In this document: one piece after another, positions 1-64,000 of the stretch
Layout: the number at the start of each line of letters is the position of its first letter
Position numbering within the stretch: the first letter of the stretch is position 1
DNA from: Sphingomonas sp. 28-63-12
GTDB taxonomy: Bacteria > Pseudomonadota > Alphaproteobacteria > Sphingomonadales > Sphingomonadaceae
Length of the DNA: 64,000 nt
NCBI GenBank assembly: GCA_002281535.1
Contig: NCGD01000004.1
Location: 55,208-119,207, forward strand
Direction: 5' to 3'
Program-made: the position numbers and the translations under genes
The notes under the pieces: generated by a model
The model's input: the letters and a program-made list of their open reading frames with translations, nothing else
Database searches by the model: none
Told to the model about the DNA's origin: nothing

Positions 1-1165
1 TGCCGATATCGGCTCGATCGCGGTCGAGACGCTGGGCGCAATGAAGATCGTCCAGGCATTCGGCCAGGAGAGCCGCGAGGGCGATCGCTTCGCCGCCGCG
101 GTCGGGCGCAGCTTTGCAACTGCCAAGCGGCGCTTCCGTCTGCGCGCGATCATGACGGCTGCGGTAATTGGCCTGTTGTTCGGCGCGATCGTGCTGATCA
201 TGTGGGATGCGGTGCGCGACGTTGCCAATGGCACGCTGACCGGCGGCTCGATCACTGCCTTTGTTCTGACCGGCGGCTTTGTCGCGGGTGCGTTCGGCGC
301 GCTGACCGAGGTCTATGGCGATCTGCTGCGTGCATCCGGCGCAGCCGCCCGGCTCAACGACTTGCTCGCCGAAGAGCCCGAAATCTGTGCGCCTGTGCAC
401 CCGGTGGCGCTGCCGGTGCCCGCGATGGGGGGCTTGTCGTTCGACAATGTGACCTTTCGCTATCCGACGCGCCAGGAGGTTTCGGCGCTTGCCAATTTCT
501 CGCTTGACGTCGCGCCGGGCGAAACGGTGGCGATCGTCGGCCCGTCAGGCGCCGGCAAATCGACCTTGTTCCAGCTGATCCAGCGCTTCTACGACCCCGA
601 TTCCGGCGTGATCCGGATCGACGGCGTTGCCTTGCCGAGCGCTGACCCCGCCGAAATCCGCAAGCGGATCGCGATGGTGCCGCAGGACACGGTGATCTTC
701 GGCGCCAGCGCGCGCGACAATCTGCGCTACGGTGATTGGGAAGCCAATGACGATGCGCTATGGGCAGCGGCCGAGGCGGCCAATGCCGCCGAATTCCTGC
801 ACAAACTGCCCGACCGTCTCGATACCTTTCTTGGCGAAGGCGGCGCGCGGCTGTCGGGAGGCCAGCGCCAGCGTGTCGCGATCGCCCGTGCGCTGCTGCG
901 CAACGCGCCGATCCTGCTGCTCGACGAAGCGACCAGCGCGCTTGATGCCGAAAGCGAGCGTCTGGTCCAGGAAGCCCTTGAACGGCTGATGGAGGATCGC
1001 ACCACATTGGTCATCGCTCACCGCCTCGCCACCGTGCGCGCGGCCGGGCGGATCATCGTGATGGATGACGGCCGGATCGTCGAAAGCGGCACGCATCAGG
1101 CGCTGATCGGGCAGAACGGATTATACGCCAGACTGGCCAGCTTGCAGTTCAGCGAGGCGGCTTGA
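1..1165 (+). CDS. ABC exporter half-transporter, 3' part (5' end outside window)
   Basis: This is the C-terminal part of a fused membrane/ATPase ABC exporter subunit (MsbA/LmrA-like architecture) that would export lipids or drugs from the cytoplasmic membrane as a dimer. The frame is open from base 2, so the gene begins upstream of the window and the ATG at 41 is internal. The first ~110 residues hold the last transmembrane helices. The nucleotide-binding domain follows with Walker A GPSGAGKST (from about 539), the LSGGQ signature (about 850), Walker B ILLLDEA (about 910) and the H-loop IAHR (about 1013). All catalytic motifs are intact. The substrate cannot be read from the sequence. Confidence 0.93.
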   Translation, partial: ADIGSIAVETLGAMKIVQAFGQESREGDRFAAAVGRSFATAKRRFRLRAIMTAAVIGLLFGAIVLIMWDAVRDVANGTLTGGSITAFVLTGGFVAGAFGALTEVYGDLLRASGAAARLNDLLAEEPEICAPVHPVALPVPAMGGLSFDNVTFRYPTRQEVSALANFSLDVAPGETVAIVGPSGAGKSTLFQLIQRFYDPDSGVIRIDGVALPSADPAEIRKRIAMVPQDTVIFGASARDNLRYGDWEANDDALWAAAEAANAAEFLHKLPDRLDTFLGEGGARLSGGQRQRVAIARALLRNAPILLLDEATSALDAESERLVQEALERLMEDRTTLVIAHRLATVRAAGRIIVMDDGRIVESGTHQALIGQNGLYARLASLQFSEAA

Positions 1166-1174
1166 GGCATTATC

Positions 1175-1194
1175 CCTCTCCCCCCAGGGAGAGG
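1175..1194. repeat. perfect 8-bp GC-rich hairpin in intergenic spacer
   Basis: CCTCTCCC and GGGAGAGG flank a four-base loop, just after the ABC gene stop and before the ribosome binding site of the next gene. A sibling with 9-bp arms lies at 47238-47260. There is no T-run, so it is not an obvious intrinsic terminator. It looks like a member of a dispersed palindromic repeat family. Confidence 0.6.
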
Positions 1195-1215
1195 TACAAG
1201 TCAGGAGAGACGATC

Positions 1216-2385
1216 ATGGCACGCGAATTCGACGTCATCGTTTATGGGGCTACCGGTTATACCGGCCGCCTGGTCGCCGAATATCTTGCCCAGGCCTATC
1301 CCGGCGCCGACAAGCCGAAATGGGCGATGGCCGGGCGTTCGCTCGCGAAGCTGGAGGAGGTGCGCGATGTGATCGGCGCACCGGCCGATACCCCGCTTGT
1401 CACTGCCGATGCCGAAGACCCCGCCAGTGTCCGCGCGATGTGCAATCGCGCCACCGTGATCCTGACGACCGTTGGACCCTATCAGCTTTACGGCAGCGAC
1501 CTTGTCGCCGCCTGCGCTGAAACCGGCACTGCCTATGTCGATCTGTGCGGCGAGCCCGCGTGGATGCGCGAGATGATCGAGGCGCACCATGCAACCGCCC
1601 AGAAGACCGGCGCACGGATCGTCTTTTCCTGTGGTTTCGATTCGATCCCTTTCGATCTGGGCGTGCTGACGCTGCAGGAAGCCGCCATCGCCAAGTTCGG
1701 CAAGCCCGCCCCACGCGTCAAATGCCGGGTACGCACGATGAAGGGTACTTTTTCCGGCGGCACTGCCGCGAGCCTGAAGGCGACCATGGCGGCAGCGGCG
1801 CGCAACCCGATGCTGATCGGCGTCCTGACCGATCCCTTCGCCCTCACACCGGGATTCAAGGGGCCAAGCCAGCCCAAGGGTATGCTGCCCGAATATGACA
1901 AGGCGATCGACAGCTGGGTAGCCCCGTTCGTGATGGCCGCGATCAACACCAAGAATGTCCACCGCACCAATTTCCTGCTGGGCGAGGCCTATGGCGCCGA
2001 TTTCGTTTATGACGAGATGGTCGTGGCGGGGCTGGGCGAGATGGGCAAGGCCGCTGCCGAAGCGCTGGCCAAGATGAACCCGTTTTCGGGCGACAAGGGC
2101 CCCAAGCCCGGCGAAGGCCCGTCAAAAGAAGAGCGCGACGCCGGCCACTACGATATTCTTTTCATTGGCGAGACGGCGGACGGTCAGCGGATCGACGCGG
2201 TCGTCACTGGCGATCGCGACCCTGGCTATGGATCGACCAGCAAGATGATCGCCGAAAGCGCGCTGTGCCTGGTCCAGGATGTGGCCGATGCGAAAGGGGG
2301 CATCTGGACGCCCGGCGCGATCATGGGCCCGGTATTGCGGCAGCGGCTGATCGACAAGGCGGGGCTGACCTTTACGGCAGGCTGA
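1216..2385 (+). CDS. saccharopine dehydrogenase-like NAD(P)-binding reductase
   Basis: The product is a 389-residue oxidoreductase of the saccharopine dehydrogenase-like family, which includes mycobacterial trans-acting enoyl reductases. The N terminus has a Rossmann fold with GATGYTG near residue 10. The later sequence (CGFDSIPFD near residue 140, then a glycine-rich middle) fits this family rather than true lysine biosynthesis enzymes. I chose the ATG at 1216 because AGGAGA lies 7 bases upstream; the frame also extends 18 codons further up to 1162. It follows the ABC gene by 50 bp and could be co-transcribed. The substrate is unknown. Confidence 0.85.
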   Translation: MAREFDVIVYGATGYTGRLVAEYLAQAYPGADKPKWAMAGRSLAKLEEVRDVIGAPADTPLVTADAEDPASVRAMCNRATVILTTVGPYQLYGSDLVAACAETGTAYVDLCGEPAWMREMIEAHHATAQKTGARIVFSCGFDSIPFDLGVLTLQEAAIAKFGKPAPRVKCRVRTMKGTFSGGTAASLKATMAAAARNPMLIGVLTDPFALTPGFKGPSQPKGMLPEYDKAIDSWVAPFVMAAINTKNVHRTNFLLGEAYGADFVYDEMVVAGLGEMGKAAAEALAKMNPFSGDKGPKPGEGPSKEERDAGHYDILFIGETADGQRIDAVVTGDRDPGYGSTSKMIAESALCLVQDVADAKGGIWTPGAIMGPVLRQRLIDKAGLTFTAG

Positions 2386-2389
2386 CGGC

Positions 2390-2728
2390 CTATCGTTCGA
2401 CGTAAAGGACCATCGCTAGCGCCACCAGCACCAGCGCGAGCAGCACGGCGACGACCATCGACAATCGCCTTCGGCGGCCAATATCCGCATCATAGGCCGC
2501 CAGATCGAGGTAGAAGCGATGACGACCGGCGTCACGGATGATGCCGCTCTGGACCATGCGCACGAAAATCTTTTCGTCGGCAGGTGTCGTCGTGCTGAAA
2601 TAGATGGCGTCCTCTGGCGTCACCGCGCGTTGCGCCATGAACACCTGAGCAAGCCGGCGACGCGTGCGATCAAGCGCTGCGGTTTCGATCGTCACACGCC
2701 GGTTGGTCGAGGCGGGCAGGATCGCCAT
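2390..2728 (-). CDS. small C-tail membrane protein, paralogue of its upstream neighbour
   Basis: This 112-residue protein of unknown function has a soluble basic N-terminal region, the stretch RFYLDLAAYDADIGRRRR near residues 70-87, and one hydrophobic helix at the C terminus (about residues 90-108). That suggests an N-in, tail-anchored topology. The neighbouring gene at 2731-3027 has the same plan and a matching stretch (GYYIDVPTYDSHNGQRRQR). Only two bases separate the upstream stop from this ATG, so they form one transcription unit. It converges on the reductase gene with a 4-bp gap. Confidence 0.7.
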   Translation of the reverse strand: MAILPASTNRRVTIETAALDRTRRRLAQVFMAQRAVTPEDAIYFSTTTPADEKIFVRMVQSGIIRDAGRHRFYLDLAAYDADIGRRRRLSMVVAVLLALVLVALAMVLYVER

Positions 2729-2730
2729 GC

Positions 2731-3027
2731 TCAGCTGACCAACGCGACGACCGCGCCACCGACCAAGGCCAGCGCTGCCAAGGTCAGGCCGATGCGCTGA
2801 CGGCGTTGGCCATTGTGTGAATCATAGGTCGGCACATCGATATAATAGCCGCCTTTGGCGACCGGCACGATGACGCCCGCCCGGACATAACGATCGAGCA
2901 TCCGTCGCTCGATCGCGCGGCGGGGGGTAAAGCCTACCGCGCTGTCGGCGGAGACCGCATTGCAGGACAGGAAGTGCGAGACGACATTGCGTCTGGCGCG
3001 GGCGACGACTGCTGCTGCTGCTCCCAT
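2731..3027 (-). CDS. small C-tail membrane protein, tandem paralogue
   Basis: This 98-residue protein of unknown function has a basic N-terminal region followed by GYYIDVPTYDSHNGQRRQR and one C-terminal transmembrane helix (about residues 76-97). The start is supported by GGGAGG a few bases upstream of the ATG. The segment RRAIERRMLDRYVRAGVIVP followed by the Y-x-D element resembles the end of a small winged-helix fold, but that is only a visual impression. It is the first gene of a two-gene unit with its paralogue. Confidence 0.7.
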   Translation of the reverse strand: MGAAAAVVARARRNVVSHFLSCNAVSADSAVGFTPRRAIERRMLDRYVRAGVIVPVAKGGYYIDVPTYDSHNGQRRQRIGLTLAALALVGGAVVALVS

Positions 3028-3090
3028 CTCATCCTCCCGCGCGATATTGCCGATATTGCCCTGACGATTCTTGCGCGTCTTGGCACAAAT

Positions 3091-3110
3091 GGTAGCATTT
3101 CTTTGCTACC
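3091..3110 (-). terminator. possible terminator downstream of rnr
   Basis: GGTAGCA and TGCTACC form a 7-bp stem with a 6-base loop, 24 bp past the rnr stop codon. On the minus strand the stem is followed by ATTTGT, a weak U-tract. It lies between rnr and the small paralogue pair and could separate them transcriptionally. Confidence 0.4.
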
Positions 3111-3133
3111 CGGCAATGGGGCAAAACACGGTA

Positions 3134-5449
3134 TCAGCGCCGCTTGCCCTGATGGCGAATATTGGCCGGGCGGCCACGATGCTTGATCACCCGCTTCGGC
3201 TTGTCGCCCCGTGGCGCACCGTTGCTGCTGCCCTTTCCATCGACCATTTCGAATCGCAACGCGCCCGATACCGGATTGGCCTCGGCCAGCCTTAGTTGCA
3301 GCCGCATGCCGCTCGAATAGGTCTCGCCGCTGTGTTCGCCGATCAGCGCCTTGGCGGCCTCGTCATAGCGAAAATATTCGCGGCCAATGTCGCGCACCGG
3401 CATCAACCCGTCGCCGCCAATCCCTTCGACCGTGGCGAAGAACCCGAAATTGAGCACGCCGGTGATGCGGGCATCGACCACTTCACCGACGCGTTCGCCG
3501 AGATAGGCCGCGACATAGCGATCGATCGTATCGCGTTCCGCCTCCATCGCCCGGCGCTCCAGCATCGAAATGCTCTCGCCGATTTGCTCCATCGATGCGC
3601 CCTCAGCATCGGTCAGCCCGCCCGGGCCGAGCTTATAGGCGGCGACCAGCGAGCGGTGGACGATCAGATCGGCATAGCGCCTGATCGGCGAGGTGAAATG
3701 CGCGTAACTGCCCAGCGCAAGCCCGAAATGGCCGTGATTGCCGGGCGCATAATAGGCTTGAGTCTGGGTGCGCAGTATCTGCTCCATCACCTGCGGCCGG
3801 AAATCGCTGTCGCCGATCCGGTCGATCACATGGTTAAAGGTCGATGGCTTCACCACCTGCCCCAGCGCGAATTCCACCCCGAAAGTCTTGAGATAATCCT
3901 TGAGCGCGACCAGCTTCTCACGCGAGGGCGGCTCATGGTCGCGGTACATGACCGGCGCCTTTTTCTTCTCCAGCGCCTTGGCCGCCGCGACATTGGCGGC
4001 GATCATATATTCCTCGATCAGCTTGTGCGCATCGAGCCGCTCGCGCGGCGCAACCGACATGATCCGGCCCTTCTCGTCCAGCACCACACGGCGTTCCGGC
4101 AGATCGAGATCAAGCGGCGCCCGCTTCGCCCGCGCGGCGGCCAGCGCCCGCCAGCAGGACCAGAGTGGCAGGAGGGCTGACTCCAGCAAACCGGCATCCC
4201 AGCGAAAGCTGGGATCTTGCGCCGGCAAGGACCCGCCATCGGCCTGAGGCCCCAGCTTCCGCTGGGGCGACGCTTGTTTGGCAGTGTGTGCATCAATCGC
4301 CGCTTGTGCCTCTTCATAAGCGATGTTCGCCGCGATCCGCACCACGGCGCGCGTGAAATGCCAGCTTTTCAGCGCGCCGCCCTTGCTAATCTGCAAATGG
4401 CAAACCAGCGCTGCCCGGTCCTCGCCCTGTTTCAGCGAGCACACATCGGCCGACAGCAATTCGGGCAGCATCGGCACCACCCGGTCGGGGAAATAGACGC
4501 TGTTCCCGCGCCGCCGCGCTTCCTTGTCGATGGCAGAGCCCGGGCGCACATAAAAGCTGACATCGGCAATCGCGACGATCGCCTTCCACCCGCCCGCATT
4601 CTCCGCATCGTCGTCAGGCGTCGCCCACACTGCATCGTCATGGTCACGCGCATCCTCGGGGTCGATCGCGACAATCGGCAGATGCCGCAAATCCTCTCGG
4701 GTCTCACCCAGCGCCTGCCGCGCCACCTCGGCTGCTTCCTCGATCGCCTCGGGCGCAAACTCGACCGGAATGCCCAGCTTGTGGATCGCGATCATCGAGA
4801 AGCTGCGCGGGGCAAACGGATCGCCCAGCACCTGCGTCACCCGCGCGGTGATACGCGGCGGGCGCCCGGTCTTCTCCGCCAGGACCAGATCGCCCGGATT
4901 GGCGCCGCCAGCTTCTGAGACCTGATGTTCGCGCCGCTCGCGCTTATCGACGCCGATCAGCCAAAGCTTGCCGCCCTCCTCGCGCAACACGCCGAGCATC
5001 AACTCCTCACCCTTGGCGAGCGATTTCAGCGGATGTGCGATCCAGCCATTGCCGGCCTCCTCGGTCCGCGCGAGAATCCGGTCGCCGATGCCGAGCGCCC
5101 CGCGCCGGCTCTTTTCCTTCACGCGCAACCGGGGCGCGGGCGTATCCGCCTGCCAACTCTCAGGCACCGCCCAGCATTGCCCGTCATCGCCGACATCGGT
5201 GACGCGCAGCACCGTCACCTTGGGCACACCGCCCATCTGATGGAACGCGCGGCCCGGCGCACTGTCGATCAGCCCCTCATCGGCCATGTCCTTCAACAGG
5301 GCCTTGAGCGCGATCTTCTCCGCGCCGTGCAGGCCGAACGCCTTGGCGATCTCGCGCTTACCGACCGAGGTATCGGCCGAGGCAATGAAATCGAGGATCT
5401 GCTTGGAGGTGGGCAGGCCGGCGGAGGGCTTGGAAGTGAATTTAGGCAT
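3134..5449 (-). CDS. rnr: ribonuclease R
   Basis: RNase R is a 3'-5' hydrolytic exoribonuclease that degrades structured RNA. The 771-residue product has an N-terminal winged-helix region, cold-shock domains, an RNB catalytic core (the acidic cluster DPEDARDHDDAV near residue 270) and a C-terminal S1 domain with a basic tail. I chose the ATG at 5449 (MPKFTSKP); a TTG at 5485 would add 12 residues. Residues of about 393-418 are encoded by an intact palindromic repeat element (see 4194-4272) that lies in a variable linker of the RNB domain and keeps the frame open. It is divergent from glpD with 79 bp between starts. Confidence 0.95.
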   Translation of the reverse strand: MPKFTSKPSAGLPTSKQILDFIASADTSVGKREIAKAFGLHGAEKIALKALLKDMADEGLIDSAPGRAFHQMGGVPKVTVLRVTDVGDDGQCWAVPESWQADTPAPRLRVKEKSRRGALGIGDRILARTEEAGNGWIAHPLKSLAKGEELMLGVLREEGGKLWLIGVDKRERREHQVSEAGGANPGDLVLAEKTGRPPRITARVTQVLGDPFAPRSFSMIAIHKLGIPVEFAPEAIEEAAEVARQALGETREDLRHLPIVAIDPEDARDHDDAVWATPDDDAENAGGWKAIVAIADVSFYVRPGSAIDKEARRRGNSVYFPDRVVPMLPELLSADVCSLKQGEDRAALVCHLQISKGGALKSWHFTRAVVRIAANIAYEEAQAAIDAHTAKQASPQRKLGPQADGGSLPAQDPSFRWDAGLLESALLPLWSCWRALAAARAKRAPLDLDLPERRVVLDEKGRIMSVAPRERLDAHKLIEEYMIAANVAAAKALEKKKAPVMYRDHEPPSREKLVALKDYLKTFGVEFALGQVVKPSTFNHVIDRIGDSDFRPQVMEQILRTQTQAYYAPGNHGHFGLALGSYAHFTSPIRRYADLIVHRSLVAAYKLGPGGLTDAEGASMEQIGESISMLERRAMEAERDTIDRYVAAYLGERVGEVVDARITGVLNFGFFATVEGIGGDGLMPVRDIGREYFRYDEAAKALIGEHSGETYSSGMRLQLRLAEANPVSGALRFEMVDGKGSSNGAPRGDKPKRVIKHRGRPANIRHQGKRR
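4194..4272. repeat. palindromic repeat element translated inside rnr
   Basis: Two hairpins sit about 35 bp apart: ATCCCAGC-GAAA-GCTGGGAT at 4196-4215 and CCCCAGC-TTCC-GCTGGGG at 4250-4267, followed by CGACG. The layout (stem with GAAA loop, spacer, stem with TTCC loop, flanking C/GACG) is the same as in the intergenic element at 41150-41230. Here it lies inside the rnr reading frame and adds about 26 residues, including SPQRKLG and PSFRWDAG on the rnr strand. Confidence 0.85.
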
Positions 5450-5528
5450 CGCCAAGGGGATAGGCGGTCGCGCGCCAGTTACCAAATTCCTTCTGTGCGA
5501 ATGGACGCCACCAAGCTATCGGACAGCG

Positions 5529-6989
5529 GTGACATACGACCTTCTCATCATCGGCGGCGGCATCAACGGCGCGGCGATTGCGCGTGAAGCGGCGCTCAAC
5601 GGCCTCAGTGTGCTGCTCGTCGAAAAGGGCGATCTTGCTGGCGCGACCTCATCGGCCTCGACCGGGCTGATCCATGGCGGGCTGCGTTACCTGGAATATT
5701 ATGAGTTTAAGCTGGTGGCGGAGGCGCTGCGTGAGCGCGAGCGGTTGATCCACGCTGCCCCGCACATCATCCGCCCGATGCTGTTCGTGCTGCCGCACGA
5801 AAACGCGGTACGGCCGTGGTGGTTGGTGCGGGCCGGCCTGTATCTCTATGATTTTCTCGGCGGCAGGATGTCGCTGCCGCGCTCGCGCGGACTGCGCAAG
5901 ACCGACACCGCTTTCACCGCGCCACTCAAGGGCGGTAACAAGGGGTTCGTCTATTCGGACGCGCAGGTCGACGATGCCCGGCTGACGGTGCTCAACGCGG
6001 TCGATGCCGCCGCCAATGGTGCCGAAATCGCGGTGCGTACCGAACTCCTCTCCGCCCGGCGCGAGGGTCAACTGTGGCGCGCCACGCTCGGCGACGGGCG
6101 CGAGGTGGCGGCGCGTGCGCTGGTCAATGCGGCGGGGCCGTGGGTGCATCAGATGCTAGGGAAGCTCGGCGTCAACGCGGCGAGCGGGGTCCGTCTGATC
6201 AAGGGCAGCCATATCGTCGTGCCCCGACTCTATGCCGGCGATCACGCCTATATGCTCCAGCAGCCCGACGGCCGGATCGTCTTCGCGATCCCCTATCAGC
6301 GCGACTTTACCGAAATCGGCACCACCGACGTGCCCGTCGACCGGCCCGAGGATGCGGTGATCGATGCGGATGAGATCGCCTATCTCTGCGAGGCGGCGAA
6401 CCGGCATTTCGTCAAGCAGATCAGCCCCACCGACGTCACCTCGACCTGGTCGGGCGTCCGCCCGCTCTATGACGACGGCGCGAGCGAGGCGAAGGCGGTG
6501 ACGCGCGATTATGTGCTGGAGCTCGACACCAATGGCGCGCCGTTGCTGTCGATTTTCGGCGGCAAGATCACCACCGCGCGGCACTTGGCGGAAGAGGCGA
6601 TGGGCAAACTCGCCGGACCGATGGGGGTGACGGTGTCGCCGCGAACGCGGACGCGCGTCTTTCCCGGCGGCGCGATCGCCGATTTTACCACCTTCGTCGC
6701 CCATGCCGGCGCGACCTGGCCCTTCCTGGGCGAGGCCCGACTCAACCGGATGGCGCGATCCTATGGCACGCTGCTGACCGCAATGCTCGATGGCGTGGCC
6801 GACAAAGCGGCGATGGGTGCCGATCTGGGCGGCGGGCTGACTGAGATCGAGGCGCGCTGGATGCACGACCGCGAATGGGCACGGACCGCCGATGATGCGC
6901 TGATGCGGCGATCGAAGATCGGGCTGCACCTGACGGCGACCGAACGTGCGACCTTTGCAAGCTGGTGGGCAAAAGCCTATCCCGCCTGA
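5529..6989 (+). CDS. glpD: glycerol-3-phosphate dehydrogenase (FAD)
   Basis: GlpD is a membrane-associated flavoenzyme that oxidises glycerol 3-phosphate to dihydroxyacetone phosphate and passes electrons to quinone. The 486-residue length is typical. The N terminus [17 protein letters not shown] is the FAD-binding dinucleotide fold, followed by [17 protein letters not shown], a conserved GlpD stretch. I chose the GTG at 5529 because it places the FAD fold at the N terminus as in homologues; the frame stays open far upstream, antisense to rnr, without homology. The trhO start follows after one base. Confidence 0.93.
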
Positions 6990-6990
6990 C

Positions 6991-7920
6991 ATGTTTACCG
7001 TTGCCGCCCTGTATCGCTTTGCCCGTTTCGATGACCCGGCGGCGCTCCGCCCTGCCCTGCTGGCAGCGTGCGAAGCCAGCGGCATCAAGGGCACGATCTT
7101 GCTCGCGCGCGAAGGGATCAACGGGACGATCGCCGGGAGCGCAGCGGCGATAGCGACGGTGATCGCGCATGTCCGAAGCTTGCCAGGCTGCGCCGATACC
7201 GAGGTGAAATATTCGACTGCCGAGGCGATGCCGTTCCACCGCCTGAAGGTGCGGTTGAAGCGCGAGATCGTGACGATGGGGCAACCCGATATCGATCCGC
7301 TGGGCGGTGTCGGCACCTATGTCGCGCCTGCCGACTGGAACGCGCTGATCGATTCCCCCGACACGATCGTGATCGATACCCGCAACGATTACGAGGTGCA
7401 GGTGGGCAGCTTCGCCGGGGCGATCGACCCCGCCACCGCCAGCTTCAGCGAATTCCCCGACTGGTTCCGCGCGCACCGGGGCGAACTGGCCGACAAGAAG
7501 ATCGCGATGTTCTGCACCGGCGGCATCCGCTGCGAAAAGGCCACCGCCTTTCTGAAGGCCGAAGGGCTGGACGAGGTATATCACCTCAAGGGCGGTATCC
7601 TGAAATATCTCGAAGAAGTGCCCGCCGACCAGAGCCGCTGGCAGGGCGAATGCTTCGTGTTCGACGAACGCGTCGCGGTTGGCCATGGCCTGACCGCTGG
7701 CTCACACGCGCTGTGCCGCGCCTGCCGCATGCCGGTCAGCCCCGAAGCGCGCCAGTCCCCGCATTATGTCGAGGGCGTCAGCTGCCCCGCCTGCCACGAC
7801 AGCCGCGACGAAGCGCAGCGCGCCGGCTATGCCGAGCGCCACCGCCAGGTAAAGCTCGCCGAAGCGCGCGGCGAGGCGCATGTCGGTGCCGTCGCGCTGC
7901 CCGCCGGGCCAAGCGCGTGA
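6991..7920 (+). CDS. trhO: tRNA uridine(34) hydroxylase, rhodanese family
   Basis: TrhO (formerly YceA/UPF0176) makes 5-hydroxyuridine at the wobble position of tRNA, an oxygen-dependent step that precedes cmo5U-type modifications. The 309-residue protein has an N-terminal acylphosphatase-like domain, a rhodanese domain with the active-site loop CTGGIRCEK (near residue 172), and a C-terminal cysteine pair region (CRAC...CPAC). The ATG begins one base after the glpD stop, so translation is probably coupled. The stop overlaps the next start (GTGA). Confidence 0.92.
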
Positions 7921-8330
7921 CCGGCACCGATCGCGCCCAAATCGTGCTGCGCTGGCTGCTGGCAATCGCCTATCTGGTGGTCGGCATCATCCACCTGCGG
8001 TCGCCCGGCGGGTTCATCCCGATCGTGCCGGATTGGGTGCCCTATCCGCGCGAGACCGTCCTGCTGACGGGTGTCTGCGAGATCGCCGGCGCGATCGGTT
8101 TGATCACGTGCCGTTTCCGTTATGCCGCCGGCGTTGCGCTGGCGGCCTATGCGATTTGCGTTTTCCCGGCCAATATCAAGCATGCGATCGAAGGCGTGAC
8201 GGTCGGCGGGGTCAAGCTCGGCTGGGCCTATCACGCGCCGCGCCTCGCCTTTCAGCCAGTGATCGTCTGGTGGGCGCTGTTTGCCGGCGGGGTGATACGC
8301 TGGCCGTTTGCGGGAAAGGACAAGCAATGA
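7917..8330 (+). CDS. DoxX-like small membrane protein
   Basis: This 137-residue protein has four predicted transmembrane helices (about residues 7-25, 45-65, 68-85 and 108-128) and a DoxX-like pattern ([13 protein letters not shown], then [13 protein letters not shown]). Its role is unknown; DoxX-family proteins are often linked to redox or thiosulfate metabolism. I chose the GTG that overlaps the trhO stop. Its own stop overlaps the next ATG (ATGA), so this is a tightly packed operon. Confidence 0.8.
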
Positions 8331-8482
8331 CCGATACGCTCGACGACCAGCTGATCGACACGCCCGACGGCCCGATGACCTGGGCCGCCTGGAAGAAGAA
8401 GAACCCGGTGCAAACCCCGTCGCGCCGGACCAAGGGCAAGAAGCTGCCTGTCAAGGTAAAGCGCTTCACCGACAAGGCTTGA
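8327..8482 (+). CDS. small basic protein, 51 aa, unknown
   Basis: The gene begins within the stop of the DoxX-like gene (ATGA overlap), which supports it as real. The product is [20 protein letters not shown] followed by a lysine/arginine-rich tail. There is no signal peptide or membrane segment. I do not recognise the family. The 146 bp that follow (8483-8628) hold nothing I can identify. Confidence 0.65.
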   Translation: MTDTLDDQLIDTPDGPMTWAAWKKKNPVQTPSRRTKGKKLPVKVKRFTDKA

Positions 8483-8628
8483 GATGCAGCGCCCGGCGTC
8501 GTTTTCCGGCTGGTAGAATCGTTCTCCCGCGCAACCGCGAGCCCAGAGTCTCCAGCGCCGTGGTCGATGGCCCTGAACCTCGGCTTTCGCTGCGGCACAA
8601 GCACGCTCCAGCCTGATGGAAATCGATT

Positions 8629-9606
8629 CTAGCGTCCGCGCGGCGCCTTTAGGGCCAGGCCGGCGACGGGGCCGCAACGGGCCATCACGCCGTCGATCAT
8701 GTCGACCAGCCGATCACGCGCCAGGGCGATGCCCGCGACCGCCGATCCGCGTTCCTCGGTCTCGATATTCACATAAGCGAGCCCATGCTGCACCGCATAG
8801 TTTGACAGCGATCCGTCGCTGATCGCCACGCGTTCGAACACCAGATTATAATCGGCCGCCGACAGCGCCCGGCCACACGGTGCCGAACTGCGATCGCGGG
8901 TCGCGAGATAGGGCACCAGCGCCAGACTATCGTTATCGTCGAACGGCCAGCGGCGATTTTGGGCGGCACGGGGATGATAGCGATCATTGCAGAGCCCGAC
9001 CGAAATCGCGCCGCGCCCCGGCCGGGCTGAAGGGCAATCCGACAATCGCGGATCGAAATCGGGGGCATTGGTGTGGAGCGCGACGATCAGCCGCGGCGGA
9101 TCGCCAAGATCGGCCAGCATGTGCGCGACATAAGATGGCCGGGCATCGGAAAAATTGCGGTTGGGATCGATCGGCGTACCGGCAACCTCGCTATTAAAGC
9201 GCGCGCCATAGCGGGTATCGACCGGCCCGGTATCGACCACCATCACCACCCCCCCCCAGCTCCTCACCGCAACCAAAGCCGCCGCAAAAGTGGCATTCTC
9301 ATTATCATGCATCACTTCCCAAAGCGGTCCATCGGGATGGGCAAGATTGATGATGCGCCATAATCGCCAGGTCGCACCGGCTTCGGTAAAGACGATCCGC
9401 TCGACCGTCAGATCGCGCCAGGTTTCAGGATCGCGGTTTCGCGCGAAATCATCATCGGCAATGGTGAGCGGATCGACCGTGACGATCGCAGGGGCCGGCG
9501 ATTGCGCCGCGCCCGTGCCCATCAGCGAGGCCAGGAAAAGGCAGGTCAGCCCTCTCCAGACGCTGCCGGCGCGCGCGCGCTTGATCGATTCGCCCCCGCC
9601 CTGCAT
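8629..9606 (-). CDS. exported protein resembling M14 zinc carboxypeptidase
   Basis: The 325-residue protein has a likely signal peptide (hydrophobic residues about 18-35, ending TGAAQS). The mature part shows elements of an M14 metallopeptidase active site: HDNE (an HxxE zinc motif), then DPNRNF (the M14 DxNRNF hallmark), then LHTN as the third zinc ligand, and a late YVNIETEER that could supply the catalytic glutamate. The match is by motif and order only and the protein is divergent. It would act in the periplasm on peptides or on the cell wall. The start codon has no strong ribosome binding site. Confidence 0.65.
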   Translation of the reverse strand: MQGGGESIKRARAGSVWRGLTCLFLASLMGTGAAQSPAPAIVTVDPLTIADDDFARNRDPETWRDLTVERIVFTEAGATWRLWRIINLAHPDGPLWEVMHDNENATFAAALVAVRSWGGVVMVVDTGPVDTRYGARFNSEVAGTPIDPNRNFSDARPSYVAHMLADLGDPPRLIVALHTNAPDFDPRLSDCPSARPGRGAISVGLCNDRYHPRAAQNRRWPFDDNDSLALVPYLATRDRSSAPCGRALSAADYNLVFERVAISDGSLSNYAVQHGLAYVNIETEERGSAVAGIALARDRLVDMIDGVMARCGPVAGLALKAPRGR

Positions 9607-9692
9607 CGATCGTGGTTAACGCAGCCAATCGCGGCAACATAACGGCGTCTTTGCGCTCAACCGCCAAAACTGCCCAGATTCAGGACGGCGGC

Positions 9693-10304
9693 TTAATTGG
9701 CCCGGCAAATCTCAACGACCTGCGCCGCCGCCGCCAGATTACCATTTTCCAGCATCAACCGGCGGGCCTCGGTACATTTGCCGTCGAGAATCAGTTGCGC
9801 GGCATGCGCCGACAATAGCCGTTGCTCGATTTCGGCAATCGACCGGCCATTCTCCTTCGTCGGTGCGGCAAATGTCCGGGCCGAAGTCGCGTCGATTTCA
9901 TCGGCCCCGTCAGCCCGGTCGGCCTTGTCCGCCTTGTCCGCCTTGTCGCTCCCGCGCTTCGTCGGGCGGTCGCCGGTCAGCTTGGGCTGGGGAAAGCCGA
10001 CGGCCGTCTGGCGGCCCGAGGGCTCGACAAAGGCGATCTGCTTGACGCCCCAATTGGCGAGCTGAAAGGCGATTTTCTTGAAACAATCGAAGCTGGCGTC
10101 GGACCGGGCGATCACGCGGACCGGGGCGCCCGCCGCCCAAATCCGCGCGCGTTCGCGAAATTCGGCGTCGGACAAGGTCTTGTCGGCAAATTGCACGCGG
10201 CAGCCGCCCTGTGGTGCGGCCGTGACGACAATGTCGTCCGGCTCGGGCGCCGCTGGTGCCACCTGGGGCAGCAACACGAACAGAGCCAAAATGCCGTTGA
10301 TCAT
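9693..10304 (-). CDS. exported protein with Asp-Lys-Ala repeats, unknown
   Basis: This 203-residue protein starts with a short signal peptide (MINGILALFVLLPQVAPAAP) preceded by GGGGAGA, which decides the start at 10304. A first domain of about 90 residues (QGGCRVQFADKTLSDAEF onward) resembles a small alpha/beta fold with two cysteines. It is followed by a charged tract of DKADKADKADRAD coded by a 9-base tandem repeat near 9919-9950, then a helical C terminus. No family is recognised. Confidence 0.7.
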   Translation of the reverse strand: MINGILALFVLLPQVAPAAPEPDDIVVTAAPQGGCRVQFADKTLSDAEFRERARIWAAGAPVRVIARSDASFDCFKKIAFQLANWGVKQIAFVEPSGRQTAVGFPQPKLTGDRPTKRGSDKADKADKADRADGADEIDATSARTFAAPTKENGRSIAEIEQRLLSAHAAQLILDGKCTEARRLMLENGNLAAAAQVVEICRAN

Positions 10305-10326
10305 TGCGGTCTCCCCAATTGACCCC

Positions 10327-11862
10327 TCAATAGGATCGCCCAACCAGCACGCGCTCGATCGCCGGCGCGCCGGTAAAGAGGCAAACACCGTCGGCCGGCG
10401 CGGCATCCATCGGCACATTGCGCAGGGTGAGCTTCAGCGCCTTGAGCTGCTCGACCACCTTGTCGAGCGCTGCTCCGGTTGGCTTGGCCCATTGCACCTC
10501 GACAAAGCCCGGGTTCTTTTGCGTTTCGGCAAAAGCGCGCTCAAGCCCGGCAAAGTCGGTAACATCGCGGGCAATATTGGCGTCCAGCCGCGCCTTGGCT
10601 TCGGTAAAAAGATTTGCCTGCACGTCGCCGAGCATCGCTGCAGCCGCCGCGGCGAACGCGTCTTGCGCCAGAACTGCGCTGTCGAGCTTGCCATCCTCGC
10701 GGTACAGCCGGTCACGGCGAATGACGCTGACATTGCCCCCCGCCATATCACGGCCACCCACCTCGATGATGATCGGCGCGCCCTTTTTTACCCAGCCCCA
10801 GCGCTTGCCGGCAGCCTTGGCGGGCTTGAGATCGAGCAGTGCGCGGACCGGCTCGCCAAAGGCCGACAGCGCAGCGAGATCGATCTGGAGAGATTTGCAA
10901 TAAGCGATCAGATCGGCGTCTTCGGGCTGGTCGCGCAGCATCGGCACGATCACGATCTGCCAAGGGGCGACGCGCGGCGGCACCCGCAGGCCATCGTCAT
11001 CGCCGTGCACCATGATCAATCCGCCGATCATCCGCGTCGACATCCCCCAGCTCGTCGTCTGGGCGAGTTCGAGCTCGCCATCGCGGTTCTGGAAACGGAT
11101 GTTCTGGGCGGCCGAAAAATTGGTGCCCAGAAAATGCGACGTCCCCGCCTGCAGCGCCTTGCCATCCTGCATCATCGCTTCGATCGAAAAGGTCGCGACG
11201 GCACCCGGAAAGCGCTCATTTTCGGGCTTTTCTCCCGCCACCACGGGCATTGCCACGCACTCCTCGGCAAAAGCGCGATAGACTTCGAGCATCTTCAGTG
11301 TCTCTTCGCGCGCCTCGGCCTCTGTCGCGTGCGCGGTATGACCCTCCTGCCAGAGGAACTCGGTGGTGCGCAGGAACATCCGGGTGCGCATTTCCCAGCG
11401 CACGACATTGGCCCATTGGTTGATCAGGACGGGCAGGTCGCGCCAGCTCTGCACCCACCGCGCAAAGGCGGTGCCGATCACCGTTTCCGACGTCGGCCGC
11501 ACCACGAGGGGCTCTTCCAGCTTCGCGCTGGGATCGGGCACCAGCCCCCCCTTGCCGTCCGAAATCAGCCGGTGATGGGTGACGACCGCCATTTCCTTGG
11601 CAAAACCATCGACATGCTCGGCTTCCTTTTCGAAATAGGAGAGCGGAATGAACAGCGGGAAATAGCAGTTTTCATGCCCCGTCGCCTTGATCTGATCATC
11701 GAGCAGCCGCTGGATGCGCTCCCAGATTCCATAGCCCCACGGCCGGATCACCATGCAGCCACGCACGCCACTCTCCTCGGCCAGATCGGCCTCGGTGATG
11801 ACGGATTGATACCAGGCCGAGAAATCGGCGTCGCGGGTGACGGAAAGGGCGTGCTTGATCAT
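10327..11862 (-). CDS. proS: prolyl-tRNA synthetase, type 3 (archaeal/eukaryal-like)
   Basis: ProS charges tRNA-Pro. The 511-residue product lacks the editing domain of the long bacterial form. Its N terminus (DFSAWYQSVITEADL, then VRGCMVIRPWGYGIWE) and its C terminus ending in tyrosine match the type 3 enzymes of archaea, eukaryotes and Thermus. Class II motif 2 lies around residues 147-160 (RWEMRTRMFLRTTEFLWQEG). I prefer the ATG at 11862; a GTG at 11883 is also possible. It is divergent from the EamA gene. Confidence 0.92.
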   Translation of the reverse strand: MIKHALSVTRDADFSAWYQSVITEADLAEESGVRGCMVIRPWGYGIWERIQRLLDDQIKATGHENCYFPLFIPLSYFEKEAEHVDGFAKEMAVVTHHRLISDGKGGLVPDPSAKLEEPLVVRPTSETVIGTAFARWVQSWRDLPVLINQWANVVRWEMRTRMFLRTTEFLWQEGHTAHATEAEAREETLKMLEVYRAFAEECVAMPVVAGEKPENERFPGAVATFSIEAMMQDGKALQAGTSHFLGTNFSAAQNIRFQNRDGELELAQTTSWGMSTRMIGGLIMVHGDDDGLRVPPRVAPWQIVIVPMLRDQPEDADLIAYCKSLQIDLAALSAFGEPVRALLDLKPAKAAGKRWGWVKKGAPIIIEVGGRDMAGGNVSVIRRDRLYREDGKLDSAVLAQDAFAAAAAAMLGDVQANLFTEAKARLDANIARDVTDFAGLERAFAETQKNPGFVEVQWAKPTGAALDKVVEQLKALKLTLRNVPMDAAPADGVCLFTGAPAIERVLVGRSY

Positions 11863-11943
11863 GGGAGACGCGATTAGCGGCACTTTGCGCCCGCGTCACC
11901 CCGGGGTTGTTGTCACGCCGTCTCTTCCGCATAGGCGAATGCG

Positions 11944-12846
11944 ATGACGGCCCCCTCCCCCGATCGCCTGTTGCTTGCGGTAACGCTCCGGCTGATGTCG
12001 GTCGCGATGTTTGCCAGCATGAACGCGCTAATCAAATTAAGCGAGGTACGCGGGGCGACTTTAGGGGAAATTTTGTTCTTTCGGCAATTTGGTGCGGCCT
12101 GCCTGATGGCTGTCGTGCTTGCGACCGGCCCTGGGCTGGCCTCGGTCAAAACTGATCGCTTTGGCGCGCATGTGCTGCGCACGATCATGGGGCTGACCGC
12201 GATGACGTTCACCTTCACCGCCGTGCTGATGCTGCCGCTGGCCGAATCGACGACGATTGGCTTTACGATGCCGATTTTTGCGACAATCCTGGGCGCCGTG
12301 ATCCTGCGCGAGCCGACCGGCTGGCACCGCTGGGCGGCGGTGGTGACCGGCTTTCTGGGCGTTGTGATCGTCGCGCAGCCCGGCGGCGGCCATTTTCCGA
12401 TACTCGGCGCGCTGAGCGGGCTGGTCGCGGCGATGATGACGGCGAGCGTCTCGATCCTGCTCCGCCAGATCGCCAAGACCGAAAGCACGCTGACGACGGT
12501 GTTCTGGTTTTCGGCGCTGTCGCTGGTGCCCCTGGGCATCGTCTATGCATTGGTCTGGCAACCGCATGCGGCAATCGTCTGGGTATTGCTGATGGGCGTC
12601 GGGCTGGTCGGCGGCATCGCGCAGCTGGCCATGACCGGCGCGATCCGCTTCGGCCCGGTGTCGGTTGTCGTGCCGATGGATTATTCGTCGCTGATCTGGG
12701 CAACGCTCTATGGCTGGCTGGTGTTCAACATGCTGCCGACGCCCGCCACCTGGATCGGCGCGCCGATCATCATTGCCAGCGGCCTTTATATCGTCTGGCG
12801 CGAGCATGTTCGCCGGCAACAGGAAACAATGCAGGCAATCGTCTGA
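11944..12846 (+). CDS. EamA/DMT-family permease
   Basis: The 300-residue protein has about ten hydrophobic helices arranged as two EamA repeats, the hallmark of the drug/metabolite transporter superfamily. The substrate is not predictable. The first helix pair includes ASMNALIKLSE and ILFFRQFGAA, a typical EamA start. Its stop is 3 bp from the stop of the convergent DUF938 gene. Confidence 0.88.
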   Translation: MTAPSPDRLLLAVTLRLMSVAMFASMNALIKLSEVRGATLGEILFFRQFGAACLMAVVLATGPGLASVKTDRFGAHVLRTIMGLTAMTFTFTAVLMLPLAESTTIGFTMPIFATILGAVILREPTGWHRWAAVVTGFLGVVIVAQPGGGHFPILGALSGLVAAMMTASVSILLRQIAKTESTLTTVFWFSALSLVPLGIVYALVWQPHAAIVWVLLMGVGLVGGIAQLAMTGAIRFGPVSVVVPMDYSSLIWATLYGWLVFNMLPTPATWIGAPIIIASGLYIVWREHVRRQQETMQAIV

Positions 12847-12849
12847 AGA

Positions 12850-13482
12850 TCAGCCCTTGCGATAGACGAGAATCAGGTTGTTGGCGGGCATCTCGATCAG
12901 TCGATCAAGGTGAAGCCCCTGCGCATCGGCGGCTTCGGTGACCTGTTCTACCGAGCGCAGGCCCCACGCCGGATCACGCGCGCGCAGCGACTGATCAAAG
13001 GCTTCGTTGCTGGGGGCGGTTTCCACGCCCGCGCGGCGATAGGGCCCGTAGAGGATCAGCGGTCCCTGCCGTGGCAGCACCCGCGCAACGCCGGCGAGCA
13101 GCCCAAGCGTCGCTGCCCAGGGGCTGATATGGACCATGTTGATGCACAAACCCGCATCGGCAGCATCGATCGGCCAGTCAGGCGCAGCGGCATCGATGGC
13201 GAGCGGCGGGCGCACATTGGCCAACCCCGCCGTCCATGCAGCGATCGATTCGCGTGCGCTCGCGTCGGGGTCGCTCGGCTGCCAGTCATGCCCGCACAGC
13301 AGCTGCGCGAAATAGCCGCAATGCTCGCCACTGCCGCTGGCGACTTCGAGCACGAGCCCGCGGATCGGCAGCACATCCTCAAGCACCGCTGCGATCGCCT
13401 CGCGGTTGCGCAGCGTTGCCGGGGCGTGCTTGCGGACGTCGCCTGTGTCCTCAGCGACGATCCAGGGGGTCGGGTCAGCCAT
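12850..13482 (-). CDS. DUF938 SAM-dependent methyltransferase-like protein
   Basis: The 210-residue protein matches the DUF938 pattern: KHAPATLRNREAI near the N terminus, the SAM-binding motif VLEVASGSGEH near residue 43, then INMVHISPWAA and LYGPYRR. The fold implies methyl transfer, but I know of no assigned substrate. It converges on the EamA gene and is divergent from the next methyltransferase-like gene. Confidence 0.85.
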   Translation of the reverse strand: MADPTPWIVAEDTGDVRKHAPATLRNREAIAAVLEDVLPIRGLVLEVASGSGEHCGYFAQLLCGHDWQPSDPDASARESIAAWTAGLANVRPPLAIDAAAPDWPIDAADAGLCINMVHISPWAATLGLLAGVARVLPRQGPLILYGPYRRAGVETAPSNEAFDQSLRARDPAWGLRSVEQVTEAADAQGLHLDRLIEMPANNLILVYRKG

Positions 13483-13547
13483 GATATGCCTCGCTTGTGT
13501 CCTGGCGGACCGCTAGACTAGCGAAGCTGTATTGCAAGGGGGGACGA

Positions 13548-14009
13548 ATGGCTGAAGTCGATCATGGCGCCGGGGTGATGTGTCCGCCACCGTTCATCTA
13601 TCTGGGCGTACTTCTGCTTGGGCCGGTGATCGATCGGCTCCTGGGGCTGCCGCCGCTGCCGATACCGGGCGGGTTCAGCATCCTGTTTCTTTTTCCCGGC
13701 TTCATCCTGATCGGGATCGCCATCGGCCTTTTTCGGCGCCGCGGCGAGAACCCGAACCCGGCGACAACGACCAGCGGCATCATCGATACCGGAATCTATG
13801 CACGCACGCGCAACCCAATGTATCTGGGGATGGCGATTGCCTATCTGGGGCTGGCAATCCTGCTCCACAGCATGCCATCGCTGTTGCTCTGGCCGCTCGC
13901 GCTGCTGCTCATCCGCAACCAGGTGATCGCGCGCGAGGAACGCTATCTCACGGCGAAATTCGGCCAGCCCTATCTGGACTATATGGCCCGGGTGAAGCGC
14001 TGGTTTTAG
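13548..14009 (+). CDS. isoprenylcysteine methyltransferase-like membrane protein
   Basis: The 153-residue protein has four or five hydrophobic helices and the C-terminal motif of the ICMT/PEMT family: GIYARTRNPMYLGM, then REERYLTAKFGQPYLDYMARVKRWF. In this family these segments bind S-adenosylmethionine at the membrane interface. Bacterial members methylate unknown lipophilic substrates. GGGGGACG ahead of the ATG at 13548 fixes the start. Its last bases overlap the end of the convergent gene by 4 bp. Confidence 0.85.
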   Translation: MAEVDHGAGVMCPPPFIYLGVLLLGPVIDRLLGLPPLPIPGGFSILFLFPGFILIGIAIGLFRRRGENPNPATTTSGIIDTGIYARTRNPMYLGMAIAYLGLAILLHSMPSLLLWPLALLLIRNQVIAREERYLTAKFGQPYLDYMARVKRWF

Positions 14010-14533
14010 GCCCGCGCCGGCCGCACCGCCGCAAGCAGCGCCCGCGCGCGCAAATACATCTCGATGCGCTGCGCCGTGAACAGGCCAAGCGCCATGACAA
14101 TCAGCATATCGGTCAACACCAGTGCGTTGAGGTGCAGCGGACCACCGCCATTGCCGAGCAACCCCCGCGCGCCAAATCGAATTGCCACGAGGGCCACCAG
14201 GAAAATAAGCGCGCCGGCAGAGGCGCGCTGGTTCAGCATATGCGTGTCGGGATCGACCTCGATATGCATCATCTTGCCGCGCTGCCAGCCCAGCGCGCCG
14301 CCGACCACCAGCGCCAGCGCGCACAACCCCCATTGCAGCCCCGAGGGCGGGAATTCAACGAGCATCACGCTTGCCAACACCAGATAGAGCGCCGGAAAAA
14401 TCCATAGCCGCTCAACTTTCAGCGGGCGCGACTGGCTCAGCCGCCGCATCCTGAGCGCCAGCACAAAGGCCACGATCACGGCCGTAACGACATAGCTGAT
14501 CCATTGATGTGAACCGGCAGCGGCAGTCGGCAT
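14006..14533 (-). CDS. CcdC/DUF1453-like membrane protein
   Basis: This 175-residue protein has about five hydrophobic helices and a conserved-looking RRLSQSRPLKVERLWIFPAL after the first helix, reminiscent of CcdC (DUF1453) proteins. The resemblance is moderate. The ATG begins one base after the stop of the upstream ABA4-like gene, so it is the last gene of the glycine-cleavage transcription unit. A role in glycine metabolism is not implied by the sequence. Confidence 0.65.
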   Translation of the reverse strand: MPTAAAGSHQWISYVVTAVIVAFVLALRMRRLSQSRPLKVERLWIFPALYLVLASVMLVEFPPSGLQWGLCALALVVGGALGWQRGKMMHIEVDPDTHMLNQRASAGALIFLVALVAIRFGARGLLGNGGGPLHLNALVLTDMLIVMALGLFTAQRIEMYLRARALLAAVRPARA

Positions 14534-14534
14534 A

Positions 14535-14978
14535 TCAGTCCCCCGTCGTGCGCCAGATGGCGCGCGATAACGCGAGATAGAGAAATAGCCCGGCAGGCCC
14601 GGCAAGGAAAGTCAGCGTCAGAATCGGTGCCTGCATCACCCTGCCCATCTGGCGTTTGTCGGCGTCCTCGGCGATCCAAAGGCCAGTAAACAGATCGAGT
14701 GCCAGATAATGAGTCCAGCCGGTCACCACCCCGCCATCGCTGGCAAAGATGGCGCGAATACCCGCGATGGTTGAAAAATCGGGCGCGGCGCCCCCCTCCT
14801 CGCCGAAGCCGACCGTCAGCGCGGTAGCGACGAGCATGACATAGAACAGACTGAGCCCGCCCGCACCCAACAGCCGGAGCCAGCCGATCGTCCCGTGGCG
14901 GCGCGGCGCGAGCAGCAAGACCAGCCACAGGCCCAGGGCAGCCGCGTTAACTGCCGAAAAGAGCGTAGCCCAGCTCAT
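14535..14978 (-). CDS. ABA4-like (DUF4281) membrane protein
   Basis: The 147-residue protein has four predicted helices. The segment ALDLFTGLWIAEDADKR followed by GPAGLFLYLALSR is typical of the ABA4-like family, whose plant founder acts in xanthophyll conversion; bacterial members are uncharacterised. Carotenoid-producing sphingomonads would fit but this is inference. The start at 14978 lies one base after the gcvPB stop and the stop lies one base before the next ATG. Confidence 0.75.
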   Translation of the reverse strand: MSWATLFSAVNAAALGLWLVLLLAPRRHGTIGWLRLLGAGGLSLFYVMLVATALTVGFGEEGGAAPDFSTIAGIRAIFASDGGVVTGWTHYLALDLFTGLWIAEDADKRQMGRVMQAPILTLTFLAGPAGLFLYLALSRAIWRTTGD

Positions 14979-14979
14979 C

Positions 14980-16551
14980 TCATTCAGCGGCTTCGGCGAG
15001 CGGGGCTTCCTTCCAGACCAGCACCGGCTTGCGCGCCGCCAGCGTCTCGTCCAGCCGGGCGCGAGGAGCGAAGTGTGGCGCGGATTTGAGGCTCGGGTCG
15101 CCCGCCATGGCACGTGCCGCCACCGAGCGCAGCGCGCCAATGAACTGATCGAGCGCGGCCTTGCTTTCGGTCTCGGTCGGCTCGACCAGCATCGCGCCGT
15201 GGACGACCAGCGGGAAATAGACTGTCATCGGGTGGAAGCCCTCGTCGATCAGCCCCTTGGCGATGTCGAGCGTCGTGAAGCCATCGGCCATGCCGTGATC
15301 GCTGAACAGCGCTTCGTGCATGCACGGCCCGGAGGCCGCAAACGGCGCATCGAGCGAATCCTCGAGACTGCGCAGCACATAATTGGCGTTGAGCACCGCA
15401 TCCTCGGCAACCTGGCGCAGCCCATCGGCGCCATGGCTCATGATATAGCTCAGCGCGCGGGTGAACATGCCCATCTGGCCGTGAAAGGCGACCATCCGGC
15501 CAAAGGTGTGCGGATGATCGTCCCCTGCCGTCTCTTCCTCTACCAGCGTGATATGGCCATCAGCCTGTCGCGCCGTGAACGGCAGCGGCCCAAACGGCGC
15601 CAGCGCTTCCGACAGCACGACCGGCCCCGATCCCGGACCACCGCCGCCATGCGGCGTGGAGAATGTCTTGTGGAGATTGATGTGCATCGCATCGACGCCG
15701 AGATCGCCCGGGCGCACCCGCCCGACGATCGCATTGAAGTTTGCGCCGTCGCAATAGACGTAGCCGCCAGCGGCGTGGACCGCGTCGGAAATTTCCTTCA
15801 AATCGCGCTCGAACAGGCCACAAGTATTGGGGTTGGTAATCATCACCCCTGCGACATCGGGGCCCAGCCGTGCCTTGAGCGCCGCAGTATCGACACGGCC
15901 CTCGGGCGTCGCGGGGATATCCTCGACCTGATAGCCAGCGAATGCCGCTGTCGCCGGGTTGGTGCCATGCGCCGATTCGGGCACCAGGATAACGCTGCGA
16001 TGCCCCTCGCCGCGCGCTTCGAGCGCGGCCTTGATGCACAAGATGCCGCACAGCTCGCCATGGGCGCCGGCCTTGGGGCTCATCGCCACGCCGTACATGC
16101 CGGTCAGCTTGATCAGCCACACCGCCAGTTCGTTGATCACGCCGAGCGCGCCCTGCACGGTATCGACCGGCTGGAGGGGATGAATGTCGGCGAAGCCGGG
16201 CAGCCGCGCCATCTTCTCGTTGAGGCGCGGGTTATGCTTCATCGTGCAGGACCCAAGCGGGAAGAATCCGAGATCAATCCCGTAATTCTGGCGGCTCAGG
16301 CGGGTATAATGTCGCACGGTTTCGGGTTCCGACAGGCCGGGCAGGCCGATCGGGGCGGTGCGGGCGAGCGCGCCGAGCCGGCTGGCCGCCGGTGCCGCAT
16401 CGGCAATGTCGACCCCCGTCGTCTCAGCGGAGCCGATCTCGAAGATCAGTGCTTCTTCGAGCATCAGGCCCTTGTTGCCGGTAAAGGTCGCCGGACCGGT
16501 TTCCCCCGCAGCACCCAGAGTTGGGCGCCAGCCGCTTGCGTTGATCGTCAT
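14980..16551 (-). CDS. gcvPB: glycine dehydrogenase (decarboxylating) subunit 2
   Basis: GcvPB is half of the split PLP-dependent P-protein of the glycine cleavage system. It decarboxylates glycine and passes the aminomethyl group to lipoyl-GcvH. The 523-residue chain carries the PLP lysine in INLHKTFSTPHGGGGPG (near residue 295) and the substrate region SCTMKHNP near residue 102. The start overlaps the gcvPA stop by 4 bp (ATGA), typical of obligate partner subunits. Confidence 0.96.
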   Translation of the reverse strand: MTINASGWRPTLGAAGETGPATFTGNKGLMLEEALIFEIGSAETTGVDIADAAPAASRLGALARTAPIGLPGLSEPETVRHYTRLSRQNYGIDLGFFPLGSCTMKHNPRLNEKMARLPGFADIHPLQPVDTVQGALGVINELAVWLIKLTGMYGVAMSPKAGAHGELCGILCIKAALEARGEGHRSVILVPESAHGTNPATAAFAGYQVEDIPATPEGRVDTAALKARLGPDVAGVMITNPNTCGLFERDLKEISDAVHAAGGYVYCDGANFNAIVGRVRPGDLGVDAMHINLHKTFSTPHGGGGPGSGPVVLSEALAPFGPLPFTARQADGHITLVEEETAGDDHPHTFGRMVAFHGQMGMFTRALSYIMSHGADGLRQVAEDAVLNANYVLRSLEDSLDAPFAASGPCMHEALFSDHGMADGFTTLDIAKGLIDEGFHPMTVYFPLVVHGAMLVEPTETESKAALDQFIGALRSVAARAMAGDPSLKSAPHFAPRARLDETLAARKPVLVWKEAPLAEAAE

Positions 16552-17906
16552 GCCAGCACCTCTTCGAGCGCAGTTGCAAAGGTTTCGATATCGTCGTGGC
16601 TCGTCGTCTCGGTCACCGCGACGACCAGTCCGTTCGCCAGGCTCGCATCGCCAGGATAGAGCCGCCCGAGCGACACGCCCGCCAAAATCTGACGATCGGC
16701 CAGCGTCCGCACGATCGGCCGCGCTTCCTTGGGCAGCACCAGCGTGAATTCGTTGAAGAAGCTGTCATTCACGACCGAAACGCCCGGCACCTTTGCCAGC
16801 CGCGCTGCTGCCGTCGCGGCGAGCGCGTGGTTGACGCCCGCCAGCTGCCGCAGCCCCTTTTCGCCCAGCAAGGTCATGTGGACCGAGAACGCCAGCGCAC
16901 AAAGGCCGGAGTTTGTACAGATGTTGGAGGTCGCCTTTTCGCGGCGGATATGCTGCTCGCGGGTGCTGAGCGTGAGCACGAAACCACGCTTACCATTGGC
17001 ATCCACGGTCTCGCCGCACAGACGGCCGGGCATCTGGCGAAGATATTTCTCCTTGCAGCCGAACAGCCCGACATAAGGGCCGCCAAATTGCAGGCCGACA
17101 CCGATCGACTGACCTTCGCCAACGACGATATCGGCGTCCATCTCGCCCGGCGATTTGATCGCGCCGAGCGCGACGGGCTCGGTCACGACGGCGATCAGCA
17201 GCGCCTTGTTGGCGTGACAGGCATCGGCGAGCGGCTGCAGATCGACAATACGGCCCAAAATATCAGGATATTGCACGACGACGCATGACGTATCGCTATC
17301 GATGCTCGCGATCAGCCGATCAATATCGGTCCCGGCGGTGAGCGCCGGGATCGCCGTATCGAGCATGTCGCCGGTATATTTCGCCATCGTCTTGGCAACA
17401 GAGACATAATGTGGGTGGAGGCCCGACGACAGGATAGCCTTGCCGCGCTTGGTGATGCGCCGTGCCATGCCGATCGCCTCCCAGCAGGCGGTCGAGCCGT
17501 CATACATTGACGCATTGGCGACATCGGTGCCGAGCAACCGCGCAACCTGGCTCTGAAACTCGAACAGCATCTGCAGCATGCCCTGCGCGATTTCGGGCTG
17601 GTAGGGCGTATAAGCAGTCAGGAATTCGCCGCGCTGGATCAGATGATCGACGCTGGCCGGGACGTGATGACGATAGGCTCCGCAGCCAAGGAAGAACGGC
17701 ACTTGCCCCGCCACCATATTCTGCCGCGCAAGTGCTGACATATGGCGTTCGACGGCCATTTCGCTGGCGTGCATCGGCAGGTCATGGATTGGTCCGTCGA
17801 GCCGCGCGGCTTCGGGCACATCGATGAACAGATCGTCGATCGTGGCAGCGCCGATCGTCGCGAGCATGGCCTCGCGGTCGGGTTGGGTGAGCGGCAGGTA
17901 GCGCAT
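16548..17906 (-). CDS. gcvPA: glycine dehydrogenase (decarboxylating) subunit 1
   Basis: GcvPA is the N-terminal partner of the split P-protein. The 452-residue product starts MRYLPLTQPDREAMLATIG and shows the family pattern (FLGCGAYRHHVPASVDHLI, TAYTPYQPEIAQG). It forms a heterotetramer with GcvPB. It is preceded by a 118-bp spacer holding a palindromic repeat and followed by an overlapping gcvPB start. Confidence 0.96.
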   Translation of the reverse strand: MRYLPLTQPDREAMLATIGAATIDDLFIDVPEAARLDGPIHDLPMHASEMAVERHMSALARQNMVAGQVPFFLGCGAYRHHVPASVDHLIQRGEFLTAYTPYQPEIAQGMLQMLFEFQSQVARLLGTDVANASMYDGSTACWEAIGMARRITKRGKAILSSGLHPHYVSVAKTMAKYTGDMLDTAIPALTAGTDIDRLIASIDSDTSCVVVQYPDILGRIVDLQPLADACHANKALLIAVVTEPVALGAIKSPGEMDADIVVGEGQSIGVGLQFGGPYVGLFGCKEKYLRQMPGRLCGETVDANGKRGFVLTLSTREQHIRREKATSNICTNSGLCALAFSVHMTLLGEKGLRQLAGVNHALAATAAARLAKVPGVSVVNDSFFNEFTLVLPKEARPIVRTLADRQILAGVSLGRLYPGDASLANGLVVAVTETTSHDDIETFATALEEVLA

Positions 17907-17925
17907 CGGATTATTTCCTAGATTG

Positions 17926-18006
17926 CGTCACCCCGGCGAAAGCCGGGGTCTCTGCAGCGCGCGCGATGTGCTCGCCACGAGAGATACCAGCATGCGCTGA
18001 CATGAT
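17926..18006. repeat. palindromic repeat in gcvH-gcvPA spacer (degenerate copy)
   Basis: ACCCCGGC-GAAA-GCCGGGGT at 17930-17949 is a perfect 8-bp stem preceded by CGTC. The second half is worn: a CAGC-ATGC-GCTG stem near 17988-17999. The order matches the intact copy at 41150-41230. It is placed inside an operon, where it could affect differential mRNA stability. Confidence 0.7.
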
Positions 18007-18024
18007 GCGATTAGCCGAAGATAT

Positions 18025-18396
18025 TCAAAGCTTCGCGACGAACGCCTCGTAAGCGACCTCGTCCATCATTGCCTCGACTTCGCTCGGGTCAGTCAGCGTC
18101 AGCTTGAAGAACCAGCCATCGCCTTCCGGATCCTCGTTGACCAGAGCTGGCGTATCGTCGAGCGCGCTGTTGCCCTCGAGCACGGTGCCCGACACCGGCG
18201 AATAGACGTCCGACGCCGCCTTGACCGATTCGACCACGGCGGCCTCGTCGCCCTTGGTCAGCTCCTTGCCGTCCTCGGGCACATCGACGAACACGATATC
18301 GCCCAACTGTTCCTGCGCATAATTGGTGATACCGACGGTGCCGATATCGCCGTCGACTTCGACCCATTCATGATCTTCGGTGAAATAGCGGCTCAT
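18025..18396 (-). CDS. gcvH: glycine cleavage system H protein
   Basis: GcvH carries the lipoyl arm that shuttles the aminomethyl group between P-, T- and L-proteins. The 123-residue chain has the lipoylation site lysine in [14 protein letters not shown] (near residue 60). The lipoyl transferase gene lipB is in this same window at 63191-63847. The ATG overlaps the gcvT stop (ATGA). Confidence 0.97.
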
Positions 18397-19544
18397 GATG
18401 TGACTCCCGAAATTTTAGGCTGACGAACATAGCGGTGGGGAATGAAGGGCATCGCCGTGACAATGCCGGTGTGGATCTTGCCGCGCTGGGACAGCTGGAC
18501 CGGTGTGCCAGGCGCCGCCAGGGCGAGCGGCAGATAGGCCATCGCAATCGGCGCTCCGACGCTAGGGGCGAAGCCGCCGGACGTAACCTTGCCCACCGTG
18601 GTGCCAGAAGAATCGACCACAGTCGCGCCCTCACGAACAGGCTGCTTGCCGTCGATCAGCAAGCCCACGCGCTTCAGCGCCGGGCCATTTTCACGCTCGG
18701 CAAGAATGCGGGCCGCGCCGGGGAAATTGGCTTCCTCGCGCCGCCGCTTCGACAGCGCAAAGCCCAAATCGGCCATGACCGGTGTCGTTTCCGGATCGAG
18801 ATCGTGGCCGTACAGCGGCAACCCCGCTTCAAGCCGCAGCGAATCGCGCGCGCCCAGGCCAATTGGCTTCACTTCGGGTTCGGCGCAGAGCAAGTCGGCA
18901 ATCATTTCAGCGGATTCGGCGGGAATCGAAATCTCGAAACCGTCTTCGCCGGTATAGCCCGACCGGCTGATCCAGGCGTCTACCCCGGCAATTTCGAACG
19001 GGCCACCAAGCATGAAGACCAGCGCGTCGAGCGGCCATTTGCCGGTGGTGTGGCGCTTGAGTACCGCGAATGCCTTCGGCCCCTGCAGCGCCAGCAGCGC
19101 GCGATCATCAAGACTGTTGATCGTGATCGCGTCGGGCAAGGATTCCCGCAGATGAGCAATGTCATCATATTTCACCGCGCCGTTCACCACCATGTAGATG
19201 CTGTCGGGCCAGCGGGCGAACATCAGATCGTCAAGAATGCCGCCATGCTCGTCGAGCAACAGCGAATAACGCTGCGCGCCGAGCTTCAGGCCCTTCACAT
19301 CGGCCGGGATCAGCGCCTCGAGCGCGTCGTCCAGCCCCTCGCCCGAAAGCTGGAGCTGCCCCATATGGCTGACATCGAACAGGCCGGCATGCTCACGCGT
19401 CCAGAGATGTTCCGCCATGATGCCTTCATACTGGATCGGCATATGGTAATCGGCGAACTCGACCATCCGGGCACCGCGCGCGCGGTGCCACGCGTCGAGC
19501 GGCAGGAGTTCGATGGTATCGATGAAGTCGATTTGGTCGCTCAT
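18393..19544 (-). CDS. gcvT: aminomethyltransferase (glycine cleavage T protein)
   Basis: GcvT transfers the methylene unit from GcvH to tetrahydrofolate and releases ammonia. The 383-residue protein shows [14 protein letters not shown] and [10 protein letters not shown] near the N terminus (the latter a folate-pocket stretch) and a C-terminal GCV_T barrel domain. It is the first gene of the operon and lies directly behind the glycine riboswitch. Confidence 0.96.
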
Positions 19545-19597
19545 CGCCAGGCCTTCCGTTCATGGGTGACGGCATGCCATGCCCGGTTGCCCGGTCC

Positions 19598-19815
19598 TGG
19601 TCAGCCGCCCCCTCTGTCACGGAACCTGAGAGCTTTCGCCGCGCGCCTTGTGGCGCGTGCCGGCTTACCCCTTCGGTGGGCTCCGCGAACGCCGCGAAGC
19701 CGCTTTCCAGAGTGTCGTATCAGGTCAGCGCGGTCCCGATTGCCTGAGAGATTCCGGGGCGGTTGCTCCTTCGGCGGTGGGCTTCCCGTGAAGGATCCCA
19801 CGCTCTCCCGCGCTT
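19598..19815 (-). promoter_or_regulatory. tandem glycine riboswitch
   Basis: Read on the minus strand, this leader contains two copies of the glycine aptamer core. The first (about 19815-19730) has GGGAGAG, CCGCCGAAGGAGCAA and AATCTCTCAGGCAA. The second (about 19710-19600) has CACCGAAGGGGTAAGCC, AAGCTCTCAGG and GACAGAGGGG. These are conserved elements of the tandem glycine riboswitch, which switches on gcv expression when glycine is abundant. It lies 54 bp upstream of gcvT. No clear expression-platform terminator is visible, so control may be at translation initiation. Confidence 0.92.
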
Positions 19816-19887
19816 ACCCATGACGGTTACCCGCCATCGACAAACAAGCTTTGACGCGCCGCAGCAACCGAGTCAATCGGCCTGGGG

Positions 19888-20535
19888 TCAGCGCGTCGCG
19901 TTATATTTGAGCTGGGCGTCGGTCAGCTGAAAACCGACCAGCGCTTCGAAGGTCGCGCGCAGCACGGCCTGGCGGACTTCCGGGCGCGACAGCGGGTCGA
20001 CAGCCGCGTCCTCGCCGCCGGCCTTGCGCACACGGGTGAGGGTCTTGCGCATCTCCGGCGACAGCGTCGCGGCAGACCGCAGGACGCTCGCGCTGGCTTG
20101 GCCGGTCGTGCTCGACCGCGCCTGTCCGGCATCGAAATGCAGTTCGATTCGGCCGATCCGCTTGGCGACCACCGCCGTGCCGCCCTGCACAACGGTGATG
20201 AAATAAGGCAGCACAACATTGCGCGCGGCCTGCGTATCCGTCCTGAGCGCCCGGACATCGAAGGTCACCGCGGTTTGGACATTCTCGCCTACATCGGCGC
20301 AGGTCGAGCGCACATTGGTGATCAGCGCCGTCAAATCGAGCGCGTTCTGATCCTGGCTCGATTCGGGGCTGAACAGCGTGACGTCTCCGGTCGCCGCTGG
20401 AACGGCAACTGTCGGGCAGGCAGTGCGGATAGCGGTGATACCGCCGAGCGTAATCTCGCCAGTCTTGGCACAGCCTGAGCAGATCAGGGCGAGGGCAACG
20501 GAAAGAGCGGTTTTACGGGCTATCACGGGCGAACG
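19888..20535 (-). CDS. exported (lipo)protein of unknown function
   Basis: The product begins with a basic stretch and a hydrophobic segment ending [10 protein letters not shown], a near-lipobox, so it is probably a lipoprotein or is secreted. The mature part of about 190 residues contains [19 protein letters not shown] and is otherwise not recognised. The start is uncertain: GTG codons at 20535 and 20523 and a TTG at 20580 are all in frame. It is divergent from ispH. Confidence 0.7.
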
Positions 20536-20648
20536 CACCTTTTGAACGAGAAGGGGGCCGCCGCCTTCAACACGCGCCAACCCCAGAGCCTGCGCCTAGC
20601 ATAGGAACCGGCTTTCGCGCACGCAAGCAATCGCGTAGAGATCGGGGT

Positions 20649-21605
20649 ATGAACGCTATGCCGAAGCCACCACTCGACCTGCTGATCGCTGCCCCACGGG
20701 GTTTTTGCGCAGGGGTCGACCGCGCCATCCACATCGTCGAGTTGGCGATCGAGAAATATGGCGCGCCGGTCTATGTCCGGCATGAAATCGTGCACAACAA
20801 ATATGTCGTCGATACGCTGCGGACCAAGGGTGCCGTGTTTGTCGAAGAGCTCGAAGAAGTACCCGATGGCGTGCCCGTGGTGTTTTCCGCGCATGGCGTG
20901 CCGAAATCCGTGCCGGCGGCGGCTGAAGATCGCGGGCTCGCTTATCTCGATGCCACCTGCCCGCTGGTGTCCAAGGTTCACCGTCAGGCCGAGCGGCTGG
21001 TCGAGTCCGGCCGGCACATCATCTTTGTCGGCCATGCCGGCCACCCCGAGGTGATCGGCACCTTTGGCCAGGTGCCGCCCGGCGCGATGACGCTGATCGA
21101 AACGGCCGAGGATGCCGCCACTTTCGTGCCCGTCGATCCGGGCAACCTTGCCTTCCTCACCCAGACGACGCTGTCAGTAGACGATACCGCCGATATCGTC
21201 GCCAAGCTGGTCGAACGCTTCCCCGGCATCAAGGCGCCGCGTGGCGAGGACATTTGCTACGCGACCTCGAACCGTCAGGCCGCCGTCAAGGCGATCGCCG
21301 AGCAATGCGATGCGATGCTGGTGATCGGCGCGACCAATTCGTCCAACTCGCTGCGCTTGGTCGAAGTTGCCGAACGGCACGGCATCCCCGCCCGGCTGAT
21401 CCCGCGCGCCGATGATCTGGATTTCGCCTGGCTCGAAGGTGTCAAGACATTGGGGATTACCGCAGGCGCGTCCGCCCCTGAAATCCTGGTGCGCGAACTC
21501 GTGTCGCGCCTCGCCGAGGTCTATACGATCACCGAGCGCGAGGAAGAGACGACGCGCGAGACGATCTCATTCAAACTGCCCCGCGGCCTCGTAGTGCCAG
21601 CCTGA
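20649..21605 (+). CDS. ispH: 4-hydroxy-3-methylbut-2-enyl diphosphate reductase
   Basis: IspH (LytB) catalyses the last step of the MEP isoprenoid pathway and makes IPP and DMAPP with a [4Fe-4S] cluster. The three cluster cysteines are visible in [21 protein letters not shown] and [10 protein letters not shown]. The catalytic region [11 protein letters not shown] is also present. The 318-residue length is normal. A second in-frame ATG lies at 20658. The homoserine kinase gene follows after 4 bp. Confidence 0.96.
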
Positions 21606-21609
21606 TCCG

Positions 21610-22578
21610 GTGGCGGTGTACACCCAGGTCTCGTCCGAGGCACTGGCCCAATTTCTGACGCGCTATGATGTCGGCGAGCTGGTCTCCGCCAAAGGCATCG
21701 CCGAGGGTGTCGAGAACAGCAATTATCTGGTTGATACGACCAAAGGGCGCTTCATCCTGACGCTATATGAAAAGCGCGTCGATGCTGGCGACTTGCCTTT
21801 TTTCATGGCACTGCTCGATCATCTCGACGCCAAGGGGCTGCCGGTGCCGCCGGCGATCAAGGACCGGGCGGGGATCGAGATTCAGCAGCTTGAGGGGCGC
21901 CCGGCCTGCCTGATCAAGTTCCTGCCGGGCGTGTCGCTGACGCATCCTACCCCGGCGCAGGCGCAGGCGGCAGGAGACGCACTTGGGCAATTGCACCGCG
22001 CCGTTGGCGACTTCGACGGCGTTCGCGAAAACTCGATGGGTCAGGCGAGCTGGCAGGCACTCTATGATCGTTGCGGATCAAGCCTCGATTCGATCGTACC
22101 GGGGCTGCACCGAGACCTTGGTTTCGCCATCAGCGATCTGGCAGCCACCTGGGACCGTGATGGACTCGACCGGTGCGCGATCCATGCCGATCTCTTTCCC
22201 GACAATGTGCTGATGCTCGGCGATCGGGTGACCGGGCTGATCGATTTCTACTTCGCTTGCAACGACATCCGGCTCTACGATCTCGCGGTGATGCATGCGG
22301 CCTGGTCGTTCGATGCGACCGGCGCACATCATGATGAACCGGTCGGAGCAGCGCTAGTCGCGGGCTATGCGCGCCATTTTCCATTAAGCGACGGCGAAGT
22401 TTCGGGCTTCAGCGACCTCGCGGTAGGCGCCTGCATCCGCTTCACGCTGTCGCGGGCCTGGGACTGGCTGAACACGCCCACTGACGCACTGGTGACGCGT
22501 AAAGACCCGTTGGCCTTTTGGCGCCGCGTGCGGATTTACGATCCCAACCTCGCCAGCCTGTTGCCGACACTGCAATGA
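21610..22578 (+). CDS. thrB: homoserine kinase, APH-fold type
   Basis: This 322-residue enzyme is of the ThrB type related to aminoglycoside phosphotransferases, which phosphorylates homoserine in threonine synthesis. The N terminus ([20 protein letters not shown]) and the catalytic loop [12 protein letters not shown] (HxDxxxxN) with IDFYFA are diagnostic. It starts with GTG. Its stop overlaps the rnhA start (ATGA). The ispH-thrB-rnhA order probably forms one operon. Confidence 0.93.
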
Positions 22579-23042
22579 CCGAACTCCCCAAAGTCGAAAT
22601 CTTCACCGATGGCGCCTGCAAGGGCAATCCCGGCCCCGGCGGCTGGGGCGCAGTGATGCGCATGGCCGACAAGGAACGTGAAATTTCGGGCGGGGAACCG
22701 CTCACCACCAATAACCGCATGGAAATGATGGCGGTGGTCGAAGCGCTCAACGCGCTGAAGCGCCCGTGCCAGGTCACCCTATATACCGACAGTCGCTATG
22801 TAATGGACGGGCTGACCAAATGGATTCACGGCTGGCAGAAAAATGGCTGGCGCACTGCCGACAGGAAACCCGTCAAAAATGCGGACATCTGGCAGGCGCT
22901 GCTGGCTGCGGCCAAACCACACCGGATCACCTGGCAATGGGTGAAGGGTCATGCCGGCCACCCCGAAAATGAGCGCGCCGATGCACTGGCCAGCGCCGCC
23001 GCGATCGCCGCTGGCCGCCCAGCGCGCAGTCGCCCGGCATGA
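22575..23042 (+). CDS. rnhA: ribonuclease HI
   Basis: RNase HI cleaves RNA in RNA-DNA hybrids. The 155-residue protein shows the four acidic catalytic residues: D in [18 protein letters not shown] in [14 protein letters not shown] in YTDSRYV and D in NERADALA. The ATG overlaps the thrB stop by four bases; a longer frame further upstream is not supported by homology. Confidence 0.96.
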
Positions 23043-23054
23043 CGCGGGCGATCG

Positions 23055-24257
23055 CTACACCCTTAATTTGAGCAGGTCATAATGGCGATTAAGCGCAAGG
23101 AAGCGGGCATGCGCCGCTTGCTGCGACTCTGAATCGGGCTGGGCGCTGTCTGGATGCATCGTCCGGGCGAGTGCCCGGAAACGCTGGCGGAGCGTCCCGC
23201 GATCAAGCCGCACGTCGCGATCGAAACCGAAAAACTCCATCGCCCGATCAAATTCCGTCGCTGGCGGCCGCATGACGGGGGGGGCACCCGGCTCGGCCTT
23301 GCCGCTGCGGCTGCTGATCCGGGCCATCAGGCCCTCCAGCCGGGCGTTCGCGCGTTCTAGACGCTGGATCATCACGTCGATATCGCGCTGTCGCAACAGG
23401 CGGTCGCGGCGGAGCAACCGTTCAATTGCCTCTGCCTTGGCCAGCGCTGCCGATCGAATCCGCGCTTCCGCAGCGCCCCAATGGGGCGGCCAGCGTAGCG
23501 CTAAATAATATTGCGCCGCCCAGGTCGCCCGCATCGCCGCATCAAAGGCCAACATTTGCCGGCTGAGCCGATCAGCGATCCGTTCGGCGGTGGCAACATC
23601 GACCGGGCGGATTGCCAGCGGGTTGGCGAGGCCCGCCGCAACCTCGGCCAGAAAGCTTTCAAGCGCACCGATTCGAGAGGCCTTGGGCCAGCGCTGGCCA
23701 AGGCGGGCGATCCGTTCGAACGTGTCGGCTGCGCCAGCGGCCGCGCGCACAACGGCATAATCCCCCGAACTCAGCCGCGCCTCCAGTGCCGCGGCAACCT
23801 TCGGCGCCACCCGATCAAAGGCCGTGCCGATCGCAAAAAGCAGTTCCAGCACCAGGTTGGCGCGATCTATTTCGGCACTGTCCCCGGCCTTGACCCGAGC
23901 CGGATCGATCCCAATCGCCCGCAGAAAATCATCCGCGCCGTCAAGCGGGTCCAGTGCCGAATCGACAAAGCGCCAGAGCTGAGCGGGGAAAGGCGCCAGA
24001 CCGATCCGGTCAAAATGGTCAACCACATCGGCACGCCGTTGCTGAAGATGCGGATGATCGGTCCGCGTGATGGCCGGTAGCGGGGGCATGCCCGATGATC
24101 GCCGAGCGGCGCTCACACCATCGACCCCGAAAATCACGCGCGGATCTGCGGTCAGGCGCAGCTGCACGGACACGCGCGGGCGGAACCGGTGGCCGATCCG
24201 GATCACCCCCCCACGCAGCTTGCTGCCAATTTCACCCAGATAGGATCGCCCCGCCAT
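23055..24257 (-). CDS. protein with C-terminal J domain, otherwise unknown
   Basis: The 400-residue protein has a long alanine/arginine-rich helical body without recognised domains. Its last ~60 residues resemble a J domain: LRQRFRALARTMHPDSAQ has the HPD signature, followed by ARFLALNRHYDLLK. Such C-terminal J domains usually recruit DnaK to a specific client or site. There is no signal peptide or membrane segment. Its target is unknown. It is transcribed away from the DUF1508 gene. Confidence 0.75.
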   Translation of the reverse strand: MAGRSYLGEIGSKLRGGVIRIGHRFRPRVSVQLRLTADPRVIFGVDGVSAARRSSGMPPLPAITRTDHPHLQQRRADVVDHFDRIGLAPFPAQLWRFVDSALDPLDGADDFLRAIGIDPARVKAGDSAEIDRANLVLELLFAIGTAFDRVAPKVAAALEARLSSGDYAVVRAAAGAADTFERIARLGQRWPKASRIGALESFLAEVAAGLANPLAIRPVDVATAERIADRLSRQMLAFDAAMRATWAAQYYLALRWPPHWGAAEARIRSAALAKAEAIERLLRRDRLLRQRDIDVMIQRLERANARLEGLMARISSRSGKAEPGAPPVMRPPATEFDRAMEFFGFDRDVRLDRGTLRQRFRALARTMHPDSAQPDSESQQAAHARFLALNRHYDLLKLRV

Positions 24258-24362
24258 TCGCTCATGGCTATCGCACTTATCGACCCGATGCCATCACCCG
24301 CTTGATCGACAGCGCGCAACGCGCGACCATAGCGGGACCGTCCGGGAAAAGGAGCCGAGTCG

Positions 24363-24536
24363 ATGACCTACACGCTTTACAAGGACAAGGCCGGCGAGTG
24401 GCGCTGGCGGCTGAAGCACAGCAACGGCAATATCCTGGCGACCTCGAGCGAGGGGTATTCGTCAAAAGCGTCCGCTGTGAAATGCATCGAAAATGTAAAG
24501 GGCTCCGCCGACGCTGCGGTCGTCGAGGAAGACTGA
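24363..24536 (+). CDS. DUF1508 (YegP-like) small protein
   Basis: The 57-residue protein is a single DUF1508 unit: YTLYKDKAGEWRWRLKHSNG, then GYSSKASAVKCIENVK. E. coli YegP has two such repeats, so this is the half-length form. GGAG precedes the ATG. The function of the family is unknown. The stop abuts the stop of the convergent FAD gene. Confidence 0.85.
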   Translation: MTYTLYKDKAGEWRWRLKHSNGNILATSSEGYSSKASAVKCIENVKGSADAAVVEED

Positions 24537-25637
24537 TCAGCCAAACCGCCCCGGCGCGTAGCGATCGGCATCGATACCCGCCGGGACGGCCCCGTTCAGG
24601 ACCAGAGCCGCGCCCAGCAGGGCGGCGGCCGGGGCCGTTTGAATGCCCACCCCCCCTTGCGCGGCGAACCAGAAAAAGCCCGGCAATCGGATGTCGAAAC
24701 CAAAGACGGGCAAGCGATCGGGCGTGAAGCTTCTGAGCCCGGCCCATTTTCGCTCGACGGCGACGACCTGCCAATCGGTCACGGTCTCGAACCGATCAAT
24801 TGCAATCGCCACGTCGATTTCTTCCGGCGCGACGTCGCCCGGCTCGACGGGCGTTTCGTCATGCGGGCAGAGCCAGAGCCGGTTGGGGCCTTCGGGCCGG
24901 AAATAATAGCTGCCGGCGATATCGATCACCAGCGGCAGCGTATCGGGCACGTCATCGGTGGCGACCCTGACCTGGACGATTGTCCGCCGTTTCGGCTGGA
25001 TATCGAGCGGGCGGGCGCCGGCCATTCCCGCCACGCCATCAGCCCAGGCCCCGGCGGCATTGACGATGATCCCCGCCGTCACGTCCCAATCCGCGGCCTG
25101 CAGCATCCAATCGGAACCGCGCCGCTCGATCCGGTCAACCCGCCGAGCCGTTACCAGTTCACCGCCTGCGCGGCGAAAAGCGGCCAGCACGCTGGCGTGA
25201 AGCCCCGCGACATCGATATCGGCACCGGTCGATTCGAGCAGGCCGCCGACCAATATTGGCCGTGCCCGGGGAACCCAGCCGCGAATCCCGTCATGATCGA
25301 GCTGGGTCAGACCGACACCGGTGCCCGCAAAATCCCTTGCCATCTTGTCGAGCAACGGCAGGCCATCCGCTTCGGCCACCTCAAGCGAGGCGCGTGGCGT
25401 CAGGAAACCGCCCGCATCGAGCGCACCATAAGAGGCGCGGGTGAGCGGCTGGATCAACGGACCACCTAGTGTTTCATGCCAGAACGCCGCCGACCGACCG
25501 GTCGAATGGTAGCCCGGCATGTCTTCCGCCTCGATCAGCAGCACGCGGGCATGCGGGGCGAGCGCGGCCGCCAGGCTCGCGCCGGCAATCCCGGCCCCGA
25601 TGATGGCAATATCGACGCGCTGGTGACTGGTGCTCAC
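24537..25637 (-). CDS. FAD-dependent oxidoreductase, DadA/glycine-oxidase family
   Basis: The 366-residue flavoprotein has the FAD-binding motif IAIIGAGIAGASLA at residue 9 and the conserved late stretch KWAGLRSFTPDRLPVFGFD, followed by GGVGIQTAPA, as in D-amino-acid or glycine oxidase-like deaminases. The substrate is not defined. The GTG at 25637 begins one base after the hydrolase stop and places the FAD fold at the N terminus, so I prefer it over the longer open frame. Confidence 0.87.
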   Translation of the reverse strand: MSTSHQRVDIAIIGAGIAGASLAAALAPHARVLLIEAEDMPGYHSTGRSAAFWHETLGGPLIQPLTRASYGALDAGGFLTPRASLEVAEADGLPLLDKMARDFAGTGVGLTQLDHDGIRGWVPRARPILVGGLLESTGADIDVAGLHASVLAAFRRAGGELVTARRVDRIERRGSDWMLQAADWDVTAGIIVNAAGAWADGVAGMAGARPLDIQPKRRTIVQVRVATDDVPDTLPLVIDIAGSYYFRPEGPNRLWLCPHDETPVEPGDVAPEEIDVAIAIDRFETVTDWQVVAVERKWAGLRSFTPDRLPVFGFDIRLPGFFWFAAQGGVGIQTAPAAALLGAALVLNGAVPAGIDADRYAPGRFG

Positions 25638-25638
25638 G

Positions 25639-26583
25639 TCATTCCTGCTGCGCACGCGAGGCCAGGAAGATGTCGATCTCGCCGATCGCGCGATTGCGGA
25701 CGCTGTCGACCTCACGAAGCACCTCGTGCGCGGCTTCCTTGCCAAAGCGCAGCACTCGGCAATCGGGCAATTTCGCCCCCACCGCAACGGCTGCCCGGGC
25801 ATCGACCAGCTGGTCGGCCATCGGCACCAGCATCAGCGTGGGTATCCGCATCAATTTCAGTCGCGAATCGGCGCGAAGCTGGCGGGTGGAGGCAAAGGCC
25901 TCGATAACCCAGCGCCAGCTTGGCGGGCCGGTGACAATGTCGGGCTTAGCCTCTTGCCACCAAATTTCGTCGGCATAGCGATCCGGATCATGCGTCAGCA
26001 ACGCCTGCCGCGTGTCCAGCCCGCCGGGCTTCTCGTTGCCTTTCCACGCCTGGCGGCTGGCATTGCCGATCCCGCCGATCAGCCGCGCGATCCGCTCGCC
26101 AAGCGCCGCGCCAAAGGCATTGCGCAGCCCCAGCATCGGCGCCACGAGCACCAGTGCATCGGCCCGGACAACTCCTTCCACCGCTGCACGCAGCACCAGA
26201 TGCCCCCCCATCGAATGGCCCATCAAGATCTTCCGGCCTGCGGCCTGTGCCGACCACACATCATAAAATTCTTTAAAATCAGCAATATATGTCGAAAAAC
26301 TGTCGATATCGCCGACCTGCGCATTGGCCGTCAGCCGGCCCGATCCGGCCTGGCCGCGCCAGTCGAGCCAGGTCACAGCCCAACCCTGGCTATGCCAATG
26401 GGCGAATAGTTCGAGATATTTCTCGAAAATATCCCCCCGTCCCCCTTCGAACAGGATGCTGCCGCGCGGCGTGCCGTCGGCGGGCCAATCGAAGCGCCGA
26501 AACGACCAGCCGTCGCTGGCCGTCCAGCGGGTGATTCGGGCGGCGGCGGGAATCGCCCGCCGATATAAAAGAGATGAGGCCAT
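25639..26583 (-). CDS. alpha/beta hydrolase, lysophospholipase-like
   Basis: The 314-residue protein is an alpha/beta hydrolase of the serine aminopeptidase S33/monoacylglycerol lipase type. The nucleophile elbow is GHSMGGH (near residue 122). The oxyanion region is SILFEGGRGDIFEKYLE, a lysophospholipase-like pattern. It has no signal peptide, so it likely acts in the cytoplasm on acyl esters. It is divergent from cpaA with 48 bp between starts. Confidence 0.85.
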   Translation of the reverse strand: MASSLLYRRAIPAAARITRWTASDGWSFRRFDWPADGTPRGSILFEGGRGDIFEKYLELFAHWHSQGWAVTWLDWRGQAGSGRLTANAQVGDIDSFSTYIADFKEFYDVWSAQAAGRKILMGHSMGGHLVLRAAVEGVVRADALVLVAPMLGLRNAFGAALGERIARLIGGIGNASRQAWKGNEKPGGLDTRQALLTHDPDRYADEIWWQEAKPDIVTGPPSWRWVIEAFASTRQLRADSRLKLMRIPTLMLVPMADQLVDARAAVAVGAKLPDCRVLRFGKEAAHEVLREVDSVRNRAIGEIDIFLASRAQQE

Positions 26584-26631
26584 GACCGCTGGTTACTTTT
26601 TAGAAAGCCGTTCCGTCTAGGGACAAGCTTG

Positions 26632-27105
26632 ATGAACTGGGGCTATCTCGTCGCTTTGATGCCAGCGTTGCTCGCGCTGATCCTTGTTTCGGCAGGGATA
26701 GAGGACGCACGGCTACGCACAATCGCCAATTGGAAAAATGCGCTGATTGCCGTGCTGGCGATGCCGTGGTGGTGGGCAAACGGAATGACCCTGTGGCCCG
26801 ATATCGCGATGCAGATCGGCGTTGCGACTGTTATCTTTGGATTTTTCGTCGGCGCCTTTGCGCTGGGACAGATGGGCGGTGGCGACGTCAAGCTGATCGG
26901 CGCGCTCGCTTTGTGGTTTCCGGTGCAACCGATGATCTGGCTGCTGATCATGATGTCGCTGATCGGCGGCGCGCTCACCTTGCTGATGATGCTCGACCGA
27001 TGGCGACGGCGGGACAAGGCGCCACTCGAAATTCCCTATGGCGTGGCGATTGCGATCGCCGGGCTTTTGGCGGTCCACGAACCAGTTTTTAACCAATTTA
27101 CTTGA
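26632..27105 (+). CDS. cpaA: prepilin peptidase CpaA (A24 family)
   Basis: CpaA cleaves the leader of Flp-type prepilins at the inner membrane. The 157-residue protein is multi-pass, with the two catalytic aspartates visible: one in GIEDARLRTIANWKN and one in the GxGD-type motif GGGDVKL. AGGGAC lies upstream of the ATG. It opens the cpa/tad cluster. No Flp pilin gene lies next to it in the window. Confidence 0.93.
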   Translation: MNWGYLVALMPALLALILVSAGIEDARLRTIANWKNALIAVLAMPWWWANGMTLWPDIAMQIGVATVIFGFFVGAFALGQMGGGDVKLIGALALWFPVQPMIWLLIMMSLIGGALTLLMMLDRWRRRDKAPLEIPYGVAIAIAGLLAVHEPVFNQFT

Positions 27106-27155
27106 ATGCTTAACGGCGGATCAATCGATCCGCGTCCGAAAAGGCCAGATGCGTC

Positions 27156-28169
27156 ATGGATGGTAGGAAGATCATACTCTTGGTAAGCGCGCTGGTCGTC
27201 GCGGCGCTGACGGCGTTCATGGCGCGCAGCCTGATCGCCGGATCAAGCGCACCGACGGCAGGGGCTGCCGCAGTGCAACCCATGCAGCAGGTCGATGGCC
27301 CCGAAGTGCTGGTCGCCACCCGGGCGCTGCCTATTGGCACCATCCTTGATGCCACCGCGCTGAAGTTTCAGCCCTGGCCCAAAGAACTCGTCGACAACGC
27401 CTATTTCCTGAAAAAGCAGACCAATCTGCAATCGCTCCAGGGCACCGTGGTCCGCAATGCGATCACTGCTGGCCAGCCGGTCACGCAAGGCGCTTTGGTC
27501 AAGCCGGGCGATCGCGGTTTTCTTGCCGCCGCGCTCGGCCCTGGGATGCGCGCCGTGACCGTGCCGGTTCAGGCCAACGCGGCGGTTGCTGGTTTCGTGT
27601 TTCCGGGTGACCGGATCGATCTGATGCTCACGCAAACCGTGTCCGGTGGCGGCGATGGCCCCCCGCTCAAGGTATCGGAAACGGTGCTGCGCAATCTCCG
27701 CGTGCTCGCCACCGACCAGCGCACCGACAATACGGTTGGAGACGATGGCAAAACCGTCGTTCGCACCTTTTCCAGCATCACGGTCGAAGCAACGCCGAAG
27801 CTCGCCGAGCAGCTGACCGTTGCACAAACGCTTGGCTCGCTGTCGGTCGCGCTGCGGTCGATCGCCGACAACAACACCGAACTCGAAGAAGCCATCGCCT
27901 CGGGCGCGGTTTCCGTTCCCGACGGCAATGATCCCAAGGCCGAAAAGGCGATGATCCTGAAGATCGCGTCCAAGCCATCGGCGGGCGGATCGACCTTTGC
28001 CACCGGCGCCGATGTCTCGCGGTTCCAGCGCAGCACAGTGCCGGGCAAGCCGGTCAGCGAGCTGCAAGGCCCCAACGGCACGGTCGCCTTTCCGGGGTCG
28101 CAGGGACCGACTGTCCGCGTCGCGCGCGGCAATAATGTGACCGAAGTGCCGGTCGGGGGGAAGAAGTAG
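27156..28169 (+). CDS. cpaB: Flp pilus assembly protein CpaB
   Basis: CpaB (RcpC) is a periplasmic/outer membrane partner of the secretin. The 337-residue protein has one N-terminal membrane helix (residues 5-27) and a SAF domain beginning VLVATRALPIGTILDATALK. The conserved PGMRAVTVPVQANAAVAGFVFPGDR block follows. The stop is 1 bp from the cpaC start. Confidence 0.93.
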   Translation: MDGRKIILLVSALVVAALTAFMARSLIAGSSAPTAGAAAVQPMQQVDGPEVLVATRALPIGTILDATALKFQPWPKELVDNAYFLKKQTNLQSLQGTVVRNAITAGQPVTQGALVKPGDRGFLAAALGPGMRAVTVPVQANAAVAGFVFPGDRIDLMLTQTVSGGGDGPPLKVSETVLRNLRVLATDQRTDNTVGDDGKTVVRTFSSITVEATPKLAEQLTVAQTLGSLSVALRSIADNNTELEEAIASGAVSVPDGNDPKAEKAMILKIASKPSAGGSTFATGADVSRFQRSTVPGKPVSELQGPNGTVAFPGSQGPTVRVARGNNVTEVPVGGKK

Positions 28170-28170
28170 G

Positions 28171-29748
28171 ATGCGTAGCCCAGCAAAGTCGATCGGATGG
28201 CCATTAGCCGCTGCGATCGCCGCGAGTGCGATCTGCGGCAGCGGGCCGACTGGTGCCCAGACCGTCGCGGCATCGCCGAGTTCCATCGTGGAAGTCGCGA
28301 TCGGCAGGGGCCGGCTGATTACCTTGCCGCGCGCCATGAGCGACCTTTTCATCGCCGATGACAAGATCGCCGATGTCCAGGTCCGGTCGCCGACCCAGCT
28401 CTACATCTTTGGCCGTTCAGGCGGCGAGACCACCGTCTATGCCACCGCCAAGAATGGCGGCGTGGTCTATGCGACCACAGTGCGCGTCGGCACCAACATC
28501 GATTCGGTTGGACAGATGCTGTCGCTGGCGATGCCCGATGCCAAAATCGTCGCCACGCCCATGAACGGCCTGATGCTGCTCACCGGCACCGTTTCTCAGC
28601 CCGACGATGTGGCGGAAGCCGAGCGGCTGGTGCAGGCCTATGTCGGCGATGCGACCAAAGTGCTCGTCCGCCTGAAAACCGCGACTCCACTGCAGGTCAA
28701 TCTGCAGGTGAAGTTCGCTGAAGTCAGCCGCAGCTTCATCAAGAATATCGGCGTCAACCTGCAGAATCGCGACAATAGCGGGAATAATTTCCTGTTCGGC
28801 ATTGCGCAGGGCCGTCAGGGATCGATCGCAACGGCGCCTGGTATTCCCGGCACGCCGGGAGTGGACGCCAATGGCGCCACGCCCGGTCAAACATTGTTCC
28901 AGTTCCCCAGTAGTCCGTCGCTCGGCACGGCGCTTGGCTTTGCCGGGCGCTATTTCGGCATGGACCTGCTGACCTCGCTCGATCTGGGCGAGCGCAAGGG
29001 GCTGGTCTCAACGCTGGCTAACCCCAATCTGACCGCGCTCTCGGGCGAAACCGGCACATTCCTGGCGGGCGGTGAAATTCCGATCCCGATCAGCCAGGGC
29101 CTTGGCGCGGTCTCGGTCGAATATAAGCAATATGGCATCAGCCTGGTCTATACGCCGACGGTGCTGTCGGATGGGCGCATTTCTCTGCGCGTCCGCCCGG
29201 AAGTGTCGCAGCTGTCATCAGCCGGCGCTGTCACGATTGGCGGCACGACGATCCCGGCGCTTACCACCCGCCGCGCCGAAACGACGGTAGAGCTTGGCTC
29301 GGGCCAGAGTTTCATGATCGCCGGCTTGCTGCAGAACAACCACAACAACTCGATCTCGCAGGCGCCCGGCCTCGGCGACGTGCCAGTGCTCGGCGCGCTG
29401 TTCCGCTCGAACGGCTTCCAGCGCGACGAGACCGAACTGGTGATCGTCATCACCCCGTATCTGGTGAAGCCGGTCAACGCGAACGACATCGTGCTGCCGA
29501 CTGACGGGTATAAATCCGCATCCGATCTTGACCGTGTCTTCATGGGGGCGTTGTCGCGCGGATCGGATAATGAAAGCAGGCCGAAGCCCAGCGTCGCCCC
29601 GTCCTCAAGCGAGCCGGCCATCGGCGCGGTCGGGCCTTTGCCGCTCGGCCCGAGCCCGATCCAGCCCGGCCGCGATGACGTGAAAGCCATCGCCCCGCCG
29701 CCGCGCAAGGCCGGCACGAGCGCCACACCCGGGTTCAGCCTCAAATGA
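28171..29748 (+). CDS. cpaC: Flp pilus secretin CpaC
   Basis: CpaC (RcpA) forms the outer membrane ring through which the pilus passes. The 525-residue precursor has a signal peptide (to about residue 30), an N-terminal pilus/BON-like domain (ITLPRAMSDLFIADDKIADV) and a C-terminal secretin domain (ANPNLTALSGETGTFLAGGEIPI, then VPVLGALFRSNGFQRDETELVI). The proline-rich tail after residue 460 is poorly conserved in such proteins. Confidence 0.95.
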   Translation: MRSPAKSIGWPLAAAIAASAICGSGPTGAQTVAASPSSIVEVAIGRGRLITLPRAMSDLFIADDKIADVQVRSPTQLYIFGRSGGETTVYATAKNGGVVYATTVRVGTNIDSVGQMLSLAMPDAKIVATPMNGLMLLTGTVSQPDDVAEAERLVQAYVGDATKVLVRLKTATPLQVNLQVKFAEVSRSFIKNIGVNLQNRDNSGNNFLFGIAQGRQGSIATAPGIPGTPGVDANGATPGQTLFQFPSSPSLGTALGFAGRYFGMDLLTSLDLGERKGLVSTLANPNLTALSGETGTFLAGGEIPIPISQGLGAVSVEYKQYGISLVYTPTVLSDGRISLRVRPEVSQLSSAGAVTIGGTTIPALTTRRAETTVELGSGQSFMIAGLLQNNHNNSISQAPGLGDVPVLGALFRSNGFQRDETELVIVITPYLVKPVNANDIVLPTDGYKSASDLDRVFMGALSRGSDNESRPKPSVAPSSSEPAIGAVGPLPLGPSPIQPGRDDVKAIAPPPRKAGTSATPGFSLK

Positions 29749-29774
29749 CCGCGCATCGCCGCAGGGAGAAGTTC

Positions 29775-30488
29775 ATGTCTCACCGCCTATTGATCCTCGC
29801 CCTCGCTGCGCCGGCTGTGCTGCTGGCAAGCTGCGCGGGCACGGCCACCGAAAATCGCGGCCTCGAATCAGCGCATCAGCCCGTCGTCAGTCGCACCGAA
29901 TATCTTTTCGACATGACCACCGATTATGGCCGCCCGTCGGCCGGCGAACTGCAACGGCTGTCGGGCTGGTTGGGATCGCTTCGGCTTGGTTATGGTGACA
30001 AGGTGGCGCTTGACGACCCCGCCGGCAGCAATAGCCCTGCGCGCAGCGATATTGCCGCCGTCGTGGCCCGTTACGGTCTTTTCCTTGCCGACGCGGTGCC
30101 GATTTCGGCGACACCGCCGAGCCCCGGCACGGTGCGTGTGATCATTACCCGCACTACAGCCGCGGTACCAACCTGTCCGGACAATCATGATGCGGGGACC
30201 GGCAACTTCAACGCCCATACCTCATCCAACTATGGCTGTTCGATCAATTCGAACCTGGCAGCGATGGTGGCACAACCAGAAGATCTGGTGCGTGGCCAGC
30301 CTGGCGCCGTCACGTCCGATCCGGCCACCGGGACGCACGCCATTCAGGCACTCCGCAAGGGCACCGGCTCGGGCGGCACCGGCGGAACGACCGGCGCAGC
30401 AGGGGCCAGCGGCGGTGGCGCCAGCACCGGCGGATCAAGCGGCGGGTCTTCAGGCGGCGGATCTTCGAGCGGTGGGGGTGCAGGCTGA
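29775..30488 (+). CDS. cpaD: Flp pilus lipoprotein CpaD
   Basis: CpaD is an outer membrane lipoprotein thought to assist secretin assembly. The 237-residue precursor has a lipobox LLASC near residue 20. The last 45 residues are almost pure glycine, serine, threonine and alanine. I chose the ATG at 29775 (AGGGAGAAG just upstream); an ATG at 29745 overlapping the cpaC stop would add 10 residues. The stop shares a base with the cpaE start (TGATG). Confidence 0.9.
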   Translation: MSHRLLILALAAPAVLLASCAGTATENRGLESAHQPVVSRTEYLFDMTTDYGRPSAGELQRLSGWLGSLRLGYGDKVALDDPAGSNSPARSDIAAVVARYGLFLADAVPISATPPSPGTVRVIITRTTAAVPTCPDNHDAGTGNFNAHTSSNYGCSINSNLAAMVAQPEDLVRGQPGAVTSDPATGTHAIQALRKGTGSGGTGGTTGAAGASGGGASTGGSSGGSSGGGSSSGGGAG

Positions 30489-31792
30489 TGAACGCCCCCT
30501 TCAATCCCGGCCGCCACGGTACACGTGAGCCCTTCATCGCTTTTGTCTGCGATGAAACCACAGCGGAATCGTTGCGCCCGATTGCCGTCGAGCTCGGCTG
30601 GGCGCCCGAAAAGGTCAACAAGGGCGGCTTGCGCAATGCGGTGCAGACCTTGTCGGTATCGGCCAGCCCGCACATCCTGTTCGTCGACCTGTCCGAAAGC
30701 GGCGATCCGCTCAACGATATCAACGCGCTTGCCGAAGTCTGCGAGCCGGGCACGGTGGTGATCGCGGCCGGCCAGGTCAATGATGTCCGTCTCTATCGCG
30801 ACCTTGTGGCAAGCGGCATTCAGGATTACCTGCTCAAGCCGTTCAACCCGGACATGCTGCGCGATGCCTTTGCGACGGCACAGGCGATGCTCAACGCGCC
30901 CAAAGCGCACGAGCTGTCGACCGAACGACCGCATTGTTCGGCCGCGGTGATCGGCACGCGCGGCGGGGTCGGCGCATCGTCGATTGCGACCTCGCTCGCC
31001 TGGTGGATCAGCGAAAAGGCAGGCCGGACCACGGCCCTGCTCGATCTGGACGTGCATTTCGGTACGGGTGCGCTGGCACTCGACTTAGAACCAGGCCGCG
31101 GCCTGACCGACGCCATTGAAAATCCCAGCCGTATCGACGGGCTGTTCATCGAACGGGCCATGGTCAAATCCAGCGAGAAACTATCGATCCTGTCGGCCGA
31201 AGCGCCGATCAGCTCGCCCGTGATCAGCGATGGCTCGGCCTTTTATCAACTGCAGGAAGAAATGCGGGCCGCGTTCGAGTGCACGATTACCGATCTGCCG
31301 CGTGCGATGCTGGTCAATCACCCGCACTTGATCAGCGATGTTCAGCTGGCCGTCGTCGTTACCGAATTGACGCTCGCAGCGGCGCGGGATTCGATCAGAA
31401 TCTTATCATGGCTGAAATCGAACGCGCCGCAGACCCATGTCTTCGTGGTCGCCAACAAGGTCCATCAGACCGGGCAGCTGGAGATCAGTCGGAAGGACTT
31501 CGAAGGATCGATCGAACGCAAGATCGATTTCATGATCGGCTTTGACCAAAAAGCGGCAGCGCAGGCGGCCAAGCTGGGCAAGGCGCTGGCGGAAATCGGC
31601 AAGGGCTCAAAGGCAATAGCACCGCTGGGCGACCTCGCCGCCCGGCTGCTGGTTGTCGCCGATGGCGCCTATGCCGAATCCAATGGCAAGCTTGGCAAGT
31701 CAGCCAAATCGGCATCGGCCGGCAGCTCGCTGATGGGCAAGGTCGGCAATCTTCGGGGCCTGATATCGAAACGGGTGGCAAAGACGAATTGA
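30488..31792 (+). CDS. cpaE: Flp pilus assembly ATPase-like localisation protein CpaE
   Basis: CpaE (TadZ) places the pilus machine in the cell. The 434-residue protein has an N-terminal receiver-like domain (residues about 15-140) and a MinD/ParA-like domain. The P-loop is IGTRGGVGASSIATSLA, the deviant form without the first-position catalytic lysine of ParA, as usual for this family. The C-terminal 50 residues are lysine/serine-rich. cpaF would be expected next but is absent. Confidence 0.93.
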   Translation: MNAPFNPGRHGTREPFIAFVCDETTAESLRPIAVELGWAPEKVNKGGLRNAVQTLSVSASPHILFVDLSESGDPLNDINALAEVCEPGTVVIAAGQVNDVRLYRDLVASGIQDYLLKPFNPDMLRDAFATAQAMLNAPKAHELSTERPHCSAAVIGTRGGVGASSIATSLAWWISEKAGRTTALLDLDVHFGTGALALDLEPGRGLTDAIENPSRIDGLFIERAMVKSSEKLSILSAEAPISSPVISDGSAFYQLQEEMRAAFECTITDLPRAMLVNHPHLISDVQLAVVVTELTLAAARDSIRILSWLKSNAPQTHVFVVANKVHQTGQLEISRKDFEGSIERKIDFMIGFDQKAAAQAAKLGKALAEIGKGSKAIAPLGDLAARLLVVADGAYAESNGKLGKSAKSASAGSSLMGKVGNLRGLISKRVAKTN

Positions 31793-31821
31793 TAACCGAC
31801 CGATCCTATAAGGGGCGGCAG

Positions 31822-31839
31822 ATGGAAAAGGCGCGCTAA
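31822..31839 (+). other. five-codon mini-ORF at the expected cpaF position
   Basis: An AGGGGCGG ribosome binding site is followed by ATG, four codons (Glu-Lys-Ala-Arg) and TAA, with the tadB ATG directly after the stop. In most cpa/tad loci the ~450-codon cpaF ATPase gene lies here. The arrangement is what an in-frame deletion of nearly all of cpaF would leave, or it could be only a translational coupling leader for tadB. The sequence cannot tell these apart. Confidence 0.4.
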
Positions 31840-32814
31840 ATGGTTTTGCTCCCCCTCATGCTCCTGTGCCTCGGCGCGCTGGTCGTGCTGGGGCTGATCG
31901 CGTTTGCCTTTGCCGGGCCATCGCCGGAGCGGGCCAAGGTACGCCGATTGCGGACCCTAACCAACCGCCACAATGGCTCGATCGGCGCTGTCGCCGAAGC
32001 ACATATGCGCCGGATAACGCAACATCGTTCGAGCAGGATGGATGCGGCGGCGATGCGCTTCCTGCCCAATCCGGCGTTGCTGAAGAAGCGGCTGACGATG
32101 ACCGGCAAAACCTGGACGGTCGGCCAATATGGCACGGCTACAATTGGCATCATCGTCGTGGTCACCGGCCTGCTGGCGGTTCGCGGTCTGCCGATCCTGC
32201 TGGCACTGATGGTCGGCATCATCGTCGGCGCTGGCTTGCCGCACATGGCGGTAGGCTTCTTCATCAAGCGGCGCATTGCGCAGTTCACCGCCAAATTCCC
32301 CGACGCCATCGAGCTGCTCGTTCGCGGCCTGCGGTCGGGCTTGCCGATCGGTGAGACGATGGCGGTCGTCGGCGCCGAGGTGGATGGCCCGGTCGGCGTG
32401 GAATTCCGATCGATCACCGACAAGATGAAGATCGGCCGGACGATGGACGTGGCGCTCCAGGAAACCGCCGACCGGCTGGGCACGCCGGAATTTCAGTTCT
32501 TCGTGATCACCATTGCGATCCAGCGCGAAACCGGCGGCAATTTGGCCGAGACGCTGGCCAACCTGGCAACGGTGCTCCGGATGCGCGGCCAGATGAAGCT
32601 TAAGATCAAGGCGATGTCATCCGAATCCAAGGCTTCCGCCTATATCGTGGGCTCGCTGCCGTTCATCGTGTTTGGCATGATCTGGATGATCAACGGCTCG
32701 TATATGCAAGGATTCTTCATTGATCAGCGGCTGATGGTCGCCGGCGGCGGCGGGCTGCTGTGGATGGGAATTGGTGCCTTCATCATGGCCAAGATGGTCA
32801 ATTTCGAAATTTAG
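31840..32814 (+). CDS. tadB: Flp pilus inner-membrane platform protein TadB
   Basis: TadB is a GspF-like inner membrane platform protein. The 324-residue protein has an N-terminal helix, a pair of helices around residues 90-140, the cytoplasmic GspF/T2SSF domain (KFPDAIELLVRGLRSGLPIGE, then QRETGGNLAETLANLATVLR) and C-terminal helices. It starts directly after the mini-ORF stop and is followed by tadC after 18 bp. Confidence 0.93.
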   Translation: MVLLPLMLLCLGALVVLGLIAFAFAGPSPERAKVRRLRTLTNRHNGSIGAVAEAHMRRITQHRSSRMDAAAMRFLPNPALLKKRLTMTGKTWTVGQYGTATIGIIVVVTGLLAVRGLPILLALMVGIIVGAGLPHMAVGFFIKRRIAQFTAKFPDAIELLVRGLRSGLPIGETMAVVGAEVDGPVGVEFRSITDKMKIGRTMDVALQETADRLGTPEFQFFVITIAIQRETGGNLAETLANLATVLRMRGQMKLKIKAMSSESKASAYIVGSLPFIVFGMIWMINGSYMQGFFIDQRLMVAGGGGLLWMGIGAFIMAKMVNFEI

Positions 32815-32832
32815 CGACGGGAACAATAACGC

Positions 32833-33840
32833 GTGCAACTGCAGGGTGCCTCTGTCGGACCGACCATTCTCGGGGTTGATGTGATCAGCGTCGCGACGCT
32901 GCTTGCCGGCGTCTGTGCTTTCATGGTGCTGGTCGCGATATATGCGGTCACGACCGTACGCGATCCCATGACCAAGCGGGTAAGGGCGCTGAACGATCGC
33001 CGCGAGCAGCTCAAGGCCGGGATCACCGCCTCTACCGCCAAGCGGCGCGCCAAGCTGGTCAAACAGAACCTCACCACCGATCGTATCCGCAATTTCCTCC
33101 AGTCGCTCAAGGTCCTGCAGGACAGCCAGGTCAAGGCCGCCCAGATCAAGCTGATGCAGGCGGGCATCCGGTCAAAAGAATATGCCGTCGCGGTGATTTT
33201 TGCGCGGATGGTGCTGCCGGTCGTGTTCGGCGGGATGATGCTGTACCTTGTTTATGGCACCGACATGTTTTCCGATTGGTCGCCACTCAAGGCCTATGGC
33301 CTTGTCGCCTGCAGCTTCATTGGCGCGTACAAGGCCCCCGATCTTTATTTGAACAACAAGATTACCAAACGTTCCGACGCGATCCGAAAGGGGTTGCCCG
33401 ATGCGCTCGATCTGCTGGTGATTTGCGCCGAAGCGGGCCTGACCGTCGATGCCGCCTTCAACCGAGTCGCGCGCGAACTCGGCCGCGCCTATCCCGAACT
33501 GGGTGACGAATTCACGCTGACGGCAATCGAACTCGGCTTCCTGTCTGAACGGCGGCAGGCATTCGAAAACCTGGCCATGCGGGTCAAGCTCGACGCGCTC
33601 AAGGGCGTGGTCACGACCATGGTGCAAACCGAGAAATACGGCACGCCACTGGCGTCTGCGCTGCGCGTGCTCTCCGCCGAATTCCGCAATGAGCGGATGA
33701 TGCGCGCTGAAGAAAAGGCAGCGCGGCTGCCGGCAATCATGACGATTCCGCTCATTCTCTTCATTCTGCCGACCCTGTTCGTCGTCATTTTGGGGCCGGC
33801 GGCGTGCTCGATTTCGGATGCCTTCTCGCACGGCGTGTGA
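32833..33840 (+). CDS. tadC: Flp pilus inner-membrane platform protein TadC
   Basis: TadC is the second GspF-like platform protein. The 335-residue product starts with GTG, has N-terminal and central helices and the T2SSF domain (LPDALDLLVICAEAGLTVDAAF, then VQTEKYGTPLASALRVLSAEF). No tadD/tadG or minor pseudopilin genes follow in the window; the next gene is an unrelated-looking coiled-coil protein. Confidence 0.93.
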   Translation: MQLQGASVGPTILGVDVISVATLLAGVCAFMVLVAIYAVTTVRDPMTKRVRALNDRREQLKAGITASTAKRRAKLVKQNLTTDRIRNFLQSLKVLQDSQVKAAQIKLMQAGIRSKEYAVAVIFARMVLPVVFGGMMLYLVYGTDMFSDWSPLKAYGLVACSFIGAYKAPDLYLNNKITKRSDAIRKGLPDALDLLVICAEAGLTVDAAFNRVARELGRAYPELGDEFTLTAIELGFLSERRQAFENLAMRVKLDALKGVVTTMVQTEKYGTPLASALRVLSAEFRNERMMRAEEKAARLPAIMTIPLILFILPTLFVVILGPAACSISDAFSHGV

Positions 33841-33916
33841 TCGGCGCACGGCGCTTGATTGCCATCGGTTGAGCAGGCAGACTGGTTAACGACAATCCAT
33901 GTCGTGAGGCCAATTC

Positions 33917-34936
33917 ATGCTGCCCCATCTGCTCCATTCACCGGCCTTGCTTGCTGCGATGGCCGCCCTGCTCATCGTGGCCTGGGCTTTGGGCTATTTC
34001 GGTTCGACTTTTGAGGGCAGATGGCGGCGGCGGTTCAACGACGAGCGGCGTTTCTACGCGCAATATCGCGATGAGACCGATCGCCTGAACATCGAAAAGA
34101 CCCAGCGTATCGCCGAGCTGGAAGCGCAGAAAAATGTTCTGTCGCAGGAGGTTGTCCGGCTACGCAGCGAGGCAGCGGCAGCAGCCGAAGCAATCGCCGC
34201 CCCGATTCCGGCGGCAGCATCCAATGCGGAGGCCGCGCCCGTTGCGGTCCACCAAGCGCCCGTGTCTGCCCCCGCGCCAGCGGCTGAATTACCCATCACG
34301 ACCGACATGGTAGCGGCCGATTCCGAACCGCTCCCCCATCCGACCGAGCCCGATTCGGGACCGCAGACAGCAGAGGCAATGCTGCCGCCCGCAGCCGCCA
34401 TCGCCCTACCAGTGGCGGCCGAAATCATGTCGCACCCGAATATTCTGCCCCATGTCGAGACAGTCGCCACGCCCGAACCGTCGCCGACGCATGACGAGGA
34501 ACAGCTTGAAGCGCTGCTGCCCGAACCCGAAGCGACTGACCATCACCCACCGGAAGCGCACCCGGTTGCCGCCGACGCTGGCGACGGAGCCGCCATCGTC
34601 GCCGAGCAGGACCATGCGCCCGCAACAACCGAGGCTGAAGCAGAGGCCGAAGCCGTGGACGATCATGAAGCGGTCACAATCGATTCCGAAACCGCTGAAT
34701 TGACGCGCATCCGTGGGATCGATGCGAAGATCGCCGCCGGACTCGCCTCATTGGGTGTCCGCAAGATCGAGGATATCGAGAAGCTGAGCGCCGAGGATGA
34801 GAAATCGATCGAAATTCACCTCAACCTGAAACCCGGGCAGATCGCTACCGATCAATGGCGGCTGCAGGCAGCGCTGATCGGATCAGGCGAGGACGATCAC
34901 GCGCTGCCAGAAGCGGTCATGACTCACCACGATTGA
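33917..34936 (+). CDS. membrane-anchored coiled-coil protein with C-terminal helix-hairpin-helix-like domain
   Basis: The 339-residue protein has one N-terminal membrane helix (residues 10-29), a short coiled coil (about 45-95, rich in E, Q, R, L), a long alanine/proline/glutamate-rich linker (about 95-250), and a conserved C-terminal module (LTRIRGIDAKIAAGLASLGV, then IEDIEKLSAEDEKSIEIHL) like the helix-hairpin-helix modules of H3TH_14/DUF4332 type. The function is unknown. It lies 76 bp after tadC on the same strand and might belong to that transcription unit. Confidence 0.75.
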   Translation: MLPHLLHSPALLAAMAALLIVAWALGYFGSTFEGRWRRRFNDERRFYAQYRDETDRLNIEKTQRIAELEAQKNVLSQEVVRLRSEAAAAAEAIAAPIPAAASNAEAAPVAVHQAPVSAPAPAAELPITTDMVAADSEPLPHPTEPDSGPQTAEAMLPPAAAIALPVAAEIMSHPNILPHVETVATPEPSPTHDEEQLEALLPEPEATDHHPPEAHPVAADAGDGAAIVAEQDHAPATTEAEAEAEAVDDHEAVTIDSETAELTRIRGIDAKIAAGLASLGVRKIEDIEKLSAEDEKSIEIHLNLKPGQIATDQWRLQAALIGSGEDDHALPEAVMTHHD

Positions 34937-34960
34937 TCGGATAGCTCGAAGATTGTCACG

Positions 34961-34990
34961 CATCGCCTGCCGTCATGGCCCGCAGGCGAC
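34961..34990. terminator. inverted repeat between convergent genes
   Basis: TCGCCTGC (34963-34970) and GCAGGCGA (34982-34989) form an 8-bp stem with an 11-base loop between two convergent genes. It could act as a bidirectional terminator although no T-run follows. Confidence 0.35.
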
Positions 34991-34991
34991 G

Positions 34992-35516
34992 CTAATTAGC
35001 GACCCGGCAGCTTGACTGGCGACGGGCGGCGTCGATGGCGGTGATCGGCGCGCTGCGATCGATCAGGATGCGGATCAGCGCCACGCCGCGGGTGCCCTGC
35101 GGCATGATCGGCTGATAGCCGGCCGGCACCATCTGCCCCCGCCGCACCAGCGCGACATGCAGGGGCGCGTTCGCCGTCTGGCGATTGTTGCGGACAAACG
35201 CGACATTGGTGGTGTTATCGAACACCGACAGCGACCAATAAGGGGCGGCAACCGGCATAACGTCGATCAGCACCGGGCCAACCGCCAGATCATAGGGGCA
35301 ACTGGAATAGAGGAGATCGGGGCTTGGCCGCACGATCGTGCGGGCCTTGGCCGTCACCAGCGGCGCATGCGTCATCTTGTTGATGCCGCCGACACTCGCG
35401 ACCCGCCGAACCGCGAGCGCCATCAGCGCGCGCGGGATAACGGCCAGCGTGGCGTGCCAGGCAAGCAGGCCGCAAAACACCGCGAACAGGGCCGGGGCGA
35501 GCCAGTGCCGGATCAT
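34992..35516 (-). CDS. DUF1254 protein, short exported form
   Basis: The 174-residue protein has an N-terminal hydrophobic helix (residues 5-27) and the DUF1254 core (GGINKMTHAPLV, then VRPSPDLLYSSCPYDL). Larger DUF1254 proteins fuse this domain to DUF1214; here the two are separate. Its ATG overlaps the stop of the DUF1214 gene (ATGA), which suggests the products work together in the periplasm. Their biochemical role is unknown. Confidence 0.85.
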   Translation of the reverse strand: MIRHWLAPALFAVFCGLLAWHATLAVIPRALMALAVRRVASVGGINKMTHAPLVTAKARTIVRPSPDLLYSSCPYDLAVGPVLIDVMPVAAPYWSLSVFDNTTNVAFVRNNRQTANAPLHVALVRRGQMVPAGYQPIMPQGTRGVALIRILIDRSAPITAIDAARRQSSCRVAN

Positions 35517-36088
35517 GCGCAGGCCTCCCGCACGATTTGGGGGAGTTGCCGGCGCGTAAAATCTCCCATGCCGCCATCGGCAGGCAAATAGGCGCGCAAA
35601 GTAAGATCGAACCGCCCTGCCCCACCGCTCGGCAGCCAGCGGCCCGGCTGCTGATCGGGCGCGACGATCACCGTCCAGCGCGCGGCTTCGGCAACGCCGA
35701 GGCTGACGCTGCCGACCGAATAGATGCCCGCCCGGTTCGGCACCAGATAGCCCGCCGGATCGTAGAAGGTGAGGCTCCACCATTTCGCGGGGAGTGCACC
35801 GCCGGTGATCCGGTAGCGGCAAGCCCCATCGAGCGGCCGGCCATCATTGTCGGTGGTGGCGGTATAATAACGTGCTTCGCTCGCCGGGAGGGCCAACAGA
35901 CCGCGCAGCGCGACCACGGCGCGGGTATAGGGGCTGGCCGCTGCCGTGCCGAAATCGCTGCCGGTCATCCACGGACCGATGGCATTTTGCGCGCCGAGCG
36001 ACCCGGCGCGCACGCTGCCAATCGCGGCCGCGCCGCCGATCAACACCCCCGCAACGCCGCCGATCAGCAAGCGCGCCCAACTCTTCAT
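35513..36088 (-). CDS. DUF1214 protein, short exported form
   Basis: The 191-residue protein has an N-terminal signal or anchor (residues 6-28). The DUF1214 core is visible in CRYRITGGALPAKWWSLTFY, followed by GIYSVGSVSL. It is the upstream partner of the DUF1254 gene with a 4-bp overlap. The function is unknown. Confidence 0.85.
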   Translation of the reverse strand: MKSWARLLIGGVAGVLIGGAAAIGSVRAGSLGAQNAIGPWMTGSDFGTAAASPYTRAVVALRGLLALPASEARYYTATTDNDGRPLDGACRYRITGGALPAKWWSLTFYDPAGYLVPNRAGIYSVGSVSLGVAEAARWTVIVAPDQQPGRWLPSGGAGRFDLTLRAYLPADGGMGDFTRRQLPQIVREACA

Positions 36089-36127
36089 TCAACCATCCTC
36101 TTGCCTAACCGGCGCAAGCCTTGCCGA

Positions 36128-38794
36128 TTATCGCCGGTTTTTCAACGCCGCCTGCGCGGCGGCGAGTCTTGCAATGGGAACGCGGTAAGGCGAGGCCGAG
36201 ACATAATCGAGCCCGGTGGTCTCGCAAAAGGCGATGCTGGCCGGATCGCCGCCATGCTCGCCGCAAATGCCCAATTTGATGTTGGGGCGCGTTTTGCGGC
36301 CGCGTTCGACGGCGATTTCAATCAGCTCGCCGACCCCTTCGATATCCAGGCTGACGAACGGATCGGTCGCGTAGATGCCCTTGTCGACATAGGTCGTCAG
36401 GAAGCGGCCCGCATCATCCCGGCTGACGCCCAATGTCGTCTGGGTGAGATCATTGGTGCCGAACGAGAAGAATTCGCCGACCTCGGCGATCTCGGCGGCC
36501 TTGAGCGCTGCGCGTGGCAGTTCGATCATCGTGCCGACCAGATAATCGAGCGTCCGCCCCTTTTCGGCGAACACCGCCTTGGCCTGCGCATCGACGACGA
36601 TCTTCATCAGCTCCAGCTCGCGGCGGGTGCCGACCAGCGGGATCATCACCTCGGGAATCGGCGCGGCGCCCGATTTGTCGGCGACGTCGCACGCAGCCTC
36701 GAAGATGGCGCGCGCCTGCATCTCATAGATTTCGGGATAGGTGACGCCGAGGCGGCAGCCGCGATGGCCGAGCATCGGATTGAACTCGTGCAGCTCAGCC
36801 GCGCGGCGGCGCAGCGCCTCAACCCCGATTCCGGTCGCTTCCGCCACATCGGCGAATTCGGTTTCCTCATGCGGCAGGAATTCGTGCAGCGGCGGATCGA
36901 GCAGCCGGATCGTCACGGGCAAGCCCGCCATCACTTCGAAGATCTGGGTGAAATCGGCACGCTGTTCAGGCAGCAATTTGTCGAGCGCGGCGCGGCGACC
37001 GGCTTCGCTGTCGGCCAGGATCATCTGGCGAACCAGGGTGATCCGCTTGGCATCGAAAAACATATGTTCGGTGCGGCACAGCCCGATCCCTTCGGCGCCG
37101 AAATCGCGCGCGGTGCGGCAATCGAGCGGGGTTTCGGCGTTGGCGCGCACGCGCAGCCGGCGGACCTTGTCCGCCCAGCCCATCAGCACGCCGAAATCGC
37201 CCGCCAGCACTGGCTGGACGGTCGGCACCTCGCCGAGCATCACTTCCCCCGATGCGCCGTCGATCGTGATGATATCGCCTTCCTTCACTTCACGCCCGGC
37301 GATGCGCATCACCCGCGCCTTGGCGTCGATCGAGACGGTGCCCGCGCCCGATACGCAGGGACGCCCCATGCCGCGCGCGACGACGGCGGCGTGGCTGGTC
37401 ATCCCGCCACGCGCCGTCAAAATACCCTTGGCGGCGTGCATGCCGTGGATATCTTCAGGGGAGGTTTCGGTACGGACCAGAATCACCGATTCGCCGAGTT
37501 CGGCACGGTTCTGCGCGGTTTCGCTGTCGAACACCGCCGCGCCCGAGGCAGCGCCGGGGCTGGCCGGCAGGCCACGCGTCAGCACGTCGCGCACCGCCGT
37601 CGGGTCGAGCGTCGGGTGGAGCAATTGATCAAGCGCGGCAGGATCGACGCGGGCAACCGCCTCTTCCTCGGTAATCAGCCCTTCATTGGCCATGTCGACT
37701 GCGATCTTGAGCGCGGCCGACGCCGTCCGCTTGCCCGATCGGGTCTGCAACATCCACAATTTGCCACGTTCGACGGTGAATTCGATATCCTGCATGTCGC
37801 GGTAATGCGTCTCCAGCAGGTCGAAAACCTTGGCCAGTTCGGCATAGGTCTCGGGCATTGCCTCTTCCATGCTGAGCGGCTTGGCACCGGCGGCCTCACG
37901 CGCGGTGCGCGTCAGATATTGCGGCGTGCGGATGCCGGCGACGACGTCCTCCCCTTGCGCGTTGATCAGGAATTCGCCGTAATAAGCGCGGTCGCCCTTG
38001 GCCGGATCACGGGTGAAGGCGACCCCGGTGGCCGAGGTTTCGCCCATATTGCCGAACACCATTGCCTGGACGTTGACCGCCGTGCCCCAGTGATGCGGAA
38101 TGCCGTTCAAGCGGCGATAGACCTTGGCGCGTTCCGACTGCCATGAGCCGAACACGGCGCCGATCGCGCCCCATAGCTGGTCATGCACGTCCTGCGGAAA
38201 GGGCTTGCCCCATAGCTTTTCGACCAGCGCCTTGTAGGTGCCGACCAGGCCCTGCCAATCCGCCGCCGTCATCTCGGTATCGAGGAAATAGCCATTGTCT
38301 TCCTTGGCGATCTCCAGCGCTTCCTCGAACCCGTCATGATCGAGTTCGAGCACCACATCCGAATACATCTGGATGAAGCGGCGATAGCTGTCCCACGCAA
38401 AGCGCGCATCGCCGCTCGTGGTGGCGAGCCCGGCGACGGTATCGTCGTTGAGCCCGAGGTTGAGGACCGTGTCCATCATGCCCGGCATCGACACGCGCGC
38501 GCCGGAGCGGACCGAGACCAACAGGGGATTGGCGGGATCGCCGAACGCCTTGCCGGTGACGCCCTCAATATGCGCCAGACCAGCGGCGACTTCGGCCCTT
38601 AAATCGTCCGAAAAGGCCTGACCTTCGTCGAGATAGCGCGTGCACATCTCGGTGCTGATCGTGAAGCCGGGGGGCACGGGCAGGCCGATCGATGCCATGC
38701 CATCCAGATTCGCGCCCTTGCCGCCGAGCAGTTCCTTGCTCAACCCATGGCCATCAGAAACACCGCCGCCGAAGCGGTAGACGTACTTGGTCAT
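36128..38794 (-). CDS. ppdK: pyruvate, phosphate dikinase
   Basis: PpdK interconverts pyruvate, ATP and phosphate with phosphoenolpyruvate, AMP and pyrophosphate. The 888-residue length is normal. The chain has an N-terminal ATP-grasp domain (GGKGANLDGMASIGLPVPPG), the phosphohistidine domain (GGMTSHAAVVARGMGRPCVSG, His near 458) and a C-terminal TIM barrel with the catalytic cysteine in GICGEHGGDP. The ATG lies one base after the glyS stop, and its ribosome binding site AGAAGG is inside the glyS end, so it is translated from the glyQS message. Confidence 0.96.
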   Translation of the reverse strand: MTKYVYRFGGGVSDGHGLSKELLGGKGANLDGMASIGLPVPPGFTISTEMCTRYLDEGQAFSDDLRAEVAAGLAHIEGVTGKAFGDPANPLLVSVRSGARVSMPGMMDTVLNLGLNDDTVAGLATTSGDARFAWDSYRRFIQMYSDVVLELDHDGFEEALEIAKEDNGYFLDTEMTAADWQGLVGTYKALVEKLWGKPFPQDVHDQLWGAIGAVFGSWQSERAKVYRRLNGIPHHWGTAVNVQAMVFGNMGETSATGVAFTRDPAKGDRAYYGEFLINAQGEDVVAGIRTPQYLTRTAREAAGAKPLSMEEAMPETYAELAKVFDLLETHYRDMQDIEFTVERGKLWMLQTRSGKRTASAALKIAVDMANEGLITEEEAVARVDPAALDQLLHPTLDPTAVRDVLTRGLPASPGAASGAAVFDSETAQNRAELGESVILVRTETSPEDIHGMHAAKGILTARGGMTSHAAVVARGMGRPCVSGAGTVSIDAKARVMRIAGREVKEGDIITIDGASGEVMLGEVPTVQPVLAGDFGVLMGWADKVRRLRVRANAETPLDCRTARDFGAEGIGLCRTEHMFFDAKRITLVRQMILADSEAGRRAALDKLLPEQRADFTQIFEVMAGLPVTIRLLDPPLHEFLPHEETEFADVAEATGIGVEALRRRAAELHEFNPMLGHRGCRLGVTYPEIYEMQARAIFEAACDVADKSGAAPIPEVMIPLVGTRRELELMKIVVDAQAKAVFAEKGRTLDYLVGTMIELPRAALKAAEIAEVGEFFSFGTNDLTQTTLGVSRDDAGRFLTTYVDKGIYATDPFVSLDIEGVGELIEIAVERGRKTRPNIKLGICGEHGGDPASIAFCETTGLDYVSASPYRVPIARLAAAQAALKNRR

Positions 38795-38795
38795 A

Positions 38796-41129
38796 TCAAC
38801 CTTCTATCTTCGAAAAATCAGCGACACCATGTACTGCACCCCGGACGCGCGCCAGCAAGGCGAGCCGCGCGGCGCGCTTGGCGGGAACCGGATCATTGAC
38901 GATCACGGTTTCAAAAAACGCATCGATCGGCGCACGGAGCGACGCGAGCGCCGCCATTGCACCTTCGAAATCTTCGGCGACAACGGCGGCGGTAGCGGCG
39001 GGTTCCGCCACGTCGAGCGCCGCGATAAGCGCGGCTTCGGCGGGTTCGGGGGTGTAGGGCAGCGAATTTTCTGCAGCGGCGCCGTGCTCCGGCGCAGGCC
39101 GGAGCACGGCGTTGCTGGGGTTGTCGCTCGAACCCAGGGCTCCGGCCTGCGCCGGAGCACTGGCGGCCCAGCCCTCCTTCTTCAAAATATTCGCCGCCCG
39201 CTTGTAGCCGGCGAGTAGGTTTGCGCCGTCTGCGGTGCCGATGAACGCCTGCAACGCATGGACGCGGGCGAGCAGGCGGACGAGGTCATCCTCGCCGCCG
39301 AGCGCGAACACCGCGTCGATCAGGTCGTGCCGGACCCCTGCCTCGCGTTGCTGGACTTTGAGGCGGTCTACTAGGAAGGTAAGCAGTTCTCCCGCAACAG
39401 AGTCTATGTAACTTAAGAAGGTTACACGCGAACCAACCGTCTTCGTACCCCCCCGCGCCGATGCGTTATGCTGCTCGGAAAGCTCCCGGATAGCCGGAAT
39501 CTGTTCTACCAGATTGGCGGCTTCCCGATAAATATCACCTTGAGATCCACGCAGACCCGTTTGGAAAATTGAAGAAACTCCAATCACTGCGCGTCGCAGG
39601 GCAAAGGGGTCTTTGGAGCCGGTTGGCCGCTCGTCCATCGCAAAAAAGCTGGCCAACGTATCCAGCTTATCCGCCAAACTCACCGCCACCGTCACCGGAT
39701 CGGTCGGCACGGCATCGCCTGCGCCCACCGGCTTGTAGTGATCGCGGATGGCGGCGGCGACGCGGGGGTCTTCGCCTTGGGCGGCGGCGTAATAGCCGCC
39801 CATGATGCCCTGCAGCTCGGGGAATTCGCCGACCATGCCGGTGACGAGATCGGCCTTGCAGAGCCGCGCCGCGCGCTCGGCGAAGGTGGCGAGTTCTTTG
39901 AGCCCCTCCCCTTCAGGGGAGGCGTTGGGGTGGGGACTGCGAGTCTCACCGAGATCGGGGGTTGTGGGGATAGCCCCCACCCCAACCCCTCCCCTGACGG
40001 GGAGGGGCTTTACGATGCCCTCTTCGACCAGCCAACGGGCCAGCTTGGCGACGCGATCGACCTTGTCGGCGACGGTGCCAAGCTTTTCGTGAAACACGAT
40101 GCGATCTAGCTTTGCCGCCTGCTCCTCGAGCGGCACCTTCAGATCGGTGTCGTAGAAGAATTTCGCATCCGACAGCCGCGCAGCGAGCACCTTGCGGTTG
40201 CCGTCGATGATGCGCGTGCCGCCGTCCGCCGCGTCGATATTGGCGGTGCAGATGAAGGCGTTCGCTAATTTCCCCTCCGCATCGGCGCAGACGAAATATT
40301 TCTGGTTTACGCGCGCCGTCAGCTGGATCACCTCGGGCGGCACCTGCAGAAACGCTTCATCGAAGCGGCCGAGCAGCGGCACCGGCCATTCGGTGAGCCC
40401 GGCATTTTCGATCAGCAGGCCTTCGTCCTTGATCAACTCAAGCCCGGCCTTGCGCGCGGCCATGGTCGCGCCGAGCGCGATGATCTGGGCGCGTTCGGCC
40501 TGATCGACGATCACATGGTCGTCACGGAGCTGATCGGCATAGGTTGCCGCGCTCTCGATGCTGATCGGGCCGGCGGCATGGAAGCGGTGGCCCATTGTCG
40601 CGCGCCCGCTGGCGATGCCGGCGATTTCGCAGGGGACCACGTCACGCCCGAGCAGCGCAACGATGCCCTGCAGCGGGCGGACCCATTTCAGGCTTTCGGT
40701 CGAGCTTGAAGCATCGCCCCAGCGCATCGATTTGGGCCAGGGAAAGGCGCGGATGATGTTGGGGATGGCCTCTGCCAGCACGTCCGCGGTGGCGCGGCCG
40801 GGCTTGTCGATGACGGCGAAAAGCACGCCGTCGCGCTCGACGAGTTGCTCACGGGTGAGGCCGGTTTTGCGCAGGAAACCTTCGAGCGCTTGCGGGGGGG
40901 CGCTGGTTTTGGGGCCCTTGATCTCCTCCGACACCGCTGCGGTTTCGAGCGGCAGGTTGCGCGCGATGAGGGTCAGGCGGCGCGGGGTGGAGAAGGTTTC
41001 GTGCTCGCTGTCAGTGATGCCCGCCGCTGCCAGCGCTGCAACATACAGCCGAGCAAGATCGTCACGCGCCTTGGCCTGCATGCGCGCCGGGATTTCTTCG
41101 GAGCGAAGCTCGAGCAGGAAGTCGGTCAT
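38796..41129 (-). CDS. glyS: glycyl-tRNA synthetase beta subunit, with inserted repeat peptides
   Basis: GlyS is the large, tRNA-binding subunit of the alpha2beta2 glycyl-tRNA synthetase. The N terminus DFLLELRSEEIPARMQ is diagnostic. At 777 residues it is about 80 longer than the usual ~690. The excess lies in three places: residues ~374-410 and ~656-682 are encoded by palindromic repeat elements (39901-40009, 39084-39160), and residues ~513-589 come from a segment of unusual codon use (39363-39590). The frame is intact throughout, and the C-terminal anticodon-binding part (VNDPVPAKRAARLALLARVR) is present. The start has no strong Shine-Dalgarno; a repeat element lies just upstream. Confidence 0.93.
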   Translation of the reverse strand: MTDFLLELRSEEIPARMQAKARDDLARLYVAALAAAGITDSEHETFSTPRRLTLIARNLPLETAAVSEEIKGPKTSAPPQALEGFLRKTGLTREQLVERDGVLFAVIDKPGRATADVLAEAIPNIIRAFPWPKSMRWGDASSSTESLKWVRPLQGIVALLGRDVVPCEIAGIASGRATMGHRFHAAGPISIESAATYADQLRDDHVIVDQAERAQIIALGATMAARKAGLELIKDEGLLIENAGLTEWPVPLLGRFDEAFLQVPPEVIQLTARVNQKYFVCADAEGKLANAFICTANIDAADGGTRIIDGNRKVLAARLSDAKFFYDTDLKVPLEEQAAKLDRIVFHEKLGTVADKVDRVAKLARWLVEEGIVKPLPVRGGVGVGAIPTTPDLGETRSPHPNASPEGEGLKELATFAERAARLCKADLVTGMVGEFPELQGIMGGYYAAAQGEDPRVAAAIRDHYKPVGAGDAVPTDPVTVAVSLADKLDTLASFFAMDERPTGSKDPFALRRAVIGVSSIFQTGLRGSQGDIYREAANLVEQIPAIRELSEQHNASARGGTKTVGSRVTFLSYIDSVAGELLTFLVDRLKVQQREAGVRHDLIDAVFALGGEDDLVRLLARVHALQAFIGTADGANLLAGYKRAANILKKEGWAASAPAQAGALGSSDNPSNAVLRPAPEHGAAAENSLPYTPEPAEAALIAALDVAEPAATAAVVAEDFEGAMAALASLRAPIDAFFETVIVNDPVPAKRAARLALLARVRGAVHGVADFSKIEG
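39084..39160. repeat. palindromic repeat element translated inside glyS (copy 2)
   Basis: GTGCTCCGG-N6-CCGGAGCAC (39084-39107) and GCTCCGGC-CTGC-GCCGGAGC (39139-39158) are two perfect stems 31 bp apart. On the glyS strand they encode about 26 alanine/proline-rich residues (APAQAGALGSS, then RPAPEHG) in the linker before the anticodon-binding domain. The stems differ from the rnr element, so this is a second family. Confidence 0.8.
39363..39590 (-). other. segment of atypical codon use within glyS
   Basis: This ~230-bp stretch of glyS is visibly AT-richer than its flanks and uses codons rare elsewhere in the window (ATA, TTA, CTA, GTA, AGT, TCT). The sequence encoded (IFQTGLRGSQGDIYREAANL, then TFLSYIDSVAGELLTFL) sits between the conserved DPFALRRA and DRLKVQQREAGVRHDLIDA blocks. 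That interval is shorter in the GlyS proteins I know. It may be a recombined segment. Confidence 0.6.
39901..40009. repeat. palindromic repeat element translated inside glyS (copy 1)
   Basis: CCTCCCC-TTCA-GGGGAGG at 39905-39922 and CCCCTCCCC-TGAC-GGGGAGGGG at 39986-40007 form two stems, with inverted GTTGGGGTGGGG / CCCCACCCCAAC blocks between them. The whole ~108-bp element is bounded by AGCCCC and GGGGCT and could fold into one long structure. It is read through in frame in glyS and gives glycine/proline-rich sequence (PLPVRGGVGVG, then HPNASPEGEGL). Confidence 0.85.
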
Positions 41130-41149
41130 GCGGGCACACCGCTAATCAT

Positions 41150-41230
41150 CGTCACCCCAGCGAAAGCTGGGGTCTCGTGCCACGAACCGCGCCCTTGCGG
41201 CGCGAGATCCCGGCTTCCGCCGGGATGACG
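41150..41230. repeat. intact palindromic repeat element in glyQ-glyS spacer
   Basis: The element reads CGTC, stem ACCCCAGC-GAAA-GCTGGGGT (41154-41173), a 33-bp spacer with an inner CGCGCCC..GGCGCG stem, stem ATCCCGGC-TTCC-GCCGGGAT (41207-41226), then GACG. It fills most of the 112-bp gap between two genes of one operon. It is the best-preserved copy of the family also seen in rnr and between gcvH and gcvPA. Confidence 0.9.
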
Positions 41231-41241
41231 GGGATTGATAG

Positions 41242-42126
41242 TCATGTCGCGCGCCAATCTGGAAACCGGCTTGCCCAATCGGGCCCGTTCTTCTCCATCC
41301 ATGCGCCGCACGCGCCCTTCGCAAGATCGCGGACGCGGCCCATATAGGCCTGGCGTTCGGCGACGGAGATGACGCCGCGGGCTTGCAGCAGGTTGAAGAC
41401 GTGGCTGGCCTTGATGGCTTGTTCATAGGCCGGGATCGGCAGTTTGGCGTCGAGGCAATTCTCGCACTCGGCGGTGTGCTTCCTGAACTGGTCGACCAGC
41501 GAATCGGTGTCGGCCACCTCGAAATTCCAGGTGCTCATCTCGCGTTCGTTTTCGAGGAACACATCGCCATAAGTGACGCCGGCGTCGTTATAGGCGAGGT
41601 CGTAGATGCTGTCCTTGTTCTGGATATACATCGCGAGGCGCTCGAGCCCATAGGTCAGCTCGCCCGCAACGGGTTTGCAGTCGAAGCCGCCCATTTGCTG
41701 GAAATAGGTGAACTGCGTGACCTCCATGCCGTCGCACCAGACTTCCCAGCCGAGGCCCCAGGCGCCCAAGGTCGGGCTTTCCCAATCATCCTCGACGAAG
41801 CGGATGTCGTGGGCGAGCATGTCGATGCCGATTGCCTTTAACGAGCCGAGATACAGCTCCTGCAGGTTGGGCGGGCTTGGCTTCAGGATGACCTGATATT
41901 GGTAATAATGCTGCAGCCGGTTGGGGTTTTCCCCATAGCGGCCATCGGTCGGGCGGCGGCAGGGCTGGACGAAGGCGGCGTTCCACGGATCGGGGCCAAG
42001 CGCGCGCAAGGTGGTGGCGGTGTGGAAGGTGCCCGCGCCCATCTCCATGTCGTATGGCTGGAGAATCAGGCAGCCATGATCGCTCCAATAAGCATGGAGC
42101 GTCAGGATCATGCGCTGGAAGCTCAT
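41242..42126 (-). CDS. glyQ: glycyl-tRNA synthetase alpha subunit
   Basis: GlyQ is the catalytic class II subunit that activates glycine and charges tRNA-Gly with GlyS. The 294-residue product starts [18 protein letters not shown] and contains [20 protein letters not shown] and the conserved [21 protein letters not shown]. The ATG at 42126 matches homologues; the open frame upstream of it has no homology. It is the first gene of glyQ-glyS-ppdK. Confidence 0.96.
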
Positions 42127-42291
42127 CGCTGAACTGGTCGGCTGGCTGGCCAATGGGAACCCTTCGCACCTGCAATATCGAACGCGCGCACCTTTGGCGC
42201 GGGCATCCGGGCGGGTCAATGGCGCAGGCCCCGCCGGGACGACCGCTCACCGCTTGCGCGCGCGACGTTAACCATTACCTATGATGACGAC

Positions 42292-43401
42292 ATGGTCCCG
42301 AAGCAGGTTGCCCTTCAGCCGCCGCGCGGCAACTGGGTGCGGCATGCAGCCGCGCTGGTCGCCGCGCTGATTCCGCTCTCAGCCCCCGCTGACGCCCGCG
42401 AACGGCCACGCCTGGCCTATCCCGGCTTTATCGATGACGATGCGGTCAGCCGGCAGGGGCGCCCGCAATTGCGCTATCCGTCTTTCACGCCCGTTGGGCA
42501 GCTGGCACCGGCGGATCTCAGCGACGCCCTGCTCGACGACAATGACGGGCTGAACGATGCCCAAAAGCTGGCACTGCTCGCGCAAAACTATCGCCCGCGC
42601 CCGGCGATCTGGCGGATCGGCGACCGCGATACGATCATCTATCTGTTCGGCACCATCCACATACTGCCGCCGGGGTTTGAATGGCGAAGCCCCGCGCTCG
42701 ACCGGATCGTCGCGCGATCGAGCACCCTGATCCTCGAATCGGTCGATCGGCGCAGTGGCATCGATGGCCTGCAGGAACAGACCGGCCGCGCAGGGCGGCT
42801 GCCACCGCTATCGATGCGCGTCGGGGCCGACCACCGCGCCAAGCTTGCCGCCTTTACCGCCAGCCTGCCGCCCCAGGCCGTCACGCTGTTCGATCAGATG
42901 CCGAGCTGGATCGCGTCGGTCGCGATTTCGCTGGTGCGCGAGATTCGCAGCGGCGAACTGCCCGGGCCCGGCGCGGATGACTGGCTGGAGGCGCGCTTTG
43001 TCGCTGCCAAAAAACCGGTCAGCGCGATCGAAGACAGCCAGCAGGTGATCGCCCGCGTCAATGCCGTGCCTGAGTCCGAACAGCAGCAGATGCTGCACGC
43101 CGCGCTCGACGCGCCGATACGCAGCCGCGCCGAGATGCGCGCCGCCACGCATGCCTGGGCAAAGGGCGAGATCGGCCCCGATTCGCCGCTGACCATCGAT
43201 CTGCGTGTGGCAACCGGGTCCGACGCGCTGGCCGGACCGTTGCTGACCGATCGCAACCGCGCCTGGGCCAGCGAGTTGATCAAACGCCTGCGCCGGCCGG
43301 GCACCACCCTGTTTGCCGCCGGGGCCGGGCATTTCATCGGCGCTGGATCGTTGATCGATGCGCTCGAGGCCCGCGGTGTGCGGGTGATGCGGGTGCAATG
43401 A
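42292..43401 (+). CDS. TraB/GumN (Tiki-like) family protein 1
   Basis: The 369-residue exported protein has a signal peptide (residues about 15-35) and a ~70-residue N-terminal extension not found in the two neighbours. The TraB/GumN core begins IIYLFGTIHILPPG (a GxxH motif), continues LILESVDR, and ends FAAGAGHFIGAGSL (second GxxH). In the related Tiki proteases these glycine-histidine motifs bind the catalytic metal. The bacterial substrate is unknown. The 165 bp before it (42127-42291), shared with divergent glyQ, hold no feature I recognise. Confidence 0.88.
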   Translation: MVPKQVALQPPRGNWVRHAAALVAALIPLSAPADARERPRLAYPGFIDDDAVSRQGRPQLRYPSFTPVGQLAPADLSDALLDDNDGLNDAQKLALLAQNYRPRPAIWRIGDRDTIIYLFGTIHILPPGFEWRSPALDRIVARSSTLILESVDRRSGIDGLQEQTGRAGRLPPLSMRVGADHRAKLAAFTASLPPQAVTLFDQMPSWIASVAISLVREIRSGELPGPGADDWLEARFVAAKKPVSAIEDSQQVIARVNAVPESEQQQMLHAALDAPIRSRAEMRAATHAWAKGEIGPDSPLTIDLRVATGSDALAGPLLTDRNRAWASELIKRLRRPGTTLFAAGAGHFIGAGSLIDALEARGVRVMRVQ

Positions 43402-43424
43402 TCCGGCCAAGCCGATGAATGCTC

Positions 43425-43522
43425 GTCAGGGTCGGATGACCAATAGTCAGTGTCGCTTGACATTCGTTGATGATTCGGCCATTTAGTCAGTGTTGCTTGA
43501 CATTGGGTCAGGGAACAATGAC
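43425..43522 (+). promoter_or_regulatory. array of four GTCA-N8-TGAC operator-like palindromes
   Basis: Four copies of GTCA-N8-TGAC lie at 43425-43440, 43446-43461, 43486-43501 and 43507-43522. Start-to-start spacings are 21, 40 and 21 bp, so all sites face nearly the same side of the helix. Sites 2 and 3 also share their inner bases (GTGTYGCT). They end 29 bp before the ATG of an XRE regulator, the obvious candidate binder. Confidence 0.75.
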
Positions 43523-43526
43523 TAAG
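43497..43526 (+). promoter_or_regulatory. candidate promoter of the XRE operon
   Basis: A perfect TTGACA lies at 43497-43502, within operator 3. The expected -10 position 17 bases later reads GACTAA, a poor match. A second TTGACA lies at 43457-43462 within operator 2. Overlap of the -35 boxes with the palindromes would fit repression by the encoded regulator. Confidence 0.35.
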
Positions 43527-43551
43527 GTTCACGCGCATGTGGACGGGGCTG

Positions 43552-43758
43552 ATGAAGAACAGACTGAAGGTATTGCGCGCCGAGCGCGACTGGAGCCAGG
43601 CGGAGCTTGGCGGCCGGTTGGGTGTGTCGCGCCAGGCTGTTAACGCGATCGAAACAGGGAAATATGATCCTTCCTTGCCGCTCGCCTTCAAGATCGGCCG
43701 GCTGTTCGACATGGCGATCGAGGAGGTTTTCGATGACGGCGAAAACGGCAATGGCTGA
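43552..43758 (+). CDS. small XRE-family transcriptional regulator
   Basis: The 68-residue protein is almost only a Cro/C1-type helix-turn-helix: KNRLKVLRAERDWSQAELGG, then RLGVSRQAVNAIETGKYDPS. Such single-domain regulators usually act as dimers and repress their own operon. I chose the ATG at 43552 because GGACGGGG precedes it; an ATG at 43537 adds 5 residues. Its 3' end overlaps the next gene by 26 bp. Confidence 0.92.
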   Translation: MKNRLKVLRAERDWSQAELGGRLGVSRQAVNAIETGKYDPSLPLAFKIGRLFDMAIEEVFDDGENGNG

Positions 43759-44194
43759 TCGGGAGATGGGACCCGGGGAATTGGCGACGCTGGCGCGCAA
43801 GCGCTACAAGCAGCGCTTTTTCATTGGCCTGGTGATTTCTGGCGGCCTGATCGGCGGTCTGATCGGCGGGTTTGACCGCCATGAAGGCAGCGGTACGATC
43901 TGGGACTTTGCCGCGCTGCAGCTTTCCCCTCTGGTGGCGGTGCCGGCCGCGCTGGCGGTGCTGATCGGGATGGTCGGCGTGCCGCTTTATATGTTCGGGA
44001 AGATCGACGAACTGGCGGTGCGGCGCAACCTGCGCGGCATGGCGGCCGGCTGGTTGGCCGTAATGGGCGGCTTTCCGGCCTGGTTCGTGCTGGCGGCCGG
44101 CGGCCTGGCACCTGCGCCGACGGCATTCGGGGTCTTCCTGCTCGCTTATGGGGTGACGCTGATCACCTTCCTGATCCTGAAATGGCGCGATTGA
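43733..44194 (+). CDS. multi-pass membrane protein encoded with the XRE regulator
   Basis: The 153-residue protein has four predicted helices (about residues 30-48, 68-88, 105-124, 130-148) and a charged N terminus (ARKRYKQR). A perfect AGGAGG lies 6 bases upstream of the ATG, inside the regulator gene. I do not recognise the family. Small XRE genes are often linked to membrane proteins of this size. It overlaps the regulator by 26 bp and is probably translationally coupled. Confidence 0.8.
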   Translation: MTAKTAMADREMGPGELATLARKRYKQRFFIGLVISGGLIGGLIGGFDRHEGSGTIWDFAALQLSPLVAVPAALAVLIGMVGVPLYMFGKIDELAVRRNLRGMAAGWLAVMGGFPAWFVLAAGGLAPAPTAFGVFLLAYGVTLITFLILKWRD

Positions 44195-44217
44195 AGGGCG
44201 CAGTCGAGGAATTCGCG

Positions 44218-44637
44218 ATGACAAAACCAATGATATCGACCGGCGACTGGCAGGCCGAGGCCTCTGCCAGCATCCGCAAACAACGCGCGGCCTGGCTGGG
44301 GACGATCGCAACCGGCCTGGTCGGGGGGGCCATGTTCGGCCTGTCGATCAGCATCACCAATCCGATCGCTCATGCCCTGTTCATTGGTGCCGGCGTCTTG
44401 CTATCGGCAATCGCGCTGGTGTGGGGCACGCTGATCTATATGAGCGTAATCGACGAACAGGAACGCGATGCCAATCTCTGGGGCACCTATGTCGGGCTCA
44501 CCGTCTATCTGATTCTCTACAGTGTGAAATTCGGGGCTGATGCAGCCGGGATTGCCATCCCGATCGGCCATGACGGGATTTTCGTGGCAACTATGGCGGC
44601 CACGCTGGCCGTGTTTGGATGGAAGCGTTTTGGCTGA
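44218..44637 (+). CDS. second small membrane protein of the XRE cluster
   Basis: The 139-residue protein has four predicted helices after a soluble N terminus (TKPMISTGDWQAEASASIRK). I chose the ATG at 44218 because GAGGA precedes it; an upstream ATG at 44182 lies inside the previous gene. It has a similar size and hydrophobic pattern to its neighbour but no clear sequence identity. The function is unknown. Confidence 0.75.
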   Translation: MTKPMISTGDWQAEASASIRKQRAAWLGTIATGLVGGAMFGLSISITNPIAHALFIGAGVLLSAIALVWGTLIYMSVIDEQERDANLWGTYVGLTVYLILYSVKFGADAAGIAIPIGHDGIFVATMAATLAVFGWKRFG

Positions 44638-44675
44638 CCGCCAGACGGCCTTGCTCTTCAACAAAAGGACTTGTG

Positions 44676-45611
44676 ATGACGATGATTTCGAAGCGGCGCC
44701 TGTTTGGCAGCCTGGCCCCGCTCGCGCTGCTGCTGGCCGGCCCGGCAATCGCCCAAAATGCTGCGCCGGCCCCCGCCGCAGCGGCGGTGGCGGCACCTGC
44801 CGTGGATGCAGACCCCGCTTTATGGGTGGTGAAGGATGACGATACCACCATCTATCTGTTCGGCACCGTCCATGTCCTGAAACCGGGGCTGCGCTGGTTC
44901 GACAAAGCCGTGAAGGCCGCATTCGACAAGAGCGATCAGGTCGTGCTGGAAATCCCGCTGCCAAGCGATGCCGAGGCGCAGCAAGTGCTGCTGCCGCGCG
45001 TGATCGATCCCGACGGCCCCGCGCTGACCGAAAAACTCCACCCGGAAAAGCGCGCCGCCTATGCCGCTGTGCTGGCCAAGCTGGGCATCCCGCCCACCGC
45101 GCTCGACAAGCTCTACCCCTGGTTCGCCGCCGTGACGCTGACCCAGGTCCAGCTGCAGAAGGCCGGCTATAATCCGGCATCAGGCGCCGAACGCGCCATC
45201 GATGCCGCCGCCAAGGCAGCGGGCAAGCCCGTGACCGGCCTGGAAACGCTGACGCAACAGATCGGCTATTTTGCCGACCTGCCCGAAGCCGATCAGATCG
45301 CCTTCCTCGAAGAGGGCGTGGATGATTTCGACGACGGCATCAAATCTATCGACGAAATGGTCAGCAGTTGGAGCAAGGGCGATCCAGAGACGTTGGGCAA
45401 GGTGATGAACCGCGATATCGACAAGCTGCCCTCGCTCTACAAGGTACTTCTCAAGGATCGCAACATTCGCTGGGCCGACTGGATCGGTGCGCGGATGAAA
45501 CAGCCGGGCACGGTGTTCATCGCGGTTGGTGCCGGGCACCTCGCCGGCAAGGACAGCGTACAGGTTCAGCTTGCCACGCATCATCTGACCGCGACGCGGA
45601 TCCCCAATTGA
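44676..45611 (+). CDS. TraB/GumN (Tiki-like) family protein 2
   Basis: The 311-residue protein has a signal peptide (KRRLFGSLAPLALLLAGPAIAQ). The core shows TTIYLFGTVHVLKPG and AVGAGHLAGKDSV, the two GxxH motifs of the family, plus a glutamate in VVLEIPLP. AAAAGGA precedes the ATG. It lies 38 bp after the second membrane protein gene and 13 bp before the third family member, so it is likely the same transcript. Confidence 0.88.
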   Translation: MTMISKRRLFGSLAPLALLLAGPAIAQNAAPAPAAAAVAAPAVDADPALWVVKDDDTTIYLFGTVHVLKPGLRWFDKAVKAAFDKSDQVVLEIPLPSDAEAQQVLLPRVIDPDGPALTEKLHPEKRAAYAAVLAKLGIPPTALDKLYPWFAAVTLTQVQLQKAGYNPASGAERAIDAAAKAAGKPVTGLETLTQQIGYFADLPEADQIAFLEEGVDDFDDGIKSIDEMVSSWSKGDPETLGKVMNRDIDKLPSLYKVLLKDRNIRWADWIGARMKQPGTVFIAVGAGHLAGKDSVQVQLATHHLTATRIPN

Positions 45612-45624
45612 GCGATTCGGGCAG

Positions 45625-46488
45625 ATGCGCTGGCGGCTGATCGCGCCCCTTTTGATCGCCGCTCTCGTCGCCCTGCCCGGCTGCAGCCGGCCGCGCCCAG
45701 CCCCGGCGCGGCCGGCGCTTTTTGTCGTGCGCGATGCCGACACGGTCATCTGGCTATTCGGCACGATCCACGCGCTGCCCGCCAATATCGCCTGGGAGAC
45801 GCCAGCGGTGAGACGCGCGATCCAATCGTCGCAGATGCTGGTAACCGAAATTGCGCGCCCCGATTCGGCGGCGATCTCCGCCTTGTTCCTGAAGCTGGCC
45901 CGCCGCGATGGCCTGCCGCCCATCATCGCGCGCGTGCCGGCGAATGACCGGGCTGCGCTCGATCACGCCATCGCCAGCGCCGCGGAATCGGCAACCGCAC
46001 TCAACGAGCTGGAGACGTGGGCCGCCGCAGTGACGCTTGAAAGCAGCCGCGCCCGGGCCGCCGGGGCGACGACGGCCGACGGCGTCGAGACAGTGCTGGC
46101 GGCGCGCTTTGCCGGCAAGCCGCAACGCGCGCTCGAAAGCGCCGCCAGCCAGCTTGGCTTGTTCGATGCGCTGAGCGAGCAGGACCAGCGGCGGCTGCTG
46201 GCTCGTACTGTCGAGGATGGGGGTGGTTACCCGGCCGCACTTGCTGCCTGGTCAACGGGCGATGTGGCGGCGATGGCGCATAGCAACGCTCAGCTGTTCG
46301 CTGGCGCGCCGGAACTCGAAGTCGCGTTGCTAACCGGTCGCAATGCGCGCTGGAGCCGCTGGATTGCCGGACGGATGCGTCAGCCGGGCACGATCATGGT
46401 CGCCGTCGGCGCAGGGCATCTGGTCGGGCCGAAATCGGTGGTAGCGATGCTGCGCGCGCGGGGGCTGAAGGTGTCGCGCATCCAGTGA
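45625..46488 (+). CDS. TraB/GumN (Tiki-like) family lipoprotein 3
   Basis: The 287-residue protein has a lipobox (LVALPGC near residue 20), so it is probably membrane-anchored. The core has TVIWLFGTIHALPAN, LVTEIARPD and AVGAGHLVGPKSV. It is the shortest of the three family members here. Different N termini (long extension, plain signal peptide, lipoprotein) suggest the three paralogues sit in different envelope locations. Confidence 0.88.
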   Translation: MRWRLIAPLLIAALVALPGCSRPRPAPARPALFVVRDADTVIWLFGTIHALPANIAWETPAVRRAIQSSQMLVTEIARPDSAAISALFLKLARRDGLPPIIARVPANDRAALDHAIASAAESATALNELETWAAAVTLESSRARAAGATTADGVETVLAARFAGKPQRALESAASQLGLFDALSEQDQRRLLARTVEDGGGYPAALAAWSTGDVAAMAHSNAQLFAGAPELEVALLTGRNARWSRWIAGRMRQPGTIMVAVGAGHLVGPKSVVAMLRARGLKVSRIQ

Positions 46489-46545
46489 TTCGACTCATCA
46501 CCATGGCTTGCCCTTTGCGCCCCTCTCGCCTATAGCGCCGCGCTT

Positions 46546-46577
46546 CCGGCCAGGGTCATCCCTGGAGGCTTGGCCGG
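46546..46577 (+). promoter_or_regulatory. nested hairpin in rplY leader
   Basis: CCGGCC (46546-46551) pairs with GGCCGG (46572-46577), and AGGG-TCAT-CCCT (46552-46563) forms an inner hairpin. It ends 31 bp before the rplY start. It could be a terminator for the TraB operon or a 5'-UTR structure of rplY; there is no long T-run, only ATTTTG after it. Confidence 0.4.
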
Positions 46578-46608
46578 ATTTTGACACCAAGCATAATCGG
46601 AGACTGAC

Positions 46609-47223
46609 ATGAGCGAACAATTGACGCTCGCAGCCGAGATGCGTGGACAGGTTGGCAAGGGAGCCTCCCGTTCGCTGCGTCGTGAAGGCCGCGTACCCGC
46701 CGTTATTTACGGCGACAAGAAAGAACCCGTCTCGATTCACCTCGAAGAAAAAGCGCTGATGCGCGCGCTGATGACCGGGCATTTCATGAATTCCACCGTG
46801 GTCCTCGACGTTGCCGGCACGGCATCGCTGACGCTCCCCAAGGATGTCGCGTTCGATCCGGTTTCCGACCGGCCCGTGCATGTCGATTTCCTGCGGATCG
46901 GCGAGCATTCGACCGTGACCGTACAGGTTCCCGTGCGCTTCATCGACGAGGACGAATCGGCCGGCATCAAGCGCGGCGGCGTGCTCAACATCGTTCGGCA
47001 CGAGCTCGAGCTGGTCTGCGACGCGTCGGTTATACCTGATGATGTCGAAATCTCGCTGAAGGGCTTCGATGTCGGCGATTCGATCCATATTTCGAGCGTG
47101 ACCCTGCCCAAGGGCAGCAAGGTGACGATCGAGGACCGCGATTTCACAATCGCGACGATCGTTGCGCCGTCTGCGCTCAAGTCGAGCGAAGGCGAAGCCG
47201 CCGACGCTGCGGAAGCCGAATAA
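46609..47223 (+). CDS. rplY: 50S ribosomal protein L25/general stress protein Ctc
   Basis: L25 binds 5S rRNA. The 204-residue protein is the long (Ctc/TL5) form: an N-terminal L25 domain ([19 protein letters not shown]) and a C-terminal beta domain ([20 protein letters not shown]), ending in an acidic, alanine-rich tail. CGGAGA precedes the ATG. pth follows 179 bp downstream, a common pairing. Confidence 0.96.
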
Positions 47224-47235
47224 CCATCGCCATAA

Positions 47236-47398
47236 GCCCTCTCCCCCTGACGGGGAGAGGCTGGGAGAGGGGAAGTACCGGGCGCGGCATTGCTTGGCTG
47301 CCCCTCACCCAACCAGTTTGGGGTAAACAATACCCCGTATTGTTTAGGCCATGCCAGGTGCATGGCCGCCCACAAACTCCCCAAGGAGAGAGGGCTTA
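47236..47398. repeat. cluster of nested palindromes between rplY and pth
   Basis: The spacer holds several perfect inverted repeats: CCTCTCCCC-N5-GGGGAGAGG (47238-47260), an AT-rich TAAACAATAC-CCC-GTATTGTTTA (47324-47346), GGCCATGC-N5-GCATGGCC (47347-47367), and an outer AGTTTG (47315-47320)/CAAACT (47373-47378) pair. The AT-rich stem contrasts with the GC-rich surroundings. No coding capacity is visible. It looks like repeat elements with one nested in another. Confidence 0.75.
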
Positions 47399-47402
47399 AG
47401 CC

Positions 47403-47972
47403 ATGCAACTCTGGGCAGGCCTGGGCAATCCGGGCGCGCAATATGCGCTTCACCGACATAATGCCGGCTTCATGGCGATCGATGCCATTGCCGATTTCCA
47501 TAATTTCGAAGCGCCCAAGAAGCGCTTCCTGGGCTGGACGATCGAGGCACGGCTTGGCGCTGAAAAGCTGCTGCTGCTGAAACCCGCCACCTTCATGAAT
47601 GATAGCGGCCAATCGATCGGCGAAGCGATGCGCTTCTACAAGATCGCGCCCGAGGATGTGACGGTGTTTTACGACGAGCTCGATCTTGCCCCGTTCAAGG
47701 TGAAAGTGCGCATCGGCGGGGGCACCGCCGGCCATAATGGCATCCGCTCCACTGTTGCGCATATAGGCGAGAATTTTCGCCGCGTCCGGCTTGGCATCGG
47801 CCACCCCGGCCACAAGGACAAGGTAACCGGCCATGTGCTGGGCAACTTCGCCAAGGCCGAGATGGACGATCTTGCCGAAATGCTCGGCGCGGTCGCAGCC
47901 GAAGCCAAATGGCTGACCGAAGGTGACGATGTGCGGTTCATGAACGACGTGGCGCTGCGGCAGCAACGCTGA
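47403..47972 (+). CDS. pth: peptidyl-tRNA hydrolase
   Basis: Pth releases peptides from peptidyl-tRNA that dropped off ribosomes. The 189-residue protein starts MQLWAGLGNPGAQYALHRHN, with the catalytic histidine in RHNAGF, and carries KPATFMNDSG and YDELDLAPFKVKVR with the conserved aspartate. It lies between rplY and a Crp-family regulator. Confidence 0.96.
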   Translation: MQLWAGLGNPGAQYALHRHNAGFMAIDAIADFHNFEAPKKRFLGWTIEARLGAEKLLLLKPATFMNDSGQSIGEAMRFYKIAPEDVTVFYDELDLAPFKVKVRIGGGTAGHNGIRSTVAHIGENFRRVRLGIGHPGHKDKVTGHVLGNFAKAEMDDLAEMLGAVAAEAKWLTEGDDVRFMNDVALRQQR

Positions 47973-48024
47973 ACGCGCCATTTCAGCCAAGGAACGAAAT
48001 GCAGGCGTAACGGTTTTGGCTCGC

Positions 48025-48765
48025 ATGGCACGCGACGACTCCATCCCCATGGCCATCATGGCACAACGCCTTGGCCGGCGATTCGAGCTCAGCCCGGCGG
48101 CGACCGACGCGCTGATCGCCCTGCCGCATAGCGTCAGGGACTTCGCGCCAGGCCAGTATCTGGTGCGCGAGGGCACACCCGCCCGGCAATCCTCTTTCCT
48201 GATCAGCGGATTCGTCTTTCGCCAGAAGATCGTCGCCGATGGCGGGCGACAGATCGTCGCGATCCACATGACGGGCGATTTTATCGACCTACAGCATATC
48301 ATGCTCGATCAGGCCGATCATAATATCCAGGCGCTGACGTCGGCAACATTGGCCCAATTTCCGAGCGAAGAACTGCTCGATCTCGCCTTTCGATTTCCGG
48401 AAATCGGCAGGGCGCTCTGGCTTGAATCGCTGATCGAGGCGGCGACCTTTCGCGAATGGGTGGTCAATGTAGGCCGACGCGATGCACAGGCGCGAACGGC
48501 ACATTTGCTGTGCGAACTGGCAACACGGCGAGAGGCGGCCGGACTTGGTCCGCGCTTCAGCTATGAATTGCCGATGTCGCAGGAACAATTGGGTGATGCG
48601 CTCGCGCTCACCTCGGCCCATATCAACCGGACACTCAAGCGGCTGGAGGCGGCCGGCCTGATCGAGCGACGCCAGCGATCAGTTACCGTCGCGGATTGGG
48701 CGGGATTGCGACGCACGGGCAATTTCGATCCCGCCTATCTCCACCTCGAGGATTTGCCCGATTGA
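48025..48765 (+). CDS. Crp/Fnr-family transcriptional regulator
   Basis: The 246-residue protein has an N-terminal cyclic-nucleotide-binding-like beta barrel (RDFAPGQYLVREGTPARQSS) and a C-terminal Crp-type helix-turn-helix (MSQEQLGDALALTSAHINRT). There is no FNR-type cysteine cluster, so it is not an oxygen-sensing FNR. The effector is unknown. In-frame starts at 48016 and 48049 are alternatives. Its stop overlaps the next start (TTGA). Confidence 0.88.
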   Translation: MARDDSIPMAIMAQRLGRRFELSPAATDALIALPHSVRDFAPGQYLVREGTPARQSSFLISGFVFRQKIVADGGRQIVAIHMTGDFIDLQHIMLDQADHNIQALTSATLAQFPSEELLDLAFRFPEIGRALWLESLIEAATFREWVVNVGRRDAQARTAHLLCELATRREAAGLGPRFSYELPMSQEQLGDALALTSAHINRTLKRLEAAGLIERRQRSVTVADWAGLRRTGNFDPAYLHLEDLPD

Positions 48766-49406
48766 CTGGCGTTGCCGCCGATCCGGCGCTATCGCGCGCC
48801 ATGCCGATCCAATCCCTGTTCGCCACCCGCCTGTACCAGGATGCGCTCAACGACGAGGTGCTCGTCGCCGAACTGGCGCGATCCTGCCTGTCACTGGCGG
48901 AGGAGGACCGCGCCGGCCGGGCTTGGTCAAAAGCCAATGGCTATCGCGGCTATACCTCCTATGCCTCGCTCAACGACCTGCCCCGTCGCGATCCGGTGAT
49001 CGGCGATCTCGTCAAGAAACTAGACCGGTACGTCGCTGCTTTCGCCGAGGATTGCGCGTTCGAGCTGGGCGGGCGCAAGCTCAAGCTCGACAGCCTATGG
49101 GTCAATGTCATGAAGCCGGGGGCAACGCATGCGGGGCACATCCACCCCCATTCGGTGGTGTCGGGGACAGTCTATGTCGCCGTGCCGCCGGGATCAGGGG
49201 CGCTCAAGCTGGAAGATCCTCGGCTCGGGCTGATGATGGCCGCGCCGCTGCGCCGTGACGATGCGGCCGCCGATTTGCGACCGTTCGTCTATGTCGATCC
49301 GGCGCCCGGCACCGTACTGCTGTGGGAAAGCTGGCTGCGCCACGAGGTGATGCCGCATGAAGGCAAGAACGAGCGGATCAGCATCAGCTTCAATTATCGC
49401 AGCTAG
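48762..49406 (+). CDS. putative 2-oxoglutarate/Fe(II) oxygenase (TIGR02466-type)
   Basis: The 214-residue protein has the late pattern THAGHIHPHSVVSGTVYV, then FVYVDPAPGTVLLWESWLRH, EV and ISISFNYRS. This HxH...H arrangement and the terminal RISISFN are typical of the TIGR02466 family of Fe(II)-dependent oxygenases. The substrate is unknown. I chose the TTG at 48762 (GAGGA upstream, overlap with the regulator stop); the ATG at 48801 is a fair alternative that removes 13 residues. Confidence 0.8.
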   Translation: MTGVAADPALSRAMPIQSLFATRLYQDALNDEVLVAELARSCLSLAEEDRAGRAWSKANGYRGYTSYASLNDLPRRDPVIGDLVKKLDRYVAAFAEDCAFELGGRKLKLDSLWVNVMKPGATHAGHIHPHSVVSGTVYVAVPPGSGALKLEDPRLGLMMAAPLRRDDAAADLRPFVYVDPAPGTVLLWESWLRHEVMPHEGKNERISISFNYRS

Positions 49407-49414
49407 TCCCGCGG

Positions 49415-50605
49415 CTAGCCAAGTGCCGGCACATAGGCGATAAAAAGCTGCTCGCGGACCATCAGATCGATCGTCCGCTGCCGTTCCGGCGCCGGGATAT
49501 GGGCGAAACGTGCGCCGATTTCCTCGGCCGAAAAAGCCGGGCGAGCCAAGGCCCATTCGACGATCGCAAACGCAGTCCCGACCGGGCGGCGACCGCCGGC
49601 GGTGACGAGCACCATCCCGGCGGCGGTGGACTGAATGTCCGCCGGGCGATCGGTACGGGCAAAGGAATGCAATTTCGGTCGCATTGGGAGCGTCAGCGTG
49701 TGGCGGGGCTTTGCCAGCATCCGCTGCGCATCGATCACCCGATCGCACAACAGCGGGCTGGCGGCGATCGTCGCCAGCTGGGCGGCGAGGTCGGCCAGAT
49801 GGCGCGACAGGGCGGCGCGATCCTCTGTACGCCCGTCGGGCAAATAGGCACGGAAGCTCGACTGCTCGATCGCCGTCTCCGCCAGCAAGCGAAGCAGCAG
49901 CCGGCCGGTGTGCGGCGCAACGGCAAAGGTAACGTGCAGCGATTCGTCGCTGGTCGCGATCGCGTCGTGATAGACGCCGCGCGGCACATAGAGCAGATCG
50001 CCCGGCTGCATCAGCACCTCCATCGCCACCGGCCCGCGCGCCTGATCGATCATCTGCTGCACGTCCGCGCCACCGCTTGGCTGGGTCAGCGGATTGTCGG
50101 CGCGGTTGCGGTAGAACCGCCATTTCTTGGTGCCATGGCATTGCAGCGCAAACACTTCATGCAGATCGCAATGGGTGGCAAAGGCCTGGATGCCGGCAAA
50201 GGAACAATAGATATTCGCGTTGCTGACCGCGCCGAACCGGTCGGCGAGCATGTCGGTAATCACCGCCAGTTCCGGGGCGATGTTTTCGACATCATTGGCG
50301 ACGAGGCTTGCCCCCATCGCCAGAAAAACCCCGATCTTAGCCGGATCGGCGCGCGACACGGTGCCGTCCAGCGTCTCGATCCTGTCCATATAGAATTCGG
50401 GCGAGACCGGGCGGCTGTTGAGGACGAGCTTCAGATTTCCCTCGGTCCAGTGCGGCGCGATCGACAACAGCGCGTTGAGGCGGGGCCAATCGATTAGCAG
50501 GGGCTTGCCGGCCGGGGTAGCCGGGATGTGGAGCGGGCTCTGCCCAAAATGGCGCTCGATAAAGTCGCTGGCGGCGACCGGGGCGATAAAATGCGAAAAA
50601 TCCAT
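49415..50605 (-). CDS. JmjC/cupin-4 oxygenase, ribosomal-oxygenase-like
   Basis: The 396-residue protein has a JmjC-type fold. The Fe(II) ligands are suggested by FATHCDLHEVFALQ (HxD) and GVYHDAI. The N terminus FIERHFGQSPLHIPA is typical of cupin-4 proteins such as E. coli RoxA, which hydroxylates ribosomal protein L16. It could target a protein, but this is inference. It converges on the preceding oxygenase gene with an 8-bp gap. The 155 bp upstream (50606-50760), shared with divergent ychF, show no clear motif. Confidence 0.8.
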   Translation of the reverse strand: MDFSHFIAPVAASDFIERHFGQSPLHIPATPAGKPLLIDWPRLNALLSIAPHWTEGNLKLVLNSRPVSPEFYMDRIETLDGTVSRADPAKIGVFLAMGASLVANDVENIAPELAVITDMLADRFGAVSNANIYCSFAGIQAFATHCDLHEVFALQCHGTKKWRFYRNRADNPLTQPSGGADVQQMIDQARGPVAMEVLMQPGDLLYVPRGVYHDAIATSDESLHVTFAVAPHTGRLLLRLLAETAIEQSSFRAYLPDGRTEDRAALSRHLADLAAQLATIAASPLLCDRVIDAQRMLAKPRHTLTLPMRPKLHSFARTDRPADIQSTAAGMVLVTAGGRRPVGTAFAIVEWALARPAFSAEEIGARFAHIPAPERQRTIDLMVREQLFIAYVPALG

Positions 50606-50760
50606 GCGCCAATCGCTATCCACCCGTCCGCAGCTTGGCAACGCCAGCGTCGGCAACGGCGGCACGGCGCAATTGCTGCACTGGCATTATGCGTGGCGCT
50701 TCTCTATCGGCTCAGCATCAAGAGCGCCTGCAACCGGGCACAGATATTCAGGGACATGAA

Positions 50761-51861
50761 ATGGGATTTCGTTGCGGTATCGTCGGGCTGCCCAATGTCG
50801 GCAAGTCCACCCTGTTCAACGCGCTGACCCAGACGGCTGCGGCGCAGGCGGCGAATTATCCTTTTTGCACGATCGAGCCCAATGTCGGCAATGTCGCCGT
50901 GCCCGATGCCCGGCTCGACCAGCTGGCCGCCGTCGCCGGCTCGGCCAAGATCATCGAAACCCAGCTCGGCTTTGTCGACATTGCCGGCCTGGTGCGCGGC
51001 GCGAGCAAGGGCGAAGGCCTGGGCAACCAGTTCCTCGGCAATATCCGCGAAGTTGACGCGATCGTCCACGTCCTGCGCTGCTTCGAAAATGGGGACGTCA
51101 CCCATGTCGAAGGCAAGGTCGACCCAATCGCTGATGCCGAGACGGTCGAAACCGAATTGATGCTCGCCGATCTCGAAAGCCTGGAAAAGCGCGTCCCCGC
51201 CGCCCAGAAAAAGGCGATGCAGGGCGACAAGGAGGCCAAGATCGCTGCCTCGGTGCTCGGCCAGGCGCTTGAGCTGCTGCGCGAGGGCAAGCCCGCGCGG
51301 CTGACCGTACCGCGCGATGAGGACGAAGCGCGCGTGTTCGCCCAGGCGCAGTTGCTGACCTCAAAGCCGGTCCTCTATGTCTGCAATGTCGATGAGGGCG
51401 ATGCCGCCAACGGCAATGCGCTATCGGCCCGGGTGTTCGACAAGGCCAAGACCGAAGGCGCCCAAGCCGTCGTCGTCTCCGCCGCGATCGAGGCCGAGAT
51501 TGCGACGATGCCGCCCGAGGATCGCGGCGAATTTCTCGCCGAGCTGGGTTTGCAGGAAACCGGCCTCGCCCGCGTCATCACCGCCGGTTATAAATTGCTC
51601 CATCTGCTGACCTTCTTCACCGTCGGCCCCAAGGAAGCCCGCGCCTGGACCGTCGAGGCAGGCGCCAAGGCCCCGCAGGCAGCCGGCGCGATCCACACCG
51701 ATTTCGAAAAGGGCTTCATCCGCGCCGAGACGATTGCCTTTGCCGATTATGTCGCGCTGAAGGGTGAGAGCGGCGCGCGCGATGCAGGCAAGCTGCGATC
51801 GGAAGGCAAAGACTATGTCGTCCATGACGGCGACGTGATGCTGTTCCGGTTCAACGTGTGA
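50761..51861 (+). CDS. ychF: ribosome-associated ATPase/GTPase YchF
   Basis: YchF (OLA1 family) is a TRAFAC-class ATPase that associates with ribosomes and regulates stress responses. The 366-residue protein starts [20 protein letters not shown] (P-loop) and carries [20 protein letters not shown] (G3/switch) and a C-terminal TGS domain ([17 protein letters not shown]). The start at 50761 gives the family's usual length; the frame stays open upstream without homology. Confidence 0.97.
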
Positions 51862-51876
51862 GGGCCGCACTGCCCC

Positions 51877-51951
51877 GTCTCAATTGGCTTTGGATCCGCA
51901 GCGCGTTGATATCGACGATGGTCACCAGATCGCCGATCGGCTAATTGAGAC
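51877..51951 (+). promoter_or_regulatory. 9-bp inverted repeat in the leader of the small His/Met protein
   Basis: GTCTCAATT at 51877-51885 and AATTGAGAC at 51943-51951 are perfect inverted arms 57 bp apart. They fill the space between the ychF stop and the next gene start, so the RNA could form a large stem-loop just before that ATG. The function is unknown. Confidence 0.4.
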
Positions 51952-51955
51952 GACG

Positions 51956-52276
51956 ATGATGATCCGCATGATCCTGGCCCTGTTGATCGCAGCATTTGCG
52001 CTGCCCGGGTCTGCGCCTGCGTGTCATGCGCCAGCGGCGGTGCCAATGACCATGGCAATGCAGTCCAGCGACCACCATTCATCCCGCCATCATCAAACGC
52101 CGATGGCGCCGATGAGCGAAGGCCACTGCATCGGCTGTATCCCGCCGACCTCTTGGCAATCCGCGGCTGTGCTGCCTGATCGGATCGTTGCCCGCCTGCC
52201 GCGTGCCATCGCCGGGGTGCCGCTGGCCATCGGCATCGGCACGCCGCCCGACCTGCCCCCTCCACGACTGGGTTGA
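51956..52276 (+). CDS. small exported His/Met/Cys-rich protein
   Basis: The 106-residue precursor has a signal peptide (MMIRMILALLIAAFALPGSA) and a mature part with clustered metal-binding residues: MTMAMQSSDHHSSRHHQ, then CIGC. The spacing suggests copper or another soft metal. The gene lies 54 bp upstream of a MDHS-repeat protein and is probably co-transcribed. The family is not recognised. Confidence 0.7.
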   Translation: MMIRMILALLIAAFALPGSAPACHAPAAVPMTMAMQSSDHHSSRHHQTPMAPMSEGHCIGCIPPTSWQSAAVLPDRIVARLPRAIAGVPLAIGIGTPPDLPPPRLG

Positions 52277-52330
52277 AGTCTACGGCGCGCCGCCGGTTGC
52301 GCCGACTCAATCCGTTCGGAGACTATTCAA

Positions 52331-53956
52331 ATGACGACGCTTTCCCTGCTCGCAGCATTGGCTGCGGGCGCGCTGCCCGTATCGGTGGCGGCGCAGTCCA
52401 TGCCCGGCATGGATCCCCGCATGGACCATAGCCATATGACCATGCCGATGCAGCCCAAGCCGGCGGCAAAGCCCAAACCCAAGCCGGTGGTAAAGGCCCC
52501 TGCGCGTGCCAGTGCGCCTGCAGTGGCAAGGCCGGCTGCTCGCGTCCCTGCGCGCGTTCAGGCAAGGCCGCCCGCCGCCCCGGCGATGGACCATTCGACA
52601 ATGGACCATTCAACAATGGACCATTCGGCGATGGACCATTCGGCGATGGAGATGCCCGCGCAGGCCCCTGCAACGCCCGTACCCACCCCGGCAGAACCGG
52701 TCCCCGATATGGAGATGACGGGGATGGACCATAGCCAGCACGGCGACCACGCGGCGACTCCAGCGGTTGCCGGCGACCACGATATGGCGGGCATGGCCGG
52801 CATGACGATGGGGCGCGGCGGTGATGCCTATGCCGATGGTTCGGGCACGTCGCGCCTGCCCGCTGCCGAAGGGGCGATGCACGGCCTGCACATCATGTCA
52901 GGCGACTGGGCGTTCATGGTCCATGGCTACGCCTGGACGGCGTTAACCGATCAGGGCGGGCCGCGCGGCGACAGCGAGGCGTTTGTGACATCGATGGCGA
53001 TGCTCACCGCGTCGCGCGACATTGGCAGCGGCGCGCACCTGCAGCTGCGATCAATGCTGAGCCTGGAGCCGTTGATGGGGCCGCGCGGCTACCCCAATTT
53101 GTTCGCGACCGGCGAGACGGCAGATGGCATCAACCCGCTGCTCGACCGCCAGCATCCGCATGACCTGTTCATGGAACTCTCCGCCCGGCTGGATATCGAT
53201 GCCGGTGCGGGCAGCGTGTTTCTATTTGCCGCCCCGGTGGGCGAGCCGGCGCTCGGGCCGTCCGCGTTCATGCACCGCGGATCGGCCAAATATCAGACGC
53301 TGTCGCCGATCACCCACCACTGGTTCGATTCGACGCATATCAGCTACGGCGTGGTCACTGCCGGCTATGCCGCGCCGCGCTGGCAGATCGAGGCATCGGC
53401 ATTTCGCGGGCGCGAGCCCGACCAGCATCGCTGGGATATCGAGGCACCCGCGCTCGATTCGTGGAGCGTGCGCGCGACGTGGAGTCCCTCCCCGCACTGG
53501 TCGATCCAGGCGAGCCACGGCTTCCTGAAAAGTCCCGAACAGCTCGAGGCGTTCCGCAACGAGGCGCGCACGACCGCGAGCATCGGCTATGCGACCGGCG
53601 GGCTGGCAACAATCGTCGCCTTTTCGGCCAAGAACAAGCTGCCGGGGCGCACGCTGACGGCATGGCTGGCCGAAGCGAACTGGGACATTGACCGGCACCA
53701 TAGCCTGTTCGGTCGCGCGGAAAACGTCGCCAATGACGAATTGTTTCCCAACCCAGCCGATCCACTCAACGACCAGTCCTTTCGCGTGACCAAAGTCGAG
53801 GGCGGCTATGCCTATCGGCCGCCGCTGGTCGGGCCATTCAATCTGGCGCTGGGCGGATCGGTGGCGGGCTATGCCTATCCGGCAGCGCTTGAGGGCGCCT
53901 ATGGGCGGTCGCCGATCAGTTACACCCTGTTCGCCAAGCTCTCACTGGGGCATTGA
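52331..53956 (+). CDS. exported MDHS-repeat protein with predicted outer-membrane barrel
   Basis: The 541-residue precursor has a signal peptide ending near VAAQSMPG. An N-terminal disordered region contains PKPAAKPKPKP and four to five copies of MDHSxM, as in copper-resistance CopB proteins. A domain of ~370 residues follows (GDWAFMVHGYAWTALTDQGG, then LFATGETADGINPLLDRQHP), with alternating aromatic strands up to a final FAKLSLGH, which fits an outer membrane beta barrel. Copper handling is inferred from the Met/His repeats. GGAG precedes the ATG. Confidence 0.78.
   Translation: MTTLSLLAALAAGALPVSVAAQSMPGMDPRMDHSHMTMPMQPKPAAKPKPKPVVKAPARASAPAVARPAARVPARVQARPPAAPAMDHSTMDHSTMDHSAMDHSAMEMPAQAPATPVPTPAEPVPDMEMTGMDHSQHGDHAATPAVAGDHDMAGMAGMTMGRGGDAYADGSGTSRLPAAEGAMHGLHIMSGDWAFMVHGYAWTALTDQGGPRGDSEAFVTSMAMLTASRDIGSGAHLQLRSMLSLEPLMGPRGYPNLFATGETADGINPLLDRQHPHDLFMELSARLDIDAGAGSVFLFAAPVGEPALGPSAFMHRGSAKYQTLSPITHHWFDSTHISYGVVTAGYAAPRWQIEASAFRGREPDQHRWDIEAPALDSWSVRATWSPSPHWSIQASHGFLKSPEQLEAFRNEARTTASIGYATGGLATIVAFSAKNKLPGRTLTAWLAEANWDIDRHHSLFGRAENVANDELFPNPADPLNDQSFRVTKVEGGYAYRPPLVGPFNLALGGSVAGYAYPAALEGAYGRSPISYTLFAKLSLGH
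52586..52645 (+). repeat. 15-bp tandem repeats coding MDHSx
   Basis: Four copies of ATGGACCATTCRRCR lie head to tail at 52586, 52601, 52616 and 52631. Each encodes Met-Asp-His-Ser plus one variable residue. Near-identity of the copies suggests recent expansion or contraction by slippage. Confidence 0.85.
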
Positions 53957-53983
53957 TCCGGCAACCAAGGGAGGTCCCGTCAC

Positions 53984-55267
53984 ATGAATGACCCGAAAGT
54001 CCGGCAAAGCGGCCGCATGAAATGGACCTCCCGCCTTGCTGCTGCGGCGATTGCGGCGTTGCTGCAAGCCTGCGCGACCGCGCCGGTCGGTGGCCCGCCG
54101 CCGATGCCCACCGCTGCCGCGGCTGTCGAGGCGAAGGCGCCGGTGACAATCCTTGTCTCGATCGATGGCTTCAAGCCCGATTATCTGACGCGGGGCGTGA
54201 CGCCCAACCTCAACGCGCTGGCCGCCGCTGGCATCAGCGCATCGATGCGGCCGTCCTTCCCGAGCATTACCTTTCCGAACCATTACACGCTCGTTACCGG
54301 GCTGCGGCCTGACCGCAGCGGGATTGTCGGCAACCGGATGGAGGATGCCCGCCGCCCGGGCCAGGTCTTCACCATGGCGACTGACGACCCGTTCTGGTGG
54401 ACCGAATCCGAGCCGATCTGGGTGACAGCGGAAAAGGCCGGCATCCACACCGCAACGATGTTCTGGCCGGGCTCCAATGTCGATTTCGGCGGGGTGCGGC
54501 CAACCGACTGGCAGCAATTCGCGCAGGCGGTAACGAGTCGGCAGCGGGTCGACGGCATCATCGATTGGTTGCGGCGCCCCGCTGCCACACGCCCGCAATT
54601 CCTGACGCTGTATTTCGACGTGGTCGATAGCGCCGGGCATAAATATGGGCCCGATGATGCCCACACGACGGCAGTGGTGGCAGAGGTCGACGAGCAGATC
54701 GGGCGGTTGCGCGCTGGCCTTGTGGCGTTGGGACAGCCGGCCAATCTGGTCATCGTGGCCGATCACGGCATGGCCGCCATCAGCGCAGACCGGGTGATCC
54801 GGCTCGACAAGATGCTGCCGCCCGGCAGTTTCGTATCGATCAGCGATGGCCCCTATGTCGGTCTTACCCCGGCAGCGGGGCGTGTGGCCGAGGTTGCCGC
54901 CGTCCTGCTCAAGCCACAGGATCATATGACCTGCTGGCCCAAGGCCGCCATCCCCGAGCGCCTGCATTATGGCCAGAACCCGCGCGTGCCCGCGATCGTC
55001 TGCCTGGCCGAAACCGGCTGGCTGGCCCTGACGCGCGATCCGCCCGCCGACCATCCGCCGAGCGGCGGCGCGCACGGTTTTGACAATGCCGCGCCGGAAA
55101 TGGCGGCGCTGTTCATTGCGGCAGGCCCATCGATCCGTGCTGCGGGCCCGCTACCGAGCTTCGACAATGTCGATGTGGCGCCGCTGCTCCGCGACCTGAT
55201 CGGCCTGCCTGCGGCGACTGGTATTGATGGCGACGATGCGCCGTTTCGCCGCGTGCTGGCGCGTTAA
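53984..55267 (+). CDS. nucleotide pyrophosphatase/phosphodiesterase (NPP) lipoprotein
   Basis: The 427-residue protein belongs to the NPP branch of the alkaline phosphatase superfamily. The catalytic threonine lies in SFPSITFPNHYTLVTG. Zinc ligands are visible in DVVDSAGHKYGP, IVADHGM and GAHGFDN, and the first aspartate in SIDGFKPDYL. A lipobox-like ALLQAC near residue 30 suggests a periplasmic lipoprotein. It would hydrolyse nucleotide or diester substrates outside the cytoplasm. GGGAGG precedes the ATG. Confidence 0.92.
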   Translation: MNDPKVRQSGRMKWTSRLAAAAIAALLQACATAPVGGPPPMPTAAAAVEAKAPVTILVSIDGFKPDYLTRGVTPNLNALAAAGISASMRPSFPSITFPNHYTLVTGLRPDRSGIVGNRMEDARRPGQVFTMATDDPFWWTESEPIWVTAEKAGIHTATMFWPGSNVDFGGVRPTDWQQFAQAVTSRQRVDGIIDWLRRPAATRPQFLTLYFDVVDSAGHKYGPDDAHTTAVVAEVDEQIGRLRAGLVALGQPANLVIVADHGMAAISADRVIRLDKMLPPGSFVSISDGPYVGLTPAAGRVAEVAAVLLKPQDHMTCWPKAAIPERLHYGQNPRVPAIVCLAETGWLALTRDPPADHPPSGGAHGFDNAAPEMAALFIAAGPSIRAAGPLPSFDNVDVAPLLRDLIGLPAATGIDGDDAPFRRVLAR

Positions 55268-55306
55268 GCGCTTGCCAAGCGGCGAGCGGCGCGGGAAGCT
55301 GTCGCC

Positions 55307-55762
55307 ATGATCTATTTTGAAGATATCGAGCCCGGCACAAAAACGCGCTTCGGCAGCTATCACGTCACGCATGAAGAGGTGGTCGAATTCGCCACCAAAT
55401 ATGATCCGCAGCCCTTTCATCTCTCTGACGAGGCAGCAGCGCAAACGCATTTCGGGCGGCTATCCGCCAGCGGCTGGCACACCTGCGCGATGATGATGGC
55501 GATGCTGGTCGAGAATATGAAGACGACCCGGCAGGCAGGCCTGGGATCCCCCGGGCAGGAAGAACTGCGCTGGCTGAAACCGGTTTATCCCGGCGATACG
55601 CTGTCGGTGCAGACCGAAATCCTCGACAAGCGCCCGTCGCAGAGCCGCCCTGAGATGGGCAGCTATCGCAGCCGCATCACGGTCAGCAACCAGCATGGTG
55701 AAGCGGTGATGACGACGATAGCGATTGGCTTGATCAGGACGCGCACCGGCGCCTGGGGCTGA
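55307..55762 (+). CDS. MaoC-like (R)-specific enoyl-CoA hydratase
   Basis: The 151-residue protein has a hot-dog fold: MIYFEDIEPGTKTRFGSY, then KYDPQPFHLSDEAA (hydratase motif with D and H) and ASGWHTCAMMM. It would hydrate enoyl-CoA in fatty acid or polyhydroxyalkanoate metabolism. The specific role is not shown. It converges on apt with a 9-bp gap. Confidence 0.9.
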   Translation: MIYFEDIEPGTKTRFGSYHVTHEEVVEFATKYDPQPFHLSDEAAAQTHFGRLSASGWHTCAMMMAMLVENMKTTRQAGLGSPGQEELRWLKPVYPGDTLSVQTEILDKRPSQSRPEMGSYRSRITVSNQHGEAVMTTIAIGLIRTRTGAWG

Positions 55763-55771
55763 ACGGCGGCC

Positions 55772-56332
55772 TTAGTGGCCGCCAAAGGCGACGAGCGAAC
55801 GCACCTCGATACCGTCGCCCCGCAACGCATCCGCGCCACCAAGATCGGGCAGATCGACCAGGAACTGCGCCTGCGTGACCACCGCGCCCGCCTTCTTGAG
55901 CAAGCGGATGGCGGCACGCGCGGTGCCGCCGGTGGCAATCAGATCATCCACCAGCAAGACCCGCTGGCCCGGCACCAGGGCATCTTCGTGCATGGCGATG
56001 CGGTCAGTGCCATATTCGAGCGCATAATCCTCGGCGATCGTCGCGCCTGGCAGCTTGCCGTCCTTGCGGATCAACAGCACGCCGGCGCCCAGCGGCACCG
56101 CGATGGCGGCGGCGAACAGAAAGCCGCGTGCCTCGATTCCAGCGATCAGATCGATCGGGCCATCGACGGCCGCGACCATCCGCTCCACAGTCGTTGCGAG
56201 CCCCTTGGGGTCGAGCAACAGCGTCGTGATGTCGCGGAACATGATCCCCGGCTTCGGAAAGTCGGGGATCGTGCGGATCATCGCCGCGAGGTCGTCATTG
56301 GCGGCCCCGGTCGTGGCGACGTCGGTGCTCAA
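55772..56332 (-). CDS. apt: adenine phosphoribosyltransferase
   Basis: Apt salvages adenine to AMP. The 186-residue protein carries the PRPP-binding motif VLLVDDLIATGGTARAA, the GIEARGFLFAAA block and IRTIPDFPKPGIMFRDIT. It starts with TTG, overlapping the cytochrome c1 stop (TTGA), so it is the last gene of the bc1 operon. Confidence 0.95.
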   Translation of the reverse strand: MSTDVATTGAANDDLAAMIRTIPDFPKPGIMFRDITTLLLDPKGLATTVERMVAAVDGPIDLIAGIEARGFLFAAAIAVPLGAGVLLIRKDGKLPGATIAEDYALEYGTDRIAMHEDALVPGQRVLLVDDLIATGGTARAAIRLLKKAGAVVTQAQFLVDLPDLGGADALRGDGIEVRSLVAFGGH

Positions 56333-57144
56333 TGCTTCACATTCCGCCAGATCGTCCGATACGATCCATAAGCAAGGCCAGTGCCCACCAGCAGGAAGCC
56401 CAGCACCACAAAACCAAGCGCATGGCGCTGTTCAAGCTCAGGTTCTGCCGCCCATTCAAGGAAGGCAGCGATATCCTTGGCCTCCTGATTGAGCGAATTC
56501 TTGGTGCCGTCGCTATAGGTCACAGCGCCATCGGCGAGCGGCGCCGGCATCGCAATGTTGAGATTGGAGAAATAGGGATTGTAATAGAGCCCATCGGGCG
56601 TCTTGGAATCCGGGAATTTCTTCAGCAGCTCGGCTGGCTGTTCGGCATAGCCAGTCAGCAGCGAATACACATAGGCCGGTCCGTCATGCCGCGCTTTTGT
56701 GATCAGCGAGAGATCAGGCGGATTGCCCTGGCCGGGATAATAGACCTTGGGAAAATGATCGGCCGGCAGATTGGGCCGTTCGGTCACGTCACCGGTCTTG
56801 GGATCCTTGACCGACGCTTTGGTGCCCCAATCGGCGGCGAACTTCTTCACCTGCGCATCGGAATAACCAAGCTTGGTCAGATCGCGAAACGCGACATGGG
56901 TTAGCGAATGGCAAGCCGAGCAGACCTCCTTATAGACTTGGAGGCCGCGCTGAAGCTGTGCCCGATCGAACTTGCCCATCATGCCGTCGCTGGCAAAAGC
57001 GACTTCCTTAGGGTGACGGTGGAATTCCTCGATGGCGGTCGCTGGCGTCGGATCGGTGATCACGCCGGAGACGCTGCTGTAGAGCGCGAGCCCCAGCACG
57101 AAGACAAAGGCCAAGCCGACCAGGCTGGAGATGATGCGGACCAT
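56329..57144 (-). CDS. petC: cytochrome c1 of the bc1 complex
   Basis: Cytochrome c1 carries electrons from the Rieske centre to cytochrome c. The 271-residue protein has an N-terminal signal/anchor, the heme c motif CSACH (near residue 78), the axial methionine region NIAMPAPL, and a C-terminal membrane helix (ALGFVVLGFLLVGTGLAYG). petB is 15 bp upstream. Confidence 0.96.
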   Translation of the reverse strand: MVRIISSLVGLAFVFVLGLALYSSVSGVITDPTPATAIEEFHRHPKEVAFASDGMMGKFDRAQLQRGLQVYKEVCSACHSLTHVAFRDLTKLGYSDAQVKKFAADWGTKASVKDPKTGDVTERPNLPADHFPKVYYPGQGNPPDLSLITKARHDGPAYVYSLLTGYAEQPAELLKKFPDSKTPDGLYYNPYFSNLNIAMPAPLADGAVTYSDGTKNSLNQEAKDIAAFLEWAAEPELEQRHALGFVVLGFLLVGTGLAYGSYRTIWRNVKH

Positions 57145-57159
57145 TGCTTTGATTGCCCC

Positions 57160-58455
57160 TTATTCGGCCGGAACCGCAGTGCCGATGCCGGCACCCTGCG
57201 ACGCACCCTGTTTACCGAGCACCGACTCGGTGATCGAATTCGGCAGCGGGCGCGGACGCTCGATCGCCGAGATCAGCGGAAGGATGATGAGGAAATGGGC
57301 GAAATAATATGCAGCGCCGATCTGGCTGGCGATCACATAAGTGGGGCTCGCCGGCGAACCGCCACACCAAGCCAGCACCAACACGTCAACGACCAGCACC
57401 CAGAAGAAGATGCGGAACACCGGACGATAATTGCCCGAGCGCACTGGCGAGCTGTCTAGCCAGGGCAGGAAGAACAGCAACAGGATCGAGCCGAACATTG
57501 CCAGCACGCCCCAGAGCTTGGCCGGCAGGATGAAATCTGCCGTGAACGCGCGCAGGATCGCGTAGAACGGCCAGAAATACCATTCGGGCACGATGTGCGC
57601 CGGTGTCGAGAGCGGGTTGGCCGGGATGTAATTGTCCGGGTGGCCAAGCGCGTTCGGGAAGAAGAACATGACGAAGGCGAAAATCGTCAGGAACACGCCG
57701 AGCCCGAAGCCGTCCTTGGCCGTGTAATAAGGATGGAACGGCACAGTATCCTGCTCGCCCTTCACCTCAACGCCGGTTGGGTTGTTCGACCCGGGGATGT
57801 GCAGCGCCCAGACGTGCAAGATGATCACACCAAGGATCACAAACGGCAGCAGATAATGGAGCGAAAAGAAGCGGTTGAGCGCAGCATCGTCCGGCGCATA
57901 CCCACCGAGCAGCCAGATCCGGATCGATTCACCAACCACGGGAATGGCCGAGAAGAAGCCGGTGATGACCTGCGCGCCCCAGAAGCTCATCTGACCCCAG
58001 GGCAGCACATAGCCCATGAAAGCGGTCGCCATCATCAGCAGGAAGATCACCACGCCGAGCAGCCAGATCATCTCACGCGGGGCCTTGTAGGACCCAAAAT
58101 AGAGGCCGCGGAAAATGTGGATATAGACCACCACGAAGAACATCGAGGCACCGGTGGCGTGCGCATAACGCAGCATCCAGCCCGCATTCACGTCGCGCAT
58201 GATATGTTCGACTGAGTCGAAGGCGATCGCGCCGTTGGCGGCGTAATGCATGGCGAGCACGATGCCGGTGACGATTTGGAGGACCAGCGCCACGCCGGCG
58301 AGTACGCCGAAATTCCAGAAATAGTTGAGGTTGCGCGGCACCGGATAGCCGCCACCGAGCGAATCATACACCAGGCGCGGCAGCGGCAGGCGCTGATCGA
58401 TCCATTTGGTGAAGTCAGACTTCGGCTCGTAATGCTTTGCCCAGGGGAAGCTCAT
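57160..58455 (-). CDS. petB: cytochrome b of the bc1 complex
   Basis: Cytochrome b holds both hemes and the quinone sites. The 431-residue protein has about eight membrane helices, the heme-ligand region [20 protein letters not shown], and the Qo-site [13 protein letters not shown]. It is preceded by petA (10-bp gap) and followed by petC. Confidence 0.97.
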
Positions 58456-58465
58456 GATGCTGACC

Positions 58466-59044
58466 TCAACCGACCGTTACAGTGGTATCTGACGTGAAAT
58501 TATAAGGCGGCACCATCAGATTTTTCGGTGCCGGACCTTTGCGGATGCGCGCGGCCGTATCGTAGACCGAGCCATGGCACGGGCAGAAATAGCCGCCAAA
58601 CTCACCCTTGATCTCGCCTTCACCGGCGCCGAGCGGCACGCAGCCGAGATGGGTGCAGACGCCCATGGTGATCAGCCAGTTCTTATGGCCTTCCTTGGTC
58701 CGCTGGGCGAGCGTTTCCGGATCGCGCAGCGTTGCCACCGGCACGGCATCAGCCTCGGCGATTTCGGTTGGCGTCAGGTTGCGCACGAACAGCGGCTGTT
58801 TGCGGAACGAGGTCTTGATCGCCTGCCCCGGCAGAATCTGGGCGAGATCGATATCGGTCGACGATTCGGCCAGCACATCGGCCGAAGGGTTCATCTGGTT
58901 GACCAGCGGCACCAGGACCGAGACCACGCCCACGCCGCCAAAGGCGAGCGCGCCGATACTCAGAAAATCGCGACGGCGCGGTTCACCGTCATGCGCTGCA
59001 TCGGGTGCGCCGCCTGCTGGGATCGCCTCGTTTGCCGTTGCCAT
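58466..59044 (-). CDS. petA: Rieske iron-sulfur subunit of the bc1 complex
   Basis: The 192-residue protein has a twin-arginine-type N terminus ([20 protein letters not shown]), which anchors the folded [2Fe-2S] domain. Cluster ligands lie in CTHLGC and CPCHGS. I chose the ATG at 59044 as in homologues; the frame is open upstream without homology. It is the first gene of petA-petB-petC-apt. The 173 bp up to trmL hold the divergent promoters, but no boxes stand out. Confidence 0.96.
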
Positions 59045-59217
59045 TCGCTTAGCCCTTGCGCTTCGAAACTGCCTTGGCGCGCGATCGGTACGACCGCTGC
59101 CCATGAACCGATGTTTACCACCGACGAATCGCGGTCTGATAGACATAGCGCCACCCATTTGCCAACAGCATTTTATCCGTCTTGAGGGGATATGGCCCAA
59201 AGCCCTAAGGCGTCGGA

Positions 59218-59715
59218 ATGCCTTTTCCCCCCACAGCCGACCCCGGTCACCCGTCACGCCCGGCGCTGCGCGTCGCGCTCTATCAACCCGATATCGCCGG
59301 CAATGTCGGAACGATCCTGCGCACCGCCGCCTGCCTTGGCATCGGAGTCGACTTGATCGAACCGATGGGGTTTGCCTTCTCCGACCGTGCCTTGGCGCGT
59401 GCGGGCATGGATTATATCGGACACGTCCCGGTGACCCGCCATGTGGACTGGACCGCATTTGAAGCGGCGGTCACCGGCAGAATCGTCCTGTTCACCACCG
59501 CCGGCGCCTCCCGCTTGCCCGAGGCCCGGTTCGCGGTCGGCGATATCCTGCTATTCGGCGCCGAAAGCACGGGCGTGCCCGCCGATGTCCATGATCGGGC
59601 GGATTGCCGCGTACGGATTCCGTTGCGCAGCGGGTTGCGGTCGCTCAACATTGCCGCATCGGCAGCAATCGGGATGGCCGAGGCTTTACGCCAGATCAAT
59701 GCTTGGCCTGCCTGA
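59218..59715 (+). CDS. trmL: tRNA (cytidine/uridine-2'-O-)-methyltransferase TrmL
   Basis: TrmL methylates the 2'-O of the wobble nucleotide of tRNA-Leu. The 165-residue protein is a minimal SPOUT domain: LYQPDIAGNVGTILRTAACL at the N terminus, LLFGAESTGVP and RSLNIAASAAIGMAEALRQ (the trefoil knot) at the C terminus. A pentapeptide-repeat gene follows 22 bp downstream. Confidence 0.93.
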   Translation: MPFPPTADPGHPSRPALRVALYQPDIAGNVGTILRTAACLGIGVDLIEPMGFAFSDRALARAGMDYIGHVPVTRHVDWTAFEAAVTGRIVLFTTAGASRLPEARFAVGDILLFGAESTGVPADVHDRADCRVRIPLRSGLRSLNIAASAAIGMAEALRQINAWPA

Positions 59716-59737
59716 GGATGGGGGATGGGAATGGGGG

Positions 59738-59995
59738 ATGGATAAATTCACAGGCCAGCGATTGGAGGATATCGCGTTCAGCAACTGCTCGCTCGCCCGG
59801 GCGCGGTTCGACGACGTCAACCTGGCCAATGCCAGCTTCACCAACGTGAATCTCTCGGGCGCACGGCTGGAGAACGTCAATCTCGCGGGGTTGACCGTGG
59901 AAAATGCCAACATACAGGGGCTGCGCATCTTCGGTTATGACGTTGACGCGTGGATCCGTGAACAGCTCGCCAAGGACGGTTGCCATCTCGACTGA
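59738..59995 (+). CDS. short pentapeptide-repeat protein
   Basis: The 85-residue protein consists of about eight A(D/N)LXX-type pentapeptides (CSLARARFDDVNLANASF, then TNVNLSGARLENVNLAGL), followed by a short tail. These form a right-handed beta helix. The partner is unknown; related proteins mimic DNA or act as scaffolds. A run of GGGGGATGGG makes the exact start uncertain. Its tail runs 44 bp before the hemF start. Confidence 0.85.
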   Translation: MDKFTGQRLEDIAFSNCSLARARFDDVNLANASFTNVNLSGARLENVNLAGLTVENANIQGLRIFGYDVDAWIREQLAKDGCHLD

Positions 59996-60039
59996 AACGG
60001 CCGCCCGACAACCTCTCTGCCCAACAAATAGGTAACGAT

Positions 60040-60882
60040 ATGGCCCCGCTTGACGACCAACAGATGACCGCGCGAACCTGGTTCGAGCAGCTTCGCGACA
60101 TGATCTGCGCCGAATTCGTGGCGATCGAGCGCGAGGCCGGATCGGATGCCGATTTCGACTATCTCGCCTGGGACCGCACCGATCCTTCGGGCGAGCCGGG
60201 CGGCGGCGGCGTGCGCGGGGTGATGAAGGGCAAGGTTTTCGAAAAGGTCGGCGTCAACGTCTCGACTGTGGGCGGCACGTTCGAAGGCGAGTTTGCCAAA
60301 TCCATCCATGGCGCGGCCGAAAATCCCGGCTTTTTCGCGACCGGCATCAGCCTCGTGGCGCACATGGCCAACCCGCATGTCCCCGCGGTTCACATGAACA
60401 CGCGATTCCTTGTCACCACCAAGCGCTGGTTCGGCGGCGGGGCCGATCTGAACCCGCCCATTCCCTATGACGAGGATACAGCGGATTTCCACGCGACCCT
60501 GAAGGCGCATTGCGACCCGCACGGTGCCGACTATTACGACCGCTACAAAAAATGGGCGGACGAGTATTTCTACATCCCGCACCGCCAATGCCATCGGGGC
60601 GTGGGCGGCATCTTCGCCGATCACATCGAGGGCGATTTCGACGCCAATTTCGCGTTTATCCAGGATATTGGCCGCGCCTTTATCGACACTTATCCGCGAA
60701 TCGTGCGGCGGCGTATGAACACCCCTTTCACCGGTGCAGACACAGCCGAGATGCTGACCTGGCGCGGTCGCTATGCCGAGTTCAACCTGGTCTATGACCG
60801 GGGCACGCTGTTCGGCCTCAAAACCGGCGGCAATATCGATGCGATCCTGATGAGCCTGCCGCCGCTCGCCACCTGGGCCTGA
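60040..60882 (+). CDS. hemF: coproporphyrinogen III oxidase, aerobic
   Basis: HemF converts coproporphyrinogen III to protoporphyrinogen IX using oxygen. The 280-residue protein has GGGGVRGVMKGKVFEKVGVN, HMNTRFLV, WFGGGADLNPP and CDPHGADYYDRYKKWADEYF, followed by RGVGGIFADH. The start is chosen at MAPLDDQQM, as the homologous region begins there. An aerobic enzyme agrees with the strictly respiratory gene set. Confidence 0.96.
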   Translation: MAPLDDQQMTARTWFEQLRDMICAEFVAIEREAGSDADFDYLAWDRTDPSGEPGGGGVRGVMKGKVFEKVGVNVSTVGGTFEGEFAKSIHGAAENPGFFATGISLVAHMANPHVPAVHMNTRFLVTTKRWFGGGADLNPPIPYDEDTADFHATLKAHCDPHGADYYDRYKKWADEYFYIPHRQCHRGVGGIFADHIEGDFDANFAFIQDIGRAFIDTYPRIVRRRMNTPFTGADTAEMLTWRGRYAEFNLVYDRGTLFGLKTGGNIDAILMSLPPLATWA

Positions 60883-60887
60883 TCGGC

Positions 60888-61478
60888 ATGGCCGTCATCG
60901 CCGTCGATCACGGCCAGCTGGCCGTGATCGTGACGCGGCTGGCGATGACGGCAAGACCGCGCCCGGCCCCGCTGCCGACAGCGCCGCTGCGCCTGGTGCG
61001 CTGGGCTGCGCCGTCGCTCGCCAGGTACCGCACGCTGTTCCGGCGCGTCGGCGAGCCCTGGCTATGGTTTTCGCGGCTGGTGCTCGACGACGGCGCGCTA
61101 GGCGCGATCATCACCGATCCTGCAGTGGAGATTTATGCCGTCGTCGATCGCGCCGGCGTCGAGGTCGGGATGGTCGAGCTCGATTTTCGGGCCCTGCCCG
61201 CCTGCGCAATCGCCTATTTCGCGCTGGTGCCCGAACTGACCGGCCAGCAACTGGGACGCTGGCTGATGGCCGAAGCGCTGATGCGGGCCTGGCGCAAGGG
61301 CGTCGATCGGGTATGGCTCCACACCTGCACGCTCGATCACCCCTCGGCGCTGAACTTCTACCGCGCCTGCGGCTTTGTCGCGACCGAGCGCCGGATCGAG
61401 ACCTTTGCCGATCCGCGCCTGTCAGGCCTGATCAATCGCGCCGCAGCCCCTCAGGTCCCATTGCTCGACGCCAGCTGA
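60888..61478 (+). CDS. GNAT-family N-acetyltransferase
   Basis: The 196-residue protein has a GNAT fold in its C-terminal half: LVPELTGQQLGRWLMAEALM is the acetyl-CoA binding segment (Q/GxxG type) and VWLHTCTLDHPSALNFYRAC, then GF, the last strands. The acceptor is unknown. It follows hemF by 5 bp. Its end overlaps the convergent membrane gene by 28 bp. Confidence 0.88.
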   Translation: MAVIAVDHGQLAVIVTRLAMTARPRPAPLPTAPLRLVRWAAPSLARYRTLFRRVGEPWLWFSRLVLDDGALGAIITDPAVEIYAVVDRAGVEVGMVELDFRALPACAIAYFALVPELTGQQLGRWLMAEALMRAWRKGVDRVWLHTCTLDHPSALNFYRACGFVATERRIETFADPRLSGLINRAAAPQVPLLDAS

Positions 61479-62200
61479 CGATAGATCGCGATCCGCATCA
61501 ATATCGTCGCCAAAGCAACCGCGCTGGCCAGTGCCGCCGCGCCACAATCGACGATGGTGATCATCACCGGATTGGCCGCACCGGCCGCCCGCATCGCGAT
61601 ATCGATCGACTGGAAGGGCGCCGGCAAGACCTGCCCCACCAGCAACCCCAGGCCGGTCAACCCGGCGAGCACCAGCCCGTTGCGCCGGGTCAGCGTGATG
61701 CTGCGCATGATCGCGGCGGTTGCCGTCAATCCCCGCTCGCTGACCAATGCCGGAGCGACCAGCATCGTCCGCCCAAGAATATAGAGGCCCGGCAGAATGA
61801 AGACAAAAACACCCAGCGAGGCCGGCAGCAGGATCAGCAGCGCCGCCGCCATATAACGCGGCAACAGCCTGACCGCGCCCTGGAGCGCGGCGCGCAAATC
61901 GGCGCTCTGGCGATCGAGCAGGAACGCGCAGATCGCCAGCGATCCGAACAGCGACGCCAGCGATGCCACCAGGAACCAGCGGGAATTATCCACCAGCCAG
62001 TTAGCGAACAGCGCCGCATCCGCCCGAACCTGCGGATCGCCAGCGGTCGAATCGGGCCAGGGTGGCGCTGCGGGCACCAGGAGCAGCAGGGCAAGCGTCG
62101 GCACGAAGAGGAACAGGCCGGCAAGCGCAATCAGCACCTCGCTGTTGCCGCGAAACGCGCTCCAGGCGTCGGCAAAGGCGCCCGGCAGGTTGATTTTCAT
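61451..62200 (-). CDS. multi-pass membrane protein, unknown
   Basis: The 249-residue protein has about six hydrophobic helices and a central IMRSITLTRRNGLVLAGLTG, a pattern seen in glycerophosphoryl-diester-phosphodiesterase-like membrane domains. I do not assign a function. Its ATG overlaps the stop of the upstream membrane gene (ATGA). Confidence 0.75.
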   Translation of the reverse strand: MKINLPGAFADAWSAFRGNSEVLIALAGLFLFVPTLALLLLVPAAPPWPDSTAGDPQVRADAALFANWLVDNSRWFLVASLASLFGSLAICAFLLDRQSADLRAALQGAVRLLPRYMAAALLILLPASLGVFVFILPGLYILGRTMLVAPALVSERGLTATAAIMRSITLTRRNGLVLAGLTGLGLLVGQVLPAPFQSIDIAMRAAGAANPVMITIVDCGAAALASAVALATILMRIAIYRQLASSNGT

Positions 62201-63054
62201 TGGCTGCCGGTTACTTCCTGCGCCCGATCGCGCGCAGCGACGAACAACTTGGCGATGAATGCCGCCTGGAGGACGGCGAAGGCCGTCCCCACCGCACCGA
62301 CCGCAATCGAGGTGACGACAGCAGCGAAGCTGCCCGGCGCGGTGCCCCCGGCGACCAGCCCCAGCACCCCGCCAAACGCCGCCTTGGCTGCCAGCGCAGC
62401 AACACCGCTGACGATCACATAGAGCAGCAACACCCCGACGATCTTCAGCGCCAGCCCACGCGTCAACTGCCACGACCGCGCCAATGCCCCAAAGCCGCGT
62501 CGTTCATCGACCAGCGCGGGAAAACCAAGCGAGAATCGCGCGCTGGCCCATATCGAACCGATCACCCACAACAGCGAATAGGCGGCAATTGCCCAGCCAA
62601 AGCCGGTCGGCATCGCCGACAGTGTCTGCGCAATCGCTGCCTGATCGTTGCTCGCGAACACTTTCACATCGATTCCAGCGGCGACCAACAGCCCGACCAA
62701 CGGCAGCAAGCCGATCATCACCAGCGCGACCACCAGGATGGTGATGATGATCGCCATCAGCAATTGCGCCAAGGCACTTCGCGCTGCCTCCGCCGCGGTC
62801 CGTCCATGATCGACGGCCATCGCGATAATCGCGAGCTGACCGAACACCGACACGACAGCCAGGAGCAGCCCGGCGACGTTGATACCCGTCTGCATGCCCG
62901 GATTGCTCGTGGCCAGCGGCGCGATAGCGTCGTTGATCGAGGCGGGCAGGAAGATCGCGGCAAGCGCGATTGGCGTGACGGCAGCGATATTGTCGCCGAG
63001 AAACTCGGTCGCCCGATCCCAGACCGTCCCCATGTTGACCGAGTTCAAGCTCAC
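62197..63054 (-). CDS. multi-pass membrane protein, unknown, related to its neighbour
   Basis: The 285-residue protein has about six helices; ALVDERRGFGALARSWQLTR followed by GLALKIVGVLL matches ALVSERGLTATAAIMRSITL, then TRRNGLVLAG, in the neighbour, so the two appear to be paralogues. I chose the GTG at 63054 because AGGTGGGAG precedes it; an ATG at 63033 is possible. It is divergent from lipB. Confidence 0.78.
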   Translation of the reverse strand: MSLNSVNMGTVWDRATEFLGDNIAAVTPIALAAIFLPASINDAIAPLATSNPGMQTGINVAGLLLAVVSVFGQLAIIAMAVDHGRTAAEAARSALAQLLMAIIITILVVALVMIGLLPLVGLLVAAGIDVKVFASNDQAAIAQTLSAMPTGFGWAIAAYSLLWVIGSIWASARFSLGFPALVDERRGFGALARSWQLTRGLALKIVGVLLLYVIVSGVAALAAKAAFGGVLGLVAGGTAPGSFAAVVTSIAVGAVGTAFAVLQAAFIAKLFVAARDRAQEVTGSQ

Positions 63055-63190
63055 CGACTCCCACCTAGCGCCACGATAGGGGGCTGTTAGACGATTGCGC
63101 CGATGGTTGCCAATATTTGCGGCGCGCGCGCCATTTGCGACCGCCGCCGCCGGACTTGCGCCGCGCGCGCGGCGGGCGCAGGGATCGGCC

Positions 63191-63847
63191 ATGATTGATG
63201 CTGTGGAATGGCGGATCGAGTCCGAGCCGGTCGACTATGCGGTTGCCGCCGAATCGATGCAGGCCCGCGCGACCGCGATCGCCGAAGGCACCGCGTCCGA
63301 ACTCGTCTGGCTGCTCGAACATCCGCCCGTCTATACCGCCGGTACCAGCGCCGACCCGGCGGAATTGATCGATCCGCGCTTTCCCGTTCATGTCACCGGA
63401 CGCGGGGGGCGCTATACCTATCACGGACCGGGCCAGCGGATCGGCTACGTCATGCTCGATCTCGGCAAGCGCGGCCGCGATGTCCGCCGATTCGTTCATG
63501 CGATCGAGGATTGGGTCATCGCTGCGCTCGCCCGCCTCGACATCCCGGCTTTTACCGCTGATGGGCGGGTGGGGATTTGGACGCTCGACGAGGGCGTTGA
63601 GGCCAAGATCGGAGCCATCGGGGTTCGCGTCAAACGATGGGTGACGCTCCACGGCTTCGCGATCAATGTGCAACCCGAATTAGGGCACTTTGATGGCATC
63701 ATTCCTTGCGGTCTGCCCGATTTTGCGGTCACCAGCGTCAAAAAATTGGGAAAAACGCCCGATTTCGCCGCATTAGATACAGCCTTAGCATTTGAATTTG
63801 CTGACTTTATGCAAACACTTTCTTTGGCGGGGCAAAACGAGGCTTGA
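63191..63847 (+). CDS. lipB: lipoyl(octanoyl) transferase
   Basis: LipB transfers octanoate from acyl carrier protein to lipoyl domains such as GcvH. The 218-residue protein carries [20 protein letters not shown], the lysine region [20 protein letters not shown] and the catalytic cysteine in [13 protein letters not shown]. The GC content falls towards the 3' end. Confidence 0.95.
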
Positions 63848-63935
63848 GGGCGGGGCGATATCAGACTAATGTCCACCACGGTTTGGGTATTAAGGGCGTC
63901 AAGCCAACCAAATCCACTATCTTAGGGAGCTTCAA

Positions 63936-64000
63936 ATGCGTGCACTCATTTCCAAAGTCGTTGCCGGTTCGATGATCGCCGGTGCGGCACTGATGATTTC
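63936..64000 (+). CDS. start of a small exported protein (3' end outside window)
   Basis: AGGGAG precedes the ATG. The visible residues MRALISKVVAGSMIAGAALM form a basic-hydrophobic signal peptide. The gene continues past the window, so no family can be assigned. The spacer between lipB and this gene (63848-63935) is less GC-rich and likely holds its promoter. Confidence 0.6.
   Translation, partial: MRALISKVVAGSMIAGAALMI

Follow-up and report, generated by a model that had tools for sequence, protein, structure and literature searches.

The rnr gene of Sphingomonas sp. 28-63-12, which codes for RNase R, raises the question of how a palindromic repeat comes to be read as part of a conserved enzyme, and of whether its presence there is tolerated, targeted or useful. 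The gene lies in a window of 64,000 nucleotides (the whole stretch of DNA analysed here), for which a first-pass annotation had proposed, from the sequence alone, a two-hairpin element translated in frame within rnr. The explanation that we consider probable is that a dispersed palindromic repeat of the CGTC-1 type entered a permissive RNase R linker in frame and is tolerated there, subject to a protein-level filter.

The element in RNase R and related palindromes in the same genome

The rnr product is recognized by the NCBIfam model TIGR02063 (RNase_R) with 581.7 bits (E 2e-174), slightly below the cut-off of 597.85, and its Pfam RNB domain spans residues 263-616; the ATG found 12 codons past the first TTG may be the true start. 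The RNB domain contains a variable linker, flanked by conserved motifs, in which the palindromic element (family A) occupies about residues 405-432 (Table 1). The bounds of the element are the joint span of covariance-model matches on both strands. Both parts of the original proposal are borne out: the hairpins with GAAA and TTCC loops are two perfect stems inside the rnr reading frame, and the element lies in frame within the RNB-domain linker.

Table 1. Positions of the rnr and glyS features and of the family A copies in the window
Feature	Position	Strand	Description
rnr, RNase R coding sequence	3134..5485	minus	783 codons from first TTG
RNB-domain variable linker	4166..4300	minus	45 residues, AIDAHTAKQ...LLESALLP, flanked by conserved YEEAQA and LWSCW
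Family A in-frame palindromic element (CGTC-tagged REP dimer)	4191..4273	minus	read as about ASPQRKLGPQADGGSLPAQDPSFRWDAG
Hairpin 1 in rnr	4196..4215		perfect 8-bp stem, 4-nt GAAA loop
Hairpin 2 in rnr	4249..4268		perfect 8-bp stem, 4-nt TTCC loop
Third, weaker family A copy	17925..18008		not flagged in a reading frame
glyS, beta subunit of glycyl-tRNA synthetase	38796..41129	minus	contains an in-frame palindrome of its own
Family E in-frame palindromic element in glyS	39901..40011	minus	read as KPLPVRGGVGVGAIPTTPDLGETRSPHPNASPEGEGL
Family A copy outside reading frames	41149..41231		just upstream of glyS

The RNA fold of the rnr copy is only moderately better than that of dinucleotide shuffles (z -2.47, with 4 of 200 shuffles as good; z -2.28 when scored with the other linkers), and it is the copy number that marks the element as a repeat. 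In the rnr mRNA both hairpins can alternatively pair into one long stem of -47.8 kcal/mol. An AlphaFold2 model of RNase R is poor (mean pLDDT 59.8); in it residues 408-427 (pLDDT<50) are predicted as coil between helices 390-405 and 431-454. Alignment to the structure 5XGU, which we take to be E. coli RNase R, leaves 18 residues between the aligned blocks at the position of the linker.

With the DNA of the element as query, 19 matches were recovered from its own genome at E<=1e-3, with the self-match included and some places counted on both strands. A covariance model (R1) built from eight family A copies gave 119 rows at E<=0.01, which merge into at least 61 separate places within the 3.48 Mb genome. 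Scoring covered 150 of the 1762 candidates, so that this figure is a minimum, and the weakest rows may be fortuitous. The hairpins are thus dispersed across the genome. From the alignment, the family A consensus is about CGTCAYCCCRGCGAAAGCYGGGRTCTC, followed by a spacer and then the CGTCAYCCCRGCGAAAGCYGGGRTCTC unit inverted. The copy that the first-pass annotation had placed outside genes was confirmed, and no reading frame was found to contain it; the window also holds a third (Table 1).

To identify in-frame copies, the codon score was evaluated on both flanks of 62 family A stretches (the 61 places, with two overlapping matches on contig C30 taken separately). Three of them were flagged as in frame within a gene and the other 59 were not. 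The three lie in rnr, in the gene for propionyl-CoA carboxylase alpha (L002; identified by its Pfam PCC_BT and biotin carboxylase domains) and in that for a dnaE2-type polymerase (L139), the last being a weak match (E 7e-4). Repeats of other families account for 22 further matches in this genome, both strands counted, and family E is in frame in glyS, putA (L319) and ileS (L325). The ileS cases (L325, L328) were accepted by gene identity, the codon-score cut-off not being passed on both sides; further on in L325 a second repeat-like stretch (SLSQREREG...PLPMGEGEEG) is read through, as judged by eye. Two 24-nt own-genome matches in open coding frames (L332, L333) were set aside as too short.

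A search of this genome for the Y1/RAYT transposase domain (PF01797, Y1_Tnp) found none; the domain is present in four of the 61 genomes of the genus sample. Rfam models at gathering thresholds recovered only glycine riboswitches from the window, namely a tandem pair of aptamers at 19604-19820 on the minus strand (two matches of RF00504).

Occupancy and turnover of the RNase R linker across species

The linker, delimited by YEDAQA and LWxCW, was readable in 134 of 138 RNase R loci: 57 of 58 from the same genus and 77 of 80 from named records (the exceptions are L066, L146, L192 and L195). A repeat sits in this linker in 39 of the 115 distinct RNase R genes compared across Sphingomonas and related organisms, and the linker then measures 22-82 residues. 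In the 76 distinct genes where no repeat was recognised, its length is 15-25 residues in 61 cases and 27-47 in the other 15; either the linker also lengthens by other means, or these 15 hold unrecognised repeats.

The inserts are divisible by signature into seven families: A, B, B', C, D, E and F. Families C, D and E are alike in architecture and may constitute one superfamily, as may B and B'. Signatures are present in 38 of 115 linkers, compared with nine sites in the 264 kb of remaining rnr ORF sequence, three of which are probably upstream of the start codon; the signature patterns differed slightly between family labelling and the counts for density and the rest of the ORF. A joined query of eight rnr linkers retrieved 40-98 matches per genome in 12 genomes, both strands counted, and family D alone retrieved 55-88 in four of four genomes. 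Among the matches listed, the B, B', C, E and F segments also match places besides rnr, and the A' segment has a non-rnr match in another genome only. By NCBI record title, two carriers belong to other genera, L158 (B') to Sphingobium and L193 (A) to Stakelama. By eye, another genus of the family (L287) has a B'-like insert at the same rnr site, and the linker is short in the ten or so RNase R loci read from beyond the family.

Several individual records deserve mention in their own right. A long composite palindrome, with E arms and a second multi-hairpin unit within, is found in L028 and L194 and has copies in G008, G022 and G051; it is itself a dispersed repeat, with at most 92% identity between genomes. 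The RNase R frame of L066 (G026) is fragmented by in-frame stops, although that genome is one contig. Genome G035, with a completeness of 81%, has two different full-length rnr matches (L023 and one on contig C87), which could be two copies or mixed strains. A record titled Bacillus sp. 2B10 (L216) has a Sphingomonas-like RNase R (69% identity) and is probably a mislabelled or contaminated genome.

It is hardly credible that these inserts are artefacts, be it of a spurious ORF, of misassembly or of convergent low-complexity sequence. Some of the genomes are indeed MAGs, GC-rich stems resemble one another and family labels derive from short signatures; however, conserved sequence flanks the insert on both sides in rnr, in glyS and in the carboxylase gene, rnr inserts occur in named isolates and in one- or two-contig genomes (G010, G021, G008), and many of the inserts align with multicopy repeats along 80-170 nt.

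The history of the site was traced on a FastTree phylogeny of the 115 distinct RNase R proteins with the linker removed. The tree requires at least 28 changes of presence or absence and 33 of family; in presence the tree is nearly as scattered as with shuffled labels (mean 32.6, range 26-38), and the phylogenetic signal is hence weak. Nine of the 39 labelled elements, the window's own included, have z above -3, and under stricter labelling (z<=-3), which keeps 30 rows, the tree has 22 presence and 26 family changes. Counting element rows only, the family changes are 20; merging C/D/E and B/B' gives change counts of 32 and 13. Before the tree was built, L173 and L209 were set by hand to none, as were the short remnants L039, L145, L020, L021, L183, L187 and L219, and L051 and L147 were labelled C by hand. 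The assignment of L210 to family A by its signature was ruled out, as alignment shows a decayed F.

Comparisons between close relatives reveal these changes directly. L051 and L052 are 96-97% identical in their flanks, yet the DNA alignment places family C in the former and F in the latter, with the decayed F of L210 beside them. In L144, the sister of the window's gene, family E occupies the place that family A has in the window, and L039 retains an apparent remnant of family E within a short linker. The insertion is therefore lineage-specific, the nearest relatives having another element or a short linker, and no homologous non-repeat segment is common to RNase R of all the relatives aligned. 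In L187, from the family D clade, 81 nt are gone in frame from the interior of the element with both ends kept; L020 and L021 are as short, with ends that are not recognisable. L060 has an extra in-frame palindrome of 57 nt, nested in an element otherwise common to L213 and absent there. Judged by these alignments, the rnr segment is repeat-derived, in frame and not common to the nearest relatives, and in other species this linker has received repeats of several other families, which were gained, internally deleted, degraded, nested or replaced. That elements decay and disappear between close relatives speaks against a strong function of either the hairpin or the peptide.

Recurrence in other genes, reading frame and the alternatives to tolerance

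Three further linkers, two of them in GlyS and one in the carboxylase, were scored along with that of RNase R in the 61 genomes, the sites being readable in 56 (GlyS linker 1), 54 (GlyS linker 3), 58 (carboxylase) and 57 (rnr) of them. The first 30 glyS and 30 carboxylase loci were best hits and thus biased to inserts, and most of the others were then added. Strongly palindromic inserts (z<=-3 and at least 30 residues) are present in 35 of 56 species at GlyS linker 1, 23 of 54 at GlyS linker 3, 17 of 58 in the carboxylase and 15 of 57 in rnr, whose occupancy by family signature is 22 of 57. GlyS thus has two separate palindrome-hotspot linkers, the first of which is a stronger case than rnr. 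The dnaE2 gene is a weaker case, with a palindromic linker in three of the best-hit 30 loci (L224, L225, L242) as seen by eye without z-scores. Occupancy is positively associated in three of six site pairs (rnr/GlyS 1, p 0.046; rnr/carboxylase, p 0.008; GlyS 1/carboxylase, p 0.0001), the other three not being significant; such pairwise association is what a genome-wide repeat load would give. Given the recurrence in glyS and the carboxylase gene and the single copies in putA, ileS and dnaE2, rnr belongs to a group of permissive genes and is not unique in this respect.

The first-pass annotation had stressed the role of the enzyme in RNA decay; this emphasis is not supported, given the like recurrence at two linkers of glyS and in the propionyl-CoA carboxylase alpha gene. 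Autoregulation specific to rnr, our first alternative, was dropped after these two genes showed the same pattern. More generally, the hairpin in the rnr mRNA could be selected for a function at the RNA level, for instance as feedback, since RNase R removes structured REP-bearing RNA; we regard this as very improbable. RNase R with PNPase is described as targeting REP-containing mRNAs (PMC12320835), and the strongest 140-nt fold of the rnr ORF lies in the linker in 26 of 39 genes with an element against 7 of 76 without. On the other hand, rnr is free of elements in 35 of the 57 species of the genus sample, the recurrence extends to glyS and to the carboxylase gene, the hairpins are decayed or shortened between close relatives (L210, L185, L187), and the choice of reading frame, considered below, tracks the peptide. 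Mapping of perfect inverted repeats of 12 bp over the length of rnr placed 20 stems in linkers and 51 elsewhere (1.8 versus 0.19 per kb), and discriminated poorly, 44 rows having such a repeat outside the linker.

The density of repeats in the linker is high. Across 77 loci (three of the 80 were omitted from this count) it amounts to 6.4 elements per kb of ancestral linker, with 25 loci occupied and a length of 51 nt assumed; the noncoding flanks of the same loci have 0.52 per kb, or 1.13 if all flank sites are taken as noncoding, which makes the linker 6-12 times as dense as nearby noncoding DNA. Given the requirement to keep frame and avoid stops, the density in the linker should fall below that of the flanks and not exceed it. 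The excess may stem from an insertion preference, from longer persistence in ORFs, where a deletion will mostly disrupt the frame, or from a favoured presence, and the data are compatible with each of the three.

The first of these would amount to site-directed landing: the linkers would contain or become preferred targets, such as an existing palindrome or cruciform, and the hotspot would be partly mutational. This is rather unlikely in our assessment, even with the 6-12-fold excess over the flanks, the different families at one place in near-identical genes (L051 and L052) and the palindrome nested within another (L060 compared with L213), all of which speak in its favour. Families with different ends use the same site, and no target motif or target duplication was noticed on unsystematic inspection; moreover, slower loss in ORFs, where only deletions in multiples of three survive, could by itself give the excess, and the association of occupancy in three of six pairs fits genome-wide repeat load.

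The reading frame bears on what happens after landing. On average 3.9 of the six frames are open per element, and the frame in use is the most disorder-promoting of the open ones in 75 of 91 elements over the four sites, where 25.0 are expected (rnr, 13/19; GlyS 1, 28/34; GlyS 3, 20/22; carboxylase, 14/16). In the control, ordinary rnr coding windows, it is used in 56 of 347, with 92.3 expected. Hydropathy does not differ between used and other frames (p 0.14). The insert peptides contain 14.9% Gly, 14.4% Pro and 0.0% cysteine, and are also rich in Ala and Ser. From the frame choice and the peptide composition we infer a protein-level filter.

A filter of this kind does not require that the peptide be of use. 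The alternative that longer disordered linkers are selected for a benefit to the protein, any in-frame repeat serving the purpose, appears improbable. It would accommodate the strong preference for disorder-promoting frames, the occupancy of GlyS linker 1 in 35 of 56 species and the 15 of 76 linkers that are long without a recognised repeat. Yet purifying selection against harmful peptides predicts the frame choice equally, the linkers at these sites are short in many species, and gain and loss are frequent among close relatives.

Under the tolerance reading, which we prefer, repeats would land widely and selection would remove most landings within genes. The survivors would be those whose open frame gives a Gly/Pro/Ala/Ser-rich, probably disordered peptide, lying in RNase R between two helices and doing little harm, with the mRNA hairpins as a by-product; the same few linkers would fill time after time, as sites that tolerate disordered inserts tens of residues long. 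Against this reading, tolerance alone is not obviously enough for the fullness of the linkers, as seen in the density at rnr and in the 35 of 56 species at GlyS linker 1. It is conceivable, and we put it forward tentatively, that these are fixed docking linkers, i.e. loops in which different palindrome families preferentially insert or are retained as exchangeable cassettes; if true, they would represent convergent protein segments made by selfish DNA, far above the neutral expectation.

Relation to known palindromic repeats

The first-pass annotation had contrasted the free-living alphaproteobacterial host with Rickettsia. S. alaskensis and 'E. lithoralis', which we take to be an Erythrobacter, are presumably both free-living. 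REPs in genes of these two organisms are already on record (PMC3733652), as is the CGTC-1 REP class of alphaproteobacteria itself, some copies of which lie inside genes (Di Nocera et al., 2013; PMC3733652). Family A fits this class in tag, stem, loop and opposed-dimer form: as described in the text of that study, CGTC-1 REPs have a CGTC tag, a stem of 8-9 bp and a loop of 4-5 nt (8 bp and 4 nt being the form in common with family A) and opposed dimers, mostly alphaproteobacterial hosts (S. wittichii is named) and no associated transposase, Y1_Tnp being the one domain searched for here. The two inverted units of family A emerge from both the alignment (A1) and model R1. An unpaired CGTC tag (or TGTC/CCTC) is present at the left end of 42 of the 62 stretches, at the right end of 42 and at both ends of 33; in the rnr copy the left tag is CGGC and the right CGTC. 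Perfect hairpins are found in 63 of 124 half-elements, 53 with 8 bp and a 4-nt loop and 10 with 7 bp and a 4-nt loop. The point of difference is the tail, here mostly CTC and not CCA (CTC in 31 of the 63 hairpins, CTT in 10, CCA in 2); in CGTC-1 it is CCA in most, not all, and variable in several families (PMC3733652). Assignment to the RAYT-mobilised GTAG REPs was rejected, the tag being CGTC and Y1_Tnp being absent from the genome.

The same study places GTAG and CGTC REPs in genes for excinuclease ABC, recBCD, DNA polymerase I, DnaE2, a tRNA synthetase and pseudouridine synthase B, and describes same-site insertion in recB of two Xanthomonas, with different sites in other genes of that functional category (PMC3733652). 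Its main text has no occurrence of 'RNase' or 'ribonuclease', and its supplements could still list RNase R. Beyond this paper, we found no prior account in the open-access literature, supplements excluded, of one linker invaded by many families across species. The CGTC REP class and its presence in genes are hence already known, and the hotspot behaviour across species, of which we found no description, is the new part.

Comparable open frames fused in frame are described for other short inverted-repeat elements, namely ERIC and the 107-bp Correia/NEMIS elements of Neisseria (PMC2229807). Recurrence at one linker is absent from those descriptions, and the likeness drawn here is one of form and reading frame.

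The closest parallel in behaviour is with the Rickettsia palindromic elements (RPEs), found in frame in conserved enzymes, one of which, guanylate kinase, was shown to be translated and active with its RPE (PMC2229807, PMC10969869). The likeness suggested by the first-pass annotation is well founded, in that RPE-4 and RPE-6 are members of the CGTC superfamily (PMC3733652). Family A shares with RPEs the in-frame position within conserved protein genes, as judged by open frame and codon score, translation here being predicted. It differs in that several families use one linker and in that 59 of 62 family A stretches were not flagged in frame; the host is moreover not Rickettsia. It therefore acts like an RPE but is not classed as one, because the nearest RNase R loci are those of Sphingomonas. 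Annotators of sphingomonad proteins should bear in mind that a stretch like SPQRKLG...DPSFRWD or KPLPFRGGVG...PHPNPSPEGEGL can be a translated repeat instead of a domain. RPE-like in-frame palindromes have been known best from Rickettsia, plus scattered single cases; here, dozens of species show the state of a single linker, be it filled by different repeats, empty, or in the midst of loss or replacement. Such a series makes the question of tolerated, targeted or useful directly testable, offers an internal measure of repeat mobility, and constitutes a natural experiment in selfish DNA becoming protein.
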